A stretch of 40,659 nt of DNA, from IMG/VR virus record IMGVR_UViG_3300038761_000005, positions 1-40,659 of that record; one strand, written 5' to 3'. The notes beneath the pieces were generated by a model that saw only the letters and a program-made list of their open reading frames with translations, ran no database searches and was not told the origin of the DNA. How positions within the stretch are numbered: the stretch's first letter is position 1; every line of letters starts with the position of its first letter. Positions 1 through 40,659 of the stretch are shown here, piece by piece. The position numbers and the translations under genes are program-made. The stretch comes from a virus.

Positions 1-1032
1 CTACCGGGTTGCCTGCTTCTCCCGGGCCAGCCGGTGGTAAACCTGTCGCATCCTTTCCGATTTATGCCCCGCCCAATGCTCCGAATCATCCGTCAGACCC
101 TTGGCCTTCAGGTCGTGGAACGTGAACCGCTCCTTCAGGCCGTTTTCCAATGCCTTAGCCATGAGCCGCTGCCAGGCAGTGGAGAAGGCCTCAGGCTTGA
201 TAGCGTCGCCATCCTTGCCGTGTAGCAGCCACGGGCTGATAACGCCCCGGTTGATGGCCGTGGCCGCCTTGTAGGCGTCCCGGAGCCGCGGCGTCCACAA
301 GGTCACCTCTGATTCGCTGTTCTTGCTGCGCTCAAGGAAAATGCCCCGGTCGGTCACATGCTCCCGGCGTAGTGCCAGAATTTCCCCTTTCCGGGCCCGC
401 ATCAGAAATGCCAGCTCCATCATCACGGCAACATAGTCCGGCGCCAAGCCCTGCACCAGGTCAAACTCCCAGTCCTCCACATAGCGGGTCCGGGCCTCCA
501 GACGGTACCGGCGCACACCCTGGCACGGGTTGGATGCCATCAGTTCCTGCTCGATGGCCCAGCCAAACGCCACAGAGAGGAACTGCAGGTGCCTGTTTGC
601 CGTGGTCGGCTTGTCGGCCAGGCTGTCGCGGTACTTGGCGATCACGCCGGCGGAAATCTTTTCCAGGGCCACATCACCGAACCGAGATCCGTTGCGCATT
701 GGCTTGGCGGCAATCGCATCCACGTACTTCAGGTATTCCGCCCGGGTCTTCGGCTTGATAGGCGCCACCCTGGGCGCCGCCATGTAGTCCCTGAGCAGGT
801 TTCCAAGGGTGCGCTTGCCGCCGGTGGCCACCTGCCGCTGGTAGGCCTCCAGAATGTCTCTGTGCGGCGCATCATGGGGCAGGGCGCGGCCATTGGGTGA
901 AACCAGCGTTATCTGGCCTGAGAACTGGCCTTTTCCTGCGTACTCACGCCAGATAACCCGGTTCTTGCTTGCGACCCGGTAAACGTACTCCGGCAGGCTG
1001 TTATCCCGCCTTGTGCTGCGACCGCGACCCAT
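1..1032 (-). CDS. int: Phage tyrosine integrase
   Basis: This 343-aa site-specific recombinase would integrate and excise the phage by DNA strand exchange. An N-terminal arm-type and core-binding region (about residues 1-180) precedes the catalytic domain. The first catalytic Arg lies in RARKGEI, the His in HDLKAKG (His306), and the nucleophile Tyr332 in QVYHR. The second catalytic Arg of the canonical HxxR box is Lys309 here, a variant known in many phage integrases. The start overlaps the stop of the upstream small gene by one base (TGATG), so the two are translationally coupled. The gene is last in the leftward early operon, and its stop codon is the first base of the window, so any attachment site beyond it is not visible. 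The family call is secure; the site specificity is unknown. Confidence 0.96.
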   Translation of the reverse strand: MGRGRSTRRDNSLPEYVYRVASKNRVIWREYAGKGQFSGQITLVSPNGRALPHDAPHRDILEAYQRQVATGGKRTLGNLLRDYMAAPRVAPIKPKTRAEYLKYVDAIAAKPMRNGSRFGDVALEKISAGVIAKYRDSLADKPTTANRHLQFLSVAFGWAIEQELMASNPCQGVRRYRLEARTRYVEDWEFDLVQGLAPDYVAVMMELAFLMRARKGEILALRREHVTDRGIFLERSKNSESEVTLWTPRLRDAYKAATAINRGVISPWLLHGKDGDAIKPEAFSTAWQRLMAKALENGLKERFTFHDLKAKGLTDDSEHWAGHKSERMRQVYHRLAREKQATR

Positions 1033-1229
1033 CAGGCAAACTCCAGGCCGTCATCGTTGGCGCTGCCACGGGCATTCAGGGCCTGCAGGGTGGTGCACAC
1101 CCGCCCGCCGGCGCCCCTGTGGTATTCGATGCCCTGCTGGTCCAGCCAGCGAACGAGCGGCGCCCGGGTCTTGAAGTGAGTCCAGGCCAGCAGCTCTTCT
1201 TCGGTCACCAGATTCGGATTATCTTTCAT
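1032..1229 (-). CDS. DUF4224-type small protein, excisionase candidate
   Basis: This 65-aa protein begins with the pattern of DUF4224 proteins: an acidic LVTEEELLAWT segment, then a region ending in LVRWLDQQGIEYHR, which resembles a small winged helix. Such proteins usually lie directly upstream of phage integrases and are thought to act as excisionase or directionality factors. A good ribosome binding site (GAGGTG) precedes the ATG, and the stop overlaps the integrase start by one base. The role comes from family and position, because the sequence is short and shows no catalytic residues. Confidence 0.8.
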   Translation of the reverse strand: MKDNPNLVTEEELLAWTHFKTRAPLVRWLDQQGIEYHRGAGGRVCTTLQALNARGSANDDGLEFA

Positions 1230-1237
1230 GGATCACC

Positions 1238-1489
1238 TCAATGCAGGCTCTGTGCGCTGATAGCGCCCGGCGCCCCGTTTCGGTCGCCCCAGCTGGTTAC
1301 CTGAATGCCGGCCTCGGTCATGGTCTCGGCCAGCACCGCTGTTTCCGTGAAGGTTTCCGCGTGGCACTCGTATTCCCGGCCATCCTGGGTGCGGTATCGC
1401 ACGGAGAAAGGGCAGGCGGGCGCGTAGGGTGCCGGTGCGTACCGGTGCCGGATCGGCTGCCACAGCCAGCGGCGCAGAAAGCGTTTCAT
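1238..1489 (-). CDS. Hypothetical basic small protein
   Basis: This 83-aa protein is not recognised. It starts with a strongly basic stretch (MKRFLRRWLWQPIRHRY), then a proline/alanine-rich segment, then a part resembling a small beta-rich domain (RTQDGREYECHAETF). I chose the ATG at 1489 because it shares one base with the stop of the upstream gene (TGATG). A longer in-frame start at 1561 would run deep into that gene. It belongs to the leftward early operon of small accessory genes, which are typically non-essential or act on the host. No function can be assigned. Confidence 0.6.
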   Translation of the reverse strand: MKRFLRRWLWQPIRHRYAPAPYAPACPFSVRYRTQDGREYECHAETFTETAVLAETMTEAGIQVTSWGDRNGAPGAISAQSLH

Positions 1490-1827
1490 CACTCCTTCTC
1501 CTTGAGCAGGGCGGCGGCGCGGCGTAGGTCGCCTACTCTGGCTATAATCCCGGTAGCGCAATGATCAGCGGTTACAGGATCAAATCCCCCAAGTGGCTGT
1601 TCGTACCAATCAGCAAACGGTTCCAGCGCCTTCTCCAGCTCTGCAATCCTCGCCTCAGCCGCTGCTAGGGCGGTGTCGGCCACATCGGCCCGGCGGTATT
1701 CAATGGCGTCTTCCGGGTCCATGCCCAGGCCGGGCGCGGGATCGTCGCACCAGACGTGGCCCAGAATGCCCTCGTCGTAGTCAGGGATTAGGTAGATGGT
1801 TTCTGGTGTTTCGTTCGGCTTATCCAT
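1489..1827 (-). CDS. Ea22/Eaa-like accessory phage protein
   Basis: This 112-aa protein has an N-terminal part with acidic and aromatic residues (YLIPDYDEGILGHVW). It then has a YRRADVADTALAAAEARIAELE segment predicted to form a helix or coiled coil, typical of Ea22-like/Eaa early proteins of lambdoid phages. Their function is unknown. The ATG at 1827 has a strong GGAGGTGAGAG ribosome binding site and overlaps the end of the upstream gene by 8 nt. An in-frame extension to 1941 lacks such support. The family call rests on the general look of the protein and is tentative. Confidence 0.6.
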   Translation of the reverse strand: MDKPNETPETIYLIPDYDEGILGHVWCDDPAPGLGMDPEDAIEYRRADVADTALAAAEARIAELEKALEPFADWYEQPLGGFDPVTADHCATGIIARVGDLRRAAALLKEKE

Positions 1828-2050
1828 CGCTCTCACCTCCGTTATGGGTGGGGCTGTCACCCTGATACCGAATAAAATTGTAGTCTGTGGGGTGATAGCG
1901 GAGCCTTGCATTCGGCCATTGATCTGGAGCCACCACCACATAATGTGTGGCGCTTGTTACCCGTCCATCCGTCCATCCGTCGAACGCCCGTATGCGAACC
2001 CGCATCCCCCGCTTCACCGGCACGCCGTAAGTGCGGCGGATATACTCCAT
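1820..2050 (-). CDS. Hypothetical small protein
   Basis: This 76-aa protein begins MEYIRRTYGVPVKRGMRVRI. The segment GMRVRI..DGWTDGRVTSATHYVVV is typical of a small SH3-like beta-barrel, a fold common in phage proteins that bind nucleic acid or protein. The start at 2050 has an AGGAG site. It lies 5 nt after the upstream gene and overlaps the next gene by 8 nt, so it is a member of the leftward operon. The fold suggestion is inference and no function is known. Confidence 0.65.
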   Translation of the reverse strand: MEYIRRTYGVPVKRGMRVRIRAFDGWTDGRVTSATHYVVVAPDQWPNARLRYHPTDYNFIRYQGDSPTHNGGESDG

Positions 2051-2055
2051 GCTCA

Positions 2056-2952
2056 CTACTCCTCCCCCTCGTCGCCAGCGGTGCGGAGGCGGGCGGCGTC
2101 CTGAACTATTTCCCGTGCGCGGTCTATGTGGCACTGGTCAATGGCGAGCCCGTCTGTCATTTGTGAAACTGCCTCAACTATCCGGCACATTCCGTTGAAA
2201 TCCTCAATCGTCAAGGATTCATTGACAGTTGGCGCAAGGCAGACAGCTTGGAACTTACTCAGGTCGTCCGGTTTAAAGGCATAAAGGTGCTCGCCATTAA
2301 GGCGTTTATCGCTTTGCAAACGGGCAACGGCTTGATTTGTTAGATAGCCAATGGGCACCACCTTCCCGGCGTCGGCAATATGGTCGGGGGATGGGGCGGC
2401 GGTGAGCGTTTGCGCAGATGACCCGTATTGCGCTTCCTGTAGTTGTCGCGCTTGTTCCAGCTGCTTGGCAGCGTCATCGTCCCACCCCTCCGGCACCGCA
2501 ACAGATGGCGGGGCGGGGTGCAGATAAACAGGGATTCCGTCTTGCCAATCGGCAGACGCATCCGGGCGATAAACGGGCATGTGCAGCCTGTCACCTGCCC
2601 GATAGTCAGCGAGTGTGTCTGGGTCTGCATACCCAATGGGCTCGCTCTGGACTGTCAAGGAATCCTTGACAGTTGGGCCCAGGTACAGCGGCACAGCCTC
2701 CGGGAAGGCTTCCGGCTTCTCCCGGCCCCAGATTCTGATATTCCCGTTATCGGCAAAGACTGCCCACGCCACCGGCTCCACCTCCCCACCATTGGCGCTA
2801 AGGGCGGCTTGCCATGCATGCCACGCTGCATTAACTTCGCGCATGGAATCTTGCGGGTATTCCTCGCCTTCCCGTAACGACTCAATAACAGCCTTCGGGG
2901 TCATGCCCCATTTGCTGAACCACGCCTCAAACGCCTCTCTCAAATCACTCAC
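2056..2952 (-). CDS. Hypothetical early phage protein with repeated YLxP/TVKxSLT segments
   Basis: This 298-aa protein is not recognised to family level. Its N-terminus (LREAFEAWFSKWG...AWHAWQAAL) is the helical motif found at the start of many lambdoid early accessory proteins. The body repeats short blocks with hydrophobic strands: VPLYLGPTVKDSLTV, IPVYLHPAPPS and VCLAPTVNESLTI. The first and third blocks, TVKDSLT and TVNESLT, are clear internal copies about 130 residues apart. The C-terminal 50 residues are acidic and helical (IDQCHIDRAREIVQDAARL). It overlaps the upstream gene by 4 nt. It resembles the modular, fast-changing Ea-type proteins, with no enzymatic motif. Confidence 0.65.
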   Translation of the reverse strand: MSDLREAFEAWFSKWGMTPKAVIESLREGEEYPQDSMREVNAAWHAWQAALSANGGEVEPVAWAVFADNGNIRIWGREKPEAFPEAVPLYLGPTVKDSLTVQSEPIGYADPDTLADYRAGDRLHMPVYRPDASADWQDGIPVYLHPAPPSVAVPEGWDDDAAKQLEQARQLQEAQYGSSAQTLTAAPSPDHIADAGKVVPIGYLTNQAVARLQSDKRLNGEHLYAFKPDDLSKFQAVCLAPTVNESLTIEDFNGMCRIVEAVSQMTDGLAIDQCHIDRAREIVQDAARLRTAGDEGEE

Positions 2953-3131
2953 TTGTCCGTCTCCCTGGCCACAAAGGCCGTTGTCTCTCGCAATGCCAGC
3001 GGCACCTTCTTGCCTTTGCCGACCTTCACCAGCACCAGGCGCTGGGCTCGCTGTATGGTCCGTTCAGGGGCGCCCAAGGGCTTGATGCGGTGGGCGGCCA
3101 GTTGCTGGATTGTTTCGGGGTTGAGTTTCAT
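2949..3131 (-). CDS. Small basic hypothetical protein
   Basis: This 60-aa protein starts MKLNPETIQQLAAHRI. It has a basic, strand-rich middle (IQRAQRLVLVKVGKGKKVPL). I chose the ATG at 3131 because it overlaps the stop of the upstream winged-helix gene in an ATGA motif and the downstream gene start in another 4-nt overlap. Size, charge and position fit a small DNA- or RNA-associated early protein. It is not recognised. Confidence 0.6.
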   Translation of the reverse strand: MKLNPETIQQLAAHRIKPLGAPERTIQRAQRLVLVKVGKGKKVPLALRETTAFVARETDK

Positions 3132-3382
3132 AGCGGCACCCCGGACGGGCTGGTGATGAACTTGTGCATAAGCTCTGAGACCCGGTCGCATCGCTCAGCC
3201 CAGATAGCGGCATTACTGCTGGTTAGGCCCACTTTCACAATCTGGCCAGCCTCTCCCATAAAGCGGAGCCTTTGACCGATTGCCCTGGGCGTTTCGTCAA
3301 TGTGAGCGGCAATCACAGCGCAAGGAGACGGCCCTAGCACTCTGACTGCCTCGATGATTCTCTGCTCTAGTGATTGACTCAT
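3128..3382 (-). CDS. Small winged-helix DNA-binding protein
   Basis: This 84-aa protein looks like a winged helix-turn-helix. A first helix (SLEQRIIEAVRVLG) precedes a helix-turn-helix (SPCAVIAAHIDETPRAIGQRLRFM) and a wing (AGQIVKVGLTSSNAAIWA). Such proteins are common as local regulators in phage early operons. It is joined to both neighbours by ATGA overlaps, at 3128-3131 and 3379-3382. The target is unknown. Confidence 0.65.
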   Translation of the reverse strand: MSQSLEQRIIEAVRVLGPSPCAVIAAHIDETPRAIGQRLRFMGEAGQIVKVGLTSSNAAIWAERCDRVSELMHKFITSPSGVPL

Positions 3383-3648
3383 ATCTCTCTCCGTTGTTTA
3401 TGGATGCGGTGGCCGGGTACGTCTCCGGCGCGGGCTCTCTCCGCTCGTCGTGCATTGCTGTATTCACCGCATAGGTGGTGCGTTCTGGGTGTCGGTGTTC
3501 TCGGGAGTCCGTGGCCATCGCCCCGACACGCATCCCTCAGCTTTTTCCAGAACGCACCCCTATGGGGAGGGCCGGTTACGCCGGCCAGTCGGCACGATCT
3601 TTGCCCTTTCGGGGCGGCTACCGTGTGCGTAGAAGCCGCTGCGTTCAT
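3379..3648 (-). CDS. Ash-family-like hypothetical protein
   Basis: This 89-aa protein is rich in Arg, Pro and Gly. It has the blocks AGVTGPPHRGAFWKKLRDACR and GDGHGLPRTPTPR, which recall the Ash protein family of phage and satellite elements, of unknown function. The composition could also suggest a non-coding frame. Support comes from the ATGA overlap with the next gene and from the ATG at 3648, which lies 8 nt after the stop of a small upstream ORF. A TTG at 3678 is an alternative start overlapping that ORF. The frame from 3533 to 3297 also looks open but would overlap the downstream gene by 86 nt. Confidence 0.45.
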   Translation of the reverse strand: MNAAASTHTVAAPKGQRSCRLAGVTGPPHRGAFWKKLRDACRGDGHGLPRTPTPRTHHLCGEYSNARRAERARAGDVPGHRIHKQRREI

Positions 3649-3656
3649 CTCTTTGC

Positions 3657-3809
3657 CTACGCTCCATACACTGTCCAACCCAGTGCGGTTGCCTCTGTGC
3701 TGATTGCTGCCACCAGTTTCGCCCGGTGGTCCGCGCTCTTAAATGGCTGACCGGTAGGCGGCGGCCAGCCAAACCAGAGGCATAGGAGGAAGATCAAAAC
3801 CAGATCCAT
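3657..3809 (-). CDS. Small membrane-anchored hypothetical protein (50 aa)
   Basis: This 50-aa ORF starts at ATG 3809 behind an AGGAG ribosome binding site spaced 6 nt. The N-terminus MDLVLIFLLCLWFGW is one strongly hydrophobic segment, followed by PPPTGQPF and an amphipathic stretch (RAKLVAAISTEATALGWTVY). It may be a single-pass membrane peptide or a short exported protein. It stops 8 nt before the Ash-like gene. The gene is a direct reading and is easily missed because of its size; its function is unknown. Confidence 0.55.
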   Translation of the reverse strand: MDLVLIFLLCLWFGWPPPTGQPFKSADHRAKLVAAISTEATALGWTVYGA

Positions 3810-4046
3810 GGTGTTCTCCTGTGCCGTTGTTCATGCCCGTTTATCGACCGGGCCAGTCGGTCAGGTCACGCCCTGAGATTCGCTCCCCTCGCGCCTTTGG
3901 CTATCCCCACGGCCTTCCGTGGTTAAGAGGGGGCAAGGAGCCGGGCGCCCTGGCTGCGGGTGTTAACCGCCGCCCGCTGGGCTTGTTCATGCCCGTTTAA
4001 CGCCCGGGCAAGGCGGCTGTCTTTCCAGCAGTCAGGCCGGAGGAGA
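3810..4046. repeat. Intergenic stretch with a 17-bp direct repeat and a small hairpin
   Basis: No convincing gene is seen in this 237-nt gap of the leftward operon. The 17-bp word TTGTTCATGCCCGTTTA occurs at 3827-3843 and again at 3983-3999, each followed by a similar CCGGGC-containing tail. Between them, CCACGG-CCTT-CCGTGG at 3907-3922 forms a short perfect hairpin. On the minus strand each repeat contains an ATG (ATGAACAA), opening only ORFs of about 30 codons. It may be a duplicated leader or regulatory segment. Confidence 0.5.
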
Positions 4047-4844
4047 TCAGGCGACCATCTGCCGCGCTTCCTCGATGCCCGTGGCGCTGTCGAGAATCTG
4101 CGCCTTGTACTGCTCCACCAGGTCGTTGAAGGCCAACAGATCGGCCTCCAGCGCCTCGATGTAATCGTCATCCCGTTGCATGGGGTGAATGATCAATTCC
4201 TTGCCTGCCACCTTGAGGGCAGGGCAGTACAGGACGTGATGCCACCACTTACGCCCGGTCAGCCACATGCAGCCCTGTATCTGGTCGGTGAACTGCTCCA
4301 GATCGTGGTCGATGATGATTGAGCGGATGCGCGCAGGATCGACCAGGCACTTGTACTCGCTGCCGCCGTCATCGTTGATAAGGCCGTCAGCGCTGGCACC
4401 GAACAGGCCGTCATCGGTGGTCACCAGCCCGGTGGGCGTAATCAGCATTTCAATCTTGGATTCATGGGCTGCACGGGCTTCCGGCTCCAGCTCGTTGCCC
4501 CGGCGCATGGCCCAAGTGGAAAACCCTTCGTCTAGCGGGTGGCCGCTGATGCGCTCCACTGCAAGGCGAAAGGCATAATCTTTGGCGGCGTTGGAGTGGT
4601 CGCCTACCCGTTCTCCCTTCAGGGCTTTCTGGATACCTTCACTTCGAGGGATGGACTTATAGCCGGCCCGATCTGCAGCGCCCTTTTCATCCGCCCCGGA
4701 AAGAATCGCCGCAACGTATTTCTGCTGCTGCTCAGTCAGGGTGCCGACCTTTTCCCGGGCCACGGTGAACATGCTGGCCGTGATGGCGCCGGCGCGGGCC
4801 TGGTACCATTCCGGCGATCCCTGCTCACAGGTGATGATGATCAT
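4047..4844 (-). CDS. YqaJ-type (lambda exonuclease-like) recombination nuclease
   Basis: This 265-aa protein is predicted to resect double-stranded DNA ends 5' to 3', giving 3' single strands for annealing. It has the YqaJ/lambda-exo signature: QGSPEWYQARAGAITAS near the N-terminus, GNELEPEAR (residues about 116-124), and a PD-(D/E)XK core with Asp153 in SADGLI and Glu163-Tyr-Lys165. Asp153, Glu163 and Lys165 are the expected metal-binding and catalytic residues. The length is normal for the family. The start overlaps the stop of the annealing protein gene by 4 nt, so exonuclease and annealase form a Red-like two-gene cassette. Confidence 0.92.
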   Translation of the reverse strand: MIIITCEQGSPEWYQARAGAITASMFTVAREKVGTLTEQQQKYVAAILSGADEKGAADRAGYKSIPRSEGIQKALKGERVGDHSNAAKDYAFRLAVERISGHPLDEGFSTWAMRRGNELEPEARAAHESKIEMLITPTGLVTTDDGLFGASADGLINDDGGSEYKCLVDPARIRSIIIDHDLEQFTDQIQGCMWLTGRKWWHHVLYCPALKVAGKELIIHPMQRDDDYIEALEADLLAFNDLVEQYKAQILDSATGIEEARQMVA

Positions 4845-5536
4845 TGCTGAACCTCCTGCGCCTTCTTCTGCAGGTGGTTCATCGCTGCCTGAAAACGTGA
4901 GGCCTCGATTTCCTCAAGCCGAGATACGCTGCCAGCCTTGCACACGTAGGCTTCATCAACGCCGGCAACCTTGGCGGCGTCACGCAATTGCCTGACCTGA
5001 TCCTCGCTCAGCAAATCAGGCTCGCCTTTGTCCTCCGTGGCAGCATCTTGCTCCACCCCATGCAAGTCGCCTTTGTGCCACAGCTCTAGAGCAGCGCCAA
5101 AGCGCATCGCGGCATTCCTCAGTGCGTCGCCTATGCGCTCTTTCATTGCGGCCGGCCCCTGTTTGCCCTCTGCGTCTCCATATCCAAGCCGCGTCACGCC
5201 GCAGACAGTAAGGCGAATCCAGAGGCCGCCGTCAGAATCCAACTTTGGCGTGCCGTCCTCATTGGTGCTGACAGGCTCCCAGTTCCATTCTGGGTCACAG
5301 TCGAGAAGCCGGTTCGTGAGTGCGGCGTGGCCCACGTAGTCAACATGGATTGCCTTCTTGTGATGCCAGGCGCCGCACTCGGGACACCAAATCCCGGCGG
5401 CGCGGGTTTTCTTTCTCTCATCAATCTGAGCACGAGACTCTTTGGGTAACTTGCTGATCTGATGGGGCTCGAACGGAGCCCGCATAAGGTCTAACCCAGT
5501 CAACTGTTTGTCCGCTTTTTCGGTAGATGCGTTCAT
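4841..5536 (-). CDS. Rad52-like single-strand annealing protein
   Basis: This 231-aa protein is the likely annealing partner of the adjacent exonuclease. The core contains YVGHAALTNRLLDCDPEWNW, a beta region (GGLWIRLTVCGVTRLGYGD) and the helix KERIGDALRNAAMRFGAAL. That order matches the Rad52/Rad22 fold of phage recombinases. A CPECGAWH segment near residue 50 may bind metal. The ATG at 5536 has an AAGGAG site; a longer in-frame start at 5575 lacks one. The C-terminal 60 residues are acidic and helical and may contact the exonuclease or a host single-strand-binding protein. Assignment to the Rad52-like clan is by motif only. Confidence 0.75.
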   Translation of the reverse strand: MNASTEKADKQLTGLDLMRAPFEPHQISKLPKESRAQIDERKKTRAAGIWCPECGAWHHKKAIHVDYVGHAALTNRLLDCDPEWNWEPVSTNEDGTPKLDSDGGLWIRLTVCGVTRLGYGDAEGKQGPAAMKERIGDALRNAAMRFGAALELWHKGDLHGVEQDAATEDKGEPDLLSEDQVRQLRDAAKVAGVDEAYVCKAGSVSRLEEIEASRFQAAMNHLQKKAQEVQQ

Positions 5537-5584
5537 GCTCTGCTCCTTGAATAAAAGGCGGGGCGGACCCCGCAAAACAACAGA

Positions 5585-5842
5585 TCAGCGCTCTGTCGTA
5601 TCGGTATCTCTTTGGGCCAGCATTGCGTCGGCCTCTATGTAACGAATGGAGGCGATGTAATCAGCCATCTCGCCAATTGTTGGGTTGCGCCCCATTTGTC
5701 TCTCCAGGGTCTCGGAGGGCGCGTAAAAAGACACATCGCACTTAGCGGCGAAGTAGTCGCGCAGGGTCATACCTTCCTGATCGTTTACATTTGCATCATT
5801 GGGCACCGGGAATGCTGGCCCGCCGCTGTTCACCTCACTCAT
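5585..5842 (-). CDS. Conserved small phage protein (GGPAFPV...GMTLRDYFAAK type)
   Basis: This 85-aa protein has the characteristic motif SGGPAFPVPND...QEGMTLRDYFAAK, found in many small phage early proteins of unknown function. A helical C-terminus follows (GEMADYIASIRYIEADAMLAQR). The ATG at 5842 overlaps the end of the upstream membrane-protein gene by 8 nt and is preferred over a longer ORF start at 5914. It belongs to the leftward operon upstream of the recombination pair. The family resemblance is strong, the function unknown. Confidence 0.75.
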   Translation of the reverse strand: MSEVNSGGPAFPVPNDANVNDQEGMTLRDYFAAKCDVSFYAPSETLERQMGRNPTIGEMADYIASIRYIEADAMLAQRDTDTTER

Positions 5843-6044
5843 GTCCAACTCCTGCCACTTGCACCGGATCGGCGCAGTTGTAGTTTTCGGCCTGCTCAGC
5901 GGGCCAGATTCCATCGCGCACCATGGCGCAGGTTTGCTGCTCGCTTATCAGTGCGTCCTGGTAGTCCATTTCCCCGGCCATGCACAGGATGGCAACGAGA
6001 GCCATCGCAACGGCGGAACCGAGAACAATGTTTCCGTATCTCAT
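5835..6044 (-). CDS. Small membrane or exported phage protein
   Basis: This 69-aa protein has one hydrophobic segment at residues 4-22 (GNIVLGSAVAMALVAILCM). A mainly acidic domain with two Cys follows, carrying the pattern ISEQQTCAMVRDGIWPAEQ. Similar small proteins with a YC.MV...WPD signature are common in phages of Pseudomonas and relatives. The start overlaps the upstream stop in an ATGA motif. It is probably anchored in the inner membrane with the C-terminus outside, which is inference from charge distribution. Confidence 0.65.
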   Translation of the reverse strand: MRYGNIVLGSAVAMALVAILCMAGEMDYQDALISEQQTCAMVRDGIWPAEQAENYNCADPVQVAGVGHE

Positions 6045-6319
6045 GCAGCCTCCGACGGGTAGAGCATGGATTTTATGGGCATAGGCGTTGGCAACCCGTA
6101 GCGATGGTTGATTGCCGCCGAGATCAGCGTTTGGCCCCGGTAGCAGGCCAGCGTGACCGGGTGCCCAGCGCCACACAGGTCGATAGCCAGCAGCCATCTG
6201 CCGCGCCACTGCATCTCGATTGGATTGCCCGCGTCGCGGGCAGCGCTCGGCTGGCATATCGCTATGGCTTCGAGCACTGCGGTTTTCGTCATTTTCTCGA
6301 TAGTAGTAAGGTCTCTCAT
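6041..6319 (-). CDS. Hypothetical early protein
   Basis: This 92-aa protein is not recognised. It begins MRDLTTIEKMTKTAVLEAIA, probably helical, followed by a strand-rich part (RGRWLLAIDLCGAGHPVTLACY). A GGAG site lies 9 nt before the ATG, and a 4-nt overlap joins it to the next gene. It is the second gene of the leftward operon and so is expressed early. No functional residues are evident. Confidence 0.6.
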   Translation of the reverse strand: MRDLTTIEKMTKTAVLEAIAICQPSAARDAGNPIEMQWRGRWLLAIDLCGAGHPVTLACYRGQTLISAAINHRYGLPTPMPIKSMLYPSEAA

Positions 6320-6322
6320 GGC

Positions 6323-6637
6323 TTACGGCTCCATCCGTTGTTGTGCGTCCAGCTTCATGCGCTCGTCGCGGGCCTGCTGGTAACGCTCGTCGTCCATCAT
6401 TTCGTTGATTACGGTGTCCAGAACGGCCCGGAATTCAGGCTTGCGGCGAAGGGCTGCCCAAAGCTGTTCCGGTTCGATAACCCGGCCAGCTCCGGTTTCG
6501 GCCAGCGCCTCTTCCTCTTCCCGGTCGAAGTCGGTTTTGTCGTCGTCCAGGAAATCCAGATCATCCACCGGCAGGGCGTTGTCATAGGCCGCTTGCGCGC
6601 TGGCCATGGCTTGCTGGTTTCTGAGGGCTGAGTTCAT
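6323..6637 (-). CDS. Acidic hypothetical protein, first gene of the leftward operon
   Basis: This 104-aa protein is acidic in the first half (VDDLDFLDDDKTDFDREEEEAL), with a helical basic/acidic second half (PEFRAVLDTVINEMMDDERYQQARDERM). A GGAG ribosome binding site precedes ATG 6637. The predicted promoter start point is about 28 nt upstream, so this is the first product of the left operon after induction. That is the position of N in lambda, but the protein lacks the Arg-rich motif of N, so antitermination is not supported. Strong acidity could suggest DNA mimicry, which is speculation. Confidence 0.65.
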   Translation of the reverse strand: MNSALRNQQAMASAQAAYDNALPVDDLDFLDDDKTDFDREEEEALAETGAGRVIEPEQLWAALRRKPEFRAVLDTVINEMMDDERYQQARDERMKLDAQQRMEP

Positions 6638-6671
6638 GTCTGGCTCCGGGCTGCTCGTTTAGCGTGGGATC

Positions 6672-6713
6672 ATAATCACATAACGTGTTTATACGGTCAA
6701 CACGAAATGTGTT
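6672..6713 (-). promoter_or_regulatory. Leftward early promoter with two repressor operators (pL/oL)
   Basis: On the minus strand TTGACC (6700-6695) and GATTAT (6677-6672) are separated by 17 nt, with TG just before the -10 (extended -10). Two copies of a 15-bp dyad lie over it: ATCAC-ATAAC-GTGTT at 6675-6689 and AACAC-GAAAT-GTGTT at 6699-6713. Their centres are 24 bp apart. The same dyad occurs at the cI-cro region, so the CI-like repressor should close this promoter in the lysogen. A third left site is not apparent. Confidence 0.75.
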
Positions 6714-6988
6714 TAGTTTGGGCAAAAACATAAAGTCGGCCCGAAATGACCGGAGTGAGAAAGGTTTTCGTTAGCGAAAATTTTGCGGGGCCTGGTAGGG
6801 GAGGGTTGTTCTAGAGCAATACTGGCCATCCCTGGCATAGCGAAGGCTCGAATCAACAGGCGGCAGGCCTGTCGGGCGGCGGAATGTGTAACTTTGTCGT
6901 CTAATCTTGCAAAATTGGCCTCCCGTATATACAGTGCGCGTCACTTATGGGGTAAAGTCGTATATACAGAGACTAGGAGTTCAGCGTT
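6714..6988. promoter_or_regulatory. Intergenic region with probable promoter/operator of the toxin-antitoxin pair
   Basis: No gene is seen here. GTATATAC, a perfect 8-bp palindrome within CGTATATACAG, occurs at 6925-6932 and 6960-6967, 35 bp apart. A possible promoter TTGCAA (6907-6912) with TACAGT (6930-6935) has a 17-nt spacer, and its -10 overlaps the first palindrome. The second lies just before the toxin start. This is the arrangement expected for autorepression by a ribbon-helix-helix antitoxin. A weak hairpin TTTTCG-TTAG-CGAAAA followed by TTTT lies at 6765-6784 but is too A/T-rich to call a terminator. Confidence 0.5.
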
Positions 6989-7285
6989 GTGGGGACAGGG
7001 ATAGACCTTCACATAGATGAAAGCATAAGAAGAAAGCTGTTGGTAAAGCACAACGTTGAATGCTTTGAGGTGGCAGAGTGCTTGGCAAACGTAACTCTTG
7101 GTTATATTGAAGACACCAGAGAATCACACAAGACTAACCCCCCAACATATTGGTTTGTTGAGCAAACAGATAAAGGTCGCCATTTGTTCGTGGCCTTTAT
7201 GTTTATTGATGGAAAAGTTGTTTTGAAAACGGCTTTTGATGCAACGCCAGAGCGTCAAAGTCTTTATCGCAAACTGGCAAGCTGA
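6989..7285 (+). CDS. BrnT-like (RelE-fold) toxin candidate
   Basis: This 98-aa protein resembles the small family often mislabelled ADP-ribosyl-dinitrogen-reductase hydrolase, related to BrnT toxins. Its motifs in order are a KLLVKHNVECFEVAECLAN helix pair, DTRESHKTNPPTYWFVEQT, a strand pair GRHLFVAFMFIDGKVV, and LKTAFDATPERQSLY. BrnT-type toxins are RelE-fold ribonucleases that arrest growth, and their partners are CopG-like proteins, as encoded 33 nt downstream here. The start is GTG with an AGGAG site 9 nt upstream. The base composition is more A/T-rich than the flanking phage genes, suggesting recent acquisition. Family resemblance is good; toxicity is inferred. Confidence 0.72.
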   Translation: MGTGIDLHIDESIRRKLLVKHNVECFEVAECLANVTLGYIEDTRESHKTNPPTYWFVEQTDKGRHLFVAFMFIDGKVVLKTAFDATPERQSLYRKLAS

Positions 7286-7318
7286 TTATTTATTATGAAA
7301 TGGAAAGGGGTGCAAGGC

Positions 7319-7666
7319 ATGAGCGCACGTAAAAGGACCATTGAAGGCACTGCGGAAGCATGGGAAGACGGATCTCTCGGCTTGGACGAAGCTAGCGCCA
7401 AAAAAGCGGACCTTAGTGTAGAGCAAGTGGCTAACGCCGTTGGGCTGAAGACTATTTCTATTCGCATGCAGCCAGATCTTCTTGAAGAGTTAAAATTGGT
7501 TGCCGACTTTCACGGGGTGGGATACCAGCCCCTGATGAAGCAGGTTCTGCGTCGGTTTGTCGAAGCTGAGAAAAAGCGCATTCTCCGCGAGGCGCACTCG
7601 GAGCTTGAGGCAAAAAATAAAACGGTTCCAGAAAACCAAGACGCCAACGTTGCCAACTGTGCATAA
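7319..7666 (+). CDS. Ribbon-helix-helix (BrnA/CopG-like) antitoxin candidate
   Basis: This 115-aa protein is the likely antitoxin of the preceding gene. The motif TISIRMQPDLLEELKLVADFHG, followed by VGYQPLMKQVLRRFVEAE, is the beta strand plus two helices of a CopG/BrnA ribbon-helix-helix dimer. It would bind the GTATATAC palindromes upstream. The N-terminal 40 residues are charged and likely flexible, and the last 35 are also polar. The ATG at 7319 follows a G-rich site; an ATG at 7295 lacks one. Toxin-first order is usual for BrnT/A. A strong terminator follows within 20 nt. Confidence 0.72.
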   Translation: MSARKRTIEGTAEAWEDGSLGLDEASAKKADLSVEQVANAVGLKTISIRMQPDLLEELKLVADFHGVGYQPLMKQVLRRFVEAEKKRILREAHSELEAKNKTVPENQDANVANCA

Positions 7667-7683
7667 GCGTTAGCGTAATGGAA

Positions 7684-7708
7684 AAGCCCGCTTTAAGCGG
7701 GCTTTTTT
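7684..7708. terminator. Intrinsic terminator, likely bidirectional
   Basis: AAGCCCGCTT and AAGCGGGCTT form a strong stem with almost no loop, followed by TTTTTT on the plus strand and preceded by AAAA. It ends the toxin-antitoxin transcript. From the other side it may also end the leftward repressor operon transcript. Confidence 0.9.
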
Positions 7709-7731
7709 GTGTACACCATTCAAGCAATGGT

Positions 7732-7888
7732 TCACATCGGGTCGTATTTCCCAACAACCACGCCACAGATGGACCAGTCCCCGCTCACCTTAATGATGGG
7801 CTCGGGCCAGTTCGGGTTGCCGGGCTTGAGGAAATACTCGCCTTCGGTCACAGATAGCTGCTTGAGCGTGACCTTGCTGTCGCTGTGG
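7732..7888 (-). pseudogene. Remnant: C-terminal end of an S24/LexA-like repressor or UmuD-like protein
   Basis: The minus-strand frame ending at 7732 reads HSDSKVTLKQLSVTEGEYFL, then KPGNPNWPEPIIKVSG, then WSICGVVVGKYDPM and stop. This is the typical C-terminal half of an S24 peptidase domain, including the catalytic-lysine strand (KVTLKQL) and the terminal GVVVGKY strand. There is no start codon or N-terminal part. The homology begins exactly at the stop codon of the neighbouring exported-protein gene (7889-7891), marking a recombination joint. The intact repressor upstream has its own different C-terminus, so this is a leftover of a displaced repressor gene. Confidence 0.7.
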
Positions 7889-8449
7889 CTACTTCTCGGA
7901 AATCGTCACTTCTGCTGGCAGATCCGGGCCAACCAAGCATCGCCCTGCATAATCAGCTTCTGTCCCGAAGGCATTACTGGCCGTGAACCCTATACGGGCC
8001 TGACTTCGTCCGTTGGGCATATCGCTAACCACATAGTCGAGCATATGAGGGGAGAAAGAATTGGGCTGATTAAGCTTTTCTTTGATTGCAGAGAAGCATG
8101 CAGAGCGAACAGCTTCGGCAGAAAGGCTCCTGGCAACTTTGGCGCTCCCTTTCTTTAGGTCGCCGAGGCTGTACCAGGTATTAAACGTGCTGCCATCATG
8201 TCCGTCGCAATTAACAAAGAATACGGGGGCGCCAGGGCGGCTCTTGCTGCTTGATACGTCTCCATATTGAACCACAGCGCAGCGCGGGTTCTTGGCTTGA
8301 AGCCTTATGGCACGCTCAAGTTCAGCGGTGTACTGCTTGTATCCATCGATATAGATTTTCGCTGGCAGAGCCCCTTTGGCAAAGGTTGCATCAGCCATGG
8401 CTGCCGATGAAGCGAAAGTTAGAGCGGCAATCACAATAATCCGTTTCAT
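7889..8449 (-). CDS. Exported hypothetical protein in the repressor operon (lysogenic conversion candidate)
   Basis: This 186-aa protein begins with a clear Sec signal peptide (MKRIIVIAALTFASSAAMADA), with cleavage likely after an Ala near residue 20. The mature part has four Cys, in NPRCAVVQYG, FFVNCDGHDG, RSACFSAIKE and AGRCLVGPD, enough for two disulphides in the periplasm. FNTWYSLGDLKKG is a distinctive block. The ATG at 8449 has an AGGGGAAAG site; the longer ORF to 8488 overlaps the repressor gene. It lies 17 nt behind the repressor gene on the same strand and would be made in the lysogen. Surface change or superinfection exclusion is a reasonable but unproven role. Confidence 0.7.
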   Translation of the reverse strand: MKRIIVIAALTFASSAAMADATFAKGALPAKIYIDGYKQYTAELERAIRLQAKNPRCAVVQYGDVSSSKSRPGAPVFFVNCDGHDGSTFNTWYSLGDLKKGSAKVARSLSAEAVRSACFSAIKEKLNQPNSFSPHMLDYVVSDMPNGRSQARIGFTASNAFGTEADYAGRCLVGPDLPAEVTISEK

Positions 8450-8466
8450 GGCTTTCCCCTGTTCCG

Positions 8467-9153
8467 TTAGAGTTTCCTTGCGTTCCATGCTAACAACACC
8501 CTCCCCTCAACCTTGAAGGCATCACGGTCCCCGTTCTCGATAACATAGGGAGGGTACTTGTCGTTGTCTGAAATCATAAGCAGTGAGCCATCTGGGCGCC
8601 GCTGGAGCCTCTTGATGTACAGCTCATCATGCAGGGATAAGACGTAGACTGCGTCCAGCTTCACTTCTGTCACCCCTCGATCCACCAGCAGCACATCTCC
8701 GTCACTGAATGTGCCTTCCATGCTGTCGCCCAGTCCTGTAATCAAAGCGAGATTGTCCAGGCTGGAGTAGATCACATTACGGCTCAGCCACTCCTTGCTA
8801 ACCCGCATGGTGTCTATTACATCAGGGAACTGCTCGGCCAGCTGGCCCTGGCCCATACCGCCAGCAATAGCAAAACGGCGAATGACCGCCATCTCCTTTT
8901 CTTCATCTACGGCATATGTGGCCGGGAAATCGAGAACCTGCGCTTGGCTGGGCCCTTCTTCAAGCAACTCCATTAATGACACGCCAAGCTTCCCGGCTAT
9001 CAGGCGCAGCACATCCAGTGGAGGCTCGCGCGAACCAGCCTCATAGTTCCCGATTCGAGACTGTGATTCCCAGCCACACGCGCGCGCCAGGTCGGACTGA
9101 GACCACCTTTTCAGCTCTCGGAAGTGTTTGATTCTTTTACCCAGATTACTCAT
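8467..9153 (-). CDS. cI: CI-like phage repressor with S24 self-cleavage domain
   Basis: This 228-aa protein would maintain lysogeny. The N-terminal helix-turn-helix is MSNLGKRIKHFRELKRWSQS followed by DLARACGWESQSRIGNYEAG. The C-terminal peptidase has Ser144 in GLGDSMEGT and Lys181 in ELYIKRLQ, the catalytic dyad. The hinge motif AIAGGMG (Ala97-Gly98) is a plausible RecA-stimulated cleavage site, so induction by DNA damage is expected. I prefer ATG 9153 because the likely maintenance promoter -10 (TACAAT, 9178-9173) lies just upstream. An ATG at 9186 would add 11 residues but lies before that predicted transcript. The gene diverges from cro across three operators. Confidence 0.93.
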   Translation of the reverse strand: MSNLGKRIKHFRELKRWSQSDLARACGWESQSRIGNYEAGSREPPLDVLRLIAGKLGVSLMELLEEGPSQAQVLDFPATYAVDEEKEMAVIRRFAIAGGMGQGQLAEQFPDVIDTMRVSKEWLSRNVIYSSLDNLALITGLGDSMEGTFSDGDVLLVDRGVTEVKLDAVYVLSLHDELYIKRLQRRPDGSLLMISDNDKYPPYVIENGDRDAFKVEGRVLLAWNARKL

Positions 9154-9165
9154 GCCCGGATAAAT

Positions 9166-9231
9166 ATCACATATTGTAATATGCATCCTTCACTTTCCGT
9201 GTTGATAGCTAACACATAACGTGTTTAAAAT
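9166..9231. promoter_or_regulatory. oR region: three operators, cro promoter and repressor maintenance promoter
   Basis: Three related 15-bp dyads are spaced 22-23 bp centre to centre. They are AACAC-ATAAC-GTGTT at 9211-9225 (perfect), TTCAC-TTTCC-GTGTT at 9189-9203, and ATCAC-ATATT-GTAAT at 9166-9180. The rightward promoter is TTGATA (9202-9207), an 18-nt spacer containing the perfect site, and TAAAAT (9226-9231). The leftward promoter has TACAAT (9178-9173) inside the weakest site and a poor -35, as expected for a CI-activated promoter. The order and spacing match lambda OR1-OR2-OR3. Confidence 0.75.
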
Positions 9232-9255
9232 GGCGTCACTACCCCGGAGGAAGCA

Positions 9256-9477
9256 ATGAACAACATCCAGCAAATCAGAGAAGAGGCGCGCATAAAGCAG
9301 GTCGACCTGTGCGCGCATCTTGATTGGCGCCAGTCCCGTCTCAGCAACTACGAAACAGGAAACCGAGAACCTGGGCTGCAAGTGGCTCGGCAGATCGTTG
9401 ATGCCCTGAATGAGCTTGGTGCTGATTGCTCTCTTGAGGATGTATTTCCTCCGCAAAAGAAAGAGTCCGCCGCCTGA
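9256..9477 (+). CDS. cro: Cro-like repressor (XRE-family helix-turn-helix)
   Basis: This 73-aa protein has a helix-turn-helix, IREEARIKQVDLCAHLDWRQ then SRLSNYETGNREP, of the Cro/C1 type and little else. It is encoded divergently from the CI-like repressor and just behind the strong rightward promoter, with a GGAGGA ribosome binding site. In such phages Cro binds the operators with opposite preference and shuts off the repressor gene during lytic growth. The short ELGADCSLEDVFPP tail is typical of this group. Its HTH resembles that of the CI protein (both carry xSRxxNYExGxREP), consistent with shared operators. Confidence 0.88.
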   Translation: MNNIQQIREEARIKQVDLCAHLDWRQSRLSNYETGNREPGLQVARQIVDALNELGADCSLEDVFPPQKKESAA

Positions 9478-9612
9478 AGCCGGGCCACGCTGTACCTGAG
9501 TCGCAACAGGCACAGCTCCCGGTTTTTGCGCTGCACGGACCACGGCCCCAGTCGGGCCCGAAGATTCAGCAAATACGTTTCAGCAAGTAAGTCATCCATG
9601 GAGCCAGATTAG

Positions 9613-10206
9613 ATGGACGCAATCAGCAAAGTAATGGGGGAAATACCCCAGAGCATCCAAAGGCACGGCACAGCCACCGAAAAGCTGGGCGCTATTTGGG
9701 ATGCGATTGGACGTGACCGGGATGTTTGCCAGAGTCGCCTGGCCATCGAGATTGCCAAGGCCTGGTCCGAGTACCACCTGAGCCCGAACATCCCCACGCA
9801 CAACGAGAAGCAGGCCTGCGAGCGCATCCGCAAAATGTTCTGCCGGGAATCCCCGCTGCACTTTGACTTTGCGCTTGAGGCGTTCATTCCGGCCCTTCCT
9901 GAGCCGTATCAGTCTGCCGCTATAGCAACCATCTTTCCCAGCAGAACAGCCCGCCAAATGGCAGAGGCTGGCTTCTGTGCGTGGGAGGCCAATGCACGGG
10001 CCGACAACATCACCGACCGAATCCGTAATGACGTGGTGTTCCATGGCTTGGACAAGCTTTCAATCGAGCAGCTGAAGGTGATTGATCGCGCTTATGCGAA
10101 TGAGGGCGACAGCATCCAGGCGGTGCGCGGAGTGATCCGTGGACAGATAGAGAAGCTGGAAGGTGCGGCACGCGCCCCAAGCAAATTGGAAGCAGTTAAC
10201 CGATAA
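9613..10206 (+). CDS. Conserved phage early protein of unknown function
   Basis: This 197-aa protein is first after cro and separated from it by 135 nt with no visible gene. It is mostly helical: MDAISKVMGEIPQSIQRHG, a Cys/Arg-containing middle (KQACERIRKMFCRESPLHFD), and a C-terminal KLSIEQLKVIDRAYANEGD segment. It occupies the place of cII or of ydaT in lambdoid phages, but I see no clear helix-turn-helix and do not call it either. A GGAG site lies about 8 nt before the ATG. An intrinsic terminator follows immediately, so its expression can be separated from that of the replication genes. Confidence 0.65.
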   Translation: MDAISKVMGEIPQSIQRHGTATEKLGAIWDAIGRDRDVCQSRLAIEIAKAWSEYHLSPNIPTHNEKQACERIRKMFCRESPLHFDFALEAFIPALPEPYQSAAIATIFPSRTARQMAEAGFCAWEANARADNITDRIRNDVVFHGLDKLSIEQLKVIDRAYANEGDSIQAVRGVIRGQIEKLEGAARAPSKLEAVNR

Positions 10207-10207
10207 A

Positions 10208-10246
10208 GAAAAAGCCCGGCAGCTGTAGGAGGCAGGCCGGGCTTTT
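10208..10246 (+). terminator. Intrinsic terminator (tR1-like position)
   Basis: AAAAGCCCGGC at 10210-10220 pairs with GCCGGGCTTTT at 10236-10246 around a 15-nt loop. It stands between the gene after cro and the replication genes, like tR1 in lambda. Rightward transcription would have to read through partially or by antitermination. Confidence 0.85.
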
Positions 10247-10267
10247 CACTGAAGTGACGAGGTGATT

Positions 10268-10933
10268 ATGAAAGCAAGACCGATACTTTTCAACACGGAC
10301 ATGGTGAAGGCCATTCTGGCAGGGCAGAAAACTCAGACGCGGCGAGAAGCAAAAAACATTGTGGCAGCGCCGCGCTTTCGTTCTGGCTGGAAAGCCGTAA
10401 GAGCTGATGGGAAAGCAGCGGTAAGCACTGACGCGCCGGCGGGGCTGCTTGGAGAGGCCTGTCCATTCGGCCAGCCCGGAGACCTTCTGTATGTGAGAGA
10501 GGCTTGGCAGGGGCCGCTATTGCCCATGGAGAAAGCCGAAGAGTACTGGCACCACGGCGATGAAAAATACGAGTCTCCAGAATATTGCGAATACGCAGCC
10601 GATGGCGGGCCTCGCCCGGAATACATCGACTGTGACGAAAATCTTCGCCACGGATGGCGCCCATCAATCCACATGCCCCGCTGGGCTTCCCGCCTGACCC
10701 TCGAAATCACCGATGTGCGCGTGGAGCGGTTGCAGGACATTGACCGTGGCGACTGCATGGCAGAGGGCTGTCCGTTCCCGAATATGGCCGTGAACGATCC
10801 GATTGGCTGGTTCAGCGGTCTGTGGGGTTCCATCTACAGCAACTGGGATGCCAACCCATGGGTCTGGGTAGTGGAATTCAAGGTCCACCACTGCAACGTC
10901 GATGCTCTGCTTCGTAAGCGGGAGGCTGCGTAG
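10268..10933 (+). CDS. ASCH/PUA-like phage protein
   Basis: This 221-aa protein begins with the well-known signature ARPILFNTDMVKAILAGQKTQ followed by TRR. It also has FGQPGDLLYVREAW, MPRWASRLTLEITDVRVERLQDI, and a closing PWVWVVEF strand. This set is typical of the ASCH/PUA-like proteins common in phage early regions, thought to bind RNA or modified nucleic acid. Their role is not established. ATG 10268 has a GAGGTG site; a GTG two codons upstream is less likely. The gene is 2 nt from the replication initiator gene. Confidence 0.8.
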   Translation: MKARPILFNTDMVKAILAGQKTQTRREAKNIVAAPRFRSGWKAVRADGKAAVSTDAPAGLLGEACPFGQPGDLLYVREAWQGPLLPMEKAEEYWHHGDEKYESPEYCEYAADGGPRPEYIDCDENLRHGWRPSIHMPRWASRLTLEITDVRVERLQDIDRGDCMAEGCPFPNMAVNDPIGWFSGLWGSIYSNWDANPWVWVVEFKVHHCNVDALLRKREAA

Positions 10934-10935
10934 TC

Positions 10936-11697
10936 ATGGCCGGCGACTGGATCAAGTTTGAAATCAGCACCCACGAGAAGCCGGAAGTGTGGGCCATTGC
11001 CGAGCGCCTGGACGTTGATCCCGATGCCGTGGTTGGCAAGCTGCTTCGCGTGTGGGCATGGTTCGACCAGCACACCGAAACAGGTAACGCTCCGACCGTT
11101 ACCAAAAAGTTACTCGACCGTCATGTTTGCGTTTCCGGTTTCTGTGATGCGGTTATTGATGCTGGCTGGATGAGCGAAGAGGGCGGCACGATATTTCTGC
11201 CCAACTTCGACCGCCACAATGGCAAAACCGCCAAAACCCGCGCCACTACTGCGAAGAGGGTTGCTGCACACAAATCTAAGGAACGCCCAAGTAACGCAGA
11301 GGGTAACGGGGAAGGTAACGGTGCCAGCGTTACCAGTGCGTTACCTAAAGAAGAGAAGAGAAGAGAAGAGAAGAATAAAGAAAAGAACCCCCCTGTATCC
11401 CCCCAAGGGGGGAAAGCGAAACGTGCAGCCCAACTCCCTGAAGATTTCGAGCCCAACGAAACCAACAAGCGCTTGGCTGAAGAGCTGGGCGTCTCACTGA
11501 TTACCGAATTCCCCCAGTTCTGTGACCACCACCGAGCCAAAGGCTCAACGATGAAGGATTGGCATGCGGCCATGAATACCTGGATACGCAATGCCCACCG
11601 GTTTGGTCGTTCTGGCAACAGGCAGGCCCAGCAAGGCCGCAAGGAAACTCCCCAAGAGCGCGGTGAGCGCATGGCAAGAGAGCGAGGGCTGGCGTAA
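10936..11697 (+). CDS. Phage replication initiator (O-like)
   Basis: This 253-aa protein is likely to bind the phage origin and load the replisome. The N-terminal half (residues 1-100; MAGDWIKFEISTHEKPEVWA, then AVVGKLLRVWAWFDQHTE and TIFLPNFDRHNGKTAKTRA) is a winged-helix region of the O-like or DUF1376-like type. A low-complexity linker (residues about 115-165) is rich in Lys/Glu/Asn. A C-terminal DnaT/DnaD-like helical domain carries FPQFCDHHRAKGSTMKDWHA and NTWIRNAHRF. The linker DNA carries iterons. The stop shares its last base with the next start (TAATG). Lambda O likewise has the origin inside its gene. Confidence 0.8.
   Translation: MAGDWIKFEISTHEKPEVWAIAERLDVDPDAVVGKLLRVWAWFDQHTETGNAPTVTKKLLDRHVCVSGFCDAVIDAGWMSEEGGTIFLPNFDRHNGKTAKTRATTAKRVAAHKSKERPSNAEGNGEGNGASVTSALPKEEKRREEKNKEKNPPVSPQGGKAKRAAQLPEDFEPNETNKRLAEELGVSLITEFPQFCDHHRAKGSTMKDWHAAMNTWIRNAHRFGRSGNRQAQQGRKETPQERGERMARERGLA
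11083..11387. other. Candidate phage replication origin: GTAACG iterons and a purine tract inside the initiator gene
   Basis: GTAACG occurs three times in direct orientation at exactly 12-bp period (11291, 11303, 11315). Two inverted copies follow (CGTTAC at 11328 and 11339), then a purine-only tract of GAAGA units ending in an A-rich stretch to 11387. A further GGTAACG at 11083-11089 and CGTTACC at 11097-11103 lie upstream in the same gene. Iterons beside a strand-biased A/G-rich region in the linker-coding part of the initiator gene match the lambda ori design. Confidence 0.6.
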
Positions 11698-12347
11698 TGA
11701 CACCACAGGATTATTCGCAATTCGTAACCATCTGGACGCAGGCCAGCGAGCTGTACAACAAGGCGCCTTCTGACGGCGCCCTGGACCTGATTTTCAACGC
11801 CCTGCAGCGCTTCGACCTGGAGCAGATCAAGCAGGGGCTGACCGCCCACATCAACGACCCGAAGCACGGAGATTTTGCGCCGAAACCGGCGGACATTGTG
11901 CGCCACATCGAGGGCGACGGGGACAGCCGGGCACTAGCTGCATGGTCGGCGGTAGATCGCGCAATCCGCTCTGTGGGCCCCTATGAATCCGTGGTGTTCG
12001 ATGACCCGCGCACCATGGCCACCATCGAGGACATGGGCGGCTGGATGAAGCTGTGCGAGGTCACCGACAAGGATTTGCCGTTCAAGGGTAACGAGTTCGT
12101 GAAGCGCTTCATGGGCTACCTGAGCCGCCCGCCTGAGAAATTCCCGGCCAAGCTGCTGGGCATGACCGAGGCGAGCAACAGCGGAGAGCACAGCGAGTTT
12201 GTGCCGGAGCCGCGCCTGATTGGCAAGCCGAAACTCTGCCTGGAAGTGATGCGCAAGGGCAGCGAGAAAAAACAGGGTCACATGCGCCTCTCCGATGCGC
12301 TGGATCGCGTGGCCAGTCAACTGGAAAGCAAAGGGGACGTGGCATGA
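11697..12347 (+). CDS. Probable replication partner protein (P-like position)
   Basis: This 216-aa protein has an N-terminal helical domain (DYSQFVTIWTQASELYNK, LIFNALQRFDLEQIKQGL, KPADIVRHIEG). Such domains occur in phage proteins that follow the O-like initiator and are annotated as replication protein P or DUF6475-like. A middle part (WSAVDRAIRSVGPYESVVFD) is also common in that group. Helicase loading is the expected role by position, but no ATPase motif is present and none is needed for that role. The start overlaps the initiator stop by 1 nt and the end overlaps the next gene by 4 nt. Confidence 0.7.
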   Translation: MTPQDYSQFVTIWTQASELYNKAPSDGALDLIFNALQRFDLEQIKQGLTAHINDPKHGDFAPKPADIVRHIEGDGDSRALAAWSAVDRAIRSVGPYESVVFDDPRTMATIEDMGGWMKLCEVTDKDLPFKGNEFVKRFMGYLSRPPEKFPAKLLGMTEASNSGEHSEFVPEPRLIGKPKLCLEVMRKGSEKKQGHMRLSDALDRVASQLESKGDVA

Positions 12348-12610
12348 AACACAACGCAGCAACCCAGCGCGAAAGAATCCGGCAGTACTTGTACGGATGC
12401 CAGTTTGGTGCCACTCGCAATGTCATTGCCCGCGACACCGGCCTGATGGTGCAGACCCTGTGCCGCCGCCTGCGCGAGCTGGAAGACCTGGGCCACATCA
12501 CTGGCATTCAGCGCGTTATCTGCCCGGAAACCGGCGTGCTGAACAAAAACTACCGGCTCACCGGTAACCAGCGGGCGGCCATGACGCGGAAAGCGGGGAG
12601 GGCGGCGTGA
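12344..12610 (+). CDS. Small winged-helix protein
   Basis: This 88-aa protein has a helix-turn-helix-like core, TQRERIRQYLYGCQFGATRN then VIARDTGLMVQTLCRRLREL, with a wing (LGHITGIQRVICPETG). A basic tail follows (NQRAAMTRKAGRAA). The wing has the form of MarR-type folds. It overlaps the previous gene in an ATGA motif and the next one through GTGA. A second winged-helix gene follows directly, so the two could form a heterodimer or have arisen by duplication. The target is unknown. Confidence 0.7.
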   Translation: MKHNAATQRERIRQYLYGCQFGATRNVIARDTGLMVQTLCRRLRELEDLGHITGIQRVICPETGVLNKNYRLTGNQRAAMTRKAGRAA

Positions 12611-12867
12611 CCAACACAGATCGAATCCTGACCCTGCTGGAAGACGGACCCATGAGCCGAGGCGAGATAGCCAAATGCCTGGGCCTGCCTGGCAAGAAAA
12701 CCCAGTGGGTCCTGGTCAACATGCGCGACAAGGGCTTGGTGGAGCTGATAGGCGAGGGCCGCTTTTCCCGCTGGTGCCTGCCGGGTCAGGCGCCGAATAA
12801 CGTGGCGGATCTGGTGGCGCAGCATGAGCAGAGCGTTATCACGCAGTTTTTGTCGGGGGCGTTATGA
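12607..12867 (+). CDS. Small winged-helix protein (second of a pair)
   Basis: This 86-aa protein reads TNTDRILTLLEDGPMSRGEI then AKCLGLPGKKTQWVLVNMRD, followed by KGLVELIGEGRFSRW. This is a compact winged helix of about 60 residues with a polar C-terminal extension. The GTG start at 12607 overlaps the preceding stop (GTGA), and the end overlaps the next start in ATGA. It sits in the stretch between replication genes and ninB, where lambdoid phages keep short regulators. Function not known. Confidence 0.7.
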   Translation: MTNTDRILTLLEDGPMSRGEIAKCLGLPGKKTQWVLVNMRDKGLVELIGEGRFSRWCLPGQAPNNVADLVAQHEQSVITQFLSGAL

Positions 12868-13055
12868 CCGTATTCACCGACCCGGAAGCGGCAGTGGAAG
12901 AGCTGGAGTGGCTGACAAACACCACCGGCAAGGCTCACGTCATTGTTCGCGCCGGTAGCGGAGAGGAATACCGGTGGCGCGTGGTGCCCCAGTCTGAGGC
13001 CGGGAAGCGGCAGGCGCTGGTTATCTGTACGCCAAGGTACCGGGGGTGCGCATGA
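12864..13055 (+). CDS. Small hypothetical protein
   Basis: This 63-aa protein is an alpha/beta fragment: TDPEAAVEELEWLTNTTGKA, then HVIVRAGSGEEYRWRVVP and a basic C-terminus. It has overlaps of four bases on both sides, so it is part of the tightly coupled early operon. It is not recognised. The HVIVRAGSG strand-turn is a common feature of small uncharacterised phage proteins in this location. Confidence 0.6.
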   Translation: MTVFTDPEAAVEELEWLTNTTGKAHVIVRAGSGEEYRWRVVPQSEAGKRQALVICTPRYRGCA

Positions 13056-13519
13056 GCAGAGAGAAGGTATACCGGCTGCGTGAGGACAACTTCAAGCGCG
13101 CCCTGGATCATGCGGAAGGCTTGCTGGCCGAGCAGTTCAGAAAGGGGCGAGAATCACTGGAGCTTGCCTTGCGCGAGCCTAAGCGGTCCCTGGACCAGAA
13201 CGCGAAACTTTGGTGTCTGCTGGAGGACGTGGCCTGCCAATGCACGCTGATCATCAACGGCGAGAAATGCACGGCCACCCGGGAAGAATGGAAGACGGTC
13301 TTTTCTGCGGCTCTATCCAGAGAGAGTCGTTTAGCGGTTGGGCTTGATGGGGGTGTTGTGATGCTTGGGGTAAGCACCAGCAAGCTAAGGAAATCAGAGT
13401 TCTCTGACCTGATCGAGATTATCTATTCCTACGGAGCTGAAAATGGCGTTCGTTGGAGCGAGAGGTCCATACAGGTCTTCAGTGACTATCCGGAGGCGCG
13501 TGATGCTCAGCAGAAATAG
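13052..13519 (+). CDS. ninB: NinB-like recombination protein
   Basis: This 155-aa protein carries the NinB signature: REPKRSLDQNAKLWCLLEDV, followed by CTATREEWKTVFSAAL, a GLDGGVVMLGVSTSKL strand-turn, and LIEIIYSYGAENGVRWSE. NinB (Orf of lambda) binds single-stranded DNA and helps recombination by acting in the RecFOR step. ATG 13052 overlaps the upstream stop by 4 nt. Its last 17 nt overlap the start of the HNH gene. With the exonuclease/annealase pair it completes a phage recombination toolkit. Confidence 0.88.
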   Translation: MSREKVYRLREDNFKRALDHAEGLLAEQFRKGRESLELALREPKRSLDQNAKLWCLLEDVACQCTLIINGEKCTATREEWKTVFSAALSRESRLAVGLDGGVVMLGVSTSKLRKSEFSDLIEIIYSYGAENGVRWSERSIQVFSDYPEARDAQQK

Positions 13520-13997
13520 AGTGATGGAGCTTCTCAGTTACAACCCAGAGACCGGCGTCTTCATCTGGAAAAAGGGGCGTGGAGGGTTTGCGAAATCTGG
13601 CTCTGTAGCTGGCTCTCTGGATTCCAAAGGATACAGACAAATAAAAATCGATGGGCGGCTTTATCTGGCGCACAGACTGGCCTGGCTTGTATGTAACGGA
13701 GTGATGCCTGATGGGCATTTGGATCATGCTGACAGAAACCCAAAGAACAATGCCATCAGCAATCTACGGCTTTGCTCTCAAAAAGAGAATCAGCAGAACG
13801 TAGGTATCAGGTCAGACAACACAAGCGGAGTGACTGGCGTGAGTCTTCACCCGCGTAGCGGCAAATGGATTGCATACATAAACACTAACGGAAGGCGCAC
13901 CAGGATCGGACAGTTCGAATCTAAGTGTGACGCTGTGCAGGCAAGGATAGCCGCAAAAAAGAGACTTCACATCTTTCACCCGGAGCAAGCCCAATGA
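13503..13997 (+). CDS. HNH endonuclease with AP2-like DNA-binding domain
   Basis: This 164-aa protein is a free-standing phage HNH enzyme. Its N-terminal part MELLSYNPETGVFIWKKGRG is typical of the HNH_3 group. The catalytic motif runs from LAHRLAW (His57) through DGHLDHADRNPKNNAISNLR (His72, His75, Asn83, Asn87). An AP2-like module follows (SGVTGVSLHPRSGKWIAYIN and IGQFESKCDAVQARIAAKK). It starts inside the 3' end of ninB with a GGAGG site and ends in an ATGA overlap. Such genes often act as selfish homing endonucleases. Confidence 0.9.
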   Translation: MLSRNRVMELLSYNPETGVFIWKKGRGGFAKSGSVAGSLDSKGYRQIKIDGRLYLAHRLAWLVCNGVMPDGHLDHADRNPKNNAISNLRLCSQKENQQNVGIRSDNTSGVTGVSLHPRSGKWIAYINTNGRRTRIGQFESKCDAVQARIAAKKRLHIFHPEQAQ

Positions 13998-14128
13998 CCA
14001 TGGCAATTCTTGTCCTCGTGCTGACGGTGTTCGGCACCCTGCTGGCCCTTGAGGTGCGTGACTGGGTATGCGCCACCCTTGGCGGTCTGGCAATCGTTCT
14101 GCAGCTGGCTGCGCTGGGGGTGGTGTGA
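13994..14128 (+). CDS. Small two-helix membrane protein (44 aa)
   Basis: This 44-aa ORF reads MTMAILVLVLTVFGTLLALE, then VRDWVCATLGGL and AIVLQLAALGVV. That is two hydrophobic segments joined by a short charged loop (EVRDW). The ATG overlaps the stop of the HNH gene (ATGA) and its own stop overlaps the next GTG start (GTGA). The exact coupling on both sides makes it a real gene despite its size. Its function is unknown; a small inner-membrane effector is possible. Confidence 0.6.
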   Translation: MTMAILVLVLTVFGTLLALEVRDWVCATLGGLAIVLQLAALGVV

Positions 14129-14484
14129 AGGGCGGCAAAGCACCAACAGCCGAGCAAAAGCGGTGGCACCAGTGGCTGGCTGAGACTGGCTGCTATATCG
14201 GCCTTGGACCGGCATGCATCCACCACTGCGTGGGCAGCACCGGGCGCCATAACAAGGTGCACATCGGCCAGTGGTTCGTGATCCCGCTCAGTTATGAGGC
14301 CCATCAGGGCCCTGGCGGCATCCATGGCGACCTGTCGCTGTTCAAGGGGCAGGGCCTGGGCGAAACCCGCAAAGAGATTGAGAAAGCCATATTTGGCCGG
14401 CTGGTGGCGCACTATCGGCGGCAACATGGCTGGTTGCCGGTGCCTGCGGATGCTTTGGCGGCTATCGAAAATTATCACAGGTAG
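14125..14484 (+). CDS. HNH-type nuclease, Ref-like
   Basis: This 119-aa protein is related in pattern to Ref, the RecA-dependent HNH nuclease of phage P1, and to similar lambdoid proteins. It reads APTAEQKRWHQWLAETGCYI, then CIHHCVGSTG, then IGQWFVIPLSYEAHQGPGGI followed by HGD. The HHC, central His and HQG...HGD positions form the Cys/His-rich HNH site. The GTG start at 14125 overlaps the upstream stop; a longer in-frame ORF begins inside the small membrane gene. Nuclease activity is inferred from motifs. Confidence 0.68.
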   Translation: MKGGKAPTAEQKRWHQWLAETGCYIGLGPACIHHCVGSTGRHNKVHIGQWFVIPLSYEAHQGPGGIHGDLSLFKGQGLGETRKEIEKAIFGRLVAHYRRQHGWLPVPADALAAIENYHR

Positions 14485-14493
14485 GTGGCGATT

Positions 14494-14745
14494 ATGGCGA
14501 AGGTGACAGGAATCGGAATGGCGGCCGGCGATGCTTCACGAATCACGCTTGAGTCCATGCTGTTAAACAGCGCTGAGACGGAGACGAGCCATTTCAAGAA
14601 GGGCTTTCTGATTCTGCTCAACGATGATGATCAGTATCTGGTTGGCTACCGGAATGCAGGCCTGAAGATGTCGGAGGCGCTGGCGCTTGTTGAAACCGTC
14701 AAAACCATGATTCTCGCTGACATGGGGTATCTGCCAAGTGAATAA
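14494..14745 (+). CDS. Hypothetical early protein
   Basis: This 83-aa protein is not recognised. It begins MAKVTGIGMAAGDASRITLE and contains a strand-rich middle (GFLILLNDDDQYLVGYRNAG) and a C-terminal helix (MSEALALVETVKTMILADMG). An AGGTGG site precedes ATG 14494; a GTG at 14485 is an alternative start. The end overlaps the next gene by 8 nt. It sits among NinB, HNH and Zn-binding genes and is expected to be expressed with them. Confidence 0.6.
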   Translation: MAKVTGIGMAAGDASRITLESMLLNSAETETSHFKKGFLILLNDDDQYLVGYRNAGLKMSEALALVETVKTMILADMGYLPSE

Positions 14746-14929
14746 ATGCCAGTGTTACCGATGCGCGAACGAAAGACGCCAGCGCAATCCATTGGGCCTG
14801 ATCTTGGTGGGCGCAAGAATGATTCTTTGCCCGGAATGCGGCAATAAGCGCTGCCCGAAGGCAAGTGATCACCGGCTGGATTGCACCGGCAGCAACGAGC
14901 CGAGTCAGCCGGGGAGCATTTGCCGATGA
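14738..14929 (+). CDS. Small zinc-binding phage protein
   Basis: This 63-aa protein has two Cys pairs (CQCYRC near the start and [10 protein letters not shown] in the middle) and a further [17 protein letters not shown] block. It is likely to bind one zinc ion through a ribbon-type motif. Short proteins with the [30 protein letters not shown] pattern are widespread in lambdoid phages, with no assigned role. The start is GTG at 14738, 8 nt inside the previous gene, and the stop overlaps the next ATG by 4 nt. Confidence 0.75.
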
Positions 14930-15264
14930 AGAAGAGCAAAGGCGAAGAAGCGCTGGCCTTGGACCTGAGGGCCGAGAAGGTAGCGGGATGGGTTCGAGAG
15001 CACCGATTCCACCCGACCCGCCGCTGGCGCTTTGACTTCGCTTGGCCTGAATTGCTGTTCGCGGTGGAAGTGGAGGGCGGCATCTGGACCGGAGGCCGTC
15101 ATAACCGGGGAAGCGGGTTTCAGGCGGATCTGGAGAAGTACGGCGAAGCGCAGCTGCTGGGCTGGACGGTTTACCGGTGCAGCACGGAAATGGTCACCAA
15201 CGGCACGGCAATCGACGTTATCAAACGGTTACTGGGAGCGACGAAGGAGAGGGCAGATGTCTGA
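14926..15264 (+). CDS. PD-(D/E)XK-like endonuclease (VSR/DUF559-like)
   Basis: This 112-aa protein has the small-nuclease pattern [21 protein letters not shown] followed by [20 protein letters not shown] and [13 protein letters not shown]. Asp in FDFAW and Glu in VEVEGG match the D...ExE/K catalytic core of the VSR/DUF559 restriction-like fold. In lambdoid phages this slot, just before Q, often holds a Holliday junction resolvase (RusA or Rap). This protein could play that role in a different fold. ATGA overlap with the previous gene. Confidence 0.75.
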
Positions 15265-15670
15265 AGCGCAAGAGGTCACCATCTACGCTGAGGCGCGCTT
15301 TGCGCTTGAACAGTGGGGGATATGGTCGAGAACTGCAGGGCCGGCACCCAAGGGGGCAATCAGCTGGATGGGGCCTATCGTAGACCGCCAGATAGGCCAG
15401 ATAGTGGATGACGATGGCCGCCCGGTGCAGGTATGGGAGGACGCAGCCTGCCAGGGCTTTGACGAGCATGTCATGACCCACATTCGGCAGCACAATCCGC
15501 CGGCGTTTATGGCGCTGAAACTGTACTACGCCTTCCCTGATGGCGATGACTACCGGGCACTGAGCAAGACCGTATTGGCAAAGCGCTTGCGGGTGTCCAG
15601 GGTCACCGCAATCAAGCGGCTCGAAATCGGCGAGAGCATGGTGGCTGCCATGCTGGCCATGGCCGCATAA
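15257..15670 (+). CDS. Q-like antiterminator, late regulator candidate
   Basis: This 137-aa protein is the last gene of the rightward early operon, followed by the probable late promoter. The N-terminal half ([20 protein letters not shown]) and the C-terminal helix-turn-helix ([20 protein letters not shown]) match the antitermination-Q-type proteins of Pseudomonas-like phages, which resemble sigma region 4. It would bind at the late promoter and make polymerase resistant to the terminators at 15823-15897 and later ones. The ATG at 15257 has a GGAG site and overlaps the previous gene by 8 nt. Position and HTH support the call. Confidence 0.75.
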
Positions 15671-15710
15671 CTGCCCATTTGTTCACTGTCAAAATAACGC
15701 TGGCAATTAG

Positions 15711-15739
15711 TTGACTGACTAACAGTCCAGTGGTACAAA
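15711..15739 (+). promoter_or_regulatory. Probable late promoter (pR'-like)
   Basis: TTGACT (15711-15716) and TACAAA (15734-15739) are separated by 17 nt, directly after the Q-like gene. A terminator pair follows at about 80-155 nt, and then the lysis genes. This matches the late promoter layout of lambdoid phages, in which Q loads at the promoter. Confidence 0.6.
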
Positions 15740-15822
15740 ACAGCTATGGTTGCCAGAGGTGACCGAAACAATTTGATTTCGTTGGCCGACCCTTCCCTCG
15801 AACCCATTGGCCAGCATCCCCC

Positions 15823-15846
15823 AAACCCGCCTTGTGCGGGTTTTTC
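15823..15846 (+). terminator. Intrinsic terminator behind the late promoter
   Basis: AAACCCGC-CTTGT-GCGGGTTTTT makes a strong stem with a T-run. It would end the short leader transcript (tR'-like) in the absence of antitermination. Confidence 0.88.
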
Positions 15847-15854
15847 TTTTTCTG

Positions 15855-15897
15855 CCCCGATGGGTTGGGAGTCTCCCGACCGCCCGGGGCTTTTTTG
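15855..15897 (+). terminator. Second intrinsic terminator behind the late promoter
   Basis: GCCCCG and CGGGGC close a long stem with a nested GGGAG/CTCCC hairpin (about 15866-15880), followed by TTTTTT. It stands 16 nt before the endolysin ATG, so late transcripts must pass it. Tandem terminators at this place strengthen the Q-antitermination model. Confidence 0.8.
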
Positions 15898-15912
15898 TTT
15901 CTGGAGCCTGCA

Positions 15913-16293
15913 ATGGACTGGGACAGATTCGCCAACTTCCAGCCGCATGAATTCGTGTGCTCCCACACCGGCAAGAACGGCATGAAGCCGGGCTTTATGG
16001 AAAAGCTGCAAGCTCTGCGCACTGAGTACGGCAGGGCCATGACCGTGACAAGCGGTTACAGGCACCCGACTCACCCCATTGAGGCCCGCAAAGCCTCCCC
16101 TGGGGCGCATGCCAGTGGCCGGGCTGCTGATATTGCAGTGAGTGGTGGCGAAGCCCTGAAAATCATTGAGCTGGCCCTAAAACACGGCTTTACCGGGATC
16201 GGCGTAAATCAGAAGGGTGACGGTCGCTTTATCCACCTGGATGACCTGAAGCATGAAGCCGGCCGGCCCCGCCCTTGGGTGTGGAGCTACTGA
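15913..16293 (+). CDS. M15-family peptidase endolysin
   Basis: This 126-aa enzyme is the likely endolysin that cuts peptide cross-links of peptidoglycan. It has the M15A motifs: MTVTSGYRHP (the Arg of SGYR), GAHASGRAADI with His66 and Asp73, and RFIHLDD with His108. These supply the zinc ligands. The length is typical of a catalytic-domain-only enzyme with no separate wall-binding domain. No signal peptide is present, so export relies on the holin. The downstream gene starts within its stop codon (TGATG). Confidence 0.9.
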   Translation: MDWDRFANFQPHEFVCSHTGKNGMKPGFMEKLQALRTEYGRAMTVTSGYRHPTHPIEARKASPGAHASGRAADIAVSGGEALKIIELALKHGFTGIGVNQKGDGRFIHLDDLKHEAGRPRPWVWSY

Positions 16294-16505
16294 TGGCCCG
16301 CCTGTACCGGTTCATCAGCAGCAACGCCCTTGTGGTCCTGGTCCTGCTGATAGAGGGGGCCGTAGCGTTCGCCTGGGTGACCTACCGGGTGTTCGGAGAC
16401 AATCCGCCGGACATCAGCGGCGGCACGGCCACGGCTTACGGGGCGTTTCTGGCTATCCCGCCGGCCCTCATTAAGTTTTGGCAGTGGCGCCGGGAGCAGA
16501 AATGA
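16293..16505 (+). CDS. Holin candidate (two-helix membrane protein)
   Basis: This 70-aa protein has two hydrophobic segments. The first is about residues 8-29 (ISSNALVVLVLLIEGAVAFAW) and the second about residues 47-61 (ATAYGAFLAIPPALI), followed by a basic tail (WQWRREQK). This topology and position between the endolysin and Rz fit a small class II holin. Another small TM protein lies further down (16984), so which of them forms the lethal pore is not decided. It overlaps both neighbours. Confidence 0.65.
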   Translation: MARLYRFISSNALVVLVLLIEGAVAFAWVTYRVFGDNPPDISGGTATAYGAFLAIPPALIKFWQWRREQK

Positions 16506-16897
16506 CTTGGCTCACCCTGCTGAACAAAGGCGGCCCGTATCTGGCGGTACTGGCCATTGTTGGCGGCATCGCCTTTGGCGGCTGGACTGCCCGCGGTTGG
16601 CACGAAGACTCCAAAGAGCTTGAGAGGCAAAAGGCTACAGCGGACGCCATTACCGCGGCACTGCAAAGTGATTCCAAGATAGCCGCGGCAGTGGAAGAGA
16701 AGCTATCCGGCCTGAAGGCCAATCAAACCGTTATCGACCGTGGGGTGACCCGTGAAGTCATTAAGCCGGTGTATCGCAATGTGTGCCTGCCTGGCGCTGG
16801 TGTCGGGCTGCTCAATGCTGCGGCCCTCAACGACGCTTCCCAGCTACCAGCAGAACCTGATGGCGAAATGCCCGCGGCAACTGCCGACTCTGAGTGA
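16502..16897 (+). CDS. Inner-membrane spanin (Rz-like)
   Basis: This 131-aa protein has one N-terminal TM helix (about residues 12-30, PYLAVLAIVGGIAFGGWTA) and a coiled-coil-like periplasmic part rich in Ala/Lys/Glu. A YRNVCLPGAGVGLLNAAAL segment near the end is typical of Rz proteins of this group. It would link the inner membrane to the lipoprotein spanin encoded within its 3' half in another frame. ATG 16502 overlaps the holin-candidate stop. Confidence 0.85.
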   Translation: MTWLTLLNKGGPYLAVLAIVGGIAFGGWTARGWHEDSKELERQKATADAITAALQSDSKIAAAVEEKLSGLKANQTVIDRGVTREVIKPVYRNVCLPGAGVGLLNAAALNDASQLPAEPDGEMPAATADSE

Positions 16898-17006
16898 CGG
16901 GGAGGCCGGCACGGTGCTGACCATCATGAAGCAGTGGGCTGGTCAGTATCACGACTGCGCAACCCGCCATAACGGACTGGTCGATGCGATTCGCACGGCT
17001 GAGTAA
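16752..17006 (+). CDS. Outer-membrane spanin lipoprotein (Rz1-like)
   Basis: This 84-aa lipoprotein begins within the Rz-like gene in a different frame. The signal MKSLSRCIAMCACLALVSGC ends in a lipobox (LVSGC), and Cys20 would carry the lipid. The mature part has proline/serine content (MLRPSTTLPSY) and a conserved LSDGEAGTVLTIMKQWAGQY helix. Start is GTG at 16752; ATG 16779 is an alternative that still leaves a signal peptide. With Rz it forms the envelope-spanning complex that disrupts the outer membrane at lysis. Confidence 0.85.
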   Translation: MKSLSRCIAMCACLALVSGCSMLRPSTTLPSYQQNLMAKCPRQLPTLSDGEAGTVLTIMKQWAGQYHDCATRHNGLVDAIRTAE

Positions 17007-17124
17007 AGGCGCACAGGACACGGCGCATGCGGCCATCCTGGCAACGATCATCATTTTATTTTCATGGCTTGTGCTGGCCTACCTGGCTCGGCAGTGGTGG
17101 AGAAGTTTCCGGGATGACACATGA
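16984..17124 (+). CDS. Small single-TM protein of the lysis region (46 aa)
   Basis: This 46-aa ORF reads MRFARLSKGAQDTAHAAILA, then TIIILFSWLVLAYLAR and QWWRSFRDDT. It has a polar N-terminus, one TM helix of about 20 residues and a basic/aromatic C-terminus. It starts within the Rz1 gene and ends inside the next gene (overlap 17114-17124). Such small TM proteins in lysis clusters are often holins or antiholins. No ribosome binding site of note is visible, so coupling to Rz1 is likely. Confidence 0.55.
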   Translation: MRFARLSKGAQDTAHAAILATIIILFSWLVLAYLARQWWRSFRDDT

Positions 17125-17458
17125 GGCCCACGACATGGACAGTATTCCGCTTCGGGTAAACGACCTGGAGCGCTCGCACACGCTGACAGATCACCGTTTG
17201 CGCGTCCTGGAAGAAGAAAAGCTGCCTCACCGTGTTGGCGACCTGGAGAAGTCTGTCCAGTACCTGGTGAGCATGGCCGAGACCTCAGAAGAGACAAACC
17301 GGACGGTCATCAAAATGAACGCTTTTGTCCGAGGCGGCGTTTACGTCATCGGCGGGCTGATGGCGGCGTTAACCCTGGTGGTGGCCATCTACGGTGTTGC
17401 GCCAAAGTTCGACGCCATGATTATCGACAAGAACCCGCAGGTAACGCGGGGGAATTAA
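17114..17458 (+). CDS. Coiled-coil membrane protein of the lysis region
   Basis: This 114-aa protein has a long amphipathic helix with heptad-like spacing (LRVNDLERSHTLTDHRLRVL and RVGDLEKSVQYLV). One TM segment follows at about residues 75-95 (GGVYVIGGLMAALTLVVAI), then a short periplasmic tail. Similar proteins stand before the terminase genes in many siphoviruses and are annotated as holin-like or unknown. It may modulate the timing of lysis. ATG 17114 overlaps the previous small ORF by 11 nt. Confidence 0.65.
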   Translation: MTHEAHDMDSIPLRVNDLERSHTLTDHRLRVLEEEKLPHRVGDLEKSVQYLVSMAETSEETNRTVIKMNAFVRGGVYVIGGLMAALTLVVAIYGVAPKFDAMIIDKNPQVTRGN

Positions 17459-17509
17459 CCGGGCGGTGCCCGAAGTGAGCCGGCGGGGCCGGTATGGAGG
17501 TCATCGGTG

Positions 17510-17968
17510 ATGGCCAGAAGGACAGGCTACAAACCAGAATACGCTGATCAGGTTGAAAAGCTCTGCAAGCTAGGCCTTACCGACAAGGAGCTGGGCGAGT
17601 TTTTCGAGGTGACAGAGCAAACCATCAACAACTGGAAAAAGAAGCATCCCGAATTCTTTGAGTCCATAAAAAAGGGCAAGACTTTGGCGGATGCCAATGT
17701 GGTGGAAAGCCTTTACCGCAGAGCCTGCGGCTACAGCCATGAGGCTGTGAAGATTATGCAGTACGAAGGTTCGCCGGTCGTTGAGCCTTACATAGAGCAT
17801 TACCCGCCGGACACGACAGCCTGCCTGGCTTGGCTTCACAACAGGCAGCGCGATAAGTGGCAGCGCAACCCTGACCCTGCTGGTGGCGACGCGGATCTGC
17901 CGCCAACCAAGATTGTTTTCGAGGTTCAGGATGCCAGGACACGCAAAGGTGGTGAAAACGGGGCTTAA
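17510..17968 (+). CDS. Terminase small subunit
   Basis: This 152-aa protein would recognise phage DNA and recruit the packaging motor. An N-terminal helix-turn-helix (YADQVEKLCKLGLTDKELGE then FFEVTEQTINNWKKKHPEFF) is followed by KKGKTLADANVVESLYRRA and ACLAWLHNRQRDKW. The last two blocks are characteristic of a common small terminase family in siphoviruses. ATG 17510 has GGAGG nine bases upstream; a GTG one codon earlier is less likely. It overlaps the large subunit gene by 38 nt. Confidence 0.9.
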   Translation: MARRTGYKPEYADQVEKLCKLGLTDKELGEFFEVTEQTINNWKKKHPEFFESIKKGKTLADANVVESLYRRACGYSHEAVKIMQYEGSPVVEPYIEHYPPDTTACLAWLHNRQRDKWQRNPDPAGGDADLPPTKIVFEVQDARTRKGGENGA

Positions 17969-19253
17969 TGTCCCGCAAAGCCAGTTCCTGAATCTGCCTC
18001 ACAAGTACAGGGCCTATGTTGCCGGCTTTGGCTCAGGCAAAACCTGGGTGGGCTGCACCGGGATGCTGGCGCATTTCTACGAGCACCCGAAAATCAACCA
18101 GGGCTACTTTGCCCCGACCTATCCGCTGATACGGGATATTTTCTACCCGACTATCGGCGAGGTTGCCGAGACAATGGGCCTTCGGGTCAAGGTCAAGAAG
18201 GGCGACCACGAAGTAGAGGTTTACAGTGGCAGCCGGTACCGCGGATCTGTGATCTGCCGCTCTATTGATGACCCGGCCAACATTGTTGGCTTCAAGATCG
18301 GCCACGCCTTGGTCGATGAGCTGGACCTGCTTGCCGAGAAGAAGGCAGAGCAGGCCTGGCGAAAGATTATGGCTCGCATGCGCTACAAGGTGCATGGGGT
18401 AAAGAACGGCATTGATGTAACGACGACGCCGGAAGGCTTCAAGTTCGTCTATCGCCAGTTCGTCAGGTCGTTGCGTGACAGGCCGGAAATGGCCAAGCGC
18501 TACGGCATCATCCAGGCGTCCACGTTCGACAATGAAGCGAACCTGCCGGATGACTACATTGACGCCATGCTGGAGGCCTACACCCCGGAGCTGATCCGGG
18601 CTTACCTGAACGGCCAGTTTGTAAACCTGCTTTCGGGCACGGTTTACCACCAGTTCGACAAGACGCTGAATCACTGTTCTGACACCGTTCAGAGCGGTGA
18701 GCCGCTGTATATCGGCATGGACTTCAATGTGGGAAAGATGGCCGCTGTCACCCACGTAAAGCGAAACAAGATGCCCCGGGCGGTGGATGAGATTCTGAAT
18801 GGCTATGACACGCCGGACATGATTCAGAAGATCAAAGAGCGGTACTGGGAATACCGGGACGGCGAATACTGGAAGACATGCGAGATTCGCATTTACCCAG
18901 ACGCCTCTGGCGATTCCAGAAAATCCGTTAACGCCAGCAAAACCGACATTGCAACGCTCAGGGATGCCGGTTTCTCGGTGCATGCGCCCAGCGCCAACCC
19001 GCCTGTTAAAGACCGGGTTAACGCCATGAACGCCATGTTCTGTAACGCGAAGGGTGAGCGCCGGTATCTGGTGAACACCGAGAGATGCCCTGGCTATGCC
19101 GACACCCTGGAGCAGCAGCCTTGGGCAGAAAGCGGCGAGCCAGACAAGAAAGGCGATCTGGACCACCCGAACGACGCCGGCGGCTACTTCATCCACCACG
19201 ACTACCCGGTAATCAAGCCGGCCACTGCCACCAAGCTGAGAATGAATTACTAA
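17931..19253 (+). CDS. Terminase large subunit
   Basis: This 440-aa protein is the packaging ATPase and nuclease. Walker A is GFGSGKTW (residues 32-39) and Walker B is HALVDELDLL with Asp129-Glu130. The nuclease half has Asp264 in GMDFNVG, Asp324 in YPDASGDS and Asp415 in DLDHPNDAGGYF, matching the RNase H-like three-acid site. Length is normal. ATG 17931 lies inside the small subunit gene and is preceded by GAGG; an upstream in-frame start at 17883 is unlikely. Packaging mode (cos or pac) cannot be told from the sequence alone. Confidence 0.95.
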   Translation: MPGHAKVVKTGLNVPQSQFLNLPHKYRAYVAGFGSGKTWVGCTGMLAHFYEHPKINQGYFAPTYPLIRDIFYPTIGEVAETMGLRVKVKKGDHEVEVYSGSRYRGSVICRSIDDPANIVGFKIGHALVDELDLLAEKKAEQAWRKIMARMRYKVHGVKNGIDVTTTPEGFKFVYRQFVRSLRDRPEMAKRYGIIQASTFDNEANLPDDYIDAMLEAYTPELIRAYLNGQFVNLLSGTVYHQFDKTLNHCSDTVQSGEPLYIGMDFNVGKMAAVTHVKRNKMPRAVDEILNGYDTPDMIQKIKERYWEYRDGEYWKTCEIRIYPDASGDSRKSVNASKTDIATLRDAGFSVHAPSANPPVKDRVNAMNAMFCNAKGERRYLVNTERCPGYADTLEQQPWAESGEPDKKGDLDHPNDAGGYFIHHDYPVIKPATATKLRMNY

Positions 19254-20692
19254 TGGCAAAAGACGTTACCTACACGAGAGGCGATTACAACGCTGCGCTG
19301 CCCAGCTGGGAGCTGGTCGCGGACGTTGTTGCCGGTGAGGAAAAAGTCAAAGCCAAGGGTGAGGCGTATCTGCCCAACCCGTCAGCGGTGGAAGAAGATC
19401 CTGGCGAGAAGAAAGCCGTCTATGACCGCTACAAGCAGCGGGCCAGCTTCTACAACGTCACCGGGCACACTCTTCAAGGGCTGATCGGTGCGGTATTCCG
19501 CAAAGACCCTGAGCTGGAAGTGCAGGCTGGTCTGGATTATGTCTCCACTGATGTTGATGGCGCCGGGGTAAGCATCTTTCAGCAGAGCCAGCGTGTCCTC
19601 GAAAACGTCATGGGCAAGGGCCGCGAAGGCCTGCTGGTGGATTATCCCAATGCAGAGGCCCCGGCCTCGCGGGCCGACCAAAACGCCGGCCTGGTCCGCG
19701 CCAGCATTGTTCGCTACCAAGCAGAGCAGATCACCAACTGGCGCACCACCAAGGTTGGCGGCGCTCACGTCCTTTCCATGGTCGTGCTGCATGAAACGGT
19801 TGAAGAGCCCGGCGAGGATGGGTTCAGTGTTGATGAAATCCAGCAGTATCGGGCGCTGCAGCTTGTTGAGGGTGTCTATCAGGTAACGCTCTGGCGCTCA
19901 AATGAAAAGGGCACGGCGTGGGAAATCCATGATCAATACTTCCCTCGCACCGGCACCGGCACAGTCTGGAACCGTATTCCTTTCACGTTCATAGGCGCAC
20001 AGAACAACGACAGCGGCATTGATAAAGCCCCGCTTCTGGACTTGGCCCGCCAGAACATCAAGCACTACCAGGTGGGGGCGGACTGGTATAACGCGCTGTT
20101 CTACGCCGGCCAGCCGCAGCCGTGGATGTCGGGCCTTACCCAGCAATGGGTGGACATGCTGGAAAAAAAGGGCGTTCTGGTTGGCTCCCGCGCTCCCATC
20201 ATGTTGCCCGAGGGCGGCCAATTCGGCATTGAGACGGTCACCGCTGATTCTGCCATCCAGAAGGAACTGAAAGACATTGAAGAGCGGATGGTCGGTCTTG
20301 GCGCCAAGCTGATGCAGATCGGCGGTGTTGTGAAGACCGCCACCGAGGTGGATAGCGATGACGCCGCGCAGCACTCCGCTCTGTCGCTCGCCTCTTCTAA
20401 TGTGTCCGACGCTTACACCCAGTGCCTTGCCTGGATGGGCGAATTCAACAACGCCCCGGGTGAGCCGTCTTATCAGCTGAATCAGGATCTGGTGGAGCAC
20501 AAGCTGGACGCCCAGCTGCTGCGTGAGATTGTGGCGGCATGGATGAGCGGCGCTGTTCCTGAGACTGACGTGTGGGCGTGGATGCGCCGCACCGGCCTGA
20601 TTGATTCAGAAAAGACCAATGACCAAGTGCGCGAGGAAGTAGGCGAAAGCGGAACCGGCCTTGCCCTGGATGACGCTGATGGCGGTACCTGA
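19253..20692 (+). CDS. Portal protein (DUF4055 type)
   Basis: This 479-aa protein is the predicted portal ring through which DNA enters the head. It has the DUF4055 features: N-terminal YNAALPSWELVADVVAGEEK and YKQRASFYNVTGHTLQGLIG, then a YQAEQITNWRTT block and the C-terminal LMQIGGVVKTATEVDSDDAA. This type usually lies between large terminase and a MuF-like protein, as it does here. ATG 19253 shares its A with the terminase stop (TAATG). Confidence 0.88.
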   Translation: MAKDVTYTRGDYNAALPSWELVADVVAGEEKVKAKGEAYLPNPSAVEEDPGEKKAVYDRYKQRASFYNVTGHTLQGLIGAVFRKDPELEVQAGLDYVSTDVDGAGVSIFQQSQRVLENVMGKGREGLLVDYPNAEAPASRADQNAGLVRASIVRYQAEQITNWRTTKVGGAHVLSMVVLHETVEEPGEDGFSVDEIQQYRALQLVEGVYQVTLWRSNEKGTAWEIHDQYFPRTGTGTVWNRIPFTFIGAQNNDSGIDKAPLLDLARQNIKHYQVGADWYNALFYAGQPQPWMSGLTQQWVDMLEKKGVLVGSRAPIMLPEGGQFGIETVTADSAIQKELKDIEERMVGLGAKLMQIGGVVKTATEVDSDDAAQHSALSLASSNVSDAYTQCLAWMGEFNNAPGEPSYQLNQDLVEHKLDAQLLREIVAAWMSGAVPETDVWAWMRRTGLIDSEKTNDQVREEVGESGTGLALDDADGGT

Positions 20693-21749
20693 AGCCCTCA
20701 TTGATTCCACGGTAAGGCATGCGGTTTATCTTGAGCGCCTGAAGTCCGGCGAGGCCAATCAGATGGTTAGCTTCCTTCAGGAAGTTGACCGGGAAATCCG
20801 CAAGAAACTGTTGTTTCGCTCTGAGCTGGCCGCTTACAAGCGGGACAAGCTGAACCGGCTGCTAAAAGAGATCGACAGCCTGCTGACCGGCCTCTATGCC
20901 AAGCAAACAGCTGGCCTGCTGGGCAGCCTGAAGGAACTGGCCGAATACGAAGCGGGCTTTGAGGCCCGAAACCTGAGTTCTGTAGTCAGCGCTGCCTCGT
21001 TTGCGGTGCCGGCGATCACCACGGTCTGGTCAGCGGCCACCCTGGACCCTATGAGCGTCCGCGGCAGCCAGGGCGGCAAACTGCTCGATCCATTCATTAA
21101 AGACTGGGCTCGCAGCGAAATTGAGGCGGTCAAGAATCGCATCAGGCAAGGCGCTTTCGAGGGCCAGACCAATGCCGAGATTGTCCGCTCGATTCGCGGC
21201 ACCAAAGCCCTGCGCTACAAAGATGGCCTGCTGGACACCACCCGGCGCCATGCTGAGGCCATTGTGCGGACTGCCGTGCAGCATGTGGCCAGCACAGCCA
21301 GAAAGCAGACGTGGGACCGCAATGCCGACCTGATAACAGGCTATCGGTGGGTTTCCACGCTGGACAGTCGCACCACAACACAGTGTCGAAGCCTTGATGG
21401 GCAGACGTTTGAGGTGGGCGACGGACCAATGCCGCCGCTGCATATCGGCTGCCGCTCTACCACAGTGGCTGAGCTGGATGACGGGCTGGACTTCCTGGAC
21501 AAGGATGCCACCCGCTCCAGCGTAAACGGTTATGTAGACGCCGACCTGACGTATTACCAGTGGCTGAAACGACAGCCGGCCGCCTTCCAGGATTCAGCAA
21601 TAGGGCCAACGCGGGGCAAGTTGCTTCGCAATGGCGGCATCAATGCAGAGCGTTTCGCGCAGCTGCAGCTAGATCGAAATTTCCAACCCCTAACCCTTAA
21701 CGAAATGCGGGCGCTTGAGCCGCAGGCATTCGAGCGGGCGGGGGTTTAA
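20679..21749 (+). CDS. MuF-like head morphogenesis (minor capsid) protein
   Basis: This 356-aa protein has a helical N-terminus (EALIDSTVRHAVYLERLKSG). The MuF core contains TTRRHAEAIVRTAVQHVAST, then YRWVSTLDSRTTTQCRSLDG and PPLHIGCRSTTVAEL. The last motif, with C...H..CRS, is the hallmark of phage Mu gpF-like proteins that join the portal and capsid. An ATG at 20670 is a possible alternative start. It overlaps the portal gene slightly (20679-20692). No extra toxin domain is apparent at the C-terminus. Confidence 0.9.
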   Translation: MAVPEALIDSTVRHAVYLERLKSGEANQMVSFLQEVDREIRKKLLFRSELAAYKRDKLNRLLKEIDSLLTGLYAKQTAGLLGSLKELAEYEAGFEARNLSSVVSAASFAVPAITTVWSAATLDPMSVRGSQGGKLLDPFIKDWARSEIEAVKNRIRQGAFEGQTNAEIVRSIRGTKALRYKDGLLDTTRRHAEAIVRTAVQHVASTARKQTWDRNADLITGYRWVSTLDSRTTTQCRSLDGQTFEVGDGPMPPLHIGCRSTTVAELDDGLDFLDKDATRSSVNGYVDADLTYYQWLKRQPAAFQDSAIGPTRGKLLRNGGINAERFAQLQLDRNFQPLTLNEMRALEPQAFERAGV

Positions 21750-21780
21750 CCCAGTGGGTAAACCAAGAGGTCAGTGACCA

Positions 21781-22491
21781 ATGCTTATCAACAAGATCCC
21801 CCAAATTAAACGTGAAGGCGCCGGTGGCGAAGGCGGTGACGGTGGCGGCGGCAGCCTGACCCCGGAGCAAATCACCGAAATTCAGGCCGAGAACGCCCGC
21901 CTGAAAGAGCACCAGGAAAAACTGCTGGGCGAAACAAAAACCGCCAAGCAGGAGCGACAGGAAGCCGCCAAGCGCATGAAGGAGCTGGAGGATCAGCTGG
22001 CATCTATCAATGACGACAAAAGCCGCAAGGCCGGCGACGTGGATGCACTGGAAAAGAGCTGGCAGGAAAAGCTGTCAAAGCGTGAAACCGAATTGAAAGG
22101 CGAGGTCGAACAGCATCAGGCCTGGCTCAAGGAGCAAATGGTCACGGGTGTGGCGTCCGGCATTGCTGCCGAGATTGCAGTGCAGGGCAGCGCAAAGGCG
22201 CTCCAGCCGCACCTGACCAGCCGCTTGTCCATGGAGGTTCGCGACGGCAAGCCGACCACCGTAGTGCTGGATGCCGAGGGCAAACCCAGCGCGATGACCG
22301 TGGACGAACTGAAAGCAGAATTCAGCAACGATCCGGCCTTTGCGCCGCTGATTGTTGCTTCCAAGGCCTCTGGTGGCGGTGCCAGCGGGGGCGGTAATGG
22401 CGGCGGTGCCGCAACAAAAGGCAGCTTGGGCGGTGATCGTTCCGAGCGTACAGCCGCAATCAAAAACCGTTTCCCTGAACTGAATAATTGA
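21781..22491 (+). CDS. Scaffold-like capsid assembly protein
   Basis: This 236-aa protein has a Gly-rich N-terminus, a long highly charged coiled-coil region (about residues 25-125; e.g. EIQAENARLKEHQEKLLGET) and a Gly-rich linker near the C-terminus (ASGGGASGGGNGGGAA). A basic tail follows (SERTAAIKNRFPELNN). Such composition directly before the major capsid gene is typical of a scaffolding protein that guides procapsid assembly. No protease domain is visible. A GAGG site lies upstream of ATG 21781. Confidence 0.8.
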   Translation: MLINKIPQIKREGAGGEGGDGGGGSLTPEQITEIQAENARLKEHQEKLLGETKTAKQERQEAAKRMKELEDQLASINDDKSRKAGDVDALEKSWQEKLSKRETELKGEVEQHQAWLKEQMVTGVASGIAAEIAVQGSAKALQPHLTSRLSMEVRDGKPTTVVLDAEGKPSAMTVDELKAEFSNDPAFAPLIVASKASGGGASGGGNGGGAATKGSLGGDRSERTAAIKNRFPELNN

Positions 22492-22502
22492 GGTAACAAA
22501 TC

Positions 22503-23471
22503 ATGGCACTTTCCGATATGCAGGTGTTTAACCAGTACATCATGCCGGCAACCATCGAGACGCTGGCCCAGATGGTGGAAAAATTTAACGCCGCAAGCCG
22601 CAACTCCATCCGCCTGACCACTGAAGGCTTCGATGGTGACTTCCTGCAAGAATCCTTCTTCGCAGCCATCCACAGTGCTCAGCGTCGGGTTGACCGCTAC
22701 GCTGCCAATGGCTCCGCGTCCGCCACTGACCTGACCCAGCTGAAGCACAGCTCCGTGAAGGTTGCCGGTGGTTTCGGCCCGATCCTGTTTGAGCCGGGCC
22801 AGCTGACCTGGTTGCGCAAGCCGACCGCAGAGGGCATTGAGGTGGCTAGCCGTAACTTTGCGGAAGCGCTCATGTCCGACCAGCTGAACACGGCCATTGC
22901 GGCACTGGTTGCTGCCATCGAGAACAACAGCGATGCCACCAACGATGTGTCCGGCTCTGCTGGCCTGGATTACGGCGCATTGAACTCAGCACATGCGAAG
23001 TTTGGCGACCACAGCGGCAACATCATCACCAACGTGATGACCGGCGCCGTGTATCACAAGCTGATTGGCCAGAACCTGACCAACACCCCGCAGTTGTTCC
23101 AAGCTCAGAACGTCCAGGTTGTGGATATTCTGGGTAAGGCGGTGATTGTCACCGATGCACCGGCATTGTCCGAAGCGGGCACCCCGGACCTTCAGAAGGT
23201 GCTGGGCCTGGTTGAGTCAGCGGCCATCGTGCATGACGGGGGCGATGTGATCAGCAACATCGAAACCAGCAACGGCAAAGACCGCATCGAAACCACCATG
23301 CAGGTGGATTACACCTTCGGCCTTGGCCTGAAAGGTTACACCTGGGATGAAGCGAACGGCGGCAAGTCACCCACCGACGCAGAGCTGGCGACTGGCACCA
23401 ACTGGGACCAAGTGGCCACTTCTGTGAAACACACTGCAGGCGTTATCGCTGTTGGCGACGCTGCTCAGTAA
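22503..23471 (+). CDS. Major capsid protein
   Basis: This 322-aa protein is the predicted head shell subunit, following the scaffold gene and starting MALSDMQVFNQYIMPATIET. It contains RNSIRLTTEGFDGDFLQESF and HAKFGDHSGNIITNVMTGAV, blocks seen in capsid proteins of DUF4055-portal siphoviruses. It ends in a beta-rich domain (MQVDYTFGLGLKGYTWDEAN). The fold is probably HK97-like, which is inferred from the neighbours. It lies 11 nt from the scaffold gene. Confidence 0.9.
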   Translation: MALSDMQVFNQYIMPATIETLAQMVEKFNAASRNSIRLTTEGFDGDFLQESFFAAIHSAQRRVDRYAANGSASATDLTQLKHSSVKVAGGFGPILFEPGQLTWLRKPTAEGIEVASRNFAEALMSDQLNTAIAALVAAIENNSDATNDVSGSAGLDYGALNSAHAKFGDHSGNIITNVMTGAVYHKLIGQNLTNTPQLFQAQNVQVVDILGKAVIVTDAPALSEAGTPDLQKVLGLVESAAIVHDGGDVISNIETSNGKDRIETTMQVDYTFGLGLKGYTWDEANGGKSPTDAELATGTNWDQVATSVKHTAGVIAVGDAAQ

Positions 23472-23484
23472 GGAGTAATGACCC

Positions 23485-23718
23485 ATGGCGAATAAAGCGC
23501 CTGTTTGGTATCTGCCCGGCCCCTTCACTCGCTATAACGAGGATGTGAAGGCGCTGGCCCAGAAGTCCGGCGTCCGTATTGTGGATGCCCGTTTTGTGCC
23601 CGAGAATGGTCGCAAAGACGCAGCCCCCGAAAAGGATCTGCCGAAGGTGACCGAAAAGAAAGCGCCGGCAAAGAAGCCAGCCGAAAAGAAAGCGCCGGCA
23701 GATAAGGCTGGCGAGTGA
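23485..23718 (+). CDS. Small head-region protein with lysine-rich repeat tail
   Basis: This 77-aa protein starts MANKAPVWYLPGPFTRYNED and has a short folded part (KALAQKSGVRIVDARFVPEN) up to about residue 42. A Lys/Ala/Pro-rich tail follows, in which EKKAPA is encoded twice by an exact 18-bp DNA repeat. The tail resembles histone-like or DNA-contacting extensions. Its location between capsid and connectors suggests a head-associated decoration or completion protein. A strong terminator follows at once. Confidence 0.7.
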   Translation: MANKAPVWYLPGPFTRYNEDVKALAQKSGVRIVDARFVPENGRKDAAPEKDLPKVTEKKAPAKKPAEKKAPADKAGE

Positions 23719-23720
23719 AC

Positions 23721-23742
23721 AAGGGGGCATTTGCCCCCTTTT
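23721..23742 (+). terminator. Intrinsic terminator inside the late operon
   Basis: AAGGGGGC-ATTT-GCCCCCTT followed by TT. The perfect 8-bp stem lies just after the small head gene. The weak T-run suggests partial termination, which may reduce tail transcripts relative to capsid. Confidence 0.75.
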
Positions 23743-23791
23743 CAGTTACCCAATTTGAGGCATTCTGGTAAGCCGGAATGCAGGAGCAGGC

Positions 23792-24289
23792 ATGGCCCTT
23801 ATCATCGAGGACGGCACAGGCAAGGCTGACGCTGAAAGCTACGCCACGGCAGCTGATTTTGCTGATTACGGCACCCTCTATGGTGTGACCGTGCCTGACA
23901 CTGAGGCAGAGCAGGAAGCCCTTCTGCGCCAGGCTGCCGTCCAGATGAACGTGATGAAATGGAAGGGTCACCGGGCCAATGCTGGCCAGGCGCTGGCGTG
24001 GCCTCGCTCCAACGTGTGGACAGATGGCCAACTGCAGTCAAACGACTACATCCCCTCGCGTATTGAGTATGGCCAGATGGCCTTGGCTGCTGAGATATTC
24101 AACGACCAGACAAACCCGCCAGACCAGCGCCAAGGGCCGGTCACAAAAGAGAAGGTAGACGTTCTGGAAGTGGAGTATGGCCAAATCGAGAATACCGGCA
24201 AGCTGATGTGGGCGGCCCCTGAGCGGCCCAGCCGTGCGCAGTTTGCTGATTTCTTGGTAACCCGTGGGCTGTTGGCTGTCCGGGCATGA
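23792..24289 (+). CDS. Head-tail connector (DnaT-like adaptor) protein
   Basis: This 165-aa protein starts MALIIEDGTGKADAESYATA. This opening (IEDGTG...ADSY) is typical of the connector family labelled putative DnaT-like in phage head regions. The rest is helical: EAEQEALLRQAAVQMNVMKW, the QALAWPRSNVW block and MALAAEIFND. It probably forms the adaptor ring below the portal. The stop overlaps the next start in an ATGA motif. Confidence 0.8.
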   Translation: MALIIEDGTGKADAESYATAADFADYGTLYGVTVPDTEAEQEALLRQAAVQMNVMKWKGHRANAGQALAWPRSNVWTDGQLQSNDYIPSRIEYGQMALAAEIFNDQTNPPDQRQGPVTKEKVDVLEVEYGQIENTGKLMWAAPERPSRAQFADFLVTRGLLAVRA

Positions 24290-24660
24290 GTGCCTTTTAC
24301 GACAGACAGGCGGCCACAGCGCAGCGGCTTCTGGCGCAGTTCGGCCAGCCGGTGACTATTACCCGCGTAACGGGCGGCACAGAAGATCCGCTCACTGGTG
24401 ATGTGACCGGCCAGACCCCGGAAAGCTTCACCCCGAACGGCGTGCTGCTGAACTACTCAATCAAAGAGGCCGGTGATTCCCGTGCCGCCGGTAACGAGAT
24501 CCGCACCAGCGACCGCAAGTTGCTGCTGGCTCCGTTTGACGTTGACCCGGTAGTGACGGATTCGGTCACCGTGGACGGTATTGATTGGACGATTATTCGC
24601 ATCAAGACCCTGCGCCCTGCTGGGCAAACCCTTCTCCATGAGATTCAGGTGAGAAAATGA
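24286..24660 (+). CDS. Head closure protein
   Basis: This 124-aa protein is predicted to have a small beta-barrel. It has a QPVTITRVTGGTEDPLTGDV turn, a core of beta strands around DRKLLLAPFDVDPVVTDSV and DWTIIRIKTLRPAGQTLL. This is the common form of stopper proteins such as gp16 of SPP1. It overlaps both neighbours by 4 nt within the connector cluster. Confidence 0.78.
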   Translation: MSAFYDRQAATAQRLLAQFGQPVTITRVTGGTEDPLTGDVTGQTPESFTPNGVLLNYSIKEAGDSRAAGNEIRTSDRKLLLAPFDVDPVVTDSVTVDGIDWTIIRIKTLRPAGQTLLHEIQVRK

Positions 24661-25061
24661 GCTTTGCATCGGATGTTCGGTCATTCTCGAAGAAGGCCGG
24701 GCGCTCGATGGAGCAAACAGCACGAGGCGTTGAGCTGAGGCTGTTTCGGGCGGTCATCATGGACACCCCGGTTCTGGATGGCCGCCTGCGCGGTGACTGG
24801 CAAACCACAACAGGCTCCCCCGCATCGGCAGAGAATGGCCGCACCGACAAGGATGGCAGTGCCACCACCGCCGAAATGGAAGCCATTGTGCGGGCCATTC
24901 AGGGCGGCAGTGTCACCATGCTCAGCAATAACATGCCCTACGCCTATCGCGTTGAGTTTGATGGCTGGTCCCACACCAAGGCCCCGGAGGGCATGCTGCG
25001 CCGCAACGTGGCCCGGTTTAAGCGCCTGTTTGAAGAAGAAGCCCGGAAGAACCGCGTATGA
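24657..25061 (+). CDS. HK97 gp10-like tail component
   Basis: This 134-aa protein matches the gp10-like pattern: RAVIMDTPVLDGRLRGDWQT, then MLSNNMPYAYRVEFDGWS, and KAPEGMLRRNVARFKRLFEE. The family links the head closure ring to the tail terminator. ATGA-type overlaps exist on both sides. The order connector, stopper, gp10-like, terminator is standard in siphoviruses. Confidence 0.85.
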   Translation: MSFASDVRSFSKKAGRSMEQTARGVELRLFRAVIMDTPVLDGRLRGDWQTTTGSPASAENGRTDKDGSATTAEMEAIVRAIQGGSVTMLSNNMPYAYRVEFDGWSHTKAPEGMLRRNVARFKRLFEEEARKNRV

Positions 25062-25531
25062 GATTCCTCGATATTCGCAACGCTCTGGTTCAGTCGTGGA
25101 TCAGCGGCGATTTTGGGCTGCCCTGGGCAAAGCCCGGCAAAGACTTTGACCCTGAGACGGGCACGCCTTGGGCGCGGGTTCATGTGCTGCCGGCACAGCC
25201 GGGCGTAGCTACGCTGGGCGATACCGGCCAAGACCGTCACGATGGCGTCTTCCAGATTGACCTGAATTGGCCACTGAACACCGGCGACAGCCCGCTATTG
25301 GCAAAGGCCGATCAAGTGGCCGCCCGGTTCAAGGCTGGCGCCCGTTTCGAGGCTCCACCACAAACAGAAACGCTGGACCTGGATTTCATCGACCAGGAGT
25401 ACGGCGTTTACGTCCCGCTCTGCGTTCTGATTCGCTCTTGCGGCATCAGCCCGATGCGCCGGGTGGATAACTGGAGCCGCGTTTCGATAACGATTTATTA
25501 CAGCGCCTGGATCAACCGGGCGTTTGCCTAA
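25058..25531 (+). CDS. Tail terminator protein (DUF4128-like)
   Basis: This 157-aa protein has an N-terminal helix (RFLDIRNALVQSWISG), VHVLPAQPGVATLGDTGQDR, and a beta-rich body with VFQIDLNWPLNTGDSPLLAK and VSITIYYSAWINRA. The DUF4128-type tail terminator caps the tail tube at its correct length and joins the head. It overlaps the gp10-like gene by 4 nt and is followed by a terminator 9 nt after the stop. Confidence 0.82.
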   Translation: MRFLDIRNALVQSWISGDFGLPWAKPGKDFDPETGTPWARVHVLPAQPGVATLGDTGQDRHDGVFQIDLNWPLNTGDSPLLAKADQVAARFKAGARFEAPPQTETLDLDFIDQEYGVYVPLCVLIRSCGISPMRRVDNWSRVSITIYYSAWINRAFA

Positions 25532-25539
25532 ACCCCACG

Positions 25540-25563
25540 GCCCGCCACTGAGCGGGCTTTTTT
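25540..25563 (+). terminator. Intrinsic terminator inside the late operon
   Basis: GCCCGC-CACTGA-GCGGGC with TTTTTT. It is a good rho-independent terminator directly behind the tail-terminator gene. With those at 23721, 26011 and 31577 it requires read-through in the late operon. Confidence 0.88.
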
Positions 25564-25577
25564 ATGGAGCCGACACC

Positions 25578-25775
25578 GTGAGCTACACCATTGATAAGTC
25601 GCTGAAATGCCTTCAGGAGAAGGTCCAGAGGGCTATCCAGGAATTTCATGAAGAGTCTGGCCATATGTATTCGGTTGGCGTGGATGTGAACAACATGCAG
25701 GTAAATACAATTGGCGAGCGAGTCAGCAAGTACACCAGCATCGTCTCTGTTTCTGCAGAAATTCAAACCAGTTAA
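25578..25775 (+). CDS. Small hypothetical protein before the tail tube gene
   Basis: This 65-aa protein starts at GTG 25578 with a GGAG site 8 nt upstream. It reads VSYTIDKSLKCLQEKVQRAI, then QEFHEESGHMYSVGVDVNNM, and a VSKYTSIVSVSAEI strand. It looks like a small alpha-beta domain and is not recognised. It lies alone between two terminators, just before the non-coding structured stretch, so its message would begin in one hairpin and run into another. Confidence 0.65.
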   Translation: MSYTIDKSLKCLQEKVQRAIQEFHEESGHMYSVGVDVNNMQVNTIGERVSKYTSIVSVSAEIQTS

Positions 25776-25791
25776 AGCCGCTGCGCTCTAC

Positions 25792-26074
25792 CGTCGTGAG
25801 ACGTGGGGGCGCGGTGCATTGATTTGGTCGAGCCGGTGAGACGCGCACCGGGGGAAGCCTTGCGGACTGGGGTGAGAAAGAGACCAGCGCCATCCAGCTA
25901 GCTACTGGGACCAAAGATCCCCGACACCTGGGGCAGAAAAGCGCCTGATCAGCGCGAAGTATCGAGTGGTGTGACTTCCCGGGGGAGAGAACCCGGGAAC
26001 ATTTCCCTGGGCCCGCAATCGCGGGCTTTTTTATTGGCCGTCGTGAGACGCCCAAACGCCCACGTCGTGAGACG
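25792..26074 (+). repeat. Three copies of the hairpin 12-mer CGTCGTGAGACG
   Basis: Exact copies lie at 25792-25803, 26039-26050 and 26063-26074. The first is 16 nt after the stop of the small gene. The last two follow the terminator at 26011-26032 and sit just before the tail tube gene. Each folds as CGTC-GTGA-GACG. The same word with GAGAC also occurs in 23S rRNA helices, so the element may be a general GNRA hairpin module. Confidence 0.7.
26011..26032 (+). terminator. Intrinsic terminator 70 nt before the tail tube gene
   Basis: GCCCGC-AATC-GCGGGC followed by TTTTTT. It closes the structured region and precedes two hairpin repeats and the tail tube ribosome binding site. Confidence 0.9.
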
Positions 26075-26101
26075 CGGCTTTCCCTTTGATGGAGGTTCCC
26101 T

Positions 26102-27040
26102 ATGGGCTGCCCTGCAAATGGCTCTCGCCACTCTATGGCCCTGGTGGCCGAATCTGTTGCCGGTACCACACCGGCAACTCCCGTTTTTACGCCCATCCGG
26201 CAGACCGGCACCACGCTGGCTCTGACCAAGGAGACCATCCAGTCTCAGGAACTGCGCCCTGATCGGCAGATCGCTGACATGCGCCATGGCAACAAGCAGG
26301 TCGGTGGCGACATCAACTGTGAGCTCTCCTACGGCGGCGCCTTCGACACCATGCTGGAGGCGGTGCTTTGCGGCACGTGGGAGGTAGACACCCCTACTGC
26401 AGGCACCGATGAGCTGAAAGCTGGCGTTGTCCGCCGGCCATTCACCATCGAGCGCCACTTTGCCGATATTGGCCAGTACCTGCGCTACAAGGGCTGCGAA
26501 TTCAACACCTGGAACCTGACGGTATCGCCGAACGCGATTATCACCAGCAACTTCGGGCTGATTGGTCGCTCCATGGATGCTCCGGCCCAGACCGCTATCG
26601 CGGGTGCCACTTATGACCCGGGGACCACATCCAGCCCGTTCGACAGTTTCTCCGGAACCATTGAGGAGGGCGGTTCGGCCATCGCCATCATCACCGAACT
26701 GTCCCTCACGCTGGAAAACGGCCTGAGCCCTCTGTTTGTGGTCGGTTCCGATACGGCCGAGTGCATCAGCATTGCCCGGTCGAATCTGTCCGGCTCAGTC
26801 ACTGCCTGGTTCGAATCCGAAGCGCTCTACGAGAAATTCCTCAACGAGACTGAATCCAGCCTGGAATTCACCCTGAGTGATGGCACCAACGCCTACGCAT
26901 TCACACTGCCGCGCATCAAGTACAACAGCGGCCAGCCGGACGTGAGCGGCGAAGGCGAGGTGACCATCTCCATGGACCTGATGGCCCTCTATGACGCAAC
27001 CGAAGAGAGCCAAATCGTTATCACGAAAGGTGCCGCGTAA
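26102..27040 (+). CDS. Major tail tube protein
   Basis: This 312-aa protein is predicted to polymerise into the tail tube. It begins with a Gly/Ser-rich start and the block MALVAESVAGTTPATPVFTP, then IRQTGTTLALTKETIQSQEL followed by RPDRQIADMRHGNKQVGG, typical of the Phage_tube_2 family. The C-terminal half (LEFTLSDGTNAYAFTLPRIK and VSGEGEVTISMDLMALYD) is beta-rich, as expected. A GGAGG site lies 7 nt before the ATG at 26102. Its last base is the first base of the chaperone ATG (TAATG). Confidence 0.9.
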   Translation: MGCPANGSRHSMALVAESVAGTTPATPVFTPIRQTGTTLALTKETIQSQELRPDRQIADMRHGNKQVGGDINCELSYGGAFDTMLEAVLCGTWEVDTPTAGTDELKAGVVRRPFTIERHFADIGQYLRYKGCEFNTWNLTVSPNAIITSNFGLIGRSMDAPAQTAIAGATYDPGTTSSPFDSFSGTIEEGGSAIAIITELSLTLENGLSPLFVVGSDTAECISIARSNLSGSVTAWFESEALYEKFLNETESSLEFTLSDGTNAYAFTLPRIKYNSGQPDVSGEGEVTISMDLMALYDATEESQIVITKGAA

Positions 27041-27435
27041 TGGTAGGAATGGATGCGTTTTTCACCCGGGATAAGGCGAACGAGGGCATCAAGGTGCCCT
27101 TGCGCACCCCGGAAGGCAAAGAGACTGATCACTATCTGGTGATCCGGTCGCAATGGTCCGATGACTTCCAGAAAGCCAAGGCGCAAGCCTATCGGGACGA
27201 TCTGGCCGCTATCGCTGGCAAGGGAGAAGTGAAAGCCGAGGATCGCACGGTGATCCTCACGGCCGCCTTGGTCGGTGACTGGTCGTTTGAAGAGGAATGT
27301 ACCCCAGAAAACGTGCAGAAGCTGTTGCGTGAGGCGCCCCAGTTGCGGGACATGATCGACCGCTACGCCTCCAACGATGCACGTTTTTTCACGAAACCGT
27401 CCAGCGACTCTACGACTGGGCGGAAGGGCAAATAG
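27040..27435 (+). CDS. Tail assembly chaperone, short form (gpG-like)
   Basis: This 131-aa protein begins MVGMDAFFTRDKANEGIKVP and contains EGKETDHYLVIRSQWSDDFQ and VILTAALVGDWSFEEECTPE. This is the phage tail-assembly chaperone family, encoded between tail tube and tape measure. A slippery heptamer TTTTTTC lies at codons 116-117. The part after it in frame 0 is a short polar tail (TKPSSDSTTGRKGK). A -1 shift opens the downstream frame to 27734, so two products are expected, as with lambda gpG and gpGT. Confidence 0.85.
   Translation: MVGMDAFFTRDKANEGIKVPLRTPEGKETDHYLVIRSQWSDDFQKAKAQAYRDDLAAIAGKGEVKAEDRTVILTAALVGDWSFEEECTPENVQKLLREAPQLRDMIDRYASNDARFFTKPSSDSTTGRKGK
27384..27423 (+). promoter_or_regulatory. 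Programmed -1 ribosomal frameshift signal
   Basis: TTTTTTC (27384-27390) is in the right phase (codons CGT TTT TTC) for X_XXY_YYZ slippage. A 6-nt spacer follows, then a hairpin CCGTCCAG (27397-27404) / CTGGGCGG (27416-27423) of eight pairs including one G-U and an 11-nt loop. Spacer length and stem are as expected for a stimulatory element. Confidence 0.8.
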
Positions 27436-27734
27436 CCCTCGATTTACCCGACGCCAAGACCGGTACCAGCCAGCGCCAGCGACTGGAACAGGTCTGGAAG
27501 CAAACCGGCAACAAACCCAAGAGCCTGAAGATTGAATCGCCCCCGGAAGGTCTGGAATACCTCTGGGGCTGGTTCTGTCAGTTGGGCGATTGCACCTACA
27601 CCGAGATCCATCACTGGGCAGCACTGAAACAGATCCACCTCCTACCCTGGGAAGTGGACGTGTTGCGCCGTCTGGATCAAATCAGAGCGAAGGCCTGGCA
27701 TGACCGAAACGGCAAGACTGGTACTGGCGGTTGA
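27390..27734 (+). CDS. Frameshift extension of the tail chaperone (gpT-like part)
   Basis: This -1 frame has no start codon of its own. After slippage the reading continues HETVQRLYDWAEGQIALDLP, then a middle part and PPEGLEYLWGWFCQLGDCTY, IHHWAALKQIHLLPWEVDVL and RRLDQIRAKAWHDR. It adds 114 residues to the first 117 to give a 231-aa fusion. Its coding quality and the LPWEVDVLRRLD ending match the GT-type chaperone C-terminal domains, which recruit tube subunits onto the tape measure. The end overlaps the tape measure start by 35 nt. Confidence 0.82.
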   Translation, partial: HETVQRLYDWAEGQIALDLPDAKTGTSQRQRLEQVWKQTGNKPKSLKIESPPEGLEYLWGWFCQLGDCTYTEIHHWAALKQIHLLPWEVDVLRRLDQIRAKAWHDRNGKTGTGG

Positions 27735-30666
27735 TAGCACCCAAGTTGATTCGGGGCAGCGCCACCTTGATCGCCTTGGCCACCAGGCTGAGCTGACCGA
27801 AGGCAAGGTAACCCGCGCTACTGATCAGATGTCCGGGGGGCTGAAGCTTCTCGGCGCCGCTCTTGCCACTGTAGCCACGTCGCAGTTCTTCCGTTCCATC
27901 CTCCAGGGAACAGCCAGTTTCGAGCAGGGGATGAAGAACGTGGGCGCAGTATCGGGCGCCACGGCGGAAGAGCTCGATCAGCTGGCAGAATCTGCCCTCC
28001 GCGCTGCGGCTTCCACCCGGTTCAACCCAGCTCAAACCACCGAAGCTCTCTATGCATTGGCCTCCAGCGGCCAGAGTGCCACCGAACAGATGGCCTCGCT
28101 GGATAACGTCCTGAACCTGGCTGAAGCTGGTCAGGCAGAGCTGGGGCGAGCCACTGAGCTGGTAACCTCCACCCTGAATCAGTTCGAGCTGGCTGCTTCT
28201 GATTCCGGCCGTGTTGTTGATGTTTACACTGCATCCATTGGCGCCAGTGCCCTGAATGTAGATCGTTTGCAGGTCGCCATGCGTAATGCTGGTCCGACAG
28301 CGGCGGCATTGGGGCAGTCCCTTGAGGGCACCACTGCCACCCTTGGCTTGCTGACCACTGCATTCGGAAATGGTGAGCGTGCAGGTACCGGCCTGCGGGC
28401 TATTCTCAATGAGCTGCCGGATCAGGCTGATGATCTTGGTATCTCTGTCCGCAACTCTGCGGGCGAGTTCCGGCCCCTTGTCGATATTATTGCTGACCTT
28501 GAAGCCAAAGGCGTAACGGCTAGCCGTGCGGTTGCCATGTTCGGCGCAGAGGCAGGCCCCGCGCTTGCTGCCCTTCTGAGCAATGGCTCCAGCGCATTGC
28601 GCGACATGGAATCGCGGCTGCAATCGACAGGGCAAGCAGCAGAGACCGCGGCGGCCCAGTTGGACACCCTGCAGGGTGATATTGATTCCTTTTTCAGCGC
28701 TGTAGACGTTGCCCTGATTGGCATTGGCGACTCTCAAGCGGGACTGATGCGCTCAGCCACGCAAACGGCCACCGACCTGGTCCGCTTGTGGTCTGGATAC
28801 GGCGATACTCTGGGAGAAGCGCAAGAGAGCACCGAGCAGCTATCTGCGGTAATCGAAGGGCTGGCGGTGCTGGTGGCGGGCCGCGCCACGGCGGCGGTGG
28901 CCAGCTATGCCGCCGCCAAGGGGCGCTCCGTTCTGGCCTCTATCGAGGATGCCAAAGCGGAAGCCACGGCAACGGCCGCAATTGTCCGCCGGACAGAAGC
29001 CGAGCTGATTGCTGCGCGCACAATCCAGCAGCGAGCCCTTGCGGACGCCAAGGCCACTGCCGGTACCAATGCCCATGCGTTCGCCATGGATAACCTGACC
29101 AAGGCAACGGCCAGAGCTTCAACTGCCCAAGCTGCGCATACTGCTGCCTCTAACGCAGCGGCAGCGGCATCTGGCCGTGCAAGCATTGCCGCCAGGGCGG
29201 CATCAGGCGCTATGGGCCTGCTGGGCGGCCCGGTGGGAGTTGTTACAACTGCTGTTCTTGCCTTGGGCTACTTTGCCACGAGTGCGGATGAGGCAAGCGA
29301 AAAAGCCGTTGATCTGGATTCCGAGATCGACAAACTGGCAGGTTCCTTCGAGCGCCTGACTTCAGCACAGGCCCAGAAAAAGCTGATGGACTTGGAGCAG
29401 CCCTTCGAGGACCTGCAAGACGAAGCAATCCGCCTCTATAACAGCATCCAGAGTTACCAGCTGCTCCTTGAGCGGAACCCAGAAGATCGAAGCGCAGATA
29501 ACTGGAAAAAGCGGCTGATCGAGCTGCGAGCAGAGCTTGATACCGTCCAGCAAAAAGCAGAGGACTACCGCTCTACTTTTTCCCGGTTGTTCGAGATTGC
29601 TGAAGGTGGCGGAAGCGGTGCCGGCGATAAGCCGGAAGATAAGCCCTCTGGCGGCTCCGGCAATTCCGGTAACACCGACGCCATCCAGAAGCGCATCGAC
29701 GCCCTGAACCTTGAAGCCCAGACCCTAGGCATGACCGCCACCCAGGCGGATCTGTACAAGCTGAAAACGGAAGGGGCCACTCAGGCCCAGCTCAATGCAG
29801 CGGAAGGCTTTTATGCGCAGATTGATGCTCACGAGGCGCTGACAGAGCAGAGCAAAAAGGCGAGAGAAGAGCAGGAACTGTTGGAAGGCAGCCTATCTGA
29901 CCTTCAGGACCGGTATGCAACAAAGAGGGAAGTGTTTCAGGAAGACCTTCTTTTGAGAAGGGAGATGATCTTGGCTTCCTATGAAGAAGGGCTTATTGAT
30001 AAACAGGAGGCGAACTCCCTTCTGCTTTCCTCAAGCGAGGAGTATTACAACAGCGTAGATGAGCTTCGACAAGACGATGTGAACCGGGAGCGAGCGGCAA
30101 ATAGCGCCATTGCTTCTGCAAGGTATGCTGCCATGCAGCAAGGCCTTGGTTTGCTGAGCGTCTTCGCGAGAGAGAACAAAGCTGTAGCCCTTGTAGTTTT
30201 GGCGGCACAGAAAGGCTTGGCCGGCGCTTCTGCTTGGGTTAACACCCTTGTGGCTTCTACCAGGGCGCTTGCTGAGCTTGGCCCCATTGCAGGGCCTCCG
30301 GCGGCCGCAGCGATCATGGGTTGGGGTAAGTTGCAGATCGGCCTTATTGCTGCCACGGGCATCGCGGAGGGGGCCTTGACCGCCGGGGGTGGAAGTGGCC
30401 CCAGTGTTAGCACTTCAGCTGGTGGTGGGGGCTACGGAGGAACACCGTCGACGCCAGCCCCTGCAGCCCCGGCCCCCATCCAGGGCCAAGAAGGTCGGAG
30501 CCAAATACAGTTCATCTTCGCTGGAGATGTAAGTGGGCTTGATGCCTCGCAAATGGCTGAAGCAGTCATGGCCGAAATCGGGGACAAGGTTAATAACTTG
30601 GATTATGTTCTGATTGACCCCGGCAGCCGAAATGGTAGAGCCTTGGCAGGAATGGCCAACAAATAG
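27700..30666 (+). CDS. Tape measure protein
   Basis: This 988-aa protein sets tail length. The N-terminal 300 residues hold the classical tape-measure core: FEQGMKNVGAVSGATAEELD, followed by AASTRFNPAQTTEALYALAS, SIGASALNVDRLQVAMRNAG and AVAMFGAEAGPALAALLSNG. Ala-rich helices and hydrophobic segments follow (around residues 505-530, MGLLGGPVGVVTTAVLALGYF). There is a long coiled-coil region and an Ala/Gly-rich C-terminus. The hydrophobic parts may help DNA passage across the inner membrane. The length suggests a tail of around 150 nm by the usual rule of 0.15 nm per residue. Confidence 0.95.
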   Translation: MTETARLVLAVDSTQVDSGQRHLDRLGHQAELTEGKVTRATDQMSGGLKLLGAALATVATSQFFRSILQGTASFEQGMKNVGAVSGATAEELDQLAESALRAAASTRFNPAQTTEALYALASSGQSATEQMASLDNVLNLAEAGQAELGRATELVTSTLNQFELAASDSGRVVDVYTASIGASALNVDRLQVAMRNAGPTAAALGQSLEGTTATLGLLTTAFGNGERAGTGLRAILNELPDQADDLGISVRNSAGEFRPLVDIIADLEAKGVTASRAVAMFGAEAGPALAALLSNGSSALRDMESRLQSTGQAAETAAAQLDTLQGDIDSFFSAVDVALIGIGDSQAGLMRSATQTATDLVRLWSGYGDTLGEAQESTEQLSAVIEGLAVLVAGRATAAVASYAAAKGRSVLASIEDAKAEATATAAIVRRTEAELIAARTIQQRALADAKATAGTNAHAFAMDNLTKATARASTAQAAHTAASNAAAAASGRASIAARAASGAMGLLGGPVGVVTTAVLALGYFATSADEASEKAVDLDSEIDKLAGSFERLTSAQAQKKLMDLEQPFEDLQDEAIRLYNSIQSYQLLLERNPEDRSADNWKKRLIELRAELDTVQQKAEDYRSTFSRLFEIAEGGGSGAGDKPEDKPSGGSGNSGNTDAIQKRIDALNLEAQTLGMTATQADLYKLKTEGATQAQLNAAEGFYAQIDAHEALTEQSKKAREEQELLEGSLSDLQDRYATKREVFQEDLLLRREMILASYEEGLIDKQEANSLLLSSSEEYYNSVDELRQDDVNRERAANSAIASARYAAMQQGLGLLSVFARENKAVALVVLAAQKGLAGASAWVNTLVASTRALAELGPIAGPPAAAAIMGWGKLQIGLIAATGIAEGALTAGGGSGPSVSTSAGGGGYGGTPSTPAPAAPAPIQGQEGRSQIQFIFAGDVSGLDASQMAEAVMAEIGDKVNNLDYVLIDPGSRNGRALAGMANK

Positions 30667-30675
30667 TGAATTAAA

Positions 30676-31080
30676 ATGAGATGGTTCGCCCTTATTCTGC
30701 CCCTTCTTGCGTCATGCTCCCCTGGCTGGGGGCCTATGGATGCAGGCAAATACGTCCATATTGAGCCGGAGGCTGCACCTGGCTATGCAATAGGCACATG
30801 GACAGGCGGGCTTGGGCCGTACGTCATGACCATGAAGATTGAAGGAGATGGCCATGTAGCCACATGCCATTCTTGGAATTACCGTGATGGCGTGGGCAAG
30901 GCCAAGATGGCAGCCAGTCAATTATATTTCTCCGATGGGTCATTTGCGGAGGTTTCACAATCTGAAGGGGGATTGATTATCACCCCGCTGGGCGAGGTTA
31001 AGCACTCATCAGAATTTGTAAGGGATGAGAGCTTAAAACTGGCCGCACCAAGCTGTGAAGAATACTTCCGCCAGAAATAG
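30676..31080 (+). CDS. Predicted lipoprotein moron
   Basis: This 134-aa protein begins MRWFALILPLLASCSPGWGP. The lipobox LLASC puts the lipidated Cys at residue 14, and the mature chain would sit in the periplasmic or outer membrane face. The body is beta-rich (GTWTGGLGPYVMTMKIEGDG and SDGSFAEVSQSEGGLIITPL). It is inserted between tape measure and tip genes, where lambdoid phages carry extra genes (morons). Phage-coded lipoproteins are often superinfection-exclusion factors, but this one has no family to support it. No clear ribosome binding site is seen. Confidence 0.68.
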   Translation: MRWFALILPLLASCSPGWGPMDAGKYVHIEPEAAPGYAIGTWTGGLGPYVMTMKIEGDGHVATCHSWNYRDGVGKAKMAASQLYFSDGSFAEVSQSEGGLIITPLGEVKHSSEFVRDESLKLAAPSCEEYFRQK

Positions 31081-31098
31081 TATCCATGTGGCTTTCGG

Positions 31099-31488
31099 CT
31101 ATTGCCCCCGGGCTTTATTCCTCAGCTCCCTGGCTTTGGAAAGCCTGGCAACGATGGCGTTCGATGTCGGTCCTTTGTGAACCATGGCAGCGTCCATATC
31201 CTGGGTTTTGTAATCGTAAATGATGCTGGACCACAGCTCGCAGGCCGCTACTTCAATTTCGTACTTCTTGGCTTTGCGGGCCAGTATGGCTACCCGAAGA
31301 AAGGCTGCAGGCGCGGCGCAAAGCCGGCGGCCGAAGGGCTGCTGCCAATAGTTGTCTGCCTCTGCCTGGGCGCAAGCAAGCATGATGTCCAGGCGGTTCT
31401 TGTACTTTTCGAAGTATTCATGGGTGGGCACCCCTTTAAGTTTTGCCTGTGGAGTGCCGAATAGATCCATCAGATTGATGTTTGTCAT
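31099..31488 (-). CDS. Antisense moron-like hypothetical protein
   Basis: This 129-aa protein is encoded against the direction of the tail operon. It begins MTNINLMDLFGTPQAKLKGV and is helical, with KNRLDIMLACAQAEADNYWQ, a basic segment RVAILARKAKKYEIEVAACE and SNAIVARLSKARELRNK at the end. A GGGGG ribosome binding site precedes the ATG. The opposite orientation suggests an independent expression unit, perhaps active in the lysogen. A 15-bp palindrome lies 40 nt upstream. Not recognised. Confidence 0.65.
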   Translation of the reverse strand: MTNINLMDLFGTPQAKLKGVPTHEYFEKYKNRLDIMLACAQAEADNYWQQPFGRRLCAAPAAFLRVAILARKAKKYEIEVAACELWSSIIYDYKTQDMDAAMVHKGPTSNAIVARLSKARELRNKARGQ

Positions 31489-31528
31489 TGTTCCCCCGCT
31501 TATGGGCAGGCCATGCGGCCGCCAATGA

Positions 31529-31543
31529 TGCTCTTAAAGAGCA
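31529..31543. promoter_or_regulatory. Palindrome upstream of the antisense gene
   Basis: TGCTCTT-A-AAGAGCA is a perfect 7-bp inverted repeat with a single central base, 40 nt upstream of the minus-strand start at 31488. It could be an operator for that gene. A matching promoter is weak (TTCATT 17 nt before CATCAT on the minus strand), so the call is tentative. Confidence 0.35.
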
Positions 31544-31576
31544 GGCTAATGAATTAAAAGGAAACCTCAAATCGAA

Positions 31577-31602
31577 GGGCTGCCGTTTGGCGGCCCTTTT
31601 TT
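31577..31602 (+). terminator. Intrinsic terminator before the tail tip genes
   Basis: GGGCTGCC-GTTT-GGCGGCCC with one G-T pair and a run of six T. It lies 15 nt before the next tail gene, so late transcription must pass it. Confidence 0.85.
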
Positions 31603-31617
31603 GTTTCTGGAGAAAGC

Positions 31618-32028
31618 ATGGCAGTAATCATCTACACGGCAAAGCGCGGCCTTGTCTCCGGCCACACTGCCGGCCAGCCCTATGAGCTGGAAGTGGGCAT
31701 TGAGGGGGTTTCTCCAAGCTTCAATCGTGAGGAAAACACGCTCACCACGCTGTCTGGCAAGGACTTCACCACCTTCTACCGCATCGAGGAGCGGGACAGC
31801 TTCAGCACGGTGGCCATTGATGATGTGGCGCTGCTTGCTCAGTTGCGTGAGTTCGTTATGTCTGTGGCGGCAGGTGAGCCCTTCACGATGGACTTAATGG
31901 GTGAGCCGGGCAGCCCGGTGGCCCCGGTCAGCTACAAATTACGCGGCAATCCCAGCAAGCGCCTGGTCAACTCCGCCGGCTTCTACTCCTATTCATGGCA
32001 AGTGAAGGTATTCGATGAGAACGCATAA
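31618..32028 (+). CDS. Tail tip/distal tail protein
   Basis: This 136-aa protein reads MAVIIYTAKRGLVSGHTAGQ, then FNREENTLTTLSGKDFTTFY, DDVALLAQLREFVMSVAAGE and NSAGFYSYSWQVKVFDENA. It is a compact beta-rich domain of the type found directly before tip attachment proteins in siphoviruses. It overlaps the next gene by 14 nt. A role in the distal tail is based on position and fold type. Confidence 0.7.
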   Translation: MAVIIYTAKRGLVSGHTAGQPYELEVGIEGVSPSFNREENTLTTLSGKDFTTFYRIEERDSFSTVAIDDVALLAQLREFVMSVAAGEPFTMDLMGEPGSPVAPVSYKLRGNPSKRLVNSAGFYSYSWQVKVFDENA

Positions 32029-35000
32029 CAGCGCCTTTGGCACGCTGAATAATGGTGATGTGCGTGAGCCGCGTTTTGTTATCGAGTTCGACTTTGGCGA
32101 TGGTGATTATCACTACTTCACCAGCCATGAAGTGGATGGGCTTGCCGGCGCGAATGTGACTGATGGCGTGCTGACCCGCGTGGACAGCACCAGCCAGAAA
32201 CTGGATCCGGACAAGGCCAACAGCAAGATCGGCTCGATGACCGTTCGCATTGCGGATGAGGGGCTGACCGAGCTGCAGCAGGCCAAGCTGAACGACGATA
32301 AGGGCTTGCGCGGTAAGCGTGTGCGCTATTACGCAGGTTTCTTGGGGATCCCGTGGTCGTCTTTCGCTCTGGTGCAGACGCAACTGATTCAGGGTGCCTC
32401 CTACAAGGAGCTGGAATACACGTTCAAGTGTGCTGACGTTCAGCGCCAAATGCGTGATGACATTTTTGTCCTCAAGGAAACCACGCTCAGCAAGACGTTG
32501 GAGGCTGACGCCACTGAAATTGAGTTGTATTCCGTCAATGGCCTGCAGCTGGTCAAGCAGCCTGTGAGCCCGTCCGGGCGAACACTGGCCAGCGGCAAAA
32601 GCATCTGCCTGGTGCGACTGGAAGGTGAGAATGACGCCTTTGAAATCGCCATGGCGGAGGAAGTGGACGAAAGCACCAACACGCTCAAGAAGGTGACCCG
32701 TGGCGTGCTGGGCACCACGCCTCTGACCATTGAGGTAGATCCAGACGAAAAGCGCGACAACGCGCCCAAGGTCACCGAATACGTCTACTTGGACATGCCA
32801 GCGCCGATGCTGGCCTATGCGCTGCTGACGGGCTCAATTTACGGCTATCCCGGCGAATACTTGCCGGACCACTGGAACATGGGCGTTGGTGCTGAGTTTA
32901 TCCGCACGTCCGAGTACCTGAACATTGGGCCGGACCTGTGGGATCTGGATAGCTTCGATGACGGGCTTTCTGCCTTGGTATCTGGGGTAGAGAAGGAGAG
33001 CGGTAAAAAGTTCATCGAAGAGCAGATTTTCCGCATGATGGGCTGTTACCCGCCTATCTACTCGGATGGCCAGATTGGTCTGCGCCGGATGACGCTGATC
33101 CCTTCGCAGAGCGGGTATGTGCGCGAGCTGAACGAAGACCATGTGCTGTCTGCGCCAACGCTGACCCATGACATGGGCAGCATGATTAACGACATTCTGG
33201 TCTACTGGAACTGGAACCAACGCAAAGAGGCTTACACCCGCGTAAACCGGCTACTGGATTCGGGATCTATCGAGCGTAACGGTCAATCGGAAACCCTTGA
33301 GATTGAATTCCGCGCCTTGAGTGCCGAGCGCCACACCTACACGACCATCAAGAACATTCTGGACAGCCTGCGGGATCGATACGCAGGGCCACCGCTTCGC
33401 TTGTCGCTCGAGCTTTCCCCTGAAAATAACGTGCTGGAAGTGGGCGATATTGTCCGCGTGAATCTGGGGGGCATTAAGGACTACAGCACCGACCAGGTGG
33501 ACGTGACCCTGAACCGTAACTTCGAGGTTCAGCAGGTCAAGGTGGACTGGCAGACCGGCAAGGTCACGGTTGATCTGTTTGGCTCCAGCCAGCGGGCCAG
33601 CGAATTGCCGGTGGACCAGTTCGGTTCAGCCCTGCCGTTGAGCTGGTATCAGAGCGAAGGCACCGAAATCAGCGCGGCCAACTTCCCTGGCGCCGTGGTG
33701 GAGAGTGCCGGTGAGCGCCACATTACCGGTGACATTACCCTAGATGGCCACGCCTCTATTTCCGACGATACGGCCATTTACTGGTGCCCGGAAGATCTGA
33801 CCATTGATGGCGGCGTGACCGTCACTCTCACCAAAAACGTGCAGCTTCGCGTGGCTGGTTACTTTCAGAATAACGGCACGCTGGATGGTCGCGGCCAAGG
33901 TCAGCCAGGGGGCGCTGGTGTCGATGAGATCACTACAGACCCGTATTACCAGGCTCAATACTTTAAGTGGAATCCAGACAACAAGGGCCTGGCCGGGTAT
34001 CTCCGAGCAGAATCATTGCCGCAAGCTGACGGGTTAATTACCCAAGCGAGCAACTTTGAGGATTACCGCTGGTATTACCGCTCTTACACTCCGAACCCTT
34101 ATATCCAAGTCATTGACTTCGATTTGCCGGGCTCCTTTGTGGATCTGGAGCCAGTTGGAGGCTTGGTAGTCAGTGCTGCGCGGACGGCGCTTGAGGTGTC
34201 AGATGGTCAGCTGAAGGGGTTGCCTGGCTATCTGTGGGGCGGCAGCGGGCACGGTGGCGGCGCTCTTTCCAAAATCCGGTCACCGCAGCTTCATCCTGGT
34301 GAGGGAATGCTTTACCTTGGCCCCGGCTCTGATGGCGGAAACTCCGGTGCCGGCCTCGCTATAATTTGCCGAGGCTTTGCTATTGGTGAAAACGGCCTGA
34401 TTGATCTATCAGGTGGCGATGCGGAAACCCCGCCGAATTACTATCAGGCCAACAGCTGGTCACGCGCTTATCCTGGCACTGGCGCTCCGGGCGGCCCCGG
34501 AGCGCTGTACTTTGTCATGGATGGCGACACGGCCATTCCCGGTGACCTGACGGAATCAAACTTCCACGCATTTTATGGTGAAGCAGAGGTTCCAGGTTAT
34601 CAGGGCACCCGTGGAGGCAATGGCCTAGGCTTTATGGGGGCCACACTCCCTGGCGTCTACAGCTTCTATCAGGGTTCCAGCAACGAAATTGTTTCCCCGC
34701 TTTACAGCCCGCAGCCCACCCCCCTGAACGTCTGGCAGTCTGCGTATGTTGTCCATCAGCTAACCGGCACCATTGCGGTCACCCCGGACATCCCCGAAGA
34801 AACCGAAAACCCTGCATCGGTCACTATTGCCGAGCTGACCAACACCCCGCGCAGCGCCAATGCCAACCTGTCCACGATTGAGGTGGCGATAGAACCGCCG
34901 GGCGTGAGCAGCTACAAGTATGCGTTGGTGGAGTATCGCGAGAAGGGTGACACGGGCTGGTTTGAGGTGGGCCCGGCATCCCCGGAAGTGGGCTTTGTTG

Positions 35001-37564
35001 TCCCGAGTGACGGCAAGACCTATGAAATCCGCGCCCGTGGCGTATCGCTGGCCGGCAATGTTGTGCCTGATGCCCCGATTCAGGAAATCACCACCACCAA
35101 GATTCTGAATGCCGATCCGGGCGACGAGGATGTGGACGATGTGGTGGAGGTGCCGAACGTCCACGGCCTTGAGCTATTCGAGCAGGGCAACGATGCCGTG
35201 TTCGGTGGCCGTGACGCCAAGTTCGTGTGGCGCAAGACCAGTGTCACCGAATGGGTGGAAATGGGCAGTGAAGGCCAGCTGGGCGCCTCCCGTGGCTCGC
35301 TGGATCTCTACTTCAAGGATTACCAGGTAGAAGTGTGGGCGGATGGCTCACTGGTGCGCACGGAATGGGTGGTTGATCCGGCTTTCGTCTACACCTATGA
35401 GAAGAATGCCGAAGACTATGCCCGGGAGCAGGGCCAGACGGGCGCGTGGCGTGCGTTTGAGTGCCGCGTGTACTGCCGGGGACGCCAGAACCAACTGAGC
35501 GCACAGGCTGCTAAATTGCCCGTGGAGAACGTGGCGCCAGAATTGCCGGATGCCATCACTGTGTCCGCCAGTTTCCGGTCCCTGCAAATCGACTATGACG
35601 CGCCGGCGGATCTGGACTACAAGGACACCCGCGTCTGGCTGAGCCAGTCCACAGGCTTCACCCCCGGCCCGGCCAACCAGGTGGCGCAAGCCTACGGCGG
35701 GCCTGTGGTGATTGCTGGCCTGGCTGACGGCACTGAATACTTCCTGCGGTTCGCAACTTATGACGCCTTTGGCCAGGGCACCATGAGCTCTGAATTCAGC
35801 GTTACCACGGCCAGCTTGTCATCCGGCGATGTGGACGGCCTTGGGCCATGGGCAACGGTGACCGATGCCGATAAGGCGTTCATCGACGCAAATCTGGACG
35901 ATGACGCCATTGAAGGCACCAAAATCGTCAAGCTGACAGCTTCCAAAATTGTCACCGGCACACTGGCTGCCACAGAGAAAATCAGCGTGGCCGGGCAGGT
36001 GGAAAGCCTTGTGGGCAATGCGGTGGCAACGCTGGGGCCGAAGTCGGCGGACGGCAAGACGGGGATGATCACCTACCAGTACAACGGCTCTACGCTGTTT
36101 GCTGTTTACAGTGACGGCAGTGCGGCTTTTTCTGGTGCGGTGACCATCACGGGCGGTAGCGGCTACGCCAACTTGAGCGACAAGCCGGGCTCGCTGGGTG
36201 ACATTAACGGCAGCGAGCTAACCAAGCTGAATGATGCTGATGCAAACGCATCACAGGCGCTCGCCGATGCCGCAGATGCCCAGGCAGCGGCGGATGGAAA
36301 AATCACATCCTATTATCAAGATGACCCGCCGCTGAATGCGGAGGAAGGTGATCTCTGGTTCAAGACGGATGCAGGAGATCATCCCTACCGCTGGGACGAA
36401 GAAGACGATGCCTGGATCGACGTTCAAGACGGGGCCATTGGTCAGGCGCTAAATGCAGCATCTGACGCTCAATCCACCGCTGACGGCAAGGTCACCACCT
36501 TCTTCAGCACCAGCACCCCGACCGCCGAAGGCATTGGTGACCTGTGGTACAACGACACCACCAAGCTGATGAAGCGCTGGAATGGCAGCGCGTGGGTCAA
36601 CACGGCCACCGCCGGTGCTGATTGGTCCAGCAATCTGTCCAATATCCCTGATCGTCTTGGTGACACCCCGAGCACCGGCCTGAACCTGACCGCCACGCAT
36701 ATGGGCTACTACGATGGCGCCAACTGGACGGCTTACATTGACGACAATGGCGACTTCTACTTCGGTGATGGTGCGCAGAGCTACATCCAGTTCGATAACG
36801 ACGAGCTTGAGCTTGGCGCTGATGTGAAATTTTACGGCACGAACTCAGTTTCCAACCCTGGGCTTTTTATTGATATGGCCATCAGCACTGGTGTGGCGGG
36901 GGATTTTTACTATCAGGGCGGTGTGGGGACGGGGGCGTATAAGCTGACCCCTGATCTCAATCTTGGGTGGGGCATTGGGATACGCGGGAATGAGGTTCCT
37001 AGCGGTCAGTTTTCATCAGGTGTGCTTTATCATTTGCCTCCAATGACTCAATACATGGAGGAAACACCAAGCACCCGCCGTCCCTTCCGAATTGTTATGG
37101 GTGGCTGGTATGAAATGTATGTTGATGACAGGGCTTTCCCTGATGCTTACAACCAGAGAGCCGCCATTGCCGTCCACAAGTCATCTTCTCCTGACCAGGC
37201 ATTTGCATTAAAAATGGATCACAGAGGGATTTTCGTTGATTTCGATATAGGCACGGACACGGGGTTAACCGGTACGCCGATAATGATCGAGACTTTTTCA
37301 TGGTTTGGTACTGTTGAGAATGGCCCTTACTTTATTGAAATAAATTGGGATCCCGATACCAAGGTGGTCAGCGTTAAAAACCTTAGAACCGGGCTAGTCG
37401 TTGGCACTTATACTGATACAACAGATTATCTTTACCAAAATTCTTACGAGTATTTTTCAAGGATTCCGGAGATCAGCGCGAAAATGAACGGGGGCAGCTC
37501 TGTTGGAGACTCAAACTATAGCGTGGCGATAACCTGTGACAAGTTTGTATTTGCCCAGCAATGA
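32015..37564 (+). CDS. Tail tip attachment / central fibre protein (host specificity)
   Basis: This 1849-aa protein is the predicted host-contact protein. Residues 1-520 form the tail-hub part (RFVIEFDFGDGDYHYFTSHE and FALVQTQLIQGASYKELEYT). A beta- and Gly-rich section at about 565-880 includes NNGTLDGRGQGQPGGAG and WGGSGHGGGAL. Fibronectin-like segments follow near 930 and 1170. Between about 1390 and 1545 there are two copies of a module with ADGK...GDLW...RW. The last 240 residues (from about 1610) form a separate domain, whose DNA from about 36830 on is more A/T-rich than the rest. That suggests exchange of the receptor-binding end. Confidence 0.82.
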   Translation: MRTHNSAFGTLNNGDVREPRFVIEFDFGDGDYHYFTSHEVDGLAGANVTDGVLTRVDSTSQKLDPDKANSKIGSMTVRIADEGLTELQQAKLNDDKGLRGKRVRYYAGFLGIPWSSFALVQTQLIQGASYKELEYTFKCADVQRQMRDDIFVLKETTLSKTLEADATEIELYSVNGLQLVKQPVSPSGRTLASGKSICLVRLEGENDAFEIAMAEEVDESTNTLKKVTRGVLGTTPLTIEVDPDEKRDNAPKVTEYVYLDMPAPMLAYALLTGSIYGYPGEYLPDHWNMGVGAEFIRTSEYLNIGPDLWDLDSFDDGLSALVSGVEKESGKKFIEEQIFRMMGCYPPIYSDGQIGLRRMTLIPSQSGYVRELNEDHVLSAPTLTHDMGSMINDILVYWNWNQRKEAYTRVNRLLDSGSIERNGQSETLEIEFRALSAERHTYTTIKNILDSLRDRYAGPPLRLSLELSPENNVLEVGDIVRVNLGGIKDYSTDQVDVTLNRNFEVQQVKVDWQTGKVTVDLFGSSQRASELPVDQFGSALPLSWYQSEGTEISAANFPGAVVESAGERHITGDITLDGHASISDDTAIYWCPEDLTIDGGVTVTLTKNVQLRVAGYFQNNGTLDGRGQGQPGGAGVDEITTDPYYQAQYFKWNPDNKGLAGYLRAESLPQADGLITQASNFEDYRWYYRSYTPNPYIQVIDFDLPGSFVDLEPVGGLVVSAARTALEVSDGQLKGLPGYLWGGSGHGGGALSKIRSPQLHPGEGMLYLGPGSDGGNSGAGLAIICRGFAIGENGLIDLSGGDAETPPNYYQANSWSRAYPGTGAPGGPGALYFVMDGDTAIPGDLTESNFHAFYGEAEVPGYQGTRGGNGLGFMGATLPGVYSFYQGSSNEIVSPLYSPQPTPLNVWQSAYVVHQLTGTIAVTPDIPEETENPASVTIAELTNTPRSANANLSTIEVAIEPPGVSSYKYALVEYREKGDTGWFEVGPASPEVGFVVPSDGKTYEIRARGVSLAGNVVPDAPIQEITTTKILNADPGDEDVDDVVEVPNVHGLELFEQGNDAVFGGRDAKFVWRKTSVTEWVEMGSEGQLGASRGSLDLYFKDYQVEVWADGSLVRTEWVVDPAFVYTYEKNAEDYAREQGQTGAWRAFECRVYCRGRQNQLSAQAAKLPVENVAPELPDAITVSASFRSLQIDYDAPADLDYKDTRVWLSQSTGFTPGPANQVAQAYGGPVVIAGLADGTEYFLRFATYDAFGQGTMSSEFSVTTASLSSGDVDGLGPWATVTDADKAFIDANLDDDAIEGTKIVKLTASKIVTGTLAATEKISVAGQVESLVGNAVATLGPKSADGKTGMITYQYNGSTLFAVYSDGSAAFSGAVTITGGSGYANLSDKPGSLGDINGSELTKLNDADANASQALADAADAQAAADGKITSYYQDDPPLNAEEGDLWFKTDAGDHPYRWDEEDDAWIDVQDGAIGQALNAASDAQSTADGKVTTFFSTSTPTAEGIGDLWYNDTTKLMKRWNGSAWVNTATAGADWSSNLSNIPDRLGDTPSTGLNLTATHMGYYDGANWTAYIDDNGDFYFGDGAQSYIQFDNDELELGADVKFYGTNSVSNPGLFIDMAISTGVAGDFYYQGGVGTGAYKLTPDLNLGWGIGIRGNEVPSGQFSSGVLYHLPPMTQYMEETPSTRRPFRIVMGGWYEMYVDDRAFPDAYNQRAAIAVHKSSSPDQAFALKMDHRGIFVDFDIGTDTGLTGTPIMIETFSWFGTVENGPYFIEINWDPDTKVVSVKNLRTGLVVGTYTDTTDYLYQNSYEYFSRIPEISAKMNGGSSVGDSNYSVAITCDKFVFAQQ

Positions 37565-37644
37565 TTAGATTTCTGAACACGCCCATCAACTGCACCTTAA
37601 TAAAGGCGTCCAGTTGCCGCACCTGCAACGCAGAGAGATAGCTT

Positions 37645-38271
37645 ATGGCTCAATACAAAACGGGCACCGCTACGGTGGTGAACGGCAGCGCCGTTGTGTC
37701 CGGAATAGGGACGCAGTGGCTTGCCAATATCCAATCCGGTGACAGCTTCGTGATGACCGGCGTGGGCCTGGTCTATGACGTGGCAAGCGTGGATAGCGAC
37801 ACCCAGCTGACCCTGACCGCACCCTACGGAGGCACAGGCAAGGCTGGCGCTTATGCTGTCCAGCGTGACTTCACCAGTGACGGCATCCCTGAAATGGCCC
37901 AGGGCGACGTAGAGACGGCGGCCATCTTTACGCGGGCGATGCGCAAACTGCAGGGATTGCTTGGCCAGCTTGGCGGTGTGGCAGGCACCGGCGCCACGAT
38001 TTACCCGAGCATTGCGGCCGGGGAGGCCGGGACAAGTGATGGTGATTTCTTTTGGGTGGCCGATGGCTCCACGCTCAAGCTATACCTGAATGATGCAGGC
38101 ACGGGCTTTGAGCAGGGCGAATACCCCAACAGCACAACCCTGCAGGAAGCGGTGGACGCGCTGGCAGGCTATGAAGAAAGGGTGCTGGCCTTAATCCAAT
38201 CCCTGCACGGCGATCTGGGCACATTGCGCCTCGACTTCATCAATCAATCCTATGCACTGGGGGGCGCGTAA
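37645..38271 (+). CDS. Tail fibre-associated protein
   Basis: This 208-aa protein starts MAQYKTGTATVVNGSAVVSG, a pattern seen in small tail-fibre proteins that attach to the tip. It continues IGTQWLANIQSGDSFVMTGV, with a beta-rich domain and then a helical region (GDVETAAIFTRAMRKLQGLL). A C-terminal helix follows (LAGYEERVLALIQSLHGDLG). It is separated by 80 nt from the tip gene and overlaps the next gene by 1 nt (TAATG). It probably forms the base or connector of a side fibre. Confidence 0.72.
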   Translation: MAQYKTGTATVVNGSAVVSGIGTQWLANIQSGDSFVMTGVGLVYDVASVDSDTQLTLTAPYGGTGKAGAYAVQRDFTSDGIPEMAQGDVETAAIFTRAMRKLQGLLGQLGGVAGTGATIYPSIAAGEAGTSDGDFFWVADGSTLKLYLNDAGTGFEQGEYPNSTTLQEAVDALAGYEERVLALIQSLHGDLGTLRLDFINQSYALGGA

Positions 38272-39431
38272 TGCTCAACAAAACTCTGAAGTTTGCAGAC
38301 ATTATTACGTTCTCCCGGGCCAGCTCAGCGACGTATTGGGATGCCAATGGCATTTTGCAGACAGCAGCAGCTGGCGAGCCGCGATTTGATCATGATCCTG
38401 TTAGTGGTGAGGGGATTGGGATTATTTTTGAAGAGCAAAGAACGAACCTTAACCCAAACTCCAACTTGTGGAATTGGACAGAATCTAACGGCAGCGGACT
38501 TTCCCCTGATACGCGGTTCGTTGAACATGATGTGGCAATAGCACCAGATGGCACGCTGACGGCAGCGAGAATTACTGCCAGCACAGGGCAAGACCTTCAA
38601 AGGATTTTTAAATCCTTGAGTGCATCAGGGACATTTATCCATTCAGTACACATGAAGGCAGGCACCAGTAACTATGGTGCTATTAAATTCACCACTGGCG
38701 ACACCATGGTGGTTGATCTTACTGATGGCAGCGTAGTAACAGTTCCTGGAAGCCAATCTTATGGTGTTGAGGCTCTTTCCAATGGGTGGTACAGGCTTTG
38801 GATTGAAAACTTTGACACAAACTCTGTATGCCAAGTCCTTTTGTACGATGCGGTTAACGAGAGTTTCACCTTCGCGGGGGAAGGTGAAAGCATTTTAGTT
38901 TGGGGGCACCAGCTGGAGGAGGGCGTGCGCCCTACTAGTTATATACCAGCGGATGGAGCTACAGCTACCCGATCTGCGGACATTGCCTTTGTCGATCCGA
39001 TCACTCCATGGGCGTCTAATCAACCACAAATGACTTTACTGGCGAACTGGAAGCGTAGTTTGTCCCCGAGTACGTCTAATCTGACCTTTCATAGTCTTAA
39101 AATGGGGCCAGCAGGCCCTATATCAGGCTTCTTTGGCTTCTATAGCGCGATGAACCTCTTGGTTTATACGGGGGATGATCCGGTAGAAGTTAAGAACTTT
39201 GGGGTCGTAGCGGGACAAACTGCAAAAACAGCATTTTCTATTTCCGGGGATTCTGTTGTGGCCGCAGTAAATGGAGACTCCTTGGTGGGGGTACCAGGAA
39301 AATCCTACGGCAATGTTGTCAGTCAAACTCGGTTGGAGCTAGCGTCTGGAGATTCATCAGGCTGGCTCCAAAACGTTCGCTATTTCCCTTACGCCATGAC
39401 CGCCGAGCAGCTGGAGGAAAAGACCGCATGA
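38271..39431 (+). CDS. Tail fibre protein with carbohydrate-binding-like domains
   Basis: This 386-aa protein begins LKFADIITFSRASSATYWDA, a signature for phage fibres and spikes (FSRASSATYWD...G.L). It continues EGIGIIFEEQRTNLNPNSNL, then a beta-sandwich domain with VLVWGHQLEEGVRPTSYIPA and a C-terminal LamG-like domain ending QNVRYFPYAMTAEQLEEKT. The first domain is like carbohydrate-binding modules, so binding of surface polysaccharide is likely. The DNA is noticeably A/T-rich compared with its neighbours, a sign of recent exchange. Confidence 0.8.
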   Translation: MLNKTLKFADIITFSRASSATYWDANGILQTAAAGEPRFDHDPVSGEGIGIIFEEQRTNLNPNSNLWNWTESNGSGLSPDTRFVEHDVAIAPDGTLTAARITASTGQDLQRIFKSLSASGTFIHSVHMKAGTSNYGAIKFTTGDTMVVDLTDGSVVTVPGSQSYGVEALSNGWYRLWIENFDTNSVCQVLLYDAVNESFTFAGEGESILVWGHQLEEGVRPTSYIPADGATATRSADIAFVDPITPWASNQPQMTLLANWKRSLSPSTSNLTFHSLKMGPAGPISGFFGFYSAMNLLVYTGDDPVEVKNFGVVAGQTAKTAFSISGDSVVAAVNGDSLVGVPGKSYGNVVSQTRLELASGDSSGWLQNVRYFPYAMTAEQLEEKTA

Positions 39432-39727
39432 CCGACTTTTATCTGAAAGCCCCGGACGAACAATCGCTGCTTGCTGCGTTGGAAGCCGCCGGGCTCATAA
39501 ACGAAGACGGGGCCGTCAGAAAAGCTTCGCGCACGCACGCCATCGACATTATCGGCATAATCCAAGAGCCGACCGGCGAGGTTCTCGAAGATGAAGAGGG
39601 GGCCGACTACCCGGAGATGGCCCCGGTTGGAGGCTTTCACGCCAATTACAGAGGCGACGAGTTGCCAGAGGCCCTGGCACAGTTTGAAATACCCGCACCA
39701 GATAACCCTGTTCGCGTCTGGGCGTGA
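39428..39727 (+). CDS. Small tail fibre accessory protein
   Basis: This 99-aa protein reads MTDFYLKAPDEQSLLAALEA, then HAIDIIGIIQEPTGEVLEDE and PEMAPVGGFHANYRGDELPE. It is acidic and of a kind regularly found as the last gene of the fibre cluster. It may help assemble the fibre or be part of it. The start overlaps the fibre gene by 4 nt. It is the last gene of the rightward late operon; no clear terminator was found behind it. Confidence 0.75.
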   Translation: MTDFYLKAPDEQSLLAALEAAGLINEDGAVRKASRTHAIDIIGIIQEPTGEVLEDEEGADYPEMAPVGGFHANYRGDELPEALAQFEIPAPDNPVRVWA

Positions 39728-39871
39728 GCCCGTCGCGAATCGCTGACACGTCTGTCGCTGGCTGAAACGGAGATCTCTTGCCGACGGCGGGCAGTGTCAA
39801 TATCTCACAGGTCCACCCCGGCGCCTGTCAGCCATTTCTTCAGTTTCCGAGAGCTATGTATTAACCAGGCG
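39728..39871. other. Intergenic stretch between phage late operon and convergent genes
   Basis: No gene, clear terminator or repeat is seen in these 144 nt. Transcription from both sides would converge here. No repeat of another part of the window that would mark an attachment site was found. Confidence 0.4.
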
Positions 39872-40174
39872 TCATCTGCCGGAAATTTTCCTCTCTATAT
39901 CTGTGCCTGCCGGCGCCCAGATAATCCCCTGGCCAGCCGCCTGGCAAAGAATTGCCCAGGCGGTATAGGGAATAGGGCTTTGCCCGCCTGTCCAGCGGCG
40001 AACTGTACGCCCTGATTCAATGCCCAGAAGGCTGGCTGCCTGGCTGCCGCTGAGGCCGGCTTTCGTCAATATGGCCCGGATCTCATCAGCAGTAGGCTGC
40101 TCCCAGCCTTCAGCGAAGGGCCGCAGGGTAGAGGGCCGGATCGGGTTGGCGCCGTAAGTGGCTCTTTCTTCCAT
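39872..40174 (-). CDS. Helix-turn-helix protein (XRE-type) of the RadC pair
   Basis: This 100-aa protein reads EERATYGANPIRPSTLRPFA, followed by the helix-turn-helix TADEIRAILTKAGLSGSQAA then SLLGIESGRTVRRWTGGQ, and ending SPIPYTAWAILCQAAGQG. This is a small regulator pattern seen near mobile elements in Pseudomonas and relatives. A GGGAGAATT site precedes ATG 40174. It lies 29 nt from the RadC-like gene on the same strand, so the two probably form a transcription unit. Whether it belongs to the phage or to flanking DNA is not known. Confidence 0.75.
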   Translation of the reverse strand: MEERATYGANPIRPSTLRPFAEGWEQPTADEIRAILTKAGLSGSQAASLLGIESGRTVRRWTGGQSPIPYTAWAILCQAAGQGIIWAPAGTDIERKISGR

Positions 40175-40203
40175 TTCAATTCTCCCGGTAGGGGTGGGGC
40201 TGC

Positions 40204-40659
40204 TTAAAGCAGCCCGCGTTCAGCGAAGGATACATACCCCTCAGTTCCAACAACCATATGGTCAAGCACTCGGACATCGATCAGGCCAAGGGCCTCAACC
40301 AGACGGCGGGTGATGGCGTGATCAGCCTGGCTCGGCTCAGCACAGCCAGAAGGATGGTTATGGCAGAGGATGGCGGCAGCGGCGTTCTGAGCCAGTGCAG
40401 CTTTCGCGACTTCGCGAGGGTACACCGCCGCTGAGTCGATAGTGCCGCGAAACAGCACTTCCAGTTCAATGACGGAATGCTTGTTGTTCAGCCACAGGAC
40501 AGCGAATACCTCATGCTCGAGCATGGCGAGCTTGAGACGTAGGTACTGAGCTGCTTGGGTAGGGCTGCTGAGGTTCTCAGCGGTGTTGATCTTCGATTCC
40601 AGAATGGAAACTGCTTGATCGATGATGGCCTGTTCGGCCTGAGAAAGGGTAAAGCTCAT
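40204..40659 (-). CDS. radC: RadC-like JAB-domain protein
   Basis: This 151-aa protein holds the whole JAB/MPN domain: LEHEVFAVLWLNNKHSVIEL with Glu50, and the metal-binding motif LCHNHPSGCAEPSQAD with His100, His102, Ser110 and Asp113. It lacks the N-terminal helix-hairpin-helix region of chromosomal RadC, a form typical of mobile elements. Despite its name RadC has no proven role in DNA repair. Its start is the last base of the window, so it cannot be shown whether the ORF extends further. Function in the phage is unknown. Confidence 0.85.
   Translation of the reverse strand: MSFTLSQAEQAIIDQAVSILESKINTAENLSSPTQAAQYLRLKLAMLEHEVFAVLWLNNKHSVIELEVLFRGTIDSAAVYPREVAKAALAQNAAAAILCHNHPSGCAEPSQADHAITRRLVEALGLIDVRVLDHMVVGTEGYVSFAERGLL

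Follow-up and report, generated by a model that had tools for sequence, protein, structure and literature searches.

Tandem GUGA hairpins ahead of virion genes in unrelated phages: a putative intercistronic RNA element

Tandem hairpins of the form C(GUGA)G, with a stem of GUC/GAC or GCC/GGC, were found in 74 clusters of IMG/VR contigs, and in at least 34 of these a virion or packaging gene lay just downstream of the pair. The hairpins look like an undescribed RNA signal for the expression of main virion proteins. The window, by which we mean the whole stretch of DNA analyzed, is a virus record from IMG/VR (40,659 bases). Three such hairpins lie in its gap at 25776–26101, which separates the tail tube gene from a 65-aa ORF upstream.

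Results

Hairpins and terminators in the window

The sequence CGTCGTGAGACG occurred as three exact copies on the + strand (25792–25803, 26039–26050, and 26063–26074), as an earlier note on this DNA had counted, and a search of both strands of the 40.7-kb window with up to two mismatches returned no further match. The loop was GUGA in 3/3 copies, which bore out the earlier reading of the repeats as GNRA-loop hairpins. A partial copy, GTGAGACG, was indeed present at 25836–25843, but it sits in CCGGTG-AGACGCG-CACCGG and does not form a GUGA tetraloop hairpin.

On the + strand, the tail terminator gene was followed by an intrinsic terminator with a stem-loop and a T-run (terminator 1, 25539–25566), which was the same in relatives, and then by the 65-aa ORF with a GTG start (25578–25775). 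The first hairpin, HP1 (25777–25817), lay directly 3' of the stop codon of this ORF and had two tiers, the upper stem being CGUC-GUGA-GACG with its core at 25792–25803. It was followed by a non-coding insert of 181 nt (25823–26003) with a stable hairpin at its end (25976–25999), and by a second intrinsic terminator (terminator 2, 26009–26034) consisting of a stem at 26009–26028 and a T-run; the terminator that had been proposed within the gap was thus real. HP2 (26034–26055) and HP3 (26058–26078) both had CGUC-GUGA-GACG as the upper part, with cores at 26039–26050 and 26063–26074, above a C-C mismatch and a lower stem in HP2 and a small internal loop and a lower stem in HP3. The array directly preceded the tail tube gene (26102–27040, assigned to phrog_290), whose ribosome binding site GGAGG was located at 26091–26095.

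The gap had also been described as a structured region. This held for the local hairpins, which folded better than shuffled sequences (z = -2.4 for HP1, -2.35 for HP2 with HP3, and -3.6 for the hairpin at the insert end with the terminator), but not for the region as a whole, which folded no better than shuffles (z = +0.27) and was rejected as a single structured RNA. Searches of Rfam 15 with the window and with 14 carrier loci gave no family at the gathering threshold, in agreement with the earlier failure to match a described family; the best sub-threshold match in the window was to the terminator-like SdsR, at 24.5 bits versus a threshold of 38. No conserved protein was found in the frames of the gap tested on both strands, none of which matched PHROGs or PADLOC, and the 65-aa ORF had no significant match in Pfam or PHROGs. 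Two long antisense open frames on the - strand (25723–26238, 171 aa; 25949–26458, 169 aa) span the gap; neither matched a known family, and they probably arose by chance in G+C-rich DNA.

A modular block in the tail operon of close relatives

We compared the window with 32 loci carrying a related tail tube (72–98% identity). In 17 of them the arrangement was simple, consisting of the tail terminator gene, one intrinsic terminator, the ribosome binding site, and the tail tube gene, and terminator 1 was the sole element ahead of the ribosome binding site. GUGA hairpins were present in the other 15, so that they were kept in about half of the close relatives; the hairpin element of the window is one allele, which the remaining half lacks. 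Because near-identical phages do without it, the element is not essential for tail tube expression.

In the carriers the block ran in the order terminator 1, small ORF, HP1, an optional insert of 181 nt, terminator 2, HP2, HP3, and ribosome binding site. The slot of the small ORF held members of two families or was empty (L018/L058 and L026/L059), and the ORF found there in the window and in L022, L003, and L021 was swapped or absent in close relatives, as in a moron slot. The fold of HP1 was intact in 7/7 alleles despite base changes. The position of terminator 2 was occupied in relatives by unrelated but equally good terminators, and this replacement supports its function. Since the HP1 fold was kept, terminator 2 was replaced, and the ORF and insert were optional, HP1–terminator–HP2–HP3 forms an independent unit. 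The ORF is a moron-like passenger and the insert a second one, and the element reached the window phage within an accessory block of the tail operon.

The suggestion of a mobile element flanked by its own repeats was borne out in one respect, as the ORF, the insert, and the hairpin array came and went as blocks. The hairpins themselves were unlike transposon ends, because HP1–terminator–HP2–HP3 persisted without the ORF and without the insert. The same block-wise presence and absence would be expected if the repeats played no part in expression and were debris or the borders of a cassette (moron) that had inserted there. We consider this highly improbable, as unrelated phages that have no such cassette carry the same hairpins, with covarying stems, ahead of their coat and tail genes.

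The 181-nt insert

The insert was 97% identical (174/180) between the window and L015/L017, whereas the same comparison gave 80% for the tail tube DNA and 63% for the region upstream of HP1. Either its transfer was recent or strong constraint acts on it. Besides the window, seven IMG/VR records contained it (L008, L011, L012, L015, L017, L020, and L028). The insert gave no match in plasmid records or, searched as part of the gap, in phage records; it matched no protein family, and its fold was not unusual (z = +0.6). It possibly represents a separate small RNA or mobile module, with no known relative. An explanation of the whole locus along these lines would have HP1 and the insert, ended by terminator 2, form a discrete trans-acting phage RNA, the gene-proximal hairpins being secondary. 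The identity of the insert between flanks of only 63–80% and its termination in a hairpin and a terminator fit such an RNA, which could account for the insert yet would leave the hairpins unexplained: many hairpin carriers lack the insert, unrelated carriers have nothing like it, and its fold is ordinary. As an account of the element we regard this as improbable.

Tandem GUGA hairpins across IMG/VR

A scan of IMG/VR for two exact copies of CGTCGTGAGACG no more than 30 nt apart returned 27 loci, several of them in unrelated phages. Wider scans found pairs of GTCGTGAGAC at 56 loci (31 clusters) and of GCCGTGAGGC at 67 loci (43 clusters), the clusters being split by shared k-mers, so that some may share older ancestry. 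These scans took two stems and undercounted the carriers, as GUGA hairpins with another stem (CGCU/AGCG) occurred beside the pairs. A control with a permuted loop, GTCAGTGGAC, gave only 3 loci (2 clusters) versus the 74 GUGA clusters, and control pairs with other loops gave 44 loci in 19 clusters for GTCGAAAGAC (GAAA) and 23 loci in 20 clusters for GTCTTCGGAC (UUCG).

We defined a leader as a pair followed within 80 nt by a ribosome binding site and an ORF of at least 100 aa. GUGA pairs formed leaders in 38/74 clusters in the sense orientation versus 7/74 in antisense, and the corresponding figures for the GAAA, permuted, and UUCG loops were 2/19, 0/2, and 1/20, respectively. Neither stable loop offered a parallel: of the two GAAA leader clusters, the larger turned out to be the conserved end of the upstream gene's coding sequence, and the UUCG pairs were mostly coding repeats. 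One tandem C(UUCG)G pair, in L272, stood 30 nt ahead of a 420-aa ORF and is a possible UUCG version of the arrangement.

The first hairpin core lay 10–49 nt past the upstream stop codon in 19/38 leaders. In most leaders 13–31 nt separated the end of the hairpins from the start codon, and the hairpins abutted the ribosome binding site without covering it. This placement would also suit compact local hairpins that prevent base pairing between the ribosome binding site and the message upstream. The in silico test did not support accessibility as the mechanism: predicted openness of the site was no better in native than in dinucleotide-shuffled leaders (30 leaders, mean gain 0.016, p = 0.18), and the leader of the window ranked low (0.12). 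Insulation of the site is thus quite improbable as the role of the hairpins.

Three to four GUGA hairpins stood in an array at several loci (L150, L172, L147/L149, and L115), where the stems were GCC/GGC, GCU/AGC, GUC/GAC, or GUU/AAC and the loop was common to all; in L150 and the L115 prophage these arrays stood ahead of the gene for the terminase small subunit. In the Verrucomicrobia MAG JANYDN01 (L110, L111, L112, L114, and L117), pairs of CGTCGTGAGACG occurred at five or more places in a GTGGCCGC...GTGGA-like context, and they appear to be a GUGA hairpin repeat dispersed through the host genome.

Genes downstream of the hairpins

Genes downstream of the pairs were assigned with PHROGs and Pfam, and the virion or packaging genes comprised 16 for major coat proteins, 10 for major tail proteins, 5 for terminases, and 3 others. 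A major head or coat gene followed the hairpins in L004, L005, L016, L025, L123, L130, L132, L143, L148, L155, L163, L176, L191, and L204; L211 had a PM2-type coat P2 gene and L002 a leviviral coat gene at this position. Major tail genes followed in the window group, L007, L128, L151, L165, L170, L182, L186, L192, and L196, terminase genes in L122, L150, L173, L167, and L168, and genes for decoration, scaffold, or structural proteins in L129, L169, and L134. About half of the 74 clusters had no assigned virion gene downstream. Pairs also preceded families of unknown function in L190, L212 (phrog_8234), and L183 (phrog_13692); position and size suggest that phrog_8234 is a major tail protein and phrog_13692 a coat protein, and a sequence search of the PDB gave no match for either.

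In a Mesorhizobium genome, a loose tandem pattern had forward matches only ahead of a prophage capsid-like gene, and a looser pattern applied to 385 genomes of the same class gave scattered matches, the prophage capsid site being the sole clear one. A host search with the tail tube protein covered 369 genomes belonging to the same class as an Oceanospirillaceae MAG and found no match at E 1e-80. Isolated-phage orthologues of four carriers, covering 10 regions, had a GUGA hairpin array ahead of the coat or tail gene in 0/10, and the hairpins were not found in more distant leviviruses (about 40% coat identity) or in three corticoviruses.

Covariation of the stems and occurrence in RNA phages

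For two base pairs outside the searched core, Watson-Crick pairing was observed in 24/34 and 17/34 members of one set, versus 16.5 and 9.6 expected by permutation, and in 36/42 and 30/42 members of the other, versus 22.3 and 10.6; these permutations ignore any older ancestry shared between clusters. The lower stems had a mean score of 2.17 versus 0.85 for shuffled flanks, with a maximum of 1.43 among 200 shuffles. Several unrelated carriers had a two-tier first hairpin like HP1, and third and fourth hairpins with CGCU/AGCG stems kept the GUGA loop.

L002 also codes for an RNA replicase. Its coat protein matched the PhiCb5 coat model at E 1.5e-4, under the curated cut-off of that model, and its closest GenBank relative, at 88% identity, is annotated as a leviviral coat. 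In the orthologous RNA phage BK013831 (Vindevirus) the second hairpin is CGCC-GTGA-GGCG, and in L002 it is CGTC-GTGA-GACG, a compensatory change in the stem with the loop kept. Leviviruses are ssRNA phages with no DNA stage, and therefore the element must work as RNA there.

The palindromic arms, and the spacing of 24 bp between two copies, are what an inverted-repeat operator, a part of a promoter, or an antitermination site might show at the DNA level. Such roles cannot explain the leviviral copies, as there is no DNA stage, and many carriers have little or no room for a promoter. The asymmetric GTGA is moreover invariant while the arms vary with compensation, which points to an RNA rather than a DNA element; a DNA-level signal is scarcely credible.

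Discussion

The reading we favor, tentatively and at somewhat less than even confidence, is that the hairpins serve as an intercistronic mRNA element that acts in cis and probably stabilizes the downstream message. On this reading the gene for an abundant virion protein is carried on a polycistronic message, and the hairpins immediately precede its ribosome binding site. After cleavage of this message, or after read-through of terminator 2, HP2 and HP3 would shield the 5' end of the downstream message and HP1 the 3' end of the upstream message, and the outcome would be a longer-lived mRNA segment for a major virion gene. The recurrence of GUGA pairs with covarying stems in unrelated phages, where they stand in sense orientation ahead of coat and tail genes, is consistent with this, and the role in tail tube expression that the earlier note had considered is supported as the best reading of the sequences. 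Against it stand the sporadic occurrence of the element, which was missing from 17/32 close relatives and from all 10 isolated-phage orthologue regions, the roughly half of the clusters that have no assigned virion gene downstream, and the poorer fit of end protection to an internal position in an ssRNA genome. Stability alone also leaves the lack of similar use of GAAA unexplained.

GAAA is a loop of comparable stability, and the preference for GUGA suggests that the loop may in addition be recognized, with a host factor and the ribosome platform as candidates. Were it the whole explanation, recognition of the loop, whether by a protein of the host or by the ribosome itself (through docking of structured mRNA on the 30S platform, for instance, perhaps in imitation of 16S rRNA helix 35), would raise translation initiation and not mRNA life. 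The scarce use of GAAA and UUCG, the distance of 13–31 nt to the start codon, the occurrence in an RNA phage, and the retention of the loop on third and fourth hairpins with other stems would all fit. No binding partner is known, though, and helix 35, which we take to have a GUGA hairpin resembling that of the element, would agree only in the loop and the first two pairs; the three genomes searched gave no 16S match. We consider translation initiation through the loop unlikely as an alternative to message stabilization. It is doubtful, if a little less so, that three realms (tailed dsDNA phages, PM2-like dsDNA phages, and ssRNA leviviruses) independently acquired the same tandem C(GUGA)G signal in front of their major virion genes because a conserved bacterial factor reads GUGA and raises expression of the downstream gene.

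We found no published description of the element in the open-licence literature, which is weak evidence of absence. If the interpretation is correct, a short RNA signal for the most abundant proteins, common to phages of very different origin, went unnoticed, perhaps owing to its sporadic occurrence and its absence from the isolated relatives checked. The element would then be a compact, transferable expression element and a handle on any bacterial factor by which GUGA hairpins are read, and it would mark virion genes at the RNA level in uncultured phages, including ssRNA phages.

Comparison with known systems

In the morons of lambdoid phages, an optional gene lies between terminators in a structural operon. 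The window resembles them at 25539–26034, where the ORF at 25578–25775 is present or absent between otherwise colinear neighbors; the terminator of such a cassette was present, and a simple scan revealed no sigma-70-like promoter. Unlike a moron, the GUGA array stays in place at loci that lack the gene, and unrelated phages have the array but not the gene. The put RNA of HK022 is tandem and lambda boxB has a GNRA-like fold, and both act on RNA polymerase in early operons. The GUGA hairpins share with them the nature of phage RNA hairpins and the tandem (put) or GNRA-like (boxB) form, but action on the polymerase cannot explain the copies in RNA phages.

The coat-protein operator of ssRNA phages (MS2 type) is a small hairpin near the replicase start codon. 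The GUGA hairpins are likewise small, contain a mismatch, and lie near a phage start codon, whereas they precede the coat gene and not the replicase gene and have GUGA as the loop. They are also common to phages with unrelated coat proteins, which argues against binding by the phage's own coat protein.

REP/BIME elements, other intercistronic stabilizers, and the intercistronic hairpins of phiX174 lengthen the life of one segment of a polycistronic mRNA. The GUGA hairpins share the intercistronic position and would stabilize a segment in the same way; REP elements are found on chromosomes, mostly on the 3' side of genes, whereas the GUGA hairpins are 5' of virion genes and have a fixed loop. 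C(UUCG)G hairpins reportedly occur in the intercistronic regions of T4, where Tuerk and colleagues are said to have described them in 1988. Like these, the window hairpins are short, are capped by a stable tetraloop, and lie between phage genes of one message. They differ in the loop, which is GUGA in every window copy and not UUCG closed by C-G, and in being tandem just ahead of major virion genes in unrelated phages including ssRNA phages, a position in which UUCG pairs were rare (1/20 clusters with a leader). By its loop the element is not a member of the T4 group, and by analogy it may work as intercistronic stabilizing hairpins such as C(UUCG)G do.
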